From assembly GCA_029531795.1 (NCBI GenBank), contig JAPEIS010000007.1:2418001-2482000 (forward strand): 64,000 nt of DNA. The letters run 5' to 3'. The notes beneath the pieces were generated by a model. It did not search any database. It was not told the origin of the DNA and was given only the letters and a program-made list of their open reading frames with translations. Source of the stretch: Sclerotinia nivalis. Lineage: Eukaryota > Ascomycota > Leotiomycetes > Helotiales > Sclerotiniaceae. Below, piece after piece: positions 1-64,000 of this stretch (position 1 is the first letter of the stretch; each line of letters opens with the position of its first letter). The translations under genes and the position numbers were made by a program.

Positions 1-2789
1 CGGGAGAAATTCCAGATGCGGGACTTGGAATGTTGTTCAGGTATCCTGGTGATGTTCGGAAATTACGGGACAAAAGCAAAATGAGACTATGGGGGGAGTA
101 TCTTCGAGAGAATGGGCGAAATGTTACATTGATACGCCAGCCTACATTTCATAAGTTGATTAGAGTTGGTTTACCGAATCGACTGCGAGGAGAAATATGG
201 GAGCAAACATCCGGATCATTATTTTTGCGCCTGGAAAATCCGACGCTATATACAGACACCCTAGCAAAGTTTGAAGGACGAGAGTCTCTTGCAATTGATG
301 AAATAGAGAAGGATCTCAATCGAAGTTTACCTGAATACCCTGGATTTCAGAGTGTGGAAGGTATTGACCGGTTGCGGCGAGTTCTCACAGCATATAGTTG
401 GACCAACGAAGAAGTCGGATATTGCCAGGCCATGAATATCGTTGTGGCAGCACTCTTGATCTATATGTCTGAATCGCAAGCTTACTTCCTTTTATCTGCG
501 CTTTGCGACAGATTACTACCGGGATATTACTCACAAACCATGTACGGCACTCTACTAGACCAGCGCGTATTTGAGTCTTTAGTAGAGAAGACCATGCCAA
601 TATTATGGGATCATTTGGTTAAATCGGACGTTCAGCTATCAGTCGTTTCTCTTCCTTGGTTTTTGTCTCTGTATATTAATTCTATGCCCCTCGTATTTGC
701 ATTTCGTGTTTTAGATGTTTTCTTTTTAGAAGGTCCAAAGGTTCTGTTTCAGGTTGGGCTCGCTATTTTACGCATAAACGGAGAAGAACTTTTAGACGCT
801 ACTGATGATGGCGCTTTTATTTCTGTGCTGAAAGGTTATTTCTCGAAACTCGATGAATCTGCGCATCCAAAATCCGAGAACGCCAAATTGCGAGCTGTCA
901 CAAGATTCCAGGAGTTGATGGTTGTTGCTTTCAAGGAATTTTCGGGAATCACACAAAATGCCATTGCGGAGCAACGCATGAATCATAAAGATGCTGTCTT
1001 GAATAGTATTGAAAGTTTTGCAAAACGAACCTCGATACGAAACTTAGGCCCGGACAGCAAGAAGTTGAGTGTTGACGAATTGGGCGCTTTGTATGACAGG
1101 TTTTATGGCGTACTATATGAAAGACAGCAAAGAAGTCAGATGATACAAGAAGAGAAAGAAAGAAGAGCAAAAGCCAACAGAGCCAGCTTTATTGCTGGTT
1201 TAGGGGAGAATCAAAATATTGAAAAAGGTAGAGTGGGGCTTGGTCCAAGTCCTACTCTGATGGATTATGATTGCTTCCGAGAATTCCTTGCTGGAATAAC
1301 TAGATGGGCTGTGTCAGATTCGCCATCACCACAAGAAAAGGAACTCGAGAAGGAAAAGCATTCCTACTTTGGCAATTCTTTCCGGCGTAAAGATATTTCC
1401 CTTTCTCCTTGGGGCTTTGGTAACCCCGAACCGGCCGATCACGAATTCATGCAACGATTGTTCCGGAGATGGGATGTGGATATGAATTCCGCATTGACAC
1501 TACAAAATGTTGTAACGGGATTGGCTCACATCAAGGGCAAGGGTGATATTATGGGAAGCATTACTTACTTTTTTGAATTGTATGATGACGATGGAGATGG
1601 AAAGGTGGATAGGGAGGGTATTCTACGGATATCTGAAGCTTTACTATTTCTCTCTCGAAGAGGTTTAGATGGATCTTTAACGCCTTCGCCATCTATGGCT
1701 GGATTGAGTGAATATGAGGCTGGTAACCCTGCACAATTCAATAGTCCGCATACAACAACACAAGAAAGGTTTTTGAATAGCGTGAGCGCATTCATCAGAC
1801 GTTGTTTTGAGTATGCTGATCCAGATCATCCACAAAATGTTGAGGATGAGGAGGAAAATGCTGAAATTGAGGGAGAAAGCGAAGACAAAACAGAAGATGC
1901 CTCATATGGTACAAATGGTCTCGTCGATCCTAACTCATTTGCTGTTGGTGATTCGGATGACGAAGATGAAGAAGAGGAAGAAGATCTCTTAGATCTCGGC
2001 ACCGACTCCAAGAAAACTAAAAAGGAAATTGGTCTTCCAATTATTCCTCCACCATCCAATAAGCCTAATAATCTCCCCACACCTTCCCGCAGTGTCTCCA
2101 AAGCACAGTCAGAACGAGCTAATGCTGCTCTCGATCCATCCAAACCACTTCACATAACTCTTCCCACTTTCCGCATGGTTGTTCTGGCCGACGAACTCCT
2201 AGAACAATTCTTCGAATCTTCATTCCCAGCTTCCTTCCGTATCTTAGATAAAATGGCCTCAACTTCAAATGCTACCAATTCCTCCTCTTCCCTCACCACA
2301 TTTACAAGCATTGGATTTGGTAAATCGGCAGCAAATGATGCGGCAAATGTTGTCAGTGGCCCTAGTTCTGCTGGTGTGGTACCACCCGGAAAAGGACTTA
2401 GGGGTGTATTGGATAATATTGTTACTGATGGAATGAGAGTTGCTGCGGAGGTTAGGAGGAGAATGGATGAAGCTCAAAAGGAACTGGAAAGGAATGCGGT
2501 TCATAGACCTGGTGTACAAGATGAAGATGAAGAGGAAGAAGATGATGGATTAAGAGTTTCAGGTGGTTATGGTGGAGATGCTGAGAGGAGGAGTGTTAGG
2601 AGTGAAGATAGAGATTTATTGGAAGGATTGGATGCAGAGGCTGGTAGTATTAAAAGTGGTGTTGAGAAAGTTGAAGCGACCGGGATACAAACTAAGAATG
2701 GAGGTTTGATGCCTGGTATTTCAGGAGATTCAAGGAGGGATAGAAGTTCTAGTTCGGCTACGCAGAAAGTGCTAGAGTTTGAACGGTAG
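1..2789 (+). CDS. TBC-domain Rab GTPase-activating protein with EF-hand (Gyp2/MDR1-like), 5'-truncated by window edge
   Basis: This is a GTPase-activating protein for Rab/Ypt GTPases, which act in vesicle traffic. The frame is open to the left edge of the window, so the true N-terminus (probably with GRAM domains) lies outside. Counting from the first in-window Met at 30, the TBC domain starts near residue 45 (LPNRLRGEIWE). It carries the arginine finger in IEKDLNR (R98) and the glutamine finger in YCQ (Q133). A charged helical stretch lies near 365-385. An EF-hand loop rich in D/G (DDDGDGKVD) sits near 518-526, followed by an acidic run near 635-660 and a low-complexity Ser/Asp/Glu-rich tail. 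The TBC plus EF-hand order matches fungal Gyp2/MDR1 proteins, which act on Ypt6-type Rabs. That target is inferred from the family. No intron is needed in the visible part. Confidence 0.9.
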   Translation, partial: GEIPDAGLGMLFRYPGDVRKLRDKSKMRLWGEYLRENGRNVTLIRQPTFHKLIRVGLPNRLRGEIWEQTSGSLFLRLENPTLYTDTLAKFEGRESLAIDEIEKDLNRSLPEYPGFQSVEGIDRLRRVLTAYSWTNEEVGYCQAMNIVVAALLIYMSESQAYFLLSALCDRLLPGYYSQTMYGTLLDQRVFESLVEKTMPILWDHLVKSDVQLSVVSLPWFLSLYINSMPLVFAFRVLDVFFLEGPKVLFQVGLAILRINGEELLDATDDGAFISVLKGYFSKLDESAHPKSENAKLRAVTRFQELMVVAFKEFSGITQNAIAEQRMNHKDAVLNSIESFAKRTSIRNLGPDSKKLSVDELGALYDRFYGVLYERQQRSQMIQEEKERRAKANRASFIAGLGENQNIEKGRVGLGPSPTLMDYDCFREFLAGITRWAVSDSPSPQEKELEKEKHSYFGNSFRRKDISLSPWGFGNPEPADHEFMQRLFRRWDVDMNSALTLQNVVTGLAHIKGKGDIMGSITYFFELYDDDGDGKVDREGILRISEALLFLSRRGLDGSLTPSPSMAGLSEYEAGNPAQFNSPHTTTQERFLNSVSAFIRRCFEYADPDHPQNVEDEEENAEIEGESEDKTEDASYGTNGLVDPNSFAVGDSDDEDEEEEEDLLDLGTDSKKTKKEIGLPIIPPPSNKPNNLPTPSRSVSKAQSERANAALDPSKPLHITLPTFRMVVLADELLEQFFESSFPASFRILDKMASTSNATNSSSSLTTFTSIGFGKSAANDAANVVSGPSSAGVVPPGKGLRGVLDNIVTDGMRVAAEVRRRMDEAQKELERNAVHRPGVQDEDEEEEDDGLRVSGGYGGDAERRSVRSEDRDLLEGLDAEAGSIKSGVEKVEATGIQTKNGGLMPGISGDSRRDRSSSSATQKVLEFER

Positions 2790-3300
2790 GGCGAGGGGAT
2801 ATGATATGATATCTGTGCTATGGTAGGGGAGGGTGTTTGTTTCTTCGATAGTCGAGCTTTTCTTGTAGCTCTGTATGGTTAGGACTAATCAGATCTTGAT
2901 GGACGGAAGTGATAAATGGCTAGATGAGAAGATCAGAGAAGAAAGAAGTTGATATGCATTTTCAAGGCAAGCGAGCAAATGAGCAAGCGAATGTTTTTGT
3001 TTTAGTTTGCTAGGGTAAGCAATGGGCGATGAACGAATGGATTTGTTAGGTGGCTGGCTACTGGGGGCGTTATCTGTTTTGTCTGTTTGGGTTTTCATTT
3101 GTAGTTTATTTTTTTGGGTTGGGGGAGTGCGTGAGTTATTGGGTTGTTGGGTGATGCGGTCATTGATATAAGTAGGTAGTTCTTTGAATTCAAGTGGTTA
3201 CTACATCCAATCTAATCTAATCCATCGGGTATTTACTTATCTTACGTCGAAGAAATAATCAATGTTCTAGTGATAGGGAGGTGAAATGATGTGGGTATAA
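2790..3300. other. 3' flank of the Rab GAP gene, no gene seen
   Basis: This is the 3' flank of the upstream gene, with T/G-rich stretches. A short minus-strand frame at 2889-3098 has no recognisable protein features. Confidence 0.5.
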
Positions 3301-3314
3301 GATAGGGAGTACTA

Positions 3315-3930
3315 TTAGAGTGAGGAGATGGATGAATGAATGGAATTCCGTAATCCGGCAGGTAGTCCCAAAGCCTCTTCAACCTGCTCGAGCGAATCAA
3401 GAAGAATGCCGACAGCGGTATGAGTGTGATAATGGGAAGCATTAATTGGTAACGAGCCACCAAGACACGTACGCCATTGGGTATAAAGTTGTGGACAACG
3501 CCCCGTTTGGCGTACTGGATGCAGGCCGCGAGTGGAGGTGATTCGGGAAATGACCCAGGACACCTGCGTAAATGCGGACAAGTGTTACGTAGCAACTTAA
3601 GCGAATGAGCATTACTGATATATCGAAGCAAGGCAAAAATGCCGTTTCCGTGGCGCTCGAAGCTGCTTCGGTGGCCATGGGACCGGATTGAACTTTCGGC
3701 AAAGTCAGTCTTGCCCAGAGTGCACAATTCCGGCGATATTTGCAGCACGCTTTCGAGAGGATATCCATCCAGCAAGCAGCTCTCTTCGCGTTGCCAAGTC
3801 CCTTTCTCTATGGTCTCCAGCTATTCGTGCAGCTTGGATGCGAATTTCATAAGCATTTTCGTATCGGTGCGTTGGTTGGCGGGTTCCAAATTGATTCCGA
3901 ACGAGGGAGAATCATTCGGGGTAGCATTCA
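3315..3930 (-). pseudogene. Relic of the C-terminal regulatory part of a fungal Zn2Cys6-type transcription factor
   Basis: Protein-like text is spread over three minus-strand frames that hand over to each other. An upstream piece begins with ATG at about 3921 and is closed by a TAG at about 3822. It is followed by a piece with GYPLESVLQISPEL. Next comes a frame containing DISVMLIRLSCYVTLVRIYAGV (3442-3768), and then a third frame containing HTAVGILLDSLEQVEEALGLPAG (3315-3470). The order and style (a helix with LLSCY-like text, then LLD-LEQVEEALGLP) resemble the C-terminus of fungal C6 regulators of the aflatoxin-regulator type. No Zn2Cys6 motif is visible. The frame changes have no convincing GT-AG introns at the hand-over points, so I read this as a decayed, 5'-truncated copy. 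The family assignment is from memory and moderate. Confidence 0.5.
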
Positions 3931-3949
3931 TTCCCTTCTTTTATTGATA

Positions 3950-4698
3950 AGGAGGAATGGATGTTGTTGAAATCTGCTGTTCGATGTGCTTGATTGAAGA
4001 AATCCGTGTAAGACAATTGTAAGTTGCTCAGAGTGCTCTCAAGTTAATCATCTCAGCTAAGTTTCCCGCCATCATTTTCCCTATATATATACCCGCTTTT
4101 TCTTTCCATTCTTTCCATTCATTCCAACCCATTCCAATCCATACCGACGCAATCCAACCAGTCCAATCCCACCCATCCATCCATCCAATCAATCCCAATC
4201 CCAATCCCAATCCCAATCCTCTCAATCCCACTCCCCAGCCTCACAATCCCATTTCCTTCCTTCCTACCTATCCATCCATCAATCCAATATACACAAATCA
4301 CCACTCGCTCACTCACTCACTCACCCCATCAAAAAAAAAAAAAAAAAAAAACAAAATATTACATTATCATCAAAAGAAAATAAAGGGTAAAAAAGTAAAA
4401 GAGTAAAAAAATACATATTAGAGAAGATTTTACATGTTTCTAAAATGAACGTGCAATCCTTTTCCATCTGTTCATCCATCCATCCATCCATCCATCCATC
4501 CAATCCTTCATCCCAATGGTATCTATTCCTCTCCCAACCTCCCAACCTCCCAGCCTCCCAGCCTCCAGCCTCCAGACTTCCAAGCCCTAACCGAAATACA
4601 AACAACAAAGTAGAATGAAAAGAAAACCATAGTGCATGTACAATTAATTACTCGTTCAAACCATCAATCACCAATTACCAATTACCAATTACCACCAC
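3950..4698. repeat. Low-complexity intergenic DNA with CCAATC/CATC microsatellites and poly-A
   Basis: Simple repeats include imperfect CATTCCAATCC/CCCAATCC runs at about 4105-4220, an A-run of about 20 at 4330-4350, (CATC)n at about 4472-4500 and CTCCCAGC-type repeats at 4535-4575. No gene was seen. Open minus-strand frames here are products of the repeats. Confidence 0.8.
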
Positions 4699-7600
4699 TT
4701 AATCATCTAACTTAAACATTTTCCTCAAAGCGTGAAACTTTTTTTTCTTTCTCTGTCCACCATGAGCCATTATATCCACATCACTCAATCCCGTAGCCGT
4801 GAATCTGCGATTTCCTCCATCTGGCCTACTATCCAAATTAACATCTTTATTTTCCCCACCGACAACCCCACCTCCTGTATCTGCAGAAAAAGGTCTCCCT
4901 TCTTCAAACGGTGCCTTCAGCCCTATATCGTCCTTTTCATCAGGAAGAGGCCATGAACCGCTATTTTGTCTTGGATTCTTCTTTAGTAATTTAGGTGACG
5001 ATGGACTACCTAATGAGTCTTGCCGTTTAATGGCTTCAAGATCCGATCTACTACGTTCAAGTGGTGTATCTCTCCTCGCTGGACTTTCTCCATTATATTT
5101 TCTCACCTTACTACTAGAATCTGGTTTTTTGCGGAAAATAGATAATATACTTCCACGTCTAGCATGAGTTGGTCCCACAGGAGAAGTTACAACTGTACCT
5201 TGACCATTAACAACTTTAAGCATTTCGCGACCAGAACCAGAACGTTGCAAATTCTCAGATGCTAGAGCTGTATTTCGTGATGATGGTCTGATACCGTTTT
5301 GTTGAGACCTTTTGATACTCTTGGCTGTCGGCGGCCTACTCTCATCATCACTATCTGGAAGATCGGAAGAATCTCCATCTTGATAACCTGCAGGTCGAGG
5401 TATACTTCGAAGAGGTGTACCCCGTGATGATATAGGTCGAGCCACTATAGGTGTTGGTTCATCGTCATCACTCGAATCAACAAAACGACTTCTAAACCCA
5501 GGACGAGGTTCATCTTCATCACTGGAATCAGCGAATCTGCTTGCTCTTTGAGTTGACTTTGACTTCTGTGCTGGTCTAGCTGATAAACTTCTGCCGAATC
5601 CAGGGATTTGAATAGGAGATTTTGCCCGAGGAGTAGACTCATTGGAATTTCTTAGGGATTTTCGCATCGTCCCACGCATGGTAACTGAGGGAGGTCCACC
5701 AGGTGATGCTGATCGAAGACTAAATCGACTTGAACTTAAAGGTGATTGTTGACGGCCATTAGTTGATGTTTCACTGCCACGACGCATGGATCGCCTCATA
5801 CTAATTCCATCTGTTGCGGGTCTAGCACGTTTGAAACTAGTATCACTATCACCGGATGATTTACGTCGAAGAGAAGTTGGTGCCACCGTTGTAATATGCC
5901 TTTGAGAAACAGGTGAAGCAGCAGTAGCAGCAGCACCTTGAATAAGTCGTAGATGCTGATTCCCAGCTTGAGAACTTGCTCGAATTTCACCAACAGGAAG
6001 GGATGCAGGCCTTTGCTTCTTCTGAAGTGTTCCATTAGATTGAACTGTTCCATTTCTTGTCGCTCCTTTTGTTGAACCGGGTCCTCTCATCGATTTTCTC
6101 ATTTGAACATCTGATTCTGCGTGAGGAGGCTCCGAGCGCAAAGATGATCGCATAGTCGTTTGAACGTGGCCTGCCTTTGACCCTGGCTGAACCATGTAAT
6201 TCCTTTCGTTATTTCCTTGCTTTTGAACTATTGGAAATGAAGATGCTTGCATTGTTTGCATAATAGGAGAAATAGGCGATTCTATCGTTACCGACTTTTT
6301 CTTCGCCTTCTTTAACTTTGGAGCTGGCTTTTCTTCCTCCTCAGTTTCTCCTTCGGCATCTGCATCCTTTTGTGCCTCTAATTCCAATTGCTTCTTTCTG
6401 TCCACTGACAAATTCGTCCAATATTGCTGAGCTTTTTCCCATCCTTCTTCTGGATCAGGTTCACTAGTTTTTCTTTGTAATTGACTTGACATATACGCTC
6501 TTTCTTTCGTCAACCTGGCTGTCGGACTATCTGGTACAGAAGCGTCAGATGCTAGGACAGCCGGTTTCATTACAGGACTTTCTACCACAGCATCTAAGGA
6601 CATAAAACCGCCGTCATTTGTTTCATCAAATTCTTCGGCAGCATCACTATAAATGCTCTCATTTTCAGATTCTTCTTCCCACTCTTCAAAAATTGGTGCG
6701 GGATGAGTTGCCGAATTTTGTCGTGTAGTGTCATTGAATTCCGAAATATTAGAGTCATCAGTCTTTGAATCCGTAATAGTAGCTGAGCCAACCACACCAT
6801 TCTCATTAGCATTAGGAAAACCCCCATCTTTAATTTGATCCTCAGAAGTTGAACTAGAGCTGCCTGAATTCCGGAAACCGCCAGGTATATCCAACCATTC
6901 TCTAGATTTCGTAATTTCAGGGTTTGGAGTAGGAATTTGAACGGAAATTTCCGGGATATTTTCATACATATCGTGATCCTCAAATTGGTCTCTCGTTGGA
7001 CTTGCCAAGTTTCGGTATGTGTCAACATTTCCGTCTTCAGGTCCAACTTTCACACTGTTACTTCTAGCAATGCCAATGGTGTTGGTATCCATGCTATAGG
7101 TGCTGCTAGCATCAGAAAGCTCTCCTGTTCCTTCCACAGATGTTACATCAGGAGGTAAAGGCTCACGAGATTTCGAGATATTCGCTGCATTTTTTGAAGT
7201 CGCATCTTGAGCAATTATTGCACCTGCTACATGATCATTCGATTGTCCCATGGGGAATTCTGACACGTCTCCCATTTGAGATGTGAACCGCGGTGATGCA
7301 GGAGGTATGACCGGGGCAACGGTGTCCACTGGCTTTGGTGGTCTGACTAAAGGCCTTTCCTCTGCCTCTCGAGGGTTTTTTCTTCCCCTCACGCTTCCAA
7401 ATGATGGGAGAGCCGGCCTTGGTTTCATTACTTCATCATCTTCATCTGTCGCGGGTATATCCTTCTTTTTTCCACGACCAAGATTAAACCAACCACGCTT
7501 TGTTTGTGGACTAGCAGCAACAGGCGAATCAGAAGCAATTGTTGTCGATTGACCTAAAACCATATTACTACCATCATCAAAGCTTACTCTGTTTCCTTTC

Positions 7601-9497
7601 TTTCTTGGCTGGTCCTCATCATTGGACGCTTCACTAGGTCGAAGGGAAGCTCCATCAGAAGGTGATGGCCCTCTCGGTTCAATTGAGGACACAGAAGAAT
7701 GTTTTAAAGCAGATTTTCGAGGAGATACAGATCGTGCAGGTGGCTGATGTCTGACCATTAAGGTTTCGGGGGTTGCCATAAAATGTGGAGTTCTCGCAGG
7801 ACTCACAGATTGCACGCGGCCACCACGAGGAGATTCTCCATTTATTAAAGGGGCGGGTACAGAAGTCAATGGAGGCTGACTTGCAGATCTGGTATGTTGA
7901 AGTTCTTCCGAAAAATTTGCCGGTGCTTGTGCTCGACCATGACCCCTGCCAGCAGCCGACCGAGGTAACGGTGATGGAGAAATAGTCCGTGGAGGTTCAT
8001 TCCAATTAGCTGAAAGGCCTTCTTGTCCACGGCGCAATGGAGAATCATCCTCTTCTTCCTCCCTTTCTCTATCTTCACGAACGACGGATGGCTTTTTCAC
8101 CAACAACGCGCCTGCTCGAGTTTTATAATCATGTGTTTGGGATGGTGCATCACTCTCATCAGCGGATGAATTTGGTAGAATTGATGCTTGGTCACTATCA
8201 GAATCGGTGATAATAACCCTCTTTTTTTTCTTCTTCGGTGGAGCTGTCACTGAAGATGCTTGTTGACTATGTGATTCTGAAACAGGTATGACCTCAGAAT
8301 TTCCCCAAGGACTTTCGACTTGTGCGGGTGGCGATTTCGGTATAGTGGTAGTTTTTGATATAGGCTGTGATACTGATTGTTGAGTAGGTTGTGATATTGA
8401 TTGTTGTGCAGTTGGTGCATTTGGTGTATTCGATGCCTTTTCCATTGCATCAACTGCGGTCCCTTTTATCCTCCCACCCACCGTTCCAGCAGCAAGATGT
8501 GTACCTTGCGCTGACGGTGTTCTTTTCTTCTTCTTCACTGGTGCATTAGCAATTCCATTAAGTCTTTGCTCGATAGCTAGAATATCTGCCAGCGGTAAGA
8601 AACGCCTTGTATTAGGATCGTATACTAAATCTTGGTTATTTGGCGAAACAATTCTTGGGTTTACACTTGAGTTTTGATGACATGTTAGCCGTCTTTGTCC
8701 TTCAGGAGACAATGGCCTTGTATTCGTAGGGTAAGAAAAATTGACGGACCCTCTACTCTCCCCATTCATCCCAGATACACTTGATACACTTGGGTTTCTT
8801 GGACCCATCCCCAGCGATGCTGTCGCCGATGGTCCTAGACTTGAACCACGCCCACCAGGTTTGGTTGGAGGTGGTGATGCAATTCTTAATCCAGGTGCAT
8901 CCATACTTGCAGATCTCCGTGACGATTTACCGCCAGCTGTGTTTATATTCTTTGGAATCGCAGGCACTGGCGGCGCATCATATGCACTAGGAACCGGTGA
9001 AGATCTAGATGGTGATGGATCCCGAAAAGTTCGTTTAGTCATCGAACCGGAACTTCCTCTTCTCACAAGGGTAGATCCTGGTGGACCACGGACGGAACCA
9101 CCAACAGAACTTCTAGTAGAAGAGGTTGAACCGTTTCTCCGAATTGTTCTTTTCGTCTGAATATCTGCCACTGATGTAGGTGTAGTTGGTCTAGATCGTA
9201 ATGCGGCGGCAGCTGCAGCGGATGACAAGGAAGTATTCGATGCTTGAGAGGATAGAAATGCCTGTGCCGCGGCGGTCGCGGCAGATGCGCTGACATTGGA
9301 ATTAATTGGCTGTAGAATCAAAACTTGTTAGCATTTGTTACAATTGTGGCTGCATGTCTTCTAAAAAGATCTCCGGACCAATGCGATCAAGCTGTCGCGC
9401 AACATGAAAAACTTATGATTCCGTGAAACGACTGTTGGATGGAATGCAAATAACGTACCGGATTCGAAGTCGTTCTTCTCTTTCTATTCCCAAACAT
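4699..9497 (-). CDS. Large Ser/Pro-rich, intrinsically disordered protein of unknown function (about 1549 aa)
   Basis: I do not recognise a named family. The model is two exons. Exon 1 (9497-9459) encodes MFGNRKRRTTSNP and ends at a GTACGT donor. Exon 2 runs 9309-4699. The 149-nt intron ends CTACAG, and both sides are in phase 0. This start is preferred over the Met at 9321, which lies inside the intron. The protein has an Ala-rich stretch near the N-terminus, then long Ser/Pro/Arg-rich disordered sequence with several poly-Lys patches (KKKKKR), repeated SSDEDEPRPGF/SSDDDEPTP motifs near residues 1270-1310 and repeated RRSMR/RKSLR motifs. It ends in a conserved-looking basic tail, RKKKKFHALRKMFKLDD. 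A scaffold or cytoskeleton/membrane-associated role would fit such a tail but is only a guess. No catalytic domain is visible. Confidence 0.8.
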
Positions 9498-10190
9498 ATT
9501 GATCGTCGTAGGCGTAATCGCCTTTTTAAAACCTCTGCTAACTATGGGCTAATGAGGATATTATCGCATTGAGAAAATGATGTAGAAAATGGAAACGATG
9601 ACTTTCTGATGGATTTCCCTTTTCTAGATACAATAATATGACGATCCTGTAACACCATTCACTGCAAGATGCGTGATGATGACTGGTGGTGTAGGCGAGG
9701 AAATTCGGAATCACTGGGGTGTTTTGGATTTCTCGTACGGTGTTTGGTTGAATTGATTTGTGGCTGATGATGCTTGTGTGCAGGAAAACAGTGGGTTATG
9801 GATCCCTTTTGGCTTTTTTTCGGCGGCAGATGGTAGATCAAGGTCGTTCATGGAGAATTCTGATGCTTGAAAATGGATTATGGGGTGGATATTGAAAAGA
9901 TGCAGCAATGCGGGTGAGGATGAGAGGATCAGGGAGTATTTGATGGGATTCTGGAGTTGTTGTGGACCTTCAAGAGATGAGGTCGAAATAAAGTTGTGTG
10001 CAATACAAATATTGTATACTCAGTACATAGCATAGATAGATATATTGTGAAGACCGAAATGAGATAATTCAAATGAATCCTTGTAATGAAAGGATACAGC
10101 AACACAAATAAAAAAACAGGAAGGATTTGAAGGATTTTTGTTTGAAATGGGTCTTTCGAAATATAAGAACGAGTTTTAGATAAAGTTATA
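9498..10190. other. Promoter-side intergenic region, no gene seen
   Basis: This is the upstream region of the large disordered-protein gene, up to the left end of the first transposon copy. Short minus-strand frames around 9659-9908 are His/Pro/Ser-rich with no domain. Confidence 0.5.
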
Positions 10191-12042
10191 ACGTGGTTTA
10201 TCAGTGTGCGGGTTATATCAGTGTGTGGGTCACTTTCATTTCAATTCACTTTTTCAAACCCATATTATTCAACAACAATTAAATCAATTGATTAAAATTA
10301 TAAAGATTCTAATAATTTAGGATTTATTATATTATTTTGACAAATCCTTGTATTATACCCAGTTTTTCTATATTTATTATAGTATCGACTAGAAAATGCT
10401 TTCCTATTAGAATTCCTCTCTTTTTGATATTCATTATATTGAATTTGAATATCAATTTTTTGTTGAGATAATATATCGATAGCCTTTTGTCCAGTAAGTA
10501 TTCTTTCTTAATATAATTGAGTTTTTTTTGTACGTCGATATTTGTTTAATATTTTATTTGCTACCCGAAGTATACGAATCTTTATATTTAAAAGTGTATT
10601 TTCATATATTAATCTTTTTGTACCCTTAGTTAAAACTAATATAGTTTCGAATATAAGTGTAGAAGAGTTTGATTGATAATGAATTATTCGAGATTTTACT
10701 AAAGTTGATTGTGAAAGAGTTTCAATTGGGTTATGAAGGGTTTGAGAAGTCTATAAATCTTGATCGAAAGAGGGGGGAGTAGGTATGCGAATTCGAATAT
10801 CTAGTTTTGAAAATACAGTTTCAGGATCAAATGGTATTAAATCTATTTCTTGAAATCCTGATTTCATATTCTGAATTGTAATTGATTCTTGGTATACAGC
10901 TTTGAAAGTTATAAAGAATTCAACTTTCGAAATATGATTGATATGTACCTTGATAAACCCATCAATTTGAGTACCATATGAATGTTTTAGGTTGCTAAAA
11001 CAGTCAATATCAAGTGATTGAGTTAAATGATTTGAATATAGTGGTAATTTTAAATAGATAATATTATTCTTTTTGCAATATGATTGAAAAGGTATTGATT
11101 TATAGTTTTCATGTTCATTTAGTATCAACATTCGATATTTGCTTTTTCTTCGATTCTTAATATGCTTATCGAAGTGTTTCAATCATTCTAAATCTGTTTT
11201 ATTGTTTGTTTATCCATTAGATGTAGGTTTAATAGTCTATTCCGTAGGAAAGTCGGTTTCGGTATACCAATTGGAAAGATGAATCTGTTCTTGAATTACT
11301 AGAAATAAGGGTATGGTTTCATCCTTTCTATTTCTATATATTATTGCTGTAGTCTATTCTCGATTGCTTGATTGTACTGATTTACTTTTACTGTATCTTT
11401 CAGTACTAATGATAACTATTGTAGTACATATAATTCTTATCATAAAGCTTGTTTCGTCGAAATTATAAAAATCGCTGTTGAGAATACCATATTTCGCTTG
11501 TATATTCGAAACCAGTCGAAACTACTTTTCAATAAGTTTAGGATCTTCGTAGAGAGTTTTTTGAAAATTATAAATACAACTAAAATGTATCTTTAATTTG
11601 ATTCGATGTTTTACGAATCGATGTGTTTAGAGCTTCCCAATACATTTTGCACTCCTCGATTCAAGAATATAATTTGTTATATTTTTTATATTTCTGAGTT
11701 TAGGTAGAAATCCTTTTATATTTATATCGAGTATATACTTAGAAATAATATTCTTTTCTAGTTTTGAAAGATTATAAGATTTAGGTCGATATTCGGAGCG
11801 AGGAGTAAAACTATTAATTCTATGTTGTAGTGTTGTATTCGAGATATTATATATCTTTACAACTTTTCGAATGTTTATTTTTTTGTCTTTTTGAATAGCT
11901 TCGATAGCGAGGAATATATGGGCTTCTTGGTTATTCGAATTCATTGTAGATTGTTGATAAAACGTGTGTTGAAAGAGAAGAGATTGAATTGAGGTGAAAG
12001 TGACCCACACATTGATATGATCCGTACACTGATAAACCACGT
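10191..12042 (-). mobile_element. Fot1/Pogo (Tc1/mariner superfamily) DNA transposon copy 1, inactive, Flipper-like
   Basis: An 1852-bp element with terminal inverted repeats starting ACGTGGTTTATCAGTGT at both ends, flanked by TA on each side as expected for a TA target duplication. The inverted repeats extend some 55-60 bp with mismatches. The transposase is on the minus strand. The length equals that of the copy at 21890-23741, but the orientation is opposite. It resembles the Fot1-like element Flipper of Botrytis in size, TIR style and coding content. That identification is from memory and should be checked. Confidence 0.9.
10508..11944 (-). pseudogene. Degenerate Fot1/Pogo-type transposase (copy 1)
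   Basis: Translation starts MNSNNQEAHIFLAIEAI and is colinear with copy 2: both stretches from ATG to the final stop are 1437 nt, so there is no net indel. Many stops interrupt it. One readable piece (start to about 11627) is the helix-turn-helix part, and another (11182-10751) is the DDE/D part. The second catalytic aspartate, in LILDEHE in copy 2, is Asn here (LILNEHE), a G-to-A change. The differences from copy 2 that I checked are mostly C-to-T/G-to-A, as repeat-induced point mutation would give. Confidence 0.85.
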
Positions 12043-13344
12043 TATATTAATATTGTATTTAGTAGATAGATACAGTAGGTAAAATAAGTATATTCGTGAT
12101 AGCCAAGAGGTATACTACCAGCCAGCACCAGCACACATTAATATCTTTTACACCATCCATCCATCCATTTATTCCATCCATTTATTCAATCATTTCTCAA
12201 TCGTGGCAGTTCAAGAGCGAAAGCCGGATATGAGTGAGTTTTCCAATTTACCAATTAAGAGTTCAAACCGCATGCATCGACTCAAACATAACATTTTCAA
12301 ACTCCACTTTGTGCCAGCCGCTCTTCTTTGAGCTTGTCCATATAAGCTGAATATCCAAAGATCTATTTGGAATGCTCCAATGAATTTCCGTGGTGACTAC
12401 TTAGCTGTTTACATGATTCAAAGGTCGAAGTTTATATACAACTCCCTTCCTTGTCTTTACCAGCAATTTTATTTTTCATGATTTGAGTCCGTGAGTTGAG
12501 CTAGATGTGATTCTTCTACATCTTATTAATGCGATAATTGGTAGAGAAGCTTTGGAATGAATGTTACACAAAAGGACAACAGAGATCGTGCTACCGGTAC
12601 TCATATGAACTTGAAAGATTCCAATTCTTACATCGTATCCCATCAATCTTTCCAATTGAAACACTGGTTGCTTTATATATGATGTTTGGGTATGGAAATA
12701 TCATTGATCTCTCTCTCCGAAACAACCGTCACGGATAGATATTCAAAGGATCAACAAAACATCAAAACATATCTCGGTCACTAAAAGATCCGTTCTAGCC
12801 ACACTTTGAAAAGGACTAGACTCAAACTATCCCAAATACTATATCCAGGTACCTAGTACGCAACGCGTTATGACGTAGCTAAATAGCTAATCAAACACTC
12901 TTTCATTGACAAATAAATTCATTGTATTCATTTACTTCACCTTCCCTCATATGCTTGACTAGGTAGGTAATGAGCGAATCTCTCCCCTTTCGTTTCTTCC
13001 GTACCGAATACCAATATCGTGATACGTATTTTCACGAATTCTGATAATATCAAATAAACATCATAGAAGAGGTGAAAATCCCCATGTGAGATTTATTCAA
13101 ACCGGTAAACCAAGAAGCTCTGGCCAAAGCTTGGCAATTTGGGCGCATTTGTTTGGATCTACAGAGTACCGAGGATGTCGTTTGTAGATCTCTTTCTCCG
13201 CAACAATTAATAACTTGGTATCGCTACAACATCGAGAAATGAACAATTGAGGGAAAGAATACATATTATATTATATTACTACAATTTCAAAAGCCAGTGC
13301 TACAAATCATTCTCCTCTAATAATCTTCTCATCCAACATCAACA
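12043..13344. other. AT-rich intergenic region, no gene seen
   Basis: It contains a short CATC/TTCATCC-type low-complexity stretch near 12150-12200. No coding frame with protein character was found. Confidence 0.5.
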
Positions 13345-14592
13345 ATGATCACACCCCTCCCCCCTCTCCCCCTCCCAGACGGAATCACATCCACTTACAT
13401 CCACACCCCCAATCTAAACTACCACATCCTCCGCGCCGGCAACCCCTCACACCCACTCCTCCTCCTCCTCCACGGTTTCCCCGAACTCGCCTTCTCCTGG
13501 CGTAAACTCATGCCCGCCCTCGCCACCGAAGGTTATCACGTGCTAGCCTACGACCAACGCGGCAGCGGACGAACCACAGGATGGGATACTCGACCGTTCT
13601 CCTCCGTTGATTTAAATTCCACAACACTTGTGCGACTTGTGCGCGATGCGGTTATCTTGGTTACTGCACTGGGGTATAAAGATGTGAAATGTGTTTTGGG
13701 TCATGATTTTGGGGCTGTGGTTGCGAGTTGGTGTGCATTGATTAGGCCGGATTTGTTTAAATCGTATATCTTTCCCTCTTTCTTCTTTTTTGAATATTTG
13801 TGATTTGTGATGCAGCCTTTCCTAACGGGATATAGTGTCATAATAATGTCACACCCCTTCAAAGGATCTCCCATCCTCCCCACAACCACCTCAAACCCAA
13901 ACCCAAACCCCTCATCCCCAACCCAAGACATCCACGAAGCCCTAGCCAGTCTCTCCTCTCCCCACAAACACTACAAATGGTACTATTCGACCCCCTCCGC
14001 AGCCGACGAAATGGACAATCCCAAATCCGAGCTCCTCCCCTTCCTCCGCGGATACTTCTACCTCAAATCCGGTCACTGGACCAGTAACAACCCGCACCCC
14101 CTAACCTCCTGGAAAGCGTCCGAACTCCAAAAACTTCCCCCTTACTACATCATGCCTCTACACTCTTCCATGCGCGAAATAATCCAACAACAAATGCAAA
14201 ATGAAAACCCATCACACGTACAAGAAAACATGAGTAGATGGCTCAACGACGAAGAATTAAAAGTCTACGTAGATGAATACTCCCGAACTGGATTTCAGGG
14301 AATGTTAAATTGGTATAGAGTTACTACTGATACGCACTGGATGAAAGATCTTGAACTTTTCGCGGGCAAAAAAATAGAGGTCCCGCTGTTGTTCATAAGT
14401 GGAGAGAAGGATTGGGGTATGTACCAAGAACCGGGGACGCTGGAGAAAATGGAGAATGTGTGTTTGAAGTTTAAGGGTGTGGAAGTACTGGATGGGGCGG
14501 GTCATTGGGTGCAGCAGGAACGGGCGGAGGAAGTGGGGGAGGTTGTGGCGAAGTTTTTGAGGGAGGTTAAGTGGGAGGGTATGGCGTATTGA
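13345..14592 (+). CDS. Epoxide hydrolase, alpha/beta-hydrolase fold (391 aa)
   Basis: Two exons, 13345-13763 and 13836-14592, are joined across a 72-nt intron with donor GTATAT, branch CTAAC and acceptor TATAG. The join reads RPDLFKS-VIIMSHPFKG in one frame. Visible residues are HGFPE (43-47, oxyanion-hole region), GHDFGA (119-124, nucleophile Asp121), the acid region SGEKDWGMY and the catalytic His in GAGHWVQQE (H363). An Asp rather than Ser nucleophile and the HGFP motif place it with soluble epoxide hydrolases, which add water to epoxides to make diols. No signal peptide is seen, so it is probably cytosolic. Length is normal for the family. Codon use in exon 1 and mid-exon 2 is strikingly C-rich compared with the neighbourhood. 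The substrate is unknown. Confidence 0.9.
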
Positions 14593-17500
14593 TTAGGGAT
14601 GAGGTGAGAATTTGTTTTTTTGGTTGGAATGGGGGTGGGTTAGCTTTGGAATTGTGGCATCTACGCTCTGTATGGCTTCTCTGGCTTTTAGGCCATACTT
14701 GCAGGAGTATCGATTAGAATACCTATGTTGTGGGACTTTGTTGAATCTCAAAATGTGCCATCCGGACTATATATAGAAGTCTAACGATCCTAATCCCACT
14801 TACACTTTACTACTCTTACACTCTTATCCGAAGTTATTAGAACATTCCTTTCTTTTTCCGTCATTGGTTTGCGAATGAATCTAGTATTTGTAAGTCTTAT
14901 AATCTCTTATTTCCCGTTTATTCTTGTCTAAGCTTAGCAACTTATATACTCCTTTCGTTTTTAACTCTCCTCTAACAGTAGGTATGATTACATAGGATCT
15001 ATATTACAACAATAAATTCACTTTTCCCATCTCAGTAGATGAAGTATTTCCTCTCATTTTTTTTCAAAATATATCTCTGCCTAGCTAAAGGAAAGAGGAT
15101 TGAGTGAAAAGGATTTCAATTCATATCTATCCATTTCCCCAAAACATTATTATAAATGACTCTTATGGTCATGGATAAGTATTATCACTTTAGACACAGT
15201 GATTGAGATGTCATGATGTGAGGATGGAGCAGGGGAATCTTTTTATGGGGTATAGAGAACTTTGAGTAGGCAATGAAAGTGATGTACTAGGTATCTATCT
15301 ATTCACTTCAAAAGGAACTCGAAGAAAAGGTGTCGAGTGTGAAGATTCTCGACAGATGGAACTGGAAGTATTCGCAAATTTGATTATAGTTCTTATCAAC
15401 AAAAATGCAATATAAATATACTTAAAAAATATCTGATATCAACACCACACTTTGAATTCCTCAACTTAAAGTTATTCATTCCTCATTTCTGATCGTCTAA
15501 CGACCCTCGCAGCATACCCCTTGTTTATTCATCCCTCTTTTCTCCTTCTGAAGAGTTCTTCTCGTTGTTTATAGAAGAGAATTTCTTTTCCCAGAATTAC
15601 TATAGATTGTTGATAATCAATGTTGTGGGACCGGTTATCATTCATTGAGTCGAAAGGTTTGGTGATATAGCGCATACTAGGATGAGCGAATCATACGTGA
15701 AAATCGAAGAATGTTGGTGAAAGTATTGACTTTAATGATTTCAGGAACTGTACGGGCTAATCTTTGGTTTTATAGCTTCTTACTTGCCGCTATGAATATT
15801 CCTGAAAGAAATTATATCCAAAGAAGAGATTGTTTTCATTGCAGAGGAGTCTATTTTTTGCTTGCGAACGCAATTTCATAGTTGATCTTGCCATCTCCTG
15901 GTGCAGAATGATTGGACTTCCCCTGGATATTACTCTGACAAATATACCTGGGTACGAAAAGTTTACAAGGCTTCTTTGGCTATAGAATATTTGTGAAGTA
16001 TTCTTTCTAGAAGTTTTGTTAAATTGTCTTGTCCGCACTTTCAGAATCTATAATTTGGGTGGAAAAGTGTTTCTCCTCAACCAGAAGCTAGAACAGAGAA
16101 AGTTTCTCCTCAAATAAAGACCGATCAGTTATCACTAATGATAAGAAGTACTGGCTCCAAACATTTACCCCTTCTATTTCAAATTACATCCATAGGCCAG
16201 CAGAAAACACCAACTTCGGTATGGAGTAAAGTAGGTCTGTTTTTAGAATTACGTATTTTTCATTGCGCCATGCTATTGCTATTCTCGAAAGAGCGTGTGA
16301 ATTGACCTTTATCATCGACATACACCTCAGCAATGTGGTAGATCTCTCAAAGAATTGCAGAAAGTAGTCGCTTGGGGCGATTCTTTTATTCGCACCACCT
16401 CTATTTGCCTTCTACTCCGGGAGATTGATCTTCTACTGAGTCTCGCCTTATCAAAGAATTAACGTTTTGGAAACTGCGCTTGATCGTGTATATGAAGAGA
16501 AGGTAAGGCTATCAATGAGTAGGCAGAAGGAGATGACAATGCATAAGGATGGAGAAGGATATGCTGGGGAATGTATAGATAACAGGCCGGGAAATGCATT
16601 CGTGTTGAACACAGCATATCTGTATTATGACTCGAATGCGAGTCCTTCAAAGTCCTTAAACATGGGAAAACTAGTTGTGCTACAGTGGAACATCCGAGTA
16701 GGTTTGTGGATTTTGTGTATGTTGACTAGGCATATAGTACAAGGCGAATGTTAAGAAACAGATGAGGATCAGAGAAGAATTTGGAAAGTTTATATACTAC
16801 ATGAACTCGGGCCCCTCGTGACTCAATGTGGCACCTAGTGAAATAGTAAGGTCATCTGATATTAGGCGAGGGCGATCACTCGGCCCAATAGCACAGCTGC
16901 ACTAGCATCTGATACTTCTATAGTTGAGAGCGTTCCAGTTATTCTTCGTATAGGAGATTGATTCTACTCACCTACTACGTATACATCGTATGATATAGTA
17001 ATAACGCATGGCTCATATGTACAATTGGAACGCTCATCTCATACATATCCTTACTATAAGCTAGCTAGACATCAAACAAATGTTTTAGTGTCTGATTCTA
17101 ACCTGATAATATCTCAAGGGTAAGTTAGCAATCTGATGTATATACTGGGTATCTCAATTTCTATAAATAATTACGTAGACAGCCAAAAACCCAATACAAC
17201 GTACCGGTACTTAGGTAGATACTTATTATAATGTGACGAAACGAAAGGGGAGCGATCAGTGAATGCCAAGCATTTTCTCTATGGTAAGCCGCTAAAAAAT
17301 AGGCTTCACGCTAAGCAAGAGCCACTAAATGATCATTACCACTTACGACATCATCCCGAATGACAACAAGACTGAATACCTAAATAATAACTCTAACTCT
17401 ACAATATAATTACATTTACATTTACACTTACACTTACACTTACACTTACACTTACACTTACAATTACAATTACAATTACAATTATATTTCACAATCACGA

Positions 17501-17613
17501 CCAAATCCCGAATCTATTGTACGCAGCACTATAGAATAATCGCCTGCACAAGTATCTCCTGGATTGCGGAATCTTTATCTTCTATCAGAATCGCGATTTG
17601 TCGAAACCCCACA
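14593..17613. other. Long intergenic region (about 3 kb), no gene seen
   Basis: AT-rich, with only short open frames (for example 15790-16038 minus and 16467-16754 plus) that show no domain or splice support. It contains the microsatellite listed separately at 17409-17490. Confidence 0.5.
17409..17490 (+). repeat. Hexanucleotide microsatellite (ACATTT/ACACTT/ACAATT)
   Basis: Tandem 6-bp units change composition along the array: TACATT, then six or more TACACT, then TACAAT. The array ends about 120 bp upstream of the 2EXR gene start, in its likely promoter/5' UTR. Confidence 0.9.
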
Positions 17614-18303
17614 ATGTCCACAACCATCACAACCACCACAGCCCCTTCATTCCTCAACCTCCCTTCCGAGCTCCGCCTCAAAATATGGTCTAACCTTCTC
17701 CCCGGCCCTCGTACCCTTCCGATCCGCTACTCTCGAGTCAATAAATCCTATTTCACTCCCATCCCTCCTTCAATCCTCCTATCTATCTCATCCGAAACCC
17801 GTACTCTATTCCTCGAACACTATGTCCTACTCCATCTAAACCCCTCCTACAACTCCACAATATACATAAATTTCTCCCTCGACACGCTTTGTTTCGACCA
17901 CGAAGAATGTTCACCGATAGGAGATTTGGCTTTGGATTTTAAGAATTGTGCGCAGAGCAGTTTAATTCAACGGGTGGACATTGATGTGCATTTATGGGAG
18001 ATCTTAAGGCTGTTTCGATTCGATGCTCTTTCGGAGATTAAATATTTACATGGGTTGCGGAATTTGACGTTGTTTATGAGGCGGTATGAAGAGGAGCAGC
18101 AGGGTTATGGAGAAGGAGTTGAGATGAGTAGATTGGTGAGGAGCAGGGAGTTGCTGGGTGGCAGGATGCTGTTTGAGGGGCAGACGACGGATAGAGAAAT
18201 TGCACAGTGTCAGTGGTATGTACAGATAGTGAAGTGGGAGGTGGAACATGGGGATGATGAGTGGATTAAGGGGAAACCGAGTGTGCAGATGTGGATAATA
18301 TGA
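17614..18303 (+). CDS. 2EXR-domain protein (229 aa)
   Basis: A single-exon gene. After a Thr-rich start, the segment FLNLPSELRLKIWSNLLPGPRTLPIRY (residues about 13-40) is the hallmark of the fungal 2EXR family (F-LP-ELR-IW...R). It is followed by PIPPSILLSISSETRTLFLEHY, the second conserved block of such proteins. The family is very abundant in Leotiomycetes and has no established biochemical role. Ser/Thr/Pro codons are C-rich at the start. Length is on the short side of the family. No signal peptide or membrane segment was seen. The ATG sits in a plausible context after a short leader. Confidence 0.85.
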   Translation: MSTTITTTTAPSFLNLPSELRLKIWSNLLPGPRTLPIRYSRVNKSYFTPIPPSILLSISSETRTLFLEHYVLLHLNPSYNSTIYINFSLDTLCFDHEECSPIGDLALDFKNCAQSSLIQRVDIDVHLWEILRLFRFDALSEIKYLHGLRNLTLFMRRYEEEQQGYGEGVEMSRLVRSRELLGGRMLFEGQTTDREIAQCQWYVQIVKWEVEHGDDEWIKGKPSVQMWII

Positions 18304-19028
18304 GGCGAAGGAGTTTGATATGACGAACACGAATAATGGAATTGGAGATTTATCCAATGGAGCTTCCGCATTTGGAGGTTCACCTCATCACCGGGTTTTC
18401 TATCGCGTGCTATAGCATTCTCATATTTGCTTTGAACGCATTACTTCCTGGATTGATGATGTCTATGTTATTATCAACACGGACGAGATCCATCTTGGGT
18501 ACATAGGGCTAACAAAGTACGAGAGGGCTTGTTCGAAATAATATTTATCTAATAGAGGATGGCTTGATACAAGTGAGCGCTGGGTGTGGTGTCCAAGTGG
18601 ACTCCTCAAAGCTTTATAAGCAAGGCCTTCAGCTCAATTCCATGCATAGTAGGACTTCGTTATACGGAACTGAAAATTTCGATTGATCAAAATTCGGTAT
18701 CAAGAGATATCCGAATGATTCATATCAGTATTATGAATATTGTATAAACATTTTAGTTTCGATTTTTGATATTTTCGAAAATAATTGTACAATGATTCTT
18801 TGTTGAAAAAACAAAATTTTATTTTTACTTCAATTTATATCGGATTTGATGCTTCAAAGTCTGCGAATAATGATTATAATTAAGGGCCAGAAGGGTCAGC
18901 TATACATGATATGAAGAGGCACTAGGCCTAAAAAAGAATGAAACATTATCCAACGAATGACCGGTGTGCCGGTGGCGGCAAGAGAATAGGCTCCTCCGTC
19001 ACAGTCCAGTATAAGCAAGTTCTACTGT
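18304..19028. other. AT-rich intergenic region, no gene seen
   Basis: The most AT-rich part is 18650-18880. Nothing coding was recognised. This is the shared 3' space between two convergent genes. Confidence 0.5.
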
Positions 19029-21764
19029 CTAAACGTCCTCTTCATCCATTTCTCCATGCATCTCCCTTTCTCTCCCGTCCCCTTCCTTCTGCTCTGATGC
19101 TGGTCCCATCAATGGGTCGTCGTCACTTACGTCATCTTCATTATTGCCTAGACTGCTCCATCCGTACATTAATTCCTCCATCATGATATCTAACTCACCT
19201 TCTAACCGCAATGGCACTCTGCGATCGAATGGCCGGAAAACTTTGCATTTGATAATTCTCTATAACAATTTCGAGTTAGTTCATGCGCTGTCATTTGACT
19301 CGAGTGCTGTTGGAAAGAGTATAGGGAGATATAGATGATGCATACTGGGCTTGCTCCTTCCTCGTTGCTCTAAATTTATACACCAAGTGGTGACCAAACC
19401 AAAGCGAGGTCAAACCACCTCCAATTCTGCTATTCGGACTGGAGGCGTGATGCAATCGTGTCGTAACTTTCAAGCTGGTCGTCTGGTCGCTAGAGGTTAC
19501 TTTCGCATTGGAAACATATCTCTTGATGAACATTTCGTGCCTATAAGCCCGCGTTGTCAGCCCATCCCATTGCTCCCATGTTCACGCTAAGGAAGTCTCT
19601 TTCGGAAACTTACCTGAGCATCGTGGTATTCGTTTCAACAGTCCCGAGTACTAAGTTTTCCACTGCTTGTGTATTGGCTAACTGTCCCGGAACATCGGCG
19701 TTATCGCGTCCACCAAATGAGCGAGCGGATCTATGAAGCCACTAGACGCGGATGAGCAATAGTAATATCTCCAGGTTTATTTCATACATACCTCGGCTCG
19801 AAGCTTTCTTTTATCATTTGGGTCATTTTTGAACAGACGACTCATAATCTGTCTTTGTCAGCACGTTCTCTTGTCCGAAAGCAGTAGGATAGTTACCGCG
19901 TTGGCGCCAAGATTTGCCATGACTTGATTTTGGGTAATTTCACGTTTGATACCGACAGCGGCCTCGGCACTGGCATTCGATACAGTCGTGATTGTCCCCA
20001 CACCGCCCTCAAACTTTATAGCATTACTTCGCTCGCCATTTGGCCCCACCGGGTTTCTCAGCGTGTACAGCTCTCCTACTATTCCTTTGAAGATCGCCGT
20101 GAGTTCCGCCGGGTCTTCAGTGATGGGCTGCAATGGTTCTCGATAAATCTTGGTGATTGAGGCATTATTCAGGATCTCGAAGTCCGCTATGCTGGTCACC
20201 AAAGTATACAACATGATGGGATGCTGACCCACAATCTTGTAGGTGTCCGATGGGAATTGTTGTAGGAAATTAGCACTAGAGCAGAACCTGACATCGATAT
20301 TGCTCATCTGGGGTTTAAAGTTCAGCTTTGAGTCAGCAAACATTTTCTCGATTTTAGTCTTTACGAGTTTGATGGCGTTCTGCTCCGAGTAGTCATTGGT
20401 AACACGATTGATGAATCTGGATGGTATAACGAGATAGAGCTTGACGGTGTCGATTTGTGTTCTGGCGGTGGCAGTGAACTTCGGATCCCAAAATCGGGCA
20501 AGAACATTGTAGAGTCTCTTGGGCTGGCATTGGGCGCTGTGTGCGACTTCTTCACGTTGCATTACGTTAGTACGGGGTTCTCGATTCCCAATATCTGTAT
20601 CTGAGATTATGTGTCAATGCTTACTCATGATGTTAGCGAATCCTTCCCTGATACGATTATTAACCTGGTTCTTGCCGGCGCCTCGCCATCGCTCCTGATA
20701 CATTCCGTCGAAGTTCCTAATGTTCCCAAGTTGCCCGTCGGCGCTCCAGACCGTAAAAGGAGGAAGTTGTTTATTGTACTCATCGTAATCATTGCTTAGA
20801 GCCTCATGGTCGTGCCGAATGCGGCGCTCAAGACCTGCGAATTTCATGTAACAATTTTTTAAAAAGTATTGTTTTGGTAAGTACTTATTTGCATGAAAAA
20901 GTCGCAGCGGGAGTTCAAGGGGTGAGACTAGAAAGCGCCAGGAGGAACATTTTGTTCCAAGCATAGCTGCTAGCGTAGCTTAAAAGACGTAAGGTCAAAT
21001 ACAACATGCACTCTTATAATTGGTGTTGTCTCCGCAGAAGACATAGTCAATTCCATCATCGAGATCTTGCATGTCCCTGTTGGTCCCTCGATAAGTCCAG
21101 ACGGTAATTTCTTGAAAGTCCCCTTCGACCTTGCTAGCCTATTTTCATTGTATTAGACATTTTCGAAGCTAAAGAATAGTCAGGGCGTTAGGGAAGCCTT
21201 ACCTCCCGATGCTGTTTTGCGGAAGCCGCGCTGACCAATAACTTCCCGCGATATAATTTATAAAGAAACGAGCTGTCACACAACTCTTTTTCTAGTGCTG
21301 TGACGACCAATGTCCGTTTACCATGGAGTGTAAATCCTATGAGTTTTAATCATTTGTTTGACATGAAAATAAACTTTACTTGAAGAGGCAAGCCTCAGAC
21401 GCACCATGATAGATGGCTTGTTGCTGAGCCTGATCAGTTGTCTGGCCCGGAACAGTTGTCTGGTCCGGAGCAGTTGCACGATCCCAGCGCCGAAGTTTCA
21501 ATTCTGTAAAGTGGTCAACATATAGTATCAGAAAGCTGATCCGGGGTATACAAACGAAGAAGTTTTTTTTTTCTCAGGGATTTGCTGCTTGGAAGGCTTG
21601 CGAGCCTTTGCACTTTTGACGTCTCCTGATCTAAGTGTCACGTACTTCAGAAGTTGATCAACGTTGACATTCCCATCGTTGGGATCTGCTCTGGTCTGCT
21701 TGTTGTTCTTGCCTTCGCCTTGATTCCCGCCTTTATTCTGGCGTTTTTTGGTGGTGTACCTCAT
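19029..21764 (-). CDS. Ten-exon gene of unknown function (about 705 aa); one-base frame problem at an A10 run in exon 1
   Basis: I do not recognise the family. The splice sites join consistently: exons 21764-21556, 21503-21405, 21336-21203, 21138-21006, 20966-20625, 20549-19897, 19848-19792, 19681-19614, 19540-19346 and 19257-19029. All GT-AG junctions keep phase except the first, which is one base off. Exon 1 contains a run of ten A residues (minus strand), and a run one base shorter would restore the frame. The start has a basic leader (MRYTTKKRQNKGG). The middle contains TYRGTNRDMQDLDDGIDYVF and a segment with NFDGMYQERWRG. The largest exon ends in IKREITQNQVMANLGANA, and the C-terminus is acidic. 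No signal peptide or membrane helix was seen. The second transposon copy starts only 126 bp upstream of the ATG. Confidence 0.6.
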
Positions 21765-21889
21765 GTTGTTGTTGGCAAATACTTGACAAGCTGTTGGGTT
21801 TTTGAAAGACTGATAAATGCACGACTGTACTATCAATAGTAAGAAAATGGAGGCAATTATCGATCAATTACACGTTACTTATATACATA

Positions 21890-23741
21890 ACGTGGTTTAT
21901 CAGTGTGCGGGTCATATCAGTGTGTGGGTCACTTTCACTTCAATTCAATCTCTTCTTTTTCAACACGCGTTTTATCAACAATCTATAATGAATTCGAATA
22001 ACCAAGAAGCTCATATATTCCTCGCTATCGAAGCTATTCAAAAAGACAAAAAAATAAGCATTCGAAAAGTTGCGAAGATGTATAATATCTCGAATATAAT
22101 ATTACAGTGTAGAATTAATGGTTTTATTCCTCATTTCGAATATCGATCTAAATTTTATAATCTTTCAGAACTAGAAGAGAATATCATTTCTAAGTATATA
22201 CTCGATATAGATATAAGAGGATTTCTATCTAAATTCAGAAATGTGGAAGATATGATGAATTATATTCTTGAATCGAGGGATGCAAAGTATATTGGGAAGT
22301 TCTGGGTGTATCGATTTGTAAAGCATCGAATCAAATTAAAGATGCGTTTTAGTTGTGTTTATGATTTTCAAAGAACTCTTTGCGAAGATTCTAAGCTTAT
22401 TGAAAAGTGGTTTCGACTGGTTTTGAATATGCAAGCGAAATATGGTATTCTCGACAGCGATTTCTATAATTTCGACGAAACAGGCTTTATGATGGGGATT
22501 ATATGTGCTGCAATGATTATTACTAGTGTTGAGAGATGTAGTAGAAGTAAATCAGTACAATTAAGCAATCGAGAATGGGCTACAGTAATAATATATGGAA
22601 ATGGGGAGGGTGAAACCATATTCTTATTTCTAGTGGTTCAAAGACAGGTTCATCTTTTCAATTGGTATACCGAAACCGATTTTCCTGTGGAATGGGCTAT
22701 TAAACCTATATCTAATGGATGGACAAACAATGAAACAGATTTAGAATGATTGAAACACTTCGATAAGCATACTAAGAATCGAAGAAAGGGCAAATATCGA
22801 ATGTTGATACTAGATGAACATGAAAGCTATGAATCAGTACCTTTTCAGTTGTATTGCAAAGAGAATGATATTATCTGTTTAAAATTACTACTACATTCAA
22901 ATCATTTAACTCAACCATTTGATGTTGGCTGTTTTAGCAACCTGAAACGTTCATATGGTACTCAAATTGATGGGTTTATCAAGGCACATATCAATTATAT
23001 TTCGAAAATTGAATTCTTTATAACTTTCAAAACTGTATACCAAGAATCAATTACGATTCAGAATATGAAATCAGGGTTTCGAGGAACAGGTTTAATACCA
23101 TTTGATCCTGAAGCTGTACTTTCAAAACTAGATATTCGAATTCGTATACTTACTCCCCCCTTTTTCGATCAAGATTTATGGACTTCTCAAACCCTTCATA
23201 ACCCAACTGAAGCTTTTTCACAATCGATTTTAGTAAGATCTCGAATGGTTTGTTATCAATCAAGCTTTTCTATATCTATATTCGAGATTGTATTAGTTTT
23301 AGTTAAGGGTATAGAGAGATTAATATATGAAAATACACTTTTAAATACAAAGATTCGTATACTTCGGGCAGCAAATGAGGTATTAAGCAAGTATCGATGT
23401 ACAAAAAAAACTCAATTATATTAAGGAGGAGTGTTTACTGGATAAGAGGTTATCGATATATTATCTCAGCAAAAGGTTGATATTCAGATTCAATATGATG
23501 AGTGTCAAAAAGGGGGGAATTCTAATGAGGAAGCATTTTCTAGTCGATGTTGTAGTAAGTGTAGAAAGATTGAGTATAATATAAGGATTTGTCAAAATAA
23601 TGTAATAGATCCTAGATTATTAGAATCTTTATAATTTTAATCAATTGATTTAATTGTTGTTGAATAATATGGGTTTGAAAGAGTGAATTGAGGTGAAAGT
23701 GACCCATACACTGATATGACCCGCACACTGATAAACCACGT
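21890..23741 (+). mobile_element. Fot1/Pogo DNA transposon copy 2, nearly intact but with a nonsense codon
   Basis: An 1852-bp element, the same length as copy 1 and in opposite orientation. The first about 58 bases, starting ACGTGGTTTATCAGTGTGCG, are repeated inverted at the right end with two transition mismatches in the part I compared. TA flanks both ends. The left end lies close upstream of the minus-strand gene at 19029-21764. Confidence 0.93.
21988..23424 (+). pseudogene. Fot1/Pogo-type transposase (copy 2), split by one TGA
   Basis: One continuous frame of 479 codons starts MNSNNQEAHIFLAIEA. It is interrupted only by TGA at 22747-22749, where related transposases have Trp, so TGG-to-TGA is likely (a G-to-A change of RIP type). 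An N-terminal helix-turn-helix region is visible, then the DDE/D triad: FDETGF (first Asp), LILDEHESY (second Asp) and QPFDVGCF (third Asp). All three catalytic acids are present. Without readthrough the protein lacks two of them. Confidence 0.9.
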
Positions 23742-24407
23742 TATATGATTATTTTCTTTCCATTACGATGCAGGGTTCCCCACGGGCCCTTTCTTCAGCT
23801 CGGCTATCAACGAGTTGTTCAGTCAGCCACCATGCACTCACCAGGGGTATCAGGTACTAGCTTGGCTTGACCTGGCCCCACTAAAGCCACACCCCGCCAT
23901 CGCCAAATATGCCCAAAAAAGAAAGCTAGTGTAACTCGATAACTGCCTAACTTCTGTTTTGACACAGACAGGGGGGCCATTCTTGTGCTCGCTAAACACC
24001 CTGACTCAGCTTCCAGTCACTTGGTAATCTCCGCATGTTGAGTATTCAAGGCTCGAAGACGAATGTATGGATTGTGGCGTAATAGAGGCTGAATGACTTT
24101 ATCAATCTATCTAACCTTTTGCTTTTGGAATGTATGAGAAAGTTTTCTTTAGCCGGCTTCTTTCACAAAGATGGCCCTTGTTAGATCTATCGTATCATTA
24201 GTCCCCATGCAAAATTGACAATATCACCAATAATGCCGATGTTTTCAATATGCATTAAAAGTTCTCCCTTTTCCTCTTCGCATTCCATTATCTTTGAAGC
24301 CATTCTTTACCATTTTCACTATGTTTGCATGTTGAGCTTGTCACTTTCGTTAAAGATCACTTCCTCAGTCATATATTCTACATCGAAACTTTGGTTACAA
24401 TCACAAA
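23742..24407. other. Intergenic region, no gene seen
   Basis: Sequence between the right end of transposon copy 2 and the start of the large broken gene. GC is somewhat higher at 23770-23990. No coding signal was recognised. Confidence 0.5.
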
Positions 24408-27400
24408 ATGCCGGAACCTTTGGACAACATGATATACATCAACGAGAAGTTGGCCGTTGAGGCCGAAACAAAGAACCTCAAAGACACGGTAATGATCACC
24501 GAGCACGAGATACTTGATCAACAAGTAGATTTAGGTGCGACGCAGGGAAATCTTGGAAACAAGTCAGTATTCCCCATTCACGATTGTCAAGAACTCCACA
24601 ATGCAATCAATGATGCGGCTTGGACCGCTGGTATTCGTGAGAATGTCACGGAGACTGTCGTTCATGGAGCTACCGTCCTCGATCCGACTGTGTCCTTCGA
24701 TCTCCCTCCGATAATATCAAACGCAATGAGGACGTGGGACGCCTCGCCACCCAATTTCAATGGGAAAGTAGCACCGCCTGAAGGGTTTGTCCTCAACGGT
24801 TCTATATCATTATTTGGCCTCGATACTCTTGTTGCAGACTTCTACGGATATCATGGTCCGCCCCTGGAATCGTCCGATTTAAGCGACAGCCGTATCCCTG
24901 TGTATCAGATGGCAGCACTCCGAGATGACTTGCGTTTATCTTCACTGTTTCCAGCTGCAAAAGACAAGGAGTTTGATGTCATTGCATTGAAAGATGTTGC
25001 GATAACTTATCAGGTAAACAAGCACAACTAAGTCCGAGGGGGAAAGAATAGTAACAATAGCTAACGCCTCATATAGAACATGATTCTCGATCAAACAAAA
25101 GTGGAAGGCTTCACAGTGGAAGCTTCAATTGTTTTTGATGAGTCCTACGGTGTTGTGCACGATGTGCTCTCGAAATTCCTGAGATTTGACAATCCCTCAC
25201 TTCGCATGTCATGCGGGCTTCAAGAGCCGGAAGAATGGCACGCTCCTTTAGAAATCAGTTCCTTTAGAAATCAGTTCCTTCTGTTTGACTGGTACTTTCA
25301 CAGACGCAAAACCAAAGCCTGCCTGTGATAAACTTCAGTTGACTAGCGTGGGGTTGACGATGACTGGTTATGATACCGAAAGCTACGACGAAAATGGAGA
25401 GGAAGTTCGAGGCTTGACTTATGGGTTTGGAATCTTTGGGACTATGCACCTTGTGGTTCCCGGATCAATTTTACCATTAGAGATAGAGTTTGAGATCGAA
25501 GAGGCCGATGACAGTGTGTCTCTGGAAGCGACATTGGAGGGAAAATGGGAGCATGCATTCGGTATCTCATGCCTGACGGTATGTATGTCTAATCAAATAC
25601 TCAGAATCTTACTAACGTATGGGTTCAAGTTGGATGAAGTCAGTCTGGGTGTAACGTTTGATACTCAGCCCCCATTACAAAGTCTGATGTTCCAGGTCTC
25701 AGCAACCTTCGAAATCGGCGACACTCATGTGACTCTTGGCGGCTTGTACTCCACAGATGGTAACTTCGAGTTGTCTGCAACACTGATGAACCTCGACTTT
25801 CATGGACTTTCAGCAATTTTCAACCACTTCTTTGACGACGATTTAGAAATGCCAGAAATAGACCTCTTTCTTGGTGAAGCGACAATCACCATATCTAAGC
25901 ACTCTGGATTCAGTCTTGTGATTCATGATCTAAAAATAGGTGAGCACACAGCCACTGATGCTACTGTGGAGATTGGCTCCGCAGGGGTACTTTTGAGAGC
26001 CGATCTTGATGGTGATATTCTGAAAATCAACGATTTTGAGATCTAAAACGCTTTTACCGAAATAAATTTCCAGCGGCAAGGTAAGGATGGAAAGAAAAGC
26101 CCTTCGAAAACTAGTGTAATGTTTGGAGGCGAGGTCCAGTGGGAAGGGCACGATATCGATGTGGGCGTTCACGTATATCAATCGCCAGAAGCCGGCAAGA
26201 ATAACTTGGAGTACACAATCATTGCTTCATTCCAAACAGAAGAAGGAGCTGATGGTCTGCCATTTGTCCGCTTGATCGCAGAGCTCAAAGGTAGTTTCTT
26301 GGAGGATGTGATACTCCAAGGTGCAGCACTAGTCGTTGCCTCCCGTGAGGACGCCGAACTTGGACAGATGAACAAGTCCAACTTTCCGATTCAAAAAGGT
26401 TTGCTATGAACATTTTCCCTATTTTATGTAAAACTTGCTAAAAACTTCTTAAGAAATCAGAGTTTGTGCACAACTCGGCGAATTGGCTTCGGCGAACGCC
26501 ATATTCTCCCGAGGCAAACAGGCACCCTGTCTGACACTTTGCGCTGGCTGGGCACCCAATGAGGGCTTTTCCTTGGATATCATGGCTCCTAGTGAATGCG
26601 CCATTGACCTCGGACAAGGTATTATCACAGATCCTTTCACTTTGCGCGTTGTTCTTGGTGGAACAACTCCAGCCCTAAAGTTGATCTCCGGGGCAAAAGT
26701 GTTTGTTCAAGGCCAGAAAGAGCCTCTTCATTTCACTCTGGATTTGGATTTGGATGCCGAAGGCGCCGCGGCGACAGGGCAGCTCTCAACTGAAGGAGGT
26801 TGGATTAACCCCATGGGTATTAGCGAGAAGTTAACTATCGGTCCCAACCTGGCTTTGAAGGTCGGCATGAAATGGGCGACGTTTGCTGTGCATGGCCCAG
26901 GTGAATTTGGGTTTGTTGGAGGTCTATCTATTGGCAAGGTTCAGGGCCAAATGGCTTTCAACATCGATGAAGATCCATCACGTAAGTGGAAGACTGCACC
27001 GTCTGAGCACAATTGCTAAGTTTATCACAGGAGAACTGATGTATGCCAAGGTTGAGAAGCTGGACATTCAAGATGTAGTTGAATTTGCCAGTGCCATTAC
27101 CTCGATGAATATAGAAAAGGTATGACGGAATTACTACTTCTTTTGATGATAGACTAACATTTTATAGCCTCCTAATGTGGTGAAGTTTGAGGAAGTGGAA
27201 ATATATGTCTGTCCTGGAGGAACAACAATTGGCACGTTGGTCTATCCGCCAGGTTTCTCGTTCACGTAAGTTTTGGAATCTGTCGCTATGGAGAAATTCT
27301 TACATTATCAGTGCGGACGTTGTACTTTTCGATATCCATGCCAACGTGATGTGCGCTGTGGGCCCGGACGGAATAATATGCAAAGGTGGAATTGATGCTT

Positions 27401-29258
27401 TTAGCCTTGGACCACTTTCAGTCCGTGGTGTAAATGGGCCGCGAGCTATTTTTGAGCTTGAGCTCACCGATTCAAAACAATCTGGACAAATTGACGGCAT
27501 GGTGGAAATATATGGTGCTCAGTAAGACTTCCACCCAACCTTTGGCTTGAGATTACTCGAACATCGTCTGATCAAATGTAGAGTTGCTATCGTGGCACAT
27601 TTTGCGCTCCAGCCGAAGCTAACCTTTGTCTTTTTGTTCGATCTCGACTTCTGCGGCCTGTACAAATTTGAGGTTCATGCTTATCCTCATGAAAATCCTA
27701 CGGAAGGATCATGCAAAGTAACTTCCACTGCTTACCTGCTAGAAGCATCATTCCACGAGCATATTCGTGGAAACATTGCGGACAATTTGGACAGGATGTT
27801 TGAGGAGAGAGCGCGAAAGGAAAGAGACGAAAACCAACACACACTCGAAGCGATTCAATCTGCGAGAAATCAATGGAAAGCAACCTTTGAAGCATGTGAA
27901 GCATGCGAAGCTCGACAGAAGGCTGCTCACGACGCGTACATGTCGAAGAAAGGAAACACGGAGAAAGATAGAGATCGCATCGTGGAGCAAGAGCGAGCAA
28001 AAATCGCAAACCTTCAGGCACAGCTTGACGAGCGTTCACGAGAGATGAAAGAAAAAATTTCTAAAGCGCAGCAATGGCTTAACGAGAAGAACAATGAGTG
28101 AGCCGCAAAGATAAAAGCAGACACAGAATCTCTTCAAAGGACTGAGTCCGAATGACAGGAAAATATTCGCAATGCGCGTAGCCGTGTCGATGAAGCCACT
28201 CAAGCTCTACACAATGGGTTCGGAGGTCTTGAGTAAGTATCAAACCCCGTGATCAATAAAAGATTGGTACTGTCTGAGCAGGGACAAAATTATTGCAGCG
28301 CGGCAGAAGGTGGATTCTCTCCAAAACGACGCCGATAATATTATGCGCGATATCCATAGATGTGAGAATGCCAGAAGATGGGATTTACCCGCAAAAGCAC
28401 AGCTTCCATACCATTATACCAAATACGGCTTAGTCGAAGCAGCCAAACAGATTGCTGACAAGTCCCTTTGGGTTTTGGAGCAAACAATTAAGGGCGCTGA
28501 TTATCTAACGTGTAAAGGCGCTAAGGCAGCGGCTGACGTCGCCCTTGATGGAGCGCTTCAAAGTTCTCATGGTCTGATTGCAGCAGCGAAGGCTGCGCTA
28601 GAACTGACGGATAAAGTCACCAGTGAACTTGTCCAAGCGGCAAGCGCCGGTTTGGAAAGTGCGAAAAGGGTAGGACAAACAGCTGTCGATGCAGCCAATT
28701 TCTCACTGGAAACGGTGAAGAATCAGAGCCCTGCAATCATAGCAGGAGCCCATGCGTTGGTTAGCGCACTCGCTGATTGTGCAGAATGGATAGAGTATCA
28801 GGCTGCCGAACTGGCTTTGAAAATTGCGAAAGATGGGGGCGACGATGCATTACTGCTGGCGAAAGTCGGAGTTCAAGTCGGAGTTCAAGTCGGCCATGAG
28901 GTCTCCCAAGTGGCGATGCGTGGCTGGCAGATAGTCATGAGACTTTTGGGATCACTCGTGGATATCACCGATGTGTCGTTGAAGGGAGAGCTGCGTAGCC
29001 CAGTTGGCAATTTCGCTTTTATGGCTGATGTGAAAGGCACGATTGGAAAGGATCTTCATTTTTTCCATTATTGTCTTGAATTTGATACTCGGCGCATCAT
29101 GGAATTCATCAAAGCGTTGTTCGATAAGTAAGTTTGTCCTTGCTTCTGTGATGTATCTTTGGCGCTAATATTGAATTAGATTGGTAGATCTGATCGAGGA
29201 GGGCGTTCTTGAGGTTGGACATGCTGTAGAGGCTATGGTTACAAAAGCACTAGACTAA
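24408..29258 (+). pseudogene. Very large multi-exon gene of unknown function, broken by a 16-bp duplication and three nonsense codons
   Basis: Start MPEPLDNMIYINEKL. Several introns are clear: exon 1 ends TATCAG before GTAAAC, the next exon begins AACATG, and the last exon (after TTAG) ends VEAMVTKALD. The product would be over 1300 residues. The first two thirds are beta-rich and repetitive (for example FTLRVVLGGTTPALKLISGAKV and GEFGFVGGLSIGK). A charged coiled coil follows at about 27780-28240. A long Ala-rich amphipathic helical region (28430-28900) includes a tandem VGVQVGVQVG. Damage: TTTAGAAATCAGTTCC is duplicated at about 25249-25280 (+16, frameshift), with TAA at 26044, TGA at 28099 and TGA at 28153. 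The three stops fit CAA-to-TAA and CGA/TGG-to-TGA. The protein-coding character is otherwise well kept. I do not recognise the family. Confidence 0.75.
25249..25280 (+). repeat. 16-bp direct tandem duplication inside the large broken gene
   Basis: The unit TTTAGAAATCAGTTCC occurs twice head to tail. With one copy removed the frame runs on directly as LEISSFCLTGTFTDAK, so the duplication is the cause of the frameshift. Confidence 0.95.
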
Positions 29259-30182
29259 AGCTGCGGATCCAATAGTAAGTGGGGTTACGGATTCATGAAA
29301 ACATGTGATATTTGAATATAATGATACTTTTGAAAAAGATCTTTTTGTATTCTAGGGCTACATCGTATGATTTAACAAAGTAGGAAATCAAATAATATAT
29401 TCTTGTTACCGTACTAATCAGGAGGCTGGTAACGTGATCCAAAAAGGTCTATAAAACCTCTTCGATTCAACCTAGTTTAGAATAAAATGCGTAACATCAA
29501 TTTCTTCAATCCTGTATCCATTTCCATCGTGTTTTCTATTCTCTTTTTTTTTAAGAAACAAATAGCGTGATTGTAATGTTTGAAACTTTAGAAGCGTTTC
29601 ATGAATCCGTGCACCCTGTTGATCGTTGATCCCCAACTCTAACTTTAGACCAGGTTAGCTTTTTCTAAGGAAGTTTAAATGACTTTACTACCTGCGAGAT
29701 AAAATGGAAGACCCAAATCATCAAATACCTGTTTTGACCACTTAATTCATTTCTGGTGTTCAATTTATTCTTTCTAGTTCTGTGAGCAAGGGCTACCAGG
29801 TACTATCTTCTGATCTTCCGGGTAGGGCTCGGCTCGGCACGGGAGCCCACGGGGCAAATTAGTGCTTCAAGATTAAGCGGGACCCTTGTTTACGATAACA
29901 AGATAGCACAATATAGGGCTGAATTACCTCTAAGGCTACCGTCGCGTCAAGTGAATTGCTACCGCGCGACATAATTGATCTGACACAACAAGTTATAACT
30001 TCTGGGCCAAACACTGATTATAAAAGAAATGATGGTGCAGTTACCTCGTATGCAAAAGCGATAATATAATCGACCCCGCCGATTAGTGGGATGCGCCTCA
30101 TCGAAGCTGGAGGACTCCCTGATTTCACCGATCTCTATTACCGATAGAACTACTAATTATTTTACTCGATTACAACAACAAT
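29259..30182. other. Intergenic region, no gene seen
   Basis: AT-rich in its first half and richer in C/G around 29800-30000. No coding signal. Confidence 0.5.
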
Positions 30183-32817
30183 ATGTCAAGCATGAAGCAT
30201 ACAGAAGGGAGACGGCCATCTGATCGCGAGAGGTTAGCACCCATAATCAGAGAGGATGCTGCAGGACTCGAAAGACGGCCTAGATCGGCGGCACAGTCTA
30301 CCGGACGGATGAAACAAACACATGGGGAGAAAATTGCTGCTGGGAACTCCATTGGGATGGTTAAAAAGGCAGGGTAACACAAAGTAAGAGTGCTTAGAAG
30401 TATTCCTTTCGAGATAGAAGATTGACGACCTGATTATAGTACCATGGAATCCAAAAGCCACATTGATACATTACACGACATCCCATCTTAGATCTCGCAT
30501 ATCCAGCCCACCCTTGGCCTCTACAATACAAAGCCATCCCAGACCTCTGAAGGATTTACCTTCTGACACACATGAGGCTATCATATTAGAGGATCTTCTT
30601 TTTGTCCTGATGGGTTATGAAGGACAATAAATTCAATTCTCAGATAATTATGATCCAACCTCCGAAAGGGATCGTCTTACTGGTCCTAATTTCACAATAC
30701 TCCCTGGGTTTGATATCACTTTGCAGGATCTGACTACTAAGATGTTGAAAATGGCCACCTACTATATGGCGATTGAGGCTTTCCTGGAAGTTGAAGGGAA
30801 ACGGGAATACGGCTCTGTGAATCATGCTTTATGTGCTGCGATTAGGAAACATTTGCAAAACTATCTTGTAATGATAGTACAATTGGAGACCCAGTTCTTC
30901 ACGAATGTCGACTTCACTATGAATGTTTTAAATCTGCATACTCTATCAGCAAGTCACATGTTGTTTCAGATATACTCACTTGGACGAGAGATATTGAAAC
31001 AAAATTCACTTTCGGAATATGACTCTGATGGTGAGATTGATGATGTTGATAATATTCTCGAAGCTTTGCGTTCGGGTGGGGATCTAACTAAGGGGAGTCT
31101 CCTAAAAGAGCGATTGTGTATAGGTGGAAATGTTCTACGGCTTCTTACGACGCGGCTGGAAATGATGTCGGGTGATCCTGCAGCCCGCGCTATGCTTAAT
31201 TCATTATTGAAGGAAGCTAGTCGACCTTATATGCTGATGCTAAATAAATGGCTACACTATGGCGTTATCCAAGACTCACAAGGAGAATTTTTGATAAAGG
31301 AGCAAAAGAGCATCAAAAGAGAAAGACTGGAAGACGACTATACGGACGAATACTGGGACCGCAGGTACACTATCAGGAATGAAGTTCCAACTCAGCTAGA
31401 ACCTTTCAAGGAAAGAGTTCTGTTAGCGGGGAAATATCTAAATGTGGTGCGTGAATGTGGAGGGATAGATTCGAGCAAAACTACTCGAAATCTTCTACAA
31501 TCATTTTCCTTTGATGATATTCGGTTTTCGGAGAATATCAATACTGCCTATGCGCATGCGAACGAATCATTACTGAAATTACTACTCACAACTCATCAAT
31601 TACCTGCTAGACTTCGGTCAATGAAACATTATTTCATGCTTGACAGATCACATCTCTTCACCTCCTTTCTCGAGCTAGGAGCATCTGAGTTTCGAAAGCC
31701 GATCGACAAGATTAATATGAGTAAAGTAGAATCTCTGCTTGATCTTCTTTTACATCAGCCAGGAGTTACTCAAAATGATTTTAAAGAAGATCTTCGGATT
31801 GAAATGAACTCGATTAGTCTCATTGATTCTTTGAATCGAGTGGTTAGTATCTCCGGGATGGAGCAAGGTGAAACTTTTGAAGTACCTACTACGCAGCAAA
31901 GTGAGAGTGGACGAATACCTATTGGGTTTACATCACTACAGCTAGATTACTCGGTGCCATTCCCCGTCTCGCTAGTTATCAGCCGAAAAACAATCTGGAG
32001 GTACCAAGTGTTATTCCGATTTCTACTCTCGCTACGATATCTAGAGCGACAATTGCTAGGAAGCTGGCAATCTCAAAATAAAGGTGTTGGATGGTCACAC
32101 AAAACATCGAATAAGGAGATCGAATATTGGAAACGTCGAGTCTTCACTTTACGAGCTCGAATGCTGGTGTTCGTTCAACAACTTTTGAATTTCTGTACCT
32201 CCGAGGTGATTGAGCCGAATTGGCAAATTTTGATGGCTGAACTCGAATCAAATGGCCCAGATGGTTCGAAACCGGCTGTCAATACGGTTGATAAGCTAAT
32301 GCAGGATCATGTCAATTTTTTGGATACTTGTTTGAAGGAGTGTATGCTTACTAATAGCAAACTTTTGAGGGTATTTTCCATGGTCGAAGAGCCTAGATTA
32401 AGCTAACTTGGTGAACAGAGACACTCTAAACTCATACAAACATGTACTCATTTCGCTTCATTTACAGGCCGTCTATCCAAGGAGTTAGAGAAGTTGGATT
32501 CAGACCTGACAGGTTCCAAGCGACCAGCAACTATGTGCAAACTGCAATGGGAACGCTTCCAAACCGAAAAATCTCGTCCTACTTCGGACCGCCCGGCTTC
32601 TACGACAGATGAATCGCCACCACTCGATAAATTGCGCGATTTGATGAATAAATTCGAATATAGCTTTGGGAAAAGTCTTCAAGGCTTCATCGATGCATTG
32701 AATCATTTTTCGGCTAGAGAAACTGTTGTTTTTCTGGGTCTTTGTGCAAGATTAAGTACGGTGAATCAGGGGACGGAGTTTAGTGGGTTGAGAAATGAAG
32801 AAGGTGGGGAGGACTGA
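30183..32817 (+). pseudogene. SPC97: Gamma-tubulin complex component GCP2/Spc97 gene with an in-frame stop
   Basis: GCP2 (Spc97) pairs with GCP3 in the gamma-tubulin small complex that nucleates microtubules at the spindle pole body. An N-terminal piece at 30183-30373 (GLERRPRSAAQS...MVKKAG) leads to a second frame from about 30440 (VPWNPKATLIHYTTSHLRSRISSPPLAS...EDLLFVLMGYEGQ). The second frame is closed by TAA at 30628-30630, where the family has Tyr. The frame continues without a gap as IQFSDNYDPTSERDRLTGPNF through the grip domains. A 48-nt intron at 32371-32418 leads to the last exon (32419-32817, ending NEEGGED). The junction of the first two pieces (GTAACA...TTATAG) is one base out of phase. 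The rest is well conserved. Readthrough or an error in the sequence remains possible. Confidence 0.85.
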
Positions 32818-35800
32818 TGTGCAGGTTTGAGATTGTTGGATAAGCATATATCTTCCACATTCGACAATCCTATGACTGCCGAGGGCTGAAAGTATTGGAT
32901 TGGCAAACCTTCGTTGTCTGGGGTAGGTCTGAAGAACGAAAAATTACAGTCTCAATGTTTCGGTCGGAATGGCTTTAGATTTGCGGGACATTTTCGTTGT
33001 CTCACGACAATAGAAAAGCAAGCTCTTCCCTTAGACAGGGCTGCTAGAAGATACTTTGCCTGCCTTGCACTTTTTGTGGCCCTATCAAACGCCAGCTAAG
33101 CACTACTTGAGATTTGGGAGCTCCGAATTTCATCCTCAAATGGCCGTCCAACAAATCTGATATTTAGTTTCGCCATATTTTTTGCAATGCGCGCAGCTCT
33201 AGCTTCAATTAATCCACATCCTAGTTCGCATACAACAACTTTGCCTTTAAGAATCGTGCTCCGCGACTTGCGAGGGCAAAGCATGGAAGCTCGCTGCGAG
33301 GACAACTAAATCACACCCAACTACATGGTTTTCATACAGTTGGATTCTGTCCTTCCATTCCTTACCTGCATCTTGCAAAACGAAAGCCTTGAGGGCCTGA
33401 GACCCAATCTTGGTTCACCGCATTGCCAACTGATCGTTGATTTTCCCGTTCCCTTCTTCAAAGTCGATAGATTGAGCAAAGGGAGATGACTACTTTGCCT
33501 TCCTGTGTAATATCGGTGGTGGTCGCAATAACTCGACATCACATCAAGGATCTGTCCATTTGGCCCGGGTTTTGGTGTCTAGAAGAAGCTGTTGTTTATG
33601 GCTTAAAAGAGCGATTGGGGATATGCATGTGATGATGAACTAGAGAGTGGATTTGGAACGATGCCGCTGCTACCTTCGGTTATAAGGGGGCTTTGCCTTT
33701 GGAGGAGTGTTGAGCGGCAGGTTTTGGGTTTGATGTGATAGGTTGGGGTTCAGGATGGAAAAGTTTTCATGGTTTGTGATCTTGGGATTGATGTAGATGA
33801 TTTGAAGATTAATAAATTATCAGATGAGAATTGTATTTTTGATTTCAGCCAAATAAAAAAAGGGGGGGGGAGGGAAGGGGCTCTTTCTATAAAATACAGT
33901 CACTGATTAATATCTACCTCCAATCTCGTAATTGCAAGATTATTATTCGCGAAGCGATGATGTCATCAAATACGAACTGTAATGTTCCCTCCTGTCACGC
34001 TTATAAATCCTGAGCGGGTATTTTAACCACAATTCTTTTATCCCATCACTTGCTAAGGCTATAGTCTAGCTTATAGTAGGTTGACTAATGAGAAAATGAT
34101 TGTGTATATTATTTCTAGTATGAAGAAAAACTAGGTATATTATATCATTTGATGAGTATAGAATTTCTTTTATTATACATAAGCTTACTTCATGATACTA
34201 ACACCAAAATAACAATTATTGTTTTTATTTCATAATCCACGTTGAGAGATATGCATGGAGTGCCAAAATCCAACGAACGCATTCAAGATTCAGGGACAAG
34301 AATTCAAAAAATCGATGTTGTGCCGAAAGGGAATCCGAAAGACGGCATTTTTATTACATTTTTGGTGTTGGTGAACCCACATTGTCAATAATCTCCAATG
34401 GGTGCTTAATGATGGTAGCATCTATTATTCTCGATATCGTCTCTGTAATCCCAAATCAAGAGTTCACGAATACTGGAGAGGCGGATCTTGATTGAAACAC
34501 GCGTGGTATTTTCCTCGCCAAATCCTAATGAGAAAGAAAACTTTTCGAAATTCTGTGTTAAGATTATTATTTTCCATAAGTCATTCGATAGGTTTCCGCA
34601 ATGGAATAGATCAGATAGAAAGTATATTTTGGAGGCCAATTTTGTCTTCTTGTAGTTCTGCAGAATTCTATGGTTATTATAGTCATCGTCCGGTTTAGGG
34701 ATTATCATGAATATCCTTGCATTATTACCCACTCATAGAAGGAGAGTGTATTGTTTGCCATGGGAATTGGCTTCCTCAATGTTTATACCAAATCGATATC
34801 TCAGAATTGCTTTGTTTGTAACTGGAGACCTGGATACGAGTACTTCCCACTACACAGCTGCGCCTACAAAACGAGAGCCGGGGATTCGAAAGATGATTGA
34901 TAATGGAGAAGGTATGTTTATGCTAGACTTGTGTATGTGTTGTAGGATTTTAGTTGGAAGAGGAGAGTCATGGAAGGTTTTGATGGGAATGTATTCTGAT
35001 GAAGAGGATATATCTTATTGAAGGGAGGATATCCTCTCATTCCACCAGACGATTGGGTGAATTTCATCTTATACTCGTAGAAGTGATTGTGAGGGCGCCT
35101 TAGCTTTTATCCGCAACACGACGGTTAGAATACACTTCTAGCCATATCTTCTCGACAGTAATCAATATGTTATAAACGTCAGGTATACTGCCGATATAAT
35201 GAATAATATTAACATCAATCCTAGATCATACATAATGGTGTTACCTTACGAGTGGAATGTAATGGGCCCTATTACCTAAACTTCGCATCTTTTCTCTATC
35301 ATTCCCATTCCTTACACCCACTTCCATCTTCTCCCTCCCCAATCGAAAAAAAAGGACTAAAAAGTAGAAAGAAGCAAAATATATCGGCGCCAGCAGAGCG
35401 ACCAGGACCATACAGCGTCGAAGTCCGGGTAATCTGGGGAATTCTCGAATTTTCGAATTTATGGTTGTTCTGATGTTTGTTGTGATAACTGTTGTTGTTG
35501 TTGTGATTTTTTCATTATTTTTGTTGTTAAGTGCATGGTCCTGACCACTCTGCTAAATGTCACCTTGGAGTAAAGATGTTTGGTTATGAGTTGGTGGGAT
35601 GTTTGAGATTGTATCTCGGATAAAGGTTTCGGTGAGAAGTAAAGGGAACTTGAGGTGTTCGAGTGGTACAGATTGAACAAAAATATGATGGTACAGAACT
35701 ATTATAAGGTTCTTAATGGGATGGTAACTTTTTGTTATTGTTGTATCAATAATTAAGTTTTGTGTATTGAGAGGAATGTTTGGTGAACTTGTGGATGGGG

Positions 35801-37307
35801 TGAAAACAAAGGTTTAAAGTACATGCATATGGTAGAGTGAAGCTTTTACAACATTGGAGTGGGACTTCAGACAAAGATCACAGCGTTATGATTATTGAAG
35901 CATAGTCACCTCAAGACACTTGGAAATGATGAGAAAATGCAGATAGCTCAAGATGAGGGCGATTTATTTTGACACTTGAACCTTGAGTTGCCTCGATGCA
36001 TATACAAGCGTAACTTGCGCAGAAAATATTATTTTGGGAAACCAAATACAAGGTGGAAAGCAAACTCCAACAACTCGCGGTCAATTGGCGCAAAATATCT
36101 ATCATCGCATACACTGTAGCATGGTGATCCGTTCTCATATTCTCCCACATGACAAGTGCGTTTGTGGAATATACTAGTAAAGTATTGAATGTTTCTTCTG
36201 ATCAGATATGTGTTTCAATTGCTTTGCGAGGAATCTCTTTATCAATCTCAAATCTTACTAGGAATTTGGACTGTCAATAATTCAGAGAAATAGACAAACA
36301 TCCTTGACTCATCAACATCTTGTTTATGATACCGCTACAGTGATCCACCGCAGTATGCGGTTGAAGCACTCTTTTGCGATTTCAAAATGTTGAAAACCAT
36401 CTTTCTATACTTGATACCCCTCCCTGGCATCAATTTGTCCCAGCTGATCGTCGGGACCGACTAAAGGAGAATTATCATCAACTTCCCGCTTAGGAAGTTA
36501 GGAAGTCATTTACTCTCGGACCACTTCTTTGAAGCAACATGGGAATTAACAATCTCGGCATATCAACGGTGCTCGTACTCGTACACATACCTCAATTGTT
36601 GAGATCAGACGTATTTGTTTCCATAGAAGTACCGCCAAGACTTTCGGTACCGAAACTCTGCAAGCAAGGCAATGCGGGGCCCCCCACAATCATTCTCGCG
36701 TGGAACTTCCAAATGCCCCCCTTATGCTTATATTATACTTTAGATTCGTAATGTATTACGATGATACGACTTTGATGTCCTTTAGGTGTATTATCCGCTC
36801 TGCGCCGTACGATTAACTTCTAGGTTAAGTGTCTCGGCAAATCTGAACTTTCCGATTGTTGTCGTTTCGGACCCGCCGTTTCGATGTGCACTGATGTTGT
36901 TTTTTTATCTCTGTATCTGGATAACTAGATATCTTGTATGCATGCAGCAGCATATAGCAGGGGCGTACGTACCACCTCTACTGTGATATTTTTGTCCAAA
37001 AGCAGGGGATTAGCTAAGGCTTTCAAGAACTCACTCCTTCAATGCCCTCGAATAACCCAGTGATTTTCTTTGTTTGACCGCAGTATATCCACAGTACCCC
37101 AGTCAGTACGCTTGTTCCCGCACATAGTCTGCACGGCACTTACAGAATGCCACAAGCGCCAGGAGAGTCAAACTGCCGAACAGGTTAAAGCTTCAAGTAT
37201 AAGAAGTTCTAATCGTTCCTACTTTTCTCATCTGTTCATCCAGTCATCCATTAGCTCATCTCTTGTAAATACCACATTTCGAACTTCCATTGCACCCAAT
37301 AATCATT
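32818..37307. other. Long gene-poor stretch (4.5 kb)
   Basis: AT-rich, with no gene I can support. A possible decayed coding remnant lies on the minus strand at about 33096-33545, where frames containing QDAGKEWKDRIQLYENHVVG and VVLAASFHALPSQ adjoin. I cannot name its family. 33855-33880 has an A-run/G-run. Open frames at 34406-35021 and 36539-36751 show no domain. Confidence 0.4.
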
Positions 37308-37994
37308 ATGAAGATCTCGCAGACCACCCTCCTCGCCTCAGGTTTGGCCTCAATTGCCTTAGCTCAGGATACAACTTGTAGCACTTCAAGCCTCAACACT
37401 ACAGCCTCCACTTGGACTGTCGCAGAAACCGATACCATCTTCAGCATCGCTGCCGCCACCAACCGTGGTGTTTGTGATATTGCACGTGCCAGCAGAATGC
37501 CCGATGCTGAATACATCGATACCGGTATGGTACTTATCATTCCCGCTCAAGTCTGCAATCCCGACAACGAATCCTGTCTCCTCACTGCCTCAAACGATGC
37601 CACCTCATGTGTATACGGAGGACCTCACACATACACCACTGTGCGCAATGATACCATCACCAAGATCGCAACGAAATTCAACGTTGATGTTTCGGTGCTC
37701 TCAACCGATACTATTACTGGCATGCTCAAGGTTTCATCGGTCGATGAGATTATTACCGCTGGAACTCTGATGAAGGTACCCCAATGCAGTCCTTCTGAGT
37801 GTACTATTCAACCAATTCAGTTCACATATGGTGTGTACAAGGATTTGGCTGAGAAGTATAATGCTACTGTTGGACAGCTGCTTGGATTCAACACTGGATA
37901 TCGGTACAGTGATTCTGTTGAATCTCTTTCGCCTGTTCTTACGATTCCTATGAATTGCAAACCGCTTTCCGAAAATATCACTGTTATCTCATAA
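37308..37994 (+). CDS. Secreted LysM-domain protein (228 aa)
   Basis: A single exon. The start is taken at MKISQTTLL (37308) because it gives a typical signal peptide (MKISQTTLLASGLASIALAQ, cleaved after AQ). The in-frame Met at 37290 would only add MHPIII. LysM module 1: STWTVAETDTIFSIAAATNRGVCDIARAS...GMVLIIP. A second, HTYTTVRNDTITKIATKFNVDVSVL...GTLMKVPQC, follows. A third, weaker C-terminal unit (YGVYKDLAEKYNATVGQLLGFN...LTIPMNC) is also visible. Cysteines and several NxT/S sites fit secretion. LysM proteins bind chitin or related GlcNAc polymers. In plant-pathogenic fungi some act as effectors that hide chitin, but whether this one does cannot be told from sequence. Confidence 0.88.
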   Translation: MKISQTTLLASGLASIALAQDTTCSTSSLNTTASTWTVAETDTIFSIAAATNRGVCDIARASRMPDAEYIDTGMVLIIPAQVCNPDNESCLLTASNDATSCVYGGPHTYTTVRNDTITKIATKFNVDVSVLSTDTITGMLKVSSVDEIITAGTLMKVPQCSPSECTIQPIQFTYGVYKDLAEKYNATVGQLLGFNTGYRYSDSVESLSPVLTIPMNCKPLSENITVIS

Positions 37995-39388
37995 AATGCT
38001 TATGAGTGGAGGGGTTTTGAGTGGGTTGAAGTATATGGATGTAGGAGGATGTATGGTGAAAAGTGTATTTAGCTAGTAGGATGATGGTTTTCTTGGGAGA
38101 TAACGTGGCTTTGCTATTACCATTTTATCATATCCTGATGCAATGTTAGCGATAATTTTTGGGGTTTTGATGAATATACTGTACCATTCTGTACTGAGTA
38201 GAAACATGATATAGATTTTGTAAAGGAAATTTGCTTTTGTCTTTGGTGTTATACAGTTAAAAAAGTTCACATGCACCCACCTCTCACCAAGGAAACATCC
38301 CTTCGTTAGGCCATGAAAATAAAATCGTGATCGGGAAACTCTCTCTCTCTCCCAACGTATTCGATTCCATCAAATGACTCAATCTTAGTTCTGTAGGCTT
38401 TCAAGTCAGGCCTGAAGGTTCGTAGAGGGCACCGCGCACCGCGCACAGGGTTAAGTCTTCGTCCTTCTTCTAATAGGCAGAGTATAGATATTCAATCAAA
38501 TTGGTCATATAATCGTAGTCAAAAGTTCCCAAGCGCAAAATTCCTGTCCTATGCAATCTAGCGATGGACGAAATAAATTGTACACCAGAATATAATTCTA
38601 AGCAACTTATTAAACCCTCAAAATGACCTATTTGGTCGAGAATTCCCAACATCTTTTATCAGCTTTATTCTCAAACTGTGTATCCTTTGGAAATTATCTT
38701 TCCTTTACATATTATGATGGCTACCCCTAGTATATGTTCTGTATCCGTTTGATTTGGTTGAAAAATATCTTCTTGTACAATCATCTAGTTGGAATAGATT
38801 GGTATTAGTAGTATTGTGATGAAAGAATTTGAGAAAGCAATATACAGACCTTCGATAATAATAGCAAAAAGGCACTAGAGAAATGGAAAGTACGAATAAG
38901 TTGAATGATAGGTGACAAGAACACCGTAAGAATGGTTAGTGTTGTGTTAAATAATGAAATCTAAGTTTCCTTTGAGGCTGATAGCACGTGATCTTAATTC
39001 ACCTTAGAAAGGTTCATCTGCCTTGACCAATTGAACGATCAAATTTAATTAGGTTATCGCTTTATTATATTTAGAGCTTAATAGTTTATATTCAATTCGA
39101 AAGTGCTCTAATGATGGAATTCTGCTGGTATGTTCGCCTAATTAGGCTTAGACGTTCAGTTGGCCCGTGGATTCTTCTACTCACCTCTCCCGAAGAAAAC
39201 ATCCCGAAATCAATCTGAATAGTGGCCCTCCTTCCTATTTGATCCCACGAGCAAACACTCACACACACTCACACTCATCTTCCCTGGCTTGCGCTGTGAC
39301 TAATTGTTTCCACAATCCCATTCGCATCGATGCCTTGAACATCGATTTGAATTTGAGCCTCATGGTCATCAAACAACAAGCACAAATA
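37995..39388. other. AT-rich intergenic region, no gene seen
   Basis: Short open frames only. It includes a (CT)n-type stretch near 38340. It leads into the tRNA gene. Confidence 0.5.
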
Positions 39389-39513
39389 AGCAAGTTGGCG
39401 CAGTGGAAGCGCGCCGGGCTCATAACCCGGAGGTCCCCAGATCGGTAAGCACAATCATACTTTGAGATATTAGAATTCATACTAACAACAATTTCAGAAA
39501 CTGGGACTTGCTA
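39389..39513 (+). tRNA. Initiator tRNA-Met (CAT) with a 53-nt spliceosomal-type intron in the T-loop
   Basis: Exon parts 39389-39444 and 39498-39513 join to a 72-nt cloverleaf. The acceptor is AGCAAGT/ACTTGCT (7 bp), the D-stem GCGC/GCGC and the anticodon stem CCGGG/CCCGG with loop CTCATAA (anticodon CAT). The T-stem is CCCAG/CTGGG with loop ATCG+AAA, and the discriminator is A. The A1:U72 pair and the AUCGAAA loop in place of TPsiC are eukaryotic initiator signatures. Position 37/38 has no intron, so this is not a normal tRNA intron. T4 and T6 runs follow at 39525-39535, a plausible Pol III terminator. The inserted segment splits the B box. Whether the gene is expressed cannot be told from sequence. 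Confidence 0.85.
39445..39497 (+). other. Spliceosomal-type (GT-AG) intron-like insert within the initiator tRNA gene
   Basis: 53 nt with donor GTAAGC, branch site TACTAAC (39480-39486), acceptor TTTCAG and size all like the mRNA introns in this window. It sits between T-loop bases ATCG and AAA. Excision leaves a loop of exactly seven bases. Confidence 0.8.
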
Positions 39514-40697
39514 ATACGCAAACATTTTGTTTTTTGCCTTTTCGAGGTATTTCAGTGTTCTTCTTTTGGCTAGAGGTTGGAGAGGATGTTTGCTACCGGA
39601 CTGACTTATTTGCTGAAGATTCTTTTTTTTTTGATATCAAGAAGTGGACACTACCGATAAGGAAACATGCCTCGGATAACCTTCTCGGGAAATGAGCCGG
39701 ATCGGGATACACATAATCCCGCCGATGCCCCACCCTCAAACCCTTCTCTACTTTACATCGACATCAATAAATGAAAGAATAGTAGCCTCTAATATCACGA
39801 GAGTCCAGATATCGGAGTTCCTGTAGATATCATTTATCAAAAGAGTTACAGAGGTCTACGAGTTAGGACTTACCATATTAGTGTGGTTGAAATGGGATGA
39901 AACAGACTCACCAAGTAAGAACATGAGTCTCGTTCAAGGCATGTCAAGTCGAATTGTTTGGTGGAGAGCATTTTGCCCTTAAAACCGAAATTCTTCGCCA
40001 TTTGCTTGAGCACATCACACCTGTGCCGCGGGCTGAGTAGCCGTGGCTAGCATTTCTATTTTCATCCACCTCCTTATCCTCCCGCCCTAATTACAATTGT
40101 AATCTACAAAAACACCAATTTTTATCACTACAACTTTGTCTATTTTGCGATTCCTTTCACTGCCGACATCTACCTAATATTACAGTCCATTCTACTCAGT
40201 TTATGGTTTATTTTACATCACATCCAAACATGTACTGTACTACCAAAAATCAAATCTCCGCTTTACTATCTTTTCCGCATCAGACCATACTCCAACTATC
40301 CAGGGAAAATAACAAAAAACAAAAAACAAAAAACAAACCCGAGGTCAACTAAAATCCGGACAAAAGCAAACCCTGAGCAAAAACGAACTCCGCAACCAAA
40401 ATCCTGCATGGGCTCCAATCTGATATCATCGATACCTATTTCCAAACAGCACCTTGACTTGGAATCACTGTGTCTCACTTCCCACTCGCCAAAAGGATTT
40501 CTAACATGGAAAGCAGCAATCCATCTGGTTGTCCGTCGGTAATTCTTCAGGGAGCAGAATATCACCACACACCGGTCCGTCCCGAGGATTCCAGCCCTCA
40601 CTAGGACATTGTGCTCCGCCGTTCGCTTTTTTACTTGTCCAGCTCAGACTTCCATATATGAATTGGATGTAGTCGTTCTCATGCTCCCCAGTGATAG
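39514..40697. other. Intergenic region, no gene seen
   Basis: Nothing coding was recognised. 40310-40340 holds an AACAAAAA repeat. The end of this segment is the 3' flank of the esterase gene. Confidence 0.5.
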
Positions 40698-42313
40698 CTA
40701 GTGGACTGGGCAGAGGGCCTTGTATGGTGTACCATTGCCATCATTTATTGGCTCGCCCAAGCCCTCATTATCGAAATATGACGCCGGCGTCTGGTAGATA
40801 ACTTTCTTGCTGTTGTCAAGTAGGGTTATGTTTGCATACAAGTCCTCGGTTTCCGGGTTACAGTTTTCCCACTCGATGAGATGGAAGCAACATGTGCCAG
40901 TAGCATAAGTTGGAGGTGGTGGTGAAGGTGTGGGAGGTGGGGGTGGTGGTGGCGTGCTGGTTGGCGCAGCTGACGACGTGGTCGCTGTGTTGCTATCTGC
41001 GCTAGTGTTCGAAATATACTGCTGTATGATCTCTTTGTATATCGCCTCATGGTAAACCATCTGTGGATGAAATACCCTCGCACGGTAGCCAATAAAATCC
41101 GGCCAGATGTTAGCCTGGGCTGTAGCATTTCCACCGAATGTTTGATTCAGCTGACTCTCGTCGACCTTGGACCAGAAATCATTGAGATAGTCTGTCCAAA
41201 GCGTGGTATTTTGATCCCAGTTGATGGTATCAATGTTAGCCTGCTGCACGCTATTCAAATACATAATGGTGGGGTCCGTTGACATCTCGCTCGGTTCATT
41301 AGAGTCGTAAGATAGTGCCAAAACCACAGATTTGGGTTTTTTAGGTCCGGCTCCTGGACGCCTGGCTCGCAAAAGCGATGACCTGTTCCCAGCAAGACAT
41401 CAATGTCAATAAACTTAACATTACTTCCGCTGTTCTGACTTACAGCCTGCTGAATCGCAGCATTCAACGTCACAGTCATCAAGTTGAAGTCTTGACGCAA
41501 ATCTGTAGTCATCATTGGATGTTCCTTGCCATCAGGGTTCGGATTGGCCGTCCTTGCAAAAGTTACAGTGTCACAACCGGGGTCTTGATCGTTGAAGAAT
41601 TTACCATAACCAGTCACATAAAGCCGGAAGGTGTTTCCGGTGGCTGCCTGGCCGTACTCAACAATTTTCTTGATCACTGACTCGATCTTGGATACAAGAT
41701 CACTGTTTAAAGTATTTTTGTCACCGTCTTTACATATTAAAGACCATGAAAGCTCCCTCTGCGCATCGCAAGAACGTGAAACAAAACCCGCACTTATAGG
41801 GAGCCTTAGCAGAGTATTAGTATCTTGAGGAATATAAAAGTCTATCCATTCAACTCACGGAAACCCGTCAATGATGCAATTGTTCAAGATACCTGGAAAG
41901 TCTATGCCATCTCCACTAATACTGAGTGTACCCATTGTGGGTGTACCACTGCTTGGTCTTGGATAATATTGCCAATTAGGTTGACCCCAGGTTTGATCAG
42001 TGGTAAAGAACTGGAATTCCTCCACATCTTCGGCTTTAGCACCAGAACACACGACATTGTTCAGCTTGCCCCCTGATCCAGGTATAAGTTTGTCTGGATC
42101 GTCTTGGATCCACCACGGATATGCTTCCTTATAGCGTAGGCATCGACGTCCATTGATGTACTCTCCCGTTCCCACACCAGAAGCATATGAGTCACCCCAT
42201 GCAGTCCATTCGAAAGAAGGTGTCCTATCCTGGAGGCTAACCGTCTCCTCAGCGTCTAATGTAGGGTAGGTAAGGATAGGCGCTGCAAAGAAGAATAGGA
42301 CAAATAGTATCAT
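40698..42313 (-). pseudogene. Secreted SGNH/GDSL-type esterase with a proline-rich linker, broken by a one-base frameshift
   Basis: Exon 1 (42313-41859) has a signal peptide (MILFVLFFFAAPILTYP), then the block-I motif WGDSYASGVGTG with the catalytic Ser. A GTGAGT donor and TATAAG acceptor join exon 2 at 41792. The protein continues through YVTGYGKFFNDQDPGCD and GHRFCEPGVQEPD to LWFWHY. There the frame shifts by one (about 41313) into YDSNEPSEMSTDPT. The shifted frame carries the likely catalytic His block (ARVFHPQMVYHEAI), a Thr/Pro linker (STPPPPPPPTPSPPPP) and a C-terminal domain of about 75 residues. Loss of one C in a CCT codon would explain the break. The substrate is unknown. SGNH enzymes with this layout are hydrolases of esters or polysaccharide side groups. 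Confidence 0.8.
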
Positions 42314-43474
42314 CGTAGCGTGAATGAAAGTTGAAAGTTCAATGTAAAAGAGCGTATGCGTATAACGATAGTTTTGTATCTTGCTTTCTACATCTATTGT
42401 GGTAGCTAGTAGAGGTTATATAGAGAAGCTAACCTGATACTTTATTGAAAAAATCCATACTTTACAACAAAGTCTCCCACACCTCGAGTTGTTCATTTCT
42501 AAAATTGTATCAGTTGGAACCTAGCTCTCATCAGGCCGTCCTGTTTGTACTTGCCTCTTCCACATGTCGCGGAGCACATCAATACATAAATTAGTATGAA
42601 CGTGGCGCGAGAAATTATGTTTACACCATGGATGTTACAAATGGGAATCTGAGCAAGTAATGTGTCCCTGACCTGACACCAACGGTGGGTACAGAGAAGA
42701 TCAGGATATCATTCTTCTTCACAGCATTTTGAACACCTCAGGCTTTGGTAATTAAATTCAATCACGGTTCAAAAGCCATTCTTTCTCCCTGGTGATATCA
42801 AGAAGAACTATACGAGGTAAGAAATCGAAGAATCGTATTGAACAAATGGTGGCTGTATACTTCACGGAATAGCAGATGAATTGATGGTTAAGGAAAATTT
42901 CGAGGCAAAGTTGTGGTAATGAGGTTGAATGTCGCCTCTCCAACATTGTTTCTCTTACGGTTTGACTTGAGATCATGTTGCGAGGTTGGATTCGGAATAT
43001 TTCTGATTTGCCTACTAATAGTTTCGTGTTAGTAGATCTAGGTCAATGGGATGGCAAGCGAGCAATTTTCCATACGATTATTCCTTTAATCCCATTTCTC
43101 TGCGCCATATCTCGGCATCATGATAATGGACACGTTCATCCTTAAAACCAAATCCAACCAACCTCATCGCACTGGACACGATATTGTTAGTCGCTTGTTT
43201 CGGGTTAGTGTAACTTACTCTAAATAGTTAAGCGAGCCATATACGCGCCGCAGGGCTATGTCGCATTTGTGGCGCAGAAGGGTTGAAAGAATACATTCAG
43301 CTCACGCACCCGACTACTCGCAACGTTTCCTTGCATCTTCTCCAATCAGAAAACTCACGAGTTCCCAATATTATTCTTCTCATCTGGGTATCATAAACAG
43401 CATTATCTAACGTTATAAGCGCGAACACGACACTTACAGTTCATTTCTACTGATTTTCCTCCTCTCATTCTGCT
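42314..43474. other. Intergenic region, no gene seen
   Basis: Upstream side of the esterase gene. No coding signal. A T-run of about 17 lies at 43490-43507, just past its right end. Confidence 0.5.
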
Positions 43475-43561
43475 TTGCTGCACTCAAACCCTTTTTTTTT
43501 TTTTTTCAATCGAAGGTACTACATTGAATTCTTTCATCTCGACGTGTTGCTTTTAGCCAGC

Positions 43562-44035
43562 TACATGCTATACGCTGCTGCGCTAGGCAGAACAATCGAG
43601 GAAAATCGACAACATCCTCTCGCACTCGGAAACCCCAGCAGCCTTGCAGAAATTCCAGGAGATTCAATTGTCAAATTGTGTCCAGAATCCCGTGACACTG
43701 ATCTCCTGGTGATCGAGAGCATTATCAACAGGCCCAAACCTATTTTGTATGTCTTCACAAATCATTTGACCCTCTCCCTCCGTTTGATTCCGGTCTAACT
43801 GTGGTGTTTAGGGACGAATAAATAGACGTTTTTATTCGGGTTAATGATAATTATTACAATCCGCATCAACTCTCAGTCAGGTTAAATAAATCGTTTAACT
43901 GACATCTAATCATCATGTAGGCAACTTCACCCGCGACATTTCACCATACTCAAGGGTAGATTTCTAATTCAACATCACCGCAAACACCGGAGATTTTGGC
44001 GCCTACAATGGGCAATCCAGATATTGAAGAGGTAG
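43562..44035 (+). pseudogene. Relic of a secreted ML/NPC2-like lipid-binding protein
   Basis: The segment SLAEIPGDSIVKLCPESRDTDLLVIESI is typical of fungal ML-domain (NPC2-like, phosphatidylglycerol/inositol-transfer) proteins. It is followed, after a possible intron (GTATGT...TTTAG), by DE-stop-IDVFIR with TAA where Tyr is expected. Further on come GNFTRDISPYSRVDF, another TAA, FNITANTGDFGAYNGQ and a TGA. Four pieces in the right order with stops in each later one show decay. The family assignment is by resemblance only. The N-terminal part up to about 43740 is still readable. No clean signal peptide remains. Confidence 0.55.
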
Positions 44036-44069
44036 GTCACATTTGTTCGCTGGGATGATGAAATCAAGC

Positions 44070-44677
44070 GCCCAACCAGGAAGCAACGTGGATATTACAG
44101 TTCTTGCGCCTTCTAAGACCGACTAGCTAACAGTTTGTGAAGATCAGGCTACATACCTATTGCTGTATGTTCTTCAACATCTGCGCCACTGGTGATCAGA
44201 TTCGGGGCTATCGGGGCAACGCCGTACACTTCAAAGACTTGTGTGGAGTCAATCAAGCTACTCGCTGCTAATAACCCAATTCGACATGCCCTTGACTGCA
44301 TAACGGATATTGACTCTGCGTCGATCTGTTTTGGAGCTATGGGTCGTACCGGTGGCCGCTATGCATGTCTCGAGGAGTTCCATATTTCATGGCAAACAAG
44401 GCGTGCGGTAAAGGTTAAGGTAGTAATGGGCTTTGAATTGCTGGGTGTGGGTGTCGACCTCGGACATACTGTCTACAGTAGAACAGCCAACCTTGGACTT
44501 CGCATATGGGGAAGGGTCTGGGTTGAGGAGATGCAAGCCCTCCTTGACACCGAACGCATTACGACGCAACCAATCTGGGAGCTTGAAAACGGGTTTGAGG
44601 GGATTGTCAGAGGCTTACACATCCTGCAAGCTGGCAAGGCTCAAGGACAGAAGTTGGTGGTGCGAATCCCTTGGTGA
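44070..44677 (+). pseudogene. C-terminal remnant of a medium-chain reductase (trans-enoyl reductase-like)
   Basis: The frame GYIPIAVCSSTSAPLVIRFGA...CVESIKLLAANNPIRHALDCI, then SASICFGAMGRTGGRYACLEE, then GLEGALVGMEEL-like text (ENGFEGIVRGLHILQAGKAQGQKLVVRIP), is the NADPH-binding and C-terminal half of zinc-lacking medium-chain reductases of the type that partner polyketide synthases. The glycine-rich loop region just before it (TWILQFLRL...) is in another frame with a stop, and the catalytic N-terminal half is absent. Truncated and frameshifted, so not functional. It directly follows the ML-like relic on the same strand. Confidence 0.6.
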
Positions 44678-45248
44678 TACGTTAGATGTGACTCGTTTCA
44701 TTTTAGGGACAGAAGATGCAGATCTGAAGTTTTCTTGGATGGCTGGGATACATGCGGCGTCATAATACCAATATAGACTATTCATATACCCACCAATTAA
44801 TGCAAAGCATTGAGAGTGATTAATGCATATCATATTATCGGCCAATTTATTTGATCATTTACTGTGTGATATTGCGGCGTAGTTGTAAGATGTGTGTGCT
44901 CTGATATGCAAATAATTTCAAAAGAAGAAGCTCTCTGCATTTCATCCCTGCAGTAATTCTAAGCCCTTGTTGGATCTTCGCGGTGTACAAGGTACTGGTG
45001 GTATTATTTTGGTAAGCGCTGTGTACGCGTCGCGACCCAATCAAATTCACAAGGACAAACAGGTAATCGATATTGATCATGGAGCCTCATCAAATTTGGG
45101 ACTTTTGGAGTTACCTACTAGGTATGTTTCTGTATTAATGAAATTGAGTCAATTCAAGTGGTATGTGTCTCAATAATTTAGACCTTACGAACGTGCTTTG
45201 ATCATTTGCAGAACTTTCATCCCATTCATTACTTAGACTTTCTCGACT
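44678..45248. other. Intergenic region, no gene seen
   Basis: AT-rich. Short open frames on both strands have no protein character. Confidence 0.5.
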
Positions 45249-47126
45249 ATGGGCATCATCGATTATATTTCAAGTCTTTCGTATCGAATCGCAAACATCT
45301 TCACTCAGCGGCTTTCTTTAGATATTCCCGCTATGAGCAGCTACAACTGCACCGTCTCTGTCGAGTCTGGCACGGCACCAGAAAACCCTGTGAGAATTCC
45401 TAATAAGTTATTAAATCACTTAATAATATTTACCGAACCAATAGTTATATGATCACGTGATATATTAATAATATGATTTCATATTATTAAATTTTATTAT
45501 TATATAAAATTTCGATCATATATCATATCAGAATGATTTATAATGGAATAGAATGAAATGGAAGCATATAGAATTTTCTTATTCTCAGATTGAATACTAT
45601 TGGTTATTATTTCCTTTTATTATATAAAATGATTCTATAAGATTCGATTTAAATCGATCTTATTTATAATCATAGAATAGTGTAGAATCTCATTAAAATC
45701 TATAAATACGAAGATCTTCTTCAAAGAATTCTTCGAAAAAATAAGCAGATAAAAATTCAATATTCAATATATATATAATTCTGACTTCAATATTCTATTG
45801 TTCATATATTCGATCACTCCTAAGCTAAATACGACTAAGTCTTCCACTATTATAATAAATAATATTATAGTATTATTATTATATTATTTATTATTATCCG
45901 ATCAACCTCCTCCGAGAAACCCTAAGTCGCATCATGTTAAGGATGAGAGAGGGAGACTTATTGAATTCAAAAACCCTTTCCCATCATTTGGACGCTGGAA
46001 AGATATTCCTTTTCTTCGTGCTGGTTCCATCTTCCTCCGGTATGTGTCACTTGTCATTCGAGCAGACATAGCAGCGAAAGAAGCTAATTTTGACGCTTTG
46101 GATTTTAGTTATCGCCTTGAAGGCAAACTACCTGTTCCGGACACCTCCAAGGCGAAAATACCAACAGTCAATCCTACCTTTCTACAATTGCGCAATGGTG
46201 ATTCCCTCCGCACAACATGGCTAGGCCATGCATGCTGCCTTGTTGAATTTCCATCGGGTTTCCGTGCTTTATTTGACCCAGTCTTTGAGGAGCGCTACAG
46301 CTGGATAGGGCCCAAGCGCTTCACACTTGCTGCCTGTAAATTGGGCGATCTGCCTGCCATCGACGCCGTATTCATTAGCCACAACCACCCCGATCACCTC
46401 TCACACACAAGCGTGAAGGAGATCCTTTGCATGAATCTAGACGTTCACTTTTTTGTTGGCTTGAAACTGGCCAAGTGGTTCCACGATAGCGGGATTAAAT
46501 CAGTGACAGAAATGGACTGGTGGGACAATGGCGATATAGTCCTAGAAAAGTGGACCAGCCCCAAAGCCAATGTGAACAACCTGGACACAAAGTACGACAA
46601 CAAAAGTACTGCATCTTCCCCGGATCGTATCCATGCTCAAATTTCGTGTCTCCCCAGCCAGCATGGCTCGATGCGAACCTTGTTTGACTTCAATCACACT
46701 CTATGGGTATCTTGGGCTGTCACGTCAGGTGGCAAGTCCGTTTGGTTTGCCGGGGATACAGGATACCGATATGTGCCAGAAGGAATGGAGGAACTCGGGC
46801 CAGGCTTCAATGAGCTTCCCCGCAACCCGAATTTCTCTGACGTTGGAAATCTACGAGGACCGTTTGATCTGGGTTTGATCCCAATTGGGGCATATGCTCC
46901 GCGATTTATGTACAGTCCAGTGCACGCAAGCCCTTACGATGCTGTTGAGATTTTTCAAGATACTAAATGTAGGAACGCTTTGGGAATTCATTGGGGCACG
47001 TGGGCATTGACAAGTGAGGCTGTCGACGAACCGCCGAAAAAGCTTAAGGAGGCTCTTAAAATCAAGGGCCTTGCTCAAACAGGGCTTTTTGATGTATGGG
47101 CTGTTGGCGAGAGTCGCGAATTTTGA
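45249..47126 (+). CDS. NAPE-PLD-like metallo-beta-lactamase-fold hydrolase, coding region split by a 537-nt AT-rich segment
   Basis: The catalytic part (from 45927) shows TTWLGHACCLVEF, the zinc motif SHNHPDHLSH (HxHxDH), FAGDTGYRYVPE and LGIHWGTWALT. These are the hallmarks of N-acylphosphatidylethanolamine phospholipase D relatives, which release N-acylethanolamines from membrane lipids. The likely N-terminus (45249-45389, MGIIDYISSL...GTAPENP) is separated by an extremely AT-rich stretch. A GTGAGA donor after 45389 and an AG before 45927 are both phase 0, so splicing would give 446 aa. Such an intron is many times longer than others here, and no close branch site is seen. The alternative is an insertion, because the segment also reads as starting TGTGAG and ending near GATCA, LTR-like. 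Without splicing the catalytic part has no in-frame Met before the zinc site except within the AT-rich stretch (45798). Confidence 0.65.
45389..45904. repeat. AT-rich insert within the NAPE-PLD-like gene (possible solo LTR or long intron)
   Basis: About 516 bp of strongly AT-rich DNA with many TATTATTA and ATATAT stretches, bounded by TGTGAGAATTCC on the left and CCGATCA on the right (TG...CA). Flanks AACCC and, with a one-base shift, AACCT could be an imperfect 5-bp target duplication. No tRNA-primer or coding remnants were seen. The boundaries are tentative. Confidence 0.4.
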
Positions 47127-48494
47127 GATTTGACAGTTTATTCTACCGTTCTTTCGTCACTAGTTCAATATACGAGCTGACTTGCCCATCTTTTGACTTG
47201 AGCATCACTCCTGGAATTTAATTCAAATACATTCTTTTAGCATCTAATATCCTACTGCTGAGAAGTCTTATTCTATGAGAAGCGATTGATGGAGACATTT
47301 CTTATGGAGAAAATGATGCTGCTGAACCGAATACTTATTCTTCCAATCATCTGATCGGAGCAGCATGCTTTATACATGAAGTCTACCCCATCTTGCTGGA
47401 TTGTAATTGTGTAATTCAAATCTTATTTAACCATTTCATAGCCTTCAACTATTAAGTAAATTGACTACCAGCCGGCTTTACTATGTGGACAAAATAAGGT
47501 GTCTATATTTGTAGTACAGTTTTCTTCCACATTAATCCTCGGGAAAAGTGAGTACTTTCTTTCTCACATGCTTACTTTCAGAATCGGGTGGGGTCGCTGC
47601 AATGAGTATTGCTCCGTTAAAATCGGCACATAACAATATCAATCTAAAATTTCAGCCGCGCATTGCATGGGAGTAAAGAAATCAACTCGGTGTCTCATGT
47701 CTAGATTACGGCGCAGCTTCTTGAAATTAACTGATCTTAGCGATTGGAGCTGATGAGGTAAGAGCCATGAGAAATGATCTCAAGTGTGCTATTTTCTGCA
47801 ATATTTCCATGCCTGTTTCTGACGATCGAACCATACTTCGTCTCGTTGGTTTCAGCTAATTACGATACATGGTTTGATTTTTCGTCGCAGTACGTCCAAG
47901 CCAGGCGATTTGGAAATGATCTTCAGTTTCCCCTTAGAATTGCATTTGAAAAATGAGTGATTTTGACAAGATGCTCACTCATGGTTGAAACTACTACCGC
48001 GCTGCTTTAATTTCTTCATCCATTTGGTCCGTGAATGACACAACCATGAATTACTGACTGTATCGCTGGCTAGCAATCGGTTCGCCCAGGGTGATAGAGG
48101 AAAGCAGAATGCATTCATACCTAAGTCTATTGATACTCGTAAAAAGAACTACACGCGCCCTTGAACTTAGTCCTGGAATCCTGGTACTTTGAGAGGAACT
48201 TCCCCAAACTGAAAAACGCCTTGAAATATTTCTAGGTGATTGGTAGAGCTAATTTTATAACATTTTGGTGAAGACTTTTGTAGGAGCGTAAGCACATATC
48301 TGGCAGTTTTACATGAAGACATCAGAATCCCCGATGATCTCTCAATGAGGCTCAGCACTCAGATTTAAATCTTTAGCATTTAGCTTCCGGTGGTGCAAAG
48401 GGCCAAAATCTCACAGCAGCACTTTGCTTTTTACACAAGGCTTTCCATCAAGACACCGATCGCAATTTTCATAGAATCTTTTCTTGCATTAATC
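47127..48494. other. Intergenic region, no gene seen
   Basis: No coding signal. The frame open upstream of 48495 is judged to be leader, because the Met at 48495 begins the conserved part of the next gene. Confidence 0.5.
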
Positions 48495-49725
48495 ATGGGA
48501 TTTGATATCGCTAATGACTCATTACAACAGACGGCTTTCATTATAGCCGTCATTGGAGTAGCGCTGGCTTTATTGGCTACCGTGCTCCGTTTTGTGGCCA
48601 CGAAGCGTGCTGCTCGCAAGCCTAACTGGGAAGAATGGTTTGCAGTCTTGGCTACCTTCTTTTACGTCGCATATGTTGTGCCATTTCTGTACAGTGCGTA
48701 TCTGCTGTTTAAGTTTTCAATCCGTTCCTTACTGCTTCTTTGAGTCCAATTATGAACCGTGCTAACAGTGTGCTGCTTCAGTCTTAGTCATAATAAACGG
48801 AAGAAATATTCTGAAGCTCGCAAAAGATGACATTGTTAAGGTAACAAAGGTTTGTAAACTCAGCATAATTAAGTGCAGTCAGGCTTCTTTCTAATTACGC
48901 GACCACGATAGGCCGGATATTTCATGGCAGCTCAGTTCTGTATGCAGCAGTTGTTTGCAAAGCTCAGTCTTCTTTTCCTGTACTATCGTTTATTTTATGT
49001 AAATCGATCCTTCGTTCGTTGCATCTACTTTCTCGGAATTGTTCAACTACTCTGGTCCATCGCGACCTATGTGGCACACTATTTGGAATGCACGCCACCT
49101 CAAAAGCTCTGGAATCCAGCGCTACCAGGTCACTGTCTCAATGCACCTGCGTTCCTTGCCGCCGGCGAGACACCAAATTCACTAACGGATTTTGCAATGG
49201 TTGGACTGGCCATCTGGATGGTACAATCTTTGCAAATGAAGACTTCGGTGAAGGTTAAGCTCTCGGTTCTGTTCGGTCTAGGTGGTCTGTAAGTTACGTC
49301 ATAAGACCTCTGAAGTACTTGACTCAGACACAACAGCTAACTTGTTTAATAGAGCAGGTATCCTTGGTTTTGTCAAGATAGGCTTAGGCTTCACAGCCAT
49401 GAGTTCCGAAAAAATCGAACTACTCGACCCCATCTGGGCAATAATTCAGCAAGCATGTAGTGTGATATGCTGCTGTGCACCTATTTATAAGCCATTACTT
49501 CCTGAGGTTGGACTCCTCCATAGGCTCCGTTCTTTTGGTAGTCGAACATTCGGCAAGAGCGTCAAGTCAGGAGAGCACTTGCAGTCTAACAAAGCTGGTG
49601 CAAGCGATAGCCATTTGCGGAAGCATTCAGATCACTGGGTTCAACTCGATGAGTGGGGCACGCGGGAACCTTCCTTATCTCAGTTGCAGTCGCCTGCCGT
49701 TGTAGCAAGGCGAGAAGAGGTCTGA
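48495..49725 (+). CDS. Fungal rhodopsin-domain (PTH11-like) integral membrane protein (338 aa)
   Basis: Four exons, 48495-48693, 48782-48849, 48912-49288 and 49353-49725, all GT-AG and phase-consistent. Start MGFDIANDSLQQTAF. The hydrophobic segments include FIIAVIGVALALLATVLRF, FAVLATFFYVAYVVPFLY, FCMQQLFAKLSLLFLYYRLF, CIYFLGIVQLLWSIATYVA, DFAMVGLAIWMV and IWAIIQQACSVICCCAPIYKPLLP. The conserved ECTPPQKLW and KLSLLFLYYR blocks are typical of the fungal rhodopsin domain (SAT4/PTH11-like family). A hydrophilic cytosolic tail follows. These plasma-membrane proteins are suspected receptors, and the ligand is unknown. It has no defects. Confidence 0.9.
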
Positions 49726-50225
49726 GTAGCACACACTTACTAGAATTGGGACTGTTCATAGAAATTATTCGCATTTGCATGGAACATTTTGGAATGCAAC
49801 TATTTTGATGTGGAACTTTTACTGTTGTATATTGAAGAGCGTGATGGGGTACCATAACGCTTGTTTATCTACCTAGACATGTAGAGGCTTGGGTTTCTTG
49901 TTCGTTCGTCAGATCATCGATTTCTATCTGAAGCAAAAGACAGAATGCCAGCTTGCTTGTCAGACTATAGTGCAATAAGACAATCATACAATACTTATTC
50001 CATAACTATGTAGACATTGTGTCTCCAATGTTCACAATAGGTGTTACATAATGAGTTCACGTGAAGACTAATCTGGTAACTGAGGTCCAGTGCTGTGGGG
50101 TGGCCGGCTGATCATATGCGGTTCTCTGTTCTCCATGACGACTAAAGGGAGCAACTTTATTGCTTGGAAATTGGGACTCAATCATTGCACATGATCTACA
50201 TTCAAGGGATTATAATTCCGGCGCT
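49726..50225. other. Intergenic region, no gene seen
   Basis: No coding signal recognised. Confidence 0.5.
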
Positions 50226-51370
50226 GGAAAGCATTGTTTATCGAATCTACCTCTTGAGATATGGACCAACGTTAGGGAGCAGGTATTTCATCCGAAACGC
50301 TTTTCTTTCTCCGCCTGTGTACACTGATTAACCGTAATTATTAGATGCACACTTCACAACTGTTCAACGTTAGGAGCTCTTGCGCAGACCTGTAAAGTCT
50401 TTTCAGATGTCTTCATCCCAATATTTTATTCTCGAAGAATCGTCTACGTCGATAAACGCTGGCAATCAAAACTCCCTGTGGTCAATAATCACAGCATCCT
50501 TTCAAATACTCTTATCCATACGAAGGACTTGGAATTTCACTTAATCGAAGACAGCATGATTGGAGACGATATGACCAACTATGAAGAATTCGATGAATTT
50601 GCTGCAAAAGTCTTGAACAGAACACCAAATCTTCGATCTTTTCGGTAGGTCACGAAATCTCGACATCTCCAACTACGTTTACAGCATTTCAACTTTACCT
50701 CACAGCATTTACTAACAATTTTGGAGGATTCAGACTATTTGCGATTGCTCTGTGAAGTCTCACATGCATGTCTCGACATGCAAATGATCCAACAAGGTTC
50801 AAATATCAACATTTGTAACCAGATCTATATTGTGTTCTCCTGCTTGTGCACACATCGTGGTATATACCCCTTTGTGCATCGTCATATACTGACAAATGCA
50901 TCTCAGATGGTCTGATCGGAGTATACCAGGTAACAGCCCCCGAACTCTCGCTTTGCAAGAATGGAGTAATATGGACAAGTTGAGAAAAAATCCAAGGCTT
51001 AAACATCTATGGATGAATTCTCTGCTGATCTTCCCGAAGAAAACCTTGCCGACGCCAATTGCTGGTGTTCTCTGGAGGGATTTTGCAATTTGACATCTCT
51101 TGATCTTTACAACTTTTATGGTAATAATTCTCACATAACAGATGAACTTGCTCAATGCCTGGTCAATTGCCCGAACCTAAAATTCTTAGGGATAGCCTAG
51201 GGTCTATGTTTATTGGGCACTGGTTTGTAGTCCGGTCGTCAAAGATGAGAACGACAAATTTCTGGAACAACTGTGCTCGCTCTACGCAGATCGTTACAAG
51301 GGCCGCCCCTTAGATCTCGATACACTGCGTCTAGGATAGTAATGGTCTGGGTGTTGCGCCTAGTAAGAGG
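50226..51370 (+). pseudogene. Relic of an F-box/leucine-rich-repeat type protein
   Basis: The pieces in order are: LPLEIWTNVREQ (about 50246-50281, an F-box-like start), then CTLHNCSTLGALAQTCKVFSDVFIPIFY...NRTPNLRSF (50345-50648), then EDSDYLRLLCEVSHACLDM (about 50725-50780), then NLTSLDLYNFYG...LAQCLVNCPNLKFLGIA (LRR-like, about 51087-51198). They lie in different frames. The possible intron joints (GTATTT...TTATTAG and GTAGGT...CACAG) do not restore phase and run into stops. Further stops follow after 51198. I read it as a decayed copy of a common fungal F-box family. Which substrate it addressed cannot be said. Confidence 0.5.
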
Positions 51371-51717
51371 GCGTCCGAAGAGGATTCTTTGAAGTAAACC
51401 GCAAAGTGTGCACTAGAAAGAGCAGGCAAGGCACTCAACTTGTGAAATCGAAGAGGTTGGAGGAAGAAGATGTTAACTTTGTTTCTGCCGAGAAGCACAG
51501 ACCATATTATTTGTAGCCAGTCACGTGCTTAGATAATAATTAAACATTTGTTAGGATCCCCGTTGATTGTTTCATCTCAATGTTCAAACTATCAAAATCT
51601 CAATTGTATAGCAATATTTTTATATAATTCGCAAATTCATTCTTTCCTGCACTGGCATGCCATTTTTCCGAACTTACTTTCTCTTTCGTTGTCTGGTCTT
51701 CATCTTGACTCCGTTGC
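51371..51717. other. Intergenic region, no gene seen
   Basis: 3' flank of the transporter gene and right end of the F-box relic. No separate gene. Confidence 0.5.
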
Positions 51718-53720
51718 CTATTTAGCTGCCATTTTCATAACTGTCCTGCCATTCACATCCTCCTCTTTCTTTCCTGCATCCTGGTACCTAAACCACGGCA
51801 TGAAAAAACTAACCACAAACGCCATTCCAGCAACTGGGATTCCAAGCGCGAATGTGTACCTCAACGCCTCAACATAGCTCCTCGAAATTTCAGGAAGACT
51901 TGCCTCAGGTAGACTAGAGATACCTTTACTTGTGGCGCCAGCTGCTAGAACTACCTGAGGATCAATATCTGGAGCAAAGGCGCGGAGGGACTTAATTAGT
52001 TGACTTTGGAAGATTGCTTGTGCGGCAGGAATGGCAAAGGCACTTCCCATGGATTGGGCGACTGTATTCATGATTATCAGGATGTGCTAGGACTACTATT
52101 CAGAAAGGTAACTTACAAATTATGATAGGCGTGGCGATGGAGACATCTTTAGCCTTGACCACCACCTGTGAAAGCATGAGCGGGATTGTAAGACAGAATC
52201 CCACCCCAACGCCCGGCAAAATCTGAAATCCAATCCATTTCCCCGCACTCGAGTCTTCATGGAGTAACATAAGTAGCCCTGCCCCAATAGCGGCAATGGC
52301 AGGCCCGAGAATCAAAAATGGATTGAAGATACCGGTGACAGTGATGGCTGTGCCAGTGACTATCTGGGTTATAGCTGGAATAGTCAGTCCCTACATGGTC
52401 AAAACAATGTTGGCATACTTACTTAAACCCAAGATTAGTGGAATAAGGTGAACGCCGGAAGATATAGCTGAAACTCGTCTGACAGCCTGGAAATATATGG
52501 GCAGATAGTACAAGGCGAGATTAAAGCATCCGGCAATACTATTGGGATAACATTAGTTTTCTCCGCATTAATTGGAACACAGCTTGTCTTACAAGAACTC
52601 AAAGATTGCACCCACAAGGAGGGTGCGGTTCTTCAAAAAGCTCGGCATAATGAGTGCTCTTTCGCCTTGATACCATTGATCCAATCCAAAAGCAACGACA
52701 AATATTACAGTTCCAACCAGTGTTCCGACAACGTCAGGACTTTTCCATGATTTCTGTACTCCAGCCCACTGCATAGCAAGGGAAAAACACACAATAGCAG
52801 CGCACACTAACATCACCCCAAAGATATCCATCTGCAAAAGCTTCTCTTTCGTTGTCGCTGGTGTTGGCGTTGCAGCTTTTGGTGGGCGGAAGGCGAATGC
52901 CATAGCTATAGCTGCAAACACTCCAAAAGGCAAGTTTATATAGAAGCTGCCTCATAACATTAGATACTAGTATTTCGAGGTAAGAAGAAAAAAGACATAC
53001 CACCATCGCCAAGTTATATTCTGCGTAAAAGCACCACCAATCAGCGGACCTACTACCGAAGCTATCGCAAATATCGCCGAGAGTGCATTTGTCATTGAAG
53101 GTCTGATTCGAGGCCTTGAAGAGAATGCAATAATTATGAAGCATCCTGCGAAAGTTCCAGCGCATCCTGTTCCAATAATGGCGCGCCCAGCTATGAAAGT
53201 TGGGCTGCTTGGTGCAAGGGCTACTTTTAATCAGCCCTGATCAATAGCTAATTGCTTGCTATACTTACCACATAAAAGGCTTCCAATCTCGAAGATCATT
53301 ATGCTAACTATGAAGACTAGTTTGACGGAAAATACTTGTAATCTTTTCCCCAAACAGATTGTGTGGCTGCCAAGGGAAAGAACATTGCCGAACCGTACTT
53401 ACCATCCCACATCTTCAAGACTATGAAAATCGTCCGTGATTGAAGGAATCGCAGTCGTGATTATTGTCTAGTGGCAAATTCAATCCGCGTCAGTTAGACG
53501 AGATAATAGATATGGCGGCAAGATGGGATACTCACAGTATCTAATGAGGCCTTGAAATCAACGATTAGTTTTGTCTTGTTTCGTTTACAGACTTGGAAGA
53601 CAAACTTACCAGAAATATACTCAAGACGAAGGCTGTCACAATTGCTGCAAGCCGCAAGCCACCGGGATACTTATGTTCTTCGATGTTATCGAGAGGGTCA
53701 TCATTAAGCTCAGGGTCCAT
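51718..53720 (-). pseudogene. MFS transporter of the DHA2 (14-TMS drug/H+ antiporter) type, probably damaged near its 5' end
   Basis: Start MDPELNDDPLDNIEEHKYPGG, followed by ASLDTTIITTAIPSIT. Later blocks are clean: [45 protein letters not shown] (antiporter motif C region), YYLPIYFQAVRRVSAISSG and LSQVVVKAKDVSIATPIII, with many short introns between. Around 53300-53415 the frame is disturbed. A GTAAG remnant precedes YGSAMFFPLAATQSVWGK, which is plainly coding and typical of the family, and one base is missing between YKYF and VKLVFIV. A 38-nt intron (GTAAGT...GGCAG) would restore the frame, but only by deleting that conserved segment. So either it is a pseudogene or it makes a shortened protein. 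It is divergent from the monooxygenase at 54242, sharing about 520 bp. Confidence 0.7.
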
Positions 53721-54241
53721 TGTAGTTAAGATCTTGATGTCTTTCTATGAGTAAGTATGAATATTTTTGAGACAGGAAAGTCGCGAATGACACAAATGAT
53801 TAACTGCGCGCTTCAATGTTACATTTAAGGTACTCATAGACTGTAGTTGCAGTTTTTATAGACTCGTGCTACCTATTTACCACCTTCGCAAAGCAGAAAA
53901 AGTTGAGATCATTAGGGTGTAAAAGTATTCGATTATATACATCTATGAATCTAGTTTTGAAACCCTAAGGTTACAGTTGCCAAGTTACACAAGTGCCGAT
54001 TATCTCCGTCATAATTTCCGAATCGAGTATACCAACAATTGGCTGGTACTTTTATATTTTACGGGGCACACACCTTTTACCATAATTGTGTGCCGCAATT
54101 AAAGCGTCGATCTTATCCACTCTTTGGTCCTGTGTTGGTGAGAAACAACAATTGTCGGTTCAACACATCCGTTCAAGCTTACAGTTATGAAAATGGTGAG
54201 TCCCATTGCGGAAGACCAATATTTGTAAACTGATCAGAAAG
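53721..54241. promoter_or_regulatory. Shared divergent intergenic region between the MFS transporter and the FAD monooxygenase
   Basis: 521 bp separates the two start codons, which face away from each other, so both promoters must lie here. No specific binding site is proposed. Confidence 0.5.
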
Positions 54242-56110
54242 ATGATGAACGATTCAGGGAGCGAAAATGGCTTCGAAGTCATAGTCATCGGAGCAGGTAT
54301 GGCCGTAGCTCGAGAACAAGACCCTCGTATTTCAAACTAATGTGCCGAATATAGGTGTTTCAGGCATCATCGCCGCTCAACGCTACCTCGAGGCACATCC
54401 AAATTGTCAATTGGCGCTCTTAGAAAAAGACTACTGCATAGGCGGCGTCTTTAGCCAACGTAATTCTATCATCACCAGTACAGCCCAACGCTTAGTATAC
54501 TAAACATATAACAGGGAGATTATACAAAGATTTCTGGACACAATGGATCGTCGGACTTGCAGAGTATTCCGATATGCATATGGAACGACCTCCAGAAGAA
54601 GATTGTAAAAATGACTGCTTCAAAGCCAAGTATACGACGGAGTATTTAGAAAAATGTGTGGATGAGAAACGTCATGCTGGACGTTCACTGCGTGACAGAA
54701 TCCAATTTGGTGTCCAGGTTCAATCTATTGAGAAAGAGGGTGAGAATTTCGTCATCTCATGCATGAATTCAAAAAACATTCCGGTCTTGTTCTCCGCCAG
54801 GAAGTTAATGGTTGCGAATGGCGAGAACTCTTTACCAAACATGCCAGATCTGCCCGGAAAAGAGTCATTTGAAGGAATCATACTCCACTCCGAAGAATTC
54901 GGACAATCAGACATCATCTCCTCGGAGTCAGTGAAATACATCGCAGTAATCGGTGCCGGAAAGTCATCGGCAGATATGATATACGAAGCAGTGAAAGCCG
55001 GGAAAACAGTTTCCTGGATCATTCGAAAGACAGGAACCGGTGCTGGATTTTTCGCACCCATAGATTTGAAGACTCCGTATAAAAATGGGGTTGAGGCGGC
55101 GCAAACGCGGGTTATGTCGACGTTGCAACCTTCGCTTCTTAATAGGGATACCTGGTGGACTTGGTTTTTACATAGTACGTTTATTGGCGTGGCAATTGTG
55201 AAGTGGATTTTCTCTGTACTGGATAAGACGGTGCGGGAAAAGGCGGACTATAAAGGGAGGAAAAGTTCGAAGGGATTTGAGAAGTTGGAATATGATACTG
55301 AGTGAGTTTGCATTGTATCCCGTCACGCTTCTAAAACTGACCCATCAAAGTATTTTCTGGCAAAACAACATAGGCGGCGCACTTCACCACAACGATTTTT
55401 GGGATCTCATCGCCGAAAATGTCACGATCCACCGTGACGAAGTAGAGGCCCTAGAAAAAAAAACATTACATCTCAGCGACGGATCACACATCCCATGCGA
55501 CGGCATCCTATGCGGCACAGGCTGGAAACCCAACATCCCATTCTTCCGCACCCCCCTCGTCGTAAAACTCGACCTACCTCATCTAGAAAGCGACGAACCG
55601 CCTGAAACAACCACAAAATGGAAGATTCTATCAGCAAAAGCAGATAAATACGTATTGAAAAAATATCCACTCCTCGCGCATCCACCTCCTCATTTCCACA
55701 AAACTATCAACACAACCCCTTATCGACTCTACAACAGCATGGCCCCTATATACGACCCCTCCATCCTCTTCCTAAACCACCTAACAGCAGGCAATAAATT
55801 TCTCGCCGCGGAAGCCCAAGCCCTGTGGGCCGTAGGCTATCTCGATCAAAAAATCAACCTACCTTCACTTGAAGAGAGAGAAAAAGAAATAGCTACCTGG
55901 ATCGCATGGTGTCGACGACGATATCTGTCGAATGGGGAGAGGGGAAATTTTGCAGCGTTTGATAGTGTGCTTTATGTGGATAAATTGCTGCGTGGTTTGG
56001 GGGTTGGGGATCGTCGGAGGGGGTGGTGGAGGGATCTTTTTGAACCGGTTGGGCCGCGGGATTTGGGGAGGGCGTGGAGGGTTTATCTTGATCGGTGGAA
56101 AGGGGATTAG
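54242..56110 (+). CDS. Flavin-containing monooxygenase (FMO-like, 568 aa)
   Basis: Four exons, 54242-54296, 54355-54459, 54515-55301 and 55351-56110, all GT-AG and phase-consistent. The FAD-binding motif is VIVIGAGVSG near residue 14. The FMO-type signature FEGIILHSEEF is followed by the NADPH motif YIAVIGAGKSSADM and the C-terminal LCGTGWKPN block (the FATGY equivalent). It oxidises a soft nucleophile or ketone using NADPH and O2. The substrate is unknown. Related fungal enzymes often serve secondary metabolism. There is no signal peptide. The sequence is intact, in contrast to its divergent transporter neighbour. Exon 4 is more C-rich than the rest. Confidence 0.9.
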
Positions 56111-56480
56111 AGCTTATGCATTTGTTTGTTAGCACATGTAGTGCGGGTTGTGTATGGAAGCGTAATTTTGGTCTTGATTTTAGAATTGAGAGGAATTGGG
56201 ATGATGCAGACTGATTAAACTGATTTTGCTTTTGAAATTCACGAGATTTCTCATTTCTCCAGATGCTCTTTCATACTGGTCTTGCTGAGTTGCAATCATC
56301 GTTCTTAAATTCTCCTTTACTATTAGTCTTGTTGAGCTGTTATTTGCACCCATCGTTCTTTTGCTCTATCCATGCAAAACTCTACGCTTAATATCTCTTC
56401 GTAATTTCTATCCATCCACCCATCCACCCATCCATCCACCCCACTCATCCCCCCCCCCCCCTTTCTCCCCTCCACCCCAT
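56111..56480. repeat. Intergenic region with CATCCACC repeats and a C-run
   Basis: CATCCACCCATCC units at about 56410-56440, then a C-run of about 12 at 56450-56461. Two genes end here convergently. No gene is inside. Confidence 0.7.
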
Positions 56481-57888
56481 CTACCTAGGATTCTCCCCAA
56501 ACGGCACGCCCGTACAATTAAACCCCCCAGGAGCCACAACCCCATCACAAAGAAACTGCCCCGGCCTCGTCCCATTAACCGTATCCCAAAGCCCCCTCAT
56601 ATCCTCAATCACGACGCCCGTACAAGGCGCCGCACCACTACACTGCAACTCCGCCACCACATCACTACTCGCCGTCCCTTTCCAATCCGACAGCAGTATA
56701 TCCGAGAACTGGAAGAGCGAGGTATCACAATTGCCCGTGGCGGAATTATATGATGTGCATTGTGTGATGGCGAATATACCCGTGTTGTTATGGAGGGTGA
56801 AATTGGTGAAGGAGAGATTGGTGGCGTGACCTAGACCGCCGCCGCCCCCGTTGGGTGGATAGCCTGTGGAGAGACCGGTCCAGGTTTTCATGTAGACGCC
56901 GTAGCGCATGTTGTAGGAGCGGATGTTGCGGACGGTTATATTTTCTACTATTTCGTATCTACCCTCTTTGATAGGGAATTAGTGCGAGTTTGCGAGGAAA
57001 GGGTTGAGAACTTACCGTATTGACCGATACTTCCGATGGCTACACCGAGCCCGGTATGGAAATCACAATCTTCGATGAGGATATTGGTAGAGTTTGCTTT
57101 CATGGAAATGGAATCATCACCATTATCTACCGTCCATCCACGAAACGTGATATTATCCGCATAGATAGTATCTGCACCATCAGTCTAGACCTCACGTTAG
57201 TCTCTTCTCCAGAATATCGAGCTAAAATAAAACAAAAACCTACATTCAAACTACTAAACTCAAACCCCACCGGTCTCACATCCGTACTATTGACATAAAT
57301 ATTCTCCAACAAAACATTCTCCGCATAAATTAACGTCATCGTCCACATCTGACTCTGCACAAACCTAATATTCTCAAACACACAATCCGTCACCCCGGTA
57401 TAAGTAATCTGATGGGGTCTCCCGGGGTAATTATTCGTGCCATTAATAAACTCATACCAAACCTGTCCATTACCATCCAGCGTCCCATATCCATGTCCAT
57501 CCCAATGAATATTCCGACCCCCAAATAACCATGCACTGCTTTGATTTTGATAGCCGACAGGAAGAGAATTATTGAGCCAGTACGTGATGTTTGGTGACCA
57601 TAGTAGTGTACCGTGGAGATCAACTTTGACGTTGGAGAGATTCGTGGTGTTCATTACGGTTTGGATGTTGTAGGTTGTGTTTTTAAATAGGATGGTTCCG
57701 TGGGTGGTGATTCCGTCGTTGTGACCGCACTCTGAGAAGGCGCGGATGATGGCCGGGGCGCTATCGCCGCCGTTTGCCCAGGGTTCTACTATGCATAATT
57801 TTTCCTTGAGGATGGAGACCTCTGGGGAAGGATGGGAAAATACGAGGACGGGAAAGCTCAACGCTGTAAAAAGGATTTGAGGCAACAT
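56481..57888 (-). CDS. Secreted glycoside hydrolase family 28 enzyme (polygalacturonase/exo-type pectinase, 426 aa)
   Basis: Three exons, 57888-57244, 57184-57016 and 56947-56481, all phase-consistent. The signal peptide is MLPQILFTALSFPVLVFSHP. The right-handed beta-helix blocks are TDGADTIYADNITFRG, then NGDDSISMKANSTNI with the catalytic Asp pair, then TGLGVAIGSIGQY and RYGVYMKTWTG (the RxK-type block). Many NxT/S sites fit extracellular export. GH28 enzymes cut galacturonic acid links in pectin. The TGLGVAIGS form, without the usual His of endo-polygalacturonases (GHG), points to the exo-acting or rhamnogalacturonan branch. That is an inference, not proof. All parts of the fold appear present. 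Confidence 0.88.
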
Positions 57889-58734
57889 TTTGTGGTACGG
57901 GAGGAGAATGAAGCATGATAGATATATGTATATACAATAAGAACTCTGAGATTTATATAGCTACAACGATACTTCGGTGTAGATTTCCCCGTGATGGAGA
58001 CAAATCAGATATTCCAAGGTAAGAGAAGATATATGCGGGGAATTGCGGGGTACCATGGTGATCAGTGACTATATTGAGCCAGGTGAAAATGCACAGTTAC
58101 GAGATATAACGGCAATTGCCCGCAGCGAGCTAGCTGTATAAACTCAAAAGCTTAGGATAAACTAAGGTAAATAAGGATTCTTTAAAAATCATACTATTAA
58201 TGAAACCAGTAGATCGATATCTTATTGTCGCTAGAGCCCCACATCACGGGATATAAAAAGTAAGACTTACTTCACAATATCAACATATAAGCTTGACATT
58301 TCACTTCCGCCCCGCCGGCCCCCCATCTTTCTCATGCATGGTAATGAGGGCAAGACTTCGGCAGTTGATGGCATGCATGACGTCCCGACAAAGTGCCGAT
58401 TCTGTTTGCGATTGTATTCCGTAAATGTTTGGCTTCTTGATATAGATATTTCTACTGTCGAATTGACGATCTGTGATTCCTCAAATGTTTTCTTTTATTA
58501 ACTCAATGTTTATATAAATACCATAAAAGAATGGAGCGATATTATATCGATGAAATGTTTCCGTAATTGGAGCTATGCTTCCTTGCCAACCCTGCATACT
58601 TCTCCTCTCGCATAATATGGTGCCATCTAAATTATCTCCTAGAGCTCCAACGTTGCCTTTCATTCACTAGTCTAACAAGCCCAAATCTCATCACATACAC
58701 ACACATCATTCCCCATTCCCCATTCCCTACTTCC
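57889..58734. other. Promoter-side intergenic region of the GH28 gene, no gene seen
   Basis: AT-rich with several ATATA stretches, for example at 57920-57935 just upstream of the GH28 start. No coding signal. Confidence 0.5.
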
Positions 58735-61700
58735 TCACTCCCACCACCTCTTATCCAAGCCCTCCAAAAACTTCAAACCCACATTAACAAAACTCCTCCA
58801 CAAATCCACCTCCTGCATCCATGGTCTCTTCTGAACCGCAAAAGCAACACCCGCGACAATCTTCGCCAACTCTTTTTCATCGGGCGCCATAACCAAATAT
58901 TTATCCCTCTTTGCTATCACTTTATCCTCAAATTGTTTCTCAAAAGGTTCTATCAGATTCTTACACGTCTCATGCATACAAAACTCTGAAAACGGCTGAT
59001 CTTTCGGAACAAATAACCAAGTGAACATGCGCCCTGTGAGATCATAAAAGGTAAATTCATTGCATATATCGTGACGAGCTGTTAGAGGATAGAAATATGG
59101 AGCGCTCCATAAGCGAAGTAGAGCGAATTTGGCATCGGGGTGAGAAGTTGAGAACTTTCTGGCAGTATTTAAGAGGCGCGGGACTCTAGAGGGATCTTCC
59201 ATCCGGCATAGCATTTCGGGATTAGGAATAACAGGACCCCAAGCGACGAAGAAGTCAGGTTTGGAAGGACGAATGGATTCTGTACCCTGAAATGCCTGAC
59301 AATTGGATCCTATCGATGCATGACTACGAATGATACCAGACTTGTAAACTGCAAAAGGCTGTGTCAGTAACTTTCTGGGAAAAGGAAAGAGCGGATTCTT
59401 ACGTCTTGCAATGATAGGTCGAATTTTCATATCCCATTCAAGGGGGAATGATGCGTAATCATCTCTGAACTTCATTTGCCTTCGATAGTTGTCGAGATCG
59501 GTGCAAAATCCTTCGGGCTGATGGATTATAGATTTGTCTGTTCTAATATCTGGATAACTCTTGGCTCGCTCCCCCTGCTTGAACATCAAAGAGTCTTTGA
59601 ATGTCTTTCCCTCTTCCGAATTCAGGAAGCCTGGGTTAAAAAACGGGTATATTTTGCTCACCGCCTTCTCTACATCATTCATGTCGTCAGCTGTGACCTT
59701 GAGCCAACTCATCACCTCAAAATTGAGCACTGTTGAAGGTGCTTTAAAGAAGGGTTTTCGAGAACAATTGTACCACCAGGATTCACGGGTCATTTTCTTC
59801 ATTTGTAGATACCGCTCCCGTCCATTGGGGGTAAAGTCCGCTTGGTGCCAAACTTTTTTGAAAGCTATTCAATAAGTTAGTTTTGCTTGGGAATGTGAGA
59901 AGAGGACTGGAATCATACTTCTTGATTTTGTCTTCTCAATGAACCTTTTAAAATCTCCTTTTAAATAATCAATAGGAAAGTCATCTTTGTGAGTCTTCTC
60001 GACTACAAGTCTATCTACAACGGGCCGAAGCTCTCTGGGAAATTCTTTCGGATAGTCGTCATCATCATAGTCATCGTCATCCACATCTTCAAGTTCATCA
60101 CCGCCGTCATCCTCGACCGCACTTTTACGAGGCCCATGAGATTCATTTCCGGAATCTTCTGATTCCCAATTCCAGGTTCCTTCGACGAATGTTTTCGTGG
60201 AAAGCTCTTCCTCCTCAAATGCTCTCAATGAATCCTTTTTCCCAACGGCTACCTGGGAATTCGATACCTCTTCGGCTCGCTCCTCTGGAAATAATACCTC
60301 GTCCTCCAAAGCATCTGCCTCATTGTAAAAGAGATTGCTCGTCAATGAATCTATTGGTTCAGTCGGTCGCTGGTTCCAGTCATCGAGGTCATGAAAGATT
60401 TTTGCTCTCTCATCTTGATGGCAGTCCCATTGGTTTATGAACTGTTCGGGGCCTCCTGGTCTGACGTCTTTATGAAGGCAGTCTTCATCTCGATAAAGCG
60501 CCTTTAAGATAGAAGCCGCCGGTTTGTACAAGTCTGTAACCTTGCGACACCGAAGTGCCTTAGTAAGCATCTAAGCTTTGTTAGTAGGGATTGATAAGTT
60601 CTCTCAACGGGGTAACTTACCTGCTGAACATTATAATACAGTGCACCAAAATTTCCCCCAGGCTCAAGATCCCAAACATAAATATCATAATAATCTTTGA
60701 AGGAAAAGTTCCACTTCCGATGACGATCCATTTCCTCGAAAAATTCAGGTCCAATTCTTTTTAAAATATTCCACTCATTTTTGACCACTCGTCCAACACC
60801 ACGTTTCTCTCGCCATAGCCATCGTTCTTCTTCCGGAGGTTTCACCAACAACTTAGCACTCTCAGCATCTCTAACAAGCAAAACTAAACGATGACTTTGC
60901 ATGGATAGATATTGAATGAATCGGCGACTTGCTTGATCGTCTCGTTTAATATGGGCACAGATCACGTTTCTTGCTTGGAATATAGCATGCTGACGCCGGG
61001 CCTGTCTGTTACGACCTGCTTGTGAGAAACTCACACTGAGCTCCTTGGCATCCGGATCTATACTTTCGTAGTACATGACGAAGCCCTATCAAGGATATCG
61101 TTAGTTGGCCGATCATAAGTAGGGCCAATAAAACTCGCCAGTTGTAGGGCATGCTGCCTCAGTTTAGTTCCAATCCATGATGCCCAATTTGACGCAGGAA
61201 AGTACCCCCAATAGGCCAACATGCTCAGCTCAAAGAACTCGTCCCAATTTCGACAAAGCTCGATTGCAGTATTGAGGTTACTATCCTTCGCGATGATGGA
61301 GAAATGTAACCACCCTCCACGACTCATTGCTTTATCACTGGGGTAATTCCATATCGTTCTACCACAAATCTTTACGCGGATCTTCTTGCGTACTTTCTGA
61401 GCATTATTAGAATTACCGAAATCAATAGCACCCCCTTCCTCACCGCCCATAATGTTTTCCATGGATGGTGCCATTCCAGGGACCATTCCACGCATACTCT
61501 CAGCTGCCTCTTCTCGGGAAATCTCTTGCTTTGAACGCCATGTTCCAGGTAATCCACCACGCTTTTTCCGTGTAAACCTGATCTTTAAATCATAAGGGTC
61601 AGCAAGGTCGGCTTCATGGTTTTCGTGACCATGAGCGTCATTGGTTGGAGCCTCTGGTTCATTTTCCTCTTCTGCTTCTTCTTCAGACCGAAAGAAATCT

Positions 61701-63320
61701 GCGCATGCATCGCGAATTTCTTGGAGGCTAGGTTTCTCCATTTTGAGACAGACATCTCTCAGAGCCGTACCAGTCACTTCCACATCTGCAAAGAATGCCT
61801 CGATACTATCAGCGCGAAGAGCTGCTGGGAGTAATGCGGCGTGCCCAAGCAATAATCGACAGAACAATAAGTGCTTGATCTCAGATATCTCGCCGAGTAG
61901 TCGTTGGACTTCAAATTCTGTAAAGGTCCGGGTTGTTTTTTGAACGTGAGGATTCTCTGCCGTACCAGCCACCATTACTCCATGAACATCAAGGTCAATT
62001 TTGATTCCATGAGCCAACCTATGATGTATGTCCTTTCGGGTTTCGATTAGAGATTTATCAGGGAGCTCTTGTGGATTGGGAGTCGGTTTGCTTGCCTTGG
62101 CCGCGTGAGAAGGAGTGGTAGTTGTAGCTGCTCCATTCTTCTTCTTTTTCTTCTTCGACTTTTTGGATATAGAAGAGGACTCAATTTGGGATACAAGTTC
62201 GTCGATACTATTTGTGTTAAAGGTTGGTTCTTGAGATGCCACATTATTCTCGGTCAAATCATTCTTGTCAATTTCATTCGAGGGTGGTTTTTCCATTTCT
62301 GGTTCTTCCGTTTTTAGTTCTTCTTCTGAGGACATCCATAAAAAATGTCGCATGAGATCTTTTAGATATGGTCAGTTTGTATCGATTAGACATATAACGT
62401 GAAGTCCTCCCTTCAAAGTGTGCACATGAGATTTTTAGAGTGTAACTCAACATACCAATAAAGTTCCCTCTCCCATCCTCCAGTTCATCTCCAATAGGGT
62501 CCCACTCCATATCTTCATCCGTGCCCTCATTCTCCTCTGCCTCCTTCATCTTCTCCTTATAAAGTTTCTCCAGAAAAGTATCTTGCTTTTTCTCCTCTTC
62601 CCTTCTCAATCTCTCCTCCATTCTTTGTTTTGCTTGCTTCCAATTTCTTTGCCATAATTGTGCTTCTTGTTTTATCTTCTTTTGTTCCTTTTCTCGATTT
62701 GCTTCCTCGTCGTCCTGACATTCTCGTACCCATTTGAACCATTGATGATTTTTATACAAGATCTGAGATGAATTTAATTAGCATAGAGTCCATAGTATTT
62801 ATCGAAGATTGACAAACATCGGCAGTTCTTCTCTCGAGTCTTTCTAAAGCTTTGGTAACATATATTTTCTGGTTCATGAGTTGATCCAAGAACTTCGCAT
62901 GCCCATAATCCATATTCTGACTGAAGAATCGACTATGGTGCAACCTTCTTGCCCTTATTACTCTTTCTAGTAATTGATATTTGGTCCATAACCAATCATG
63001 TAGTTCCTTGCATTCTGCCTCCGTTGTTACGCCCTTAAACGTCTCATTTCCCAGGGCAGTTTTCGTATTCGCAAAGTACAGAGGAAAATTCTTGTCCAGG
63101 CGTTCAAGTCGAGCTGTGCGAATTTTGTATCCGCGGTAGAGACCTGAAGGTTGTTAGATTTCTTCATTATCTCGGAGCGTTTCTGGGGACATAGAAACCT
63201 TGGCATTGTTTAGAGTGGAAGCTACAAAAGAGACCATTTATAGATGTAGCAGTCTCCAAGCAGCGTTTCTCATCAGACACATTCAGTGCATTGCACTGTG
63301 AAGGAGAATTGGTATCCATT
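58735..63320 (-). CDS. Large multi-exon protein of unknown function with an N-terminal Cys/His motif (about 1390 aa)
   Basis: Start MDTNSPSQCNALNVSDEKRC. The N-terminus (C-x-A...RC...GLFCSFHSKQCQGLYRGYK) looks like a small zinc-binding knuckle. A long Glu/Lys-rich coiled coil follows (62480-62740), then a poly-Lys stretch, then conserved globular-looking regions (AYWGYFPASNWASW, WRSKQEISREEAAESMRG). An acidic Asp/Glu run lies near 60060-60120. The C-terminus (FEGLDKRWWE-like end) is conserved in style. Introns link exons ending RTAD, NFI, HALQL, NVQQ, TKS and IIAR with correct phase. The joint at 61138-61086 works only as a GC-AG intron (GCGAGT...CTAAC...GATAG). I do not recognise the family. 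It looks like a fungus-specific nuclear or cytoplasmic protein. Confidence 0.7.
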
Positions 63321-64000
63321 GCCGTACTTCATTGACAAGATTGTAGAGGTGTGAAATAAAGCTTCCTCCTAGGAGGTTATAGAACTTGCGTGGGACGAAG
63401 GTCTTGAGGTCCTGATAGGAAACGCGTTTCGCGTTTGAATGTGATATCTGATAACCATGGCAGTTTAACGTTGCTCGAGAACGTTCAAAAAAGCAATTGA
63501 ATGAAAGACTGATATCATAAGAAGCTCGGGAAAGCCAAGGTCCCACTCAGGTCGGGCTGTATAGAAGAAGATTTGGATCCATCTCAAAAAAGAAAAAAGA
63601 GTTTCTGAAATCGAAATCGAAATCGAAATCTCAAAATACCGACCTGTTTGCTTCTTTATCGGAAAAGCATCCAGCTACCCCGCCTTTCCCCGTAAAATGT
63701 AAAACGTAATTGCTGCACAACTGCCAAACAGCCTTTTCTTTTGAATTGGCGTGATGAATAATTGGCCCTCTCAAAGTACCGTGTAGATTTTACCAAAACT
63801 CAGTACTATTGTAAAGCTCAAATTTCAAAAAAGCTTGAATACCTACCTAGTTGGCCAGTTTCTGAATGCCGCCTGTAGTTTAATATGGCCGAATTGGAAC
63901 TCGTATATAAATAAGTATTGATAGAAAACGTATATGGAACTAGAAGATGTAGATCTAATTTAATGTTTGCTTGTTCATAGCACCTGCCATTTTATTTATC
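63321..64000. other. Upstream intergenic region to the window end, no gene seen
   Basis: Contains a GAAATC triple repeat near 63608-63632. The minus-strand frame at 63283-63546 is not supported as coding. Confidence 0.5.

Follow-up and report, generated by a model that had tools for sequence, protein, structure and literature searches.

A gene for the initiator tRNA-Met of Sclerotinia nivalis is interrupted in its T-loop by a short segment with the signals of an mRNA-type intron, and it is very probably one of three paralogous, working genes of this kind, from which a U2-type intron would be removed by the spliceosome, with RNA polymerase III (Pol III) as the probable polymerase. Spliceosomal removal of the introns is what we infer from the sequence. 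According to the taught view, the tRNA endonuclease takes care of introns in nuclear tRNAs, and the introns removed by the spliceosome belong to Pol II transcripts. The window, that is, the whole stretch of DNA analyzed, comprises 64,000 nt (positions 2418001-2482000 of contig C7), and the genome searched comprises 50.3 Mb in 31 contigs.

The gene in the window (hereafter C7) and all of its parts lie on the plus strand. The initial annotation had described a 53-nt insert at 39445-39497, running from GTAAGC through TACTAAC to TTTCAG, the removal of which restores a complete initiator tRNA. Re-reading of the sequence showed that these coordinates are exact, and ARAGORN recognized the form lacking 39445-39497 as a 72-nt tRNA-Met(CAT) with all stems paired. 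The 5′ exon (39389..39444) corresponds to nt 1-56 of the initiator tRNA-Met, including the 5′ strand of the acceptor stem, the D arm, the CAU anticodon arm, the 5′ strand of the T-stem and the AUCG of the T-loop, and is identical at 56/56 positions to each of the three other genomic copies described below. An intact A box, TGGCGCAGTGG, was read from the sequence without scoring at 39396..39406, by reference to the A-box consensus, and by eye it is common to the 5′ exons of 4/4 initiator genes. The last five nucleotides of the exon, GATCG (39440..39444), make up the upstream half of the B box and are separated from AAAC by the predicted U2-type (GT-AG) spliceosomal intron of 53 nt (39445..39497). 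The intron separates positions 57 and 58 of the tRNA within the T-loop; it is predicted from splice signals that also occur in the copies on contigs C16 and C10, and its branch-point sequence, TACTAAC, is read at 39480..39486, with 39485 presumably being the branch A. The 3′ exon (39498..39513) supplies the AAA of the T-loop, the 3′ strands of the T-stem and acceptor stem, and A73, and is identical at 16/16 positions in the four genes. The gene is preceded by a CAA-rich leader (39349..39388; 4 CAA in 40 nt) like those of other tRNA genes of the genome, and is followed by TTTTGTTTTTT (39525..39535), a probable Pol III terminator consisting of T4 at 39525-39528 and T6 at 39530-39535. The sequence and the ARAGORN cloverleaf of the spliced C7 tRNA display A1:U72, a GGG:CCC anticodon stem, A54 and A60, and the AUCGAAA T-loop. 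These are hallmarks of a eukaryotic initiator tRNA. ARAGORN, which was run with introns allowed in the anticodon loop only, called a tRNA neither in the window nor in the 125 nt of the unspliced gene (39389-39513), and a search with Rfam at gathering cut-offs gave zero matches in the 64-kb window.

The C7 gene is flanked by a reading frame with a LysM domain (37290-37994) and by reading frames on the minus strand (40698-42313), two of which were tested with Pfam and gave no match. The idea that the segment could be the ordinary intron of an mRNA, which was raised in the initial annotation as a finding that would overturn its reading, receives no encouragement from the listed reading frames. 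The sole listed frame over the gene (39167-39448, 93 aa) overlaps the 5′ exon and has no Pfam match above the cut-off (best E 0.14). Elsewhere in the window, positions 10001-12000 are A+T-rich (27.5% G+C versus 34-47% in the other 2-kb steps), possibly representing a decayed repeat. A 919-aa TBC-domain reading frame at the start of the window is 94% identical to a protein of Ciborinia camelliae (Sclerotiniaceae); among the matches listed (120 of 2619), it is 93% identical to four Botrytis/Botryotinia species and 90% to two Monilinia species, and the identity to Botrytis cinerea is 89% over 96% of the length. Two further matches are closer still, at 100% and 98%. Judged from this single protein, the host most likely belongs to Sclerotiniaceae.

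A search of the whole genome with the spliced 72-mer revealed four matches, of which one, on contig C12, is full length and three (C16, C10 and C7) are broken directly past nt 56. Thus, a single initiator gene among the four detectable is intact, and the insert recurs at the same site in C10 and C16, so that 3/4 genes, located on three separate contigs, are interrupted. The inserts, 53 nt in C7, 58 nt in C10 and 53 nt in C16, all lie at 57^58 and are all followed by the identical 16-nt 3′ exon. When the whole genome was searched with the 16-nt 3′ exon, allowing 1 mismatch, and with 20 nt of the 5′ exon, allowing 2, both patterns returned exactly the four initiator loci with 0 mismatches, while the reversed-pattern controls returned 1 and 0 matches, respectively. 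Degraded copies were not found genome-wide, either at these mismatch limits or by BLAST at E ≤ 10. The exons are identical at 72/72 nt across all four genes, including 12 base pairs that form between one exon and the other. By contrast with the exons, the flanks of the four loci (approximately 2 kb on each side) gave no same-strand BLAST match at E ≤ 1. Segmental duplication was rejected as the source of the copies, as these flanks are without similarity on the same strand. ARAGORN detects 1/4 of the initiator genes in the genome. On C16, a tRNA-Gly(TCC) gene (L002, 1134-1205) is situated approximately 300 bp upstream of the interrupted initiator gene. The initial annotation had named an assembly error at 39445-39497 as a possible refutation. 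Because distinct inserts occupy one break site on three contigs, such an error is very unlikely, and the chance that an assembly or sequencing artefact lies behind the T-loop inserts is practically negligible.

In donor, branch, acceptor and length, the inserts look like U2-type spliceosomal introns. The donor is GTAAGC in 3/3 introns, and GTAAGCA is common to all three. A branch sequence (CTAAC, CTAAT and CTAAC) is present near the 3′ end in 3/3 introns, with 10-12 nt from the C/T of CTAAY onward to the intron end, and the acceptors are YAG in 3/3 cases (CAG in C7, TAG in the other two). Strings in the window that fit this intron consensus by sequence alone number 9 (C7 intron included), versus 1.25 (SD 0.83) in 20 first-order Markov simulations. 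The lengths of the three introns (53, 53 and 58 nt) compare with a median of 54 nt for these 9 strings, the C7 intron being among them. Group I and group II introns are longer than 53-58 nt, and the inserts were rejected as members of either class on this account. A bacterial initiator tRNA gene reportedly contains a self-splicing intron, which resembles the present case in that an initiator tRNA gene is interrupted; however, the inserts described here, at 53-58 nt, are far too short for a group I intron.

The sequences of the three introns have diverged almost to chance in their interiors, and a shared origin is faintly indicated. From donor to branch, 11.4%, 6.2% and 3.4% of shuffles aligned at least as well as the respective intron pairs, and when whole introns were aligned with free gaps, signals included, 37/60, 37/64 and 40/61 columns were identical. 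A search for further copies of the 53-nt segment, which the initial annotation had proposed, yielded none genome-wide at E ≤ 10 outside the initiator genes; since no further genomic copies exist at this level, nothing points to an introner-like family that is spreading. The common site, the shared GTAAGCA and the weak alignment scores favor one intron gain followed by copying with the gene as the probable history, and separate gains at one site in three copies are a possible alternative.

Introns of eukaryotic nuclear tRNAs sit at position 37/38 and are cut out by the tRNA-splicing endonuclease. The genes described here resemble those genes in that a nuclear tRNA gene carries an intervening sequence, but differ from them in the position (57/58 versus 37/38) and in the GT-AG and branch signals. 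That the inserts are archaeal-style introns at an odd position, processed by the tRNA-splicing endonuclease, is very improbable. In each of the three copies, the junction allows a central helix of 4 bp, one of them a GU pair, of the kind that a bulge-helix-bulge requires; however, the pairing is mostly exonic (6/8 bases), with four bases in the T-loop and the 3′ side of the T-stem, and the endonuclease pathway gives no reason for the conservation of GTAAGC, CTAAY and YAG, in addition to the 37/38 rule for eukaryotes. In favor of the endonuclease, archaeal tRNAs have introns at noncanonical positions, and such introns are discussed for archaea in the tRNAscan-SE 2.0 paper (PMC8450103). Two other tRNA-like genes of this genome, L058 (C8:783078-783218) and L059 (C14:1202473-1202627), were reported by ARAGORN with inserts of 70 and 82 nt near the anticodon.

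Regarding the function of the three interrupted genes, two opposing readings have to be weighed. In one, which we regard as improbable, they are silent relics, and C12 alone makes the initiator tRNA. The B box is split in all three genes, with no substitute found, and C12 is intact and has its own T-run; this intact gene could bear the entire initiator-tRNA load, which counts against the reading preferred here. On the other hand, the exons are identical at all 72 positions despite the diverged intron interiors and flanks, the splice signals are conserved, the T-runs and leaders are kept, and no partly decayed copies occur within the limits of the search. The identity of the exons argues for selection because unselected copies should have drifted as the introns did. 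Gene conversion alone is disfavored as an explanation, as it would need to correct a 16-nt exon while sparing the adjacent intron of 53-58 nt, and under the relic reading, conversion from C12 must have done so three times over. Taken together, there are strong signs of selection on the tRNA as well as on the splice signals. The initial annotation had also entertained an intron dropped into a gene copy that is now silent or exonised in an mRNA. This suggestion is disfavored by the same site being used in three dispersed copies with identical exons and with intron interiors diverged almost to chance. Folding of the three precursors gave no common pattern, which counts against spliceosomal maturation of working genes: two copies keep 21/21 tRNA pairs, versus means of 17.4 and 14.3 with shuffled introns, and the C16 precursor keeps 10/21 versus a shuffled-intron mean of 16.4, that is, worse than the shuffles.

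The surroundings of the genes point to Pol III, as judged from T-runs and CAA-rich leaders. The first T-run (T4-T7) starts 11-14 nt past the last tRNA base in the three interrupted genes; in C7, this first run is T4, followed by T6 at offset 16, and in C12, the first run is T4 at offset 21, so that a run of T4 or longer starts 11-21 nt downstream in 4/4 initiator genes. Runs of T5-7 occur within 29 nt of all three interrupted genes against a T5 background in the window of 0.039 per 29-nt stretch. In other nuclear tRNA genes, the first T4 occurs within 25 nt in 23/34. CAA occurs 3-5 times in the 40-nt leaders of the four initiator genes and 2.6 times on average in those of the 34 other nuclear tRNA genes, compared with a background of 0.84, and 5.6% of background 40-nt stretches have at least 3 CAA. 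The 34 genes are distinct genes called by ARAGORN, neighbors included. They derive from the 63 Rfam tRNA matches listed (63 of 2986 candidates were scored, and the C12 gene was missed), of which 46 were fetched (30 loci and 16 by place) and 17 on C24, C25 and C31 were left out. Six loci on C31, taken as mitochondrial by its tRNA set, and nine loci together with L068 on C24, a tandem array, were dropped before counting. Five identical, dispersed tRNA-Gln(TTG) genes on C5, C13 and C15 (L019-L023) have no T4 within 60 nt downstream, and all five have CCATAC in the first 35 nt downstream.

The mode of transcription is the weakest link and the main difficulty of the Pol III reading. The initial annotation had stated that the insert splits the B box, and this was borne out: the cut falls past GATCG, and the matrix score of 9.6 bits in C12 drops to -6.7 bits where the intron splits each of the interrupted genes, compared with scores of at least 9.4 bits in 27 other genes of the matrix set. 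A scan of each gene and the following 250 nt for a substitute B box was negative, with best scores of 1.2 (C7), 4.5 (C16) and 3.6 bits (C10); in length-matched random stretches, the median of the best score was 4.4-4.5 and the 95th percentile 9.1-9.2 bits. The fission-yeast U6 intron reportedly carries a B-box match, in contrast to the three introns described here, in which none stands above chance. The best string in C16, GGTTCATCTCA, is located in the intron, and by analogy with fission-yeast U6 it is possible that C16 possesses a diverged intronic B box. As the B box is broken by the intron, transcription must use the A box, the half B box, upstream sequence, or boxes that have diverged beyond recognition. 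The broken B box, together with the fact that the usual substrates of the spliceosome are Pol II transcripts, speaks for working genes whose transcripts, perhaps longer non-coding RNAs, are made by Pol II and then processed by the spliceosome. This alternative appears unlikely, although less so than silent relics, given the T5-7 directly behind each gene and the tRNA-type leaders, and given that the copies share no upstream region. Maturation of this tRNA by the spliceosome, which the initial annotation had offered as one of its two readings, is now the favored one; the Pol II transcription that it had coupled to splicing as one option is possible yet unneeded, since the T-runs past the 3′ ends and the CAA-rich leaders resemble Pol III units.

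Other RNA genes were surveyed for comparable interruptions. Patterns combining an elongator T-loop with GTAAG, GGTTCGGTAAG and GGTTCGAGTAAG, occurred at 12 and 4 places, versus 33 and 8 for the reversed controls. No tRNA 5′ half was seen by eye at these 16 places (two junctions, one donor only), and a search of the same 16 loci with model R1 gave no full-length match and two weak intron-only matches, L080 and L081 (10.4 bits, E approximately 0.9). The T-loop intron trait may be special to the initiator, judging from this narrow two-pattern test. In searches that scored a part of their candidates and detect interrupted genes poorly, U6 gave one match above the cut-off, which is uninterrupted, 5S gave 37 of 39 listed matches above the cut-off at 119-120 nt, without sign of an interruption, and U3 gave two above the cut-off (273 and 254 nt) without a large insert; the 5.8S search gave one match, below the cut-off. 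A fungal-type initiator pattern had 0 matches in viral contigs and 0 in prokaryotic genome contigs, and a looser pattern had 2 and 3 matches in the same collections, which by eye are bacterial/phage-type tRNA-Met without an insert. In this genome, a gene resembling tRNA-Ala(TGC) recurs every 4.48 kb or so on C24 (57.7 kb) and on C25, in at least 13 and at least 9 copies. The arrangement is that of a multimer or tandem array, and, at a guess, it could stem from a mitochondrial plasmid.

Spliceosomal introns are found in several non-coding RNA genes of fungi. Those of fungal U3 snoRNA are comparable to the present introns in residing in a structured non-coding RNA, but the host is not a tRNA. 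Spliceosomal introns in ascomycete nuclear rDNA are said to have been described by Bhattacharya in 2000, and rRNA is transcribed by Pol I. These rDNA introns likewise reside in non-coding RNA genes of the same phylum; however, the host is rRNA, which is neither a tRNA nor the product of an internal-promoter gene. Their presence in ascomycete 18S and nuclear rDNA genes is documented (PMC11889510). The closest likeness is offered by the U6 snRNA introns of fission yeast and other fungi, where removal of a spliceosomal intron makes the working form of a small structured Pol III RNA (PMC10484740, PMC5832005); U6 of fission yeast exemplifies an mRNA-type intron in a product of Pol III (PMC10484740). 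The U6 intron lies near catalytic residues and is thought, in the same source, to derive from reverse splicing (PMC10484740). The present case differs in that the host RNA is a tRNA, for which the reverse-splicing route has no obvious counterpart. A spliceosomal intron in a nuclear tRNA was not found in the open-access literature, in line with the initial annotation, which knew of no fungal tRNA with an mRNA-type intron.

In the proposed pathway, a short precursor would be made, most likely by Pol III, and would end at the T-run. The spliceosome would then recognize GTAAGC, CTAAY and YAG and join the 56-nt and 16-nt exons. The T-arm and the elbow would form normally only after splicing, thereby permitting trimming of the ends, addition of CCA and modification. 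A single gain of the intron, followed by duplication of the gene that carried it, is the probable origin.

If this reading is true, the spliceosome would provide an additional route of nuclear tRNA intron removal besides the tRNA endonuclease, and the presence of U2-type introns in three conserved initiator-tRNA genes would violate both the endonuclease-only rule for tRNA introns and the Pol II-only rule for spliceosomal introns. The finding raises the questions of what guides Pol III to a tRNA gene that lacks a B box, how splicing copes with a precursor of approximately 130 nt whose last exon measures 16 nt, and by which route introns entered tRNA genes. The detection of one initiator gene in four by ARAGORN suggests that tRNA finders may undercount interrupted genes. 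For the fungus itself, the balance tilts slightly toward a situation in which most initiator-tRNA genes would be transcribed by Pol III without an intact B box and would yield their product only after splicing, so that the greater part of the initiator-tRNA supply, and with it translation, would hinge on splicing capacity.
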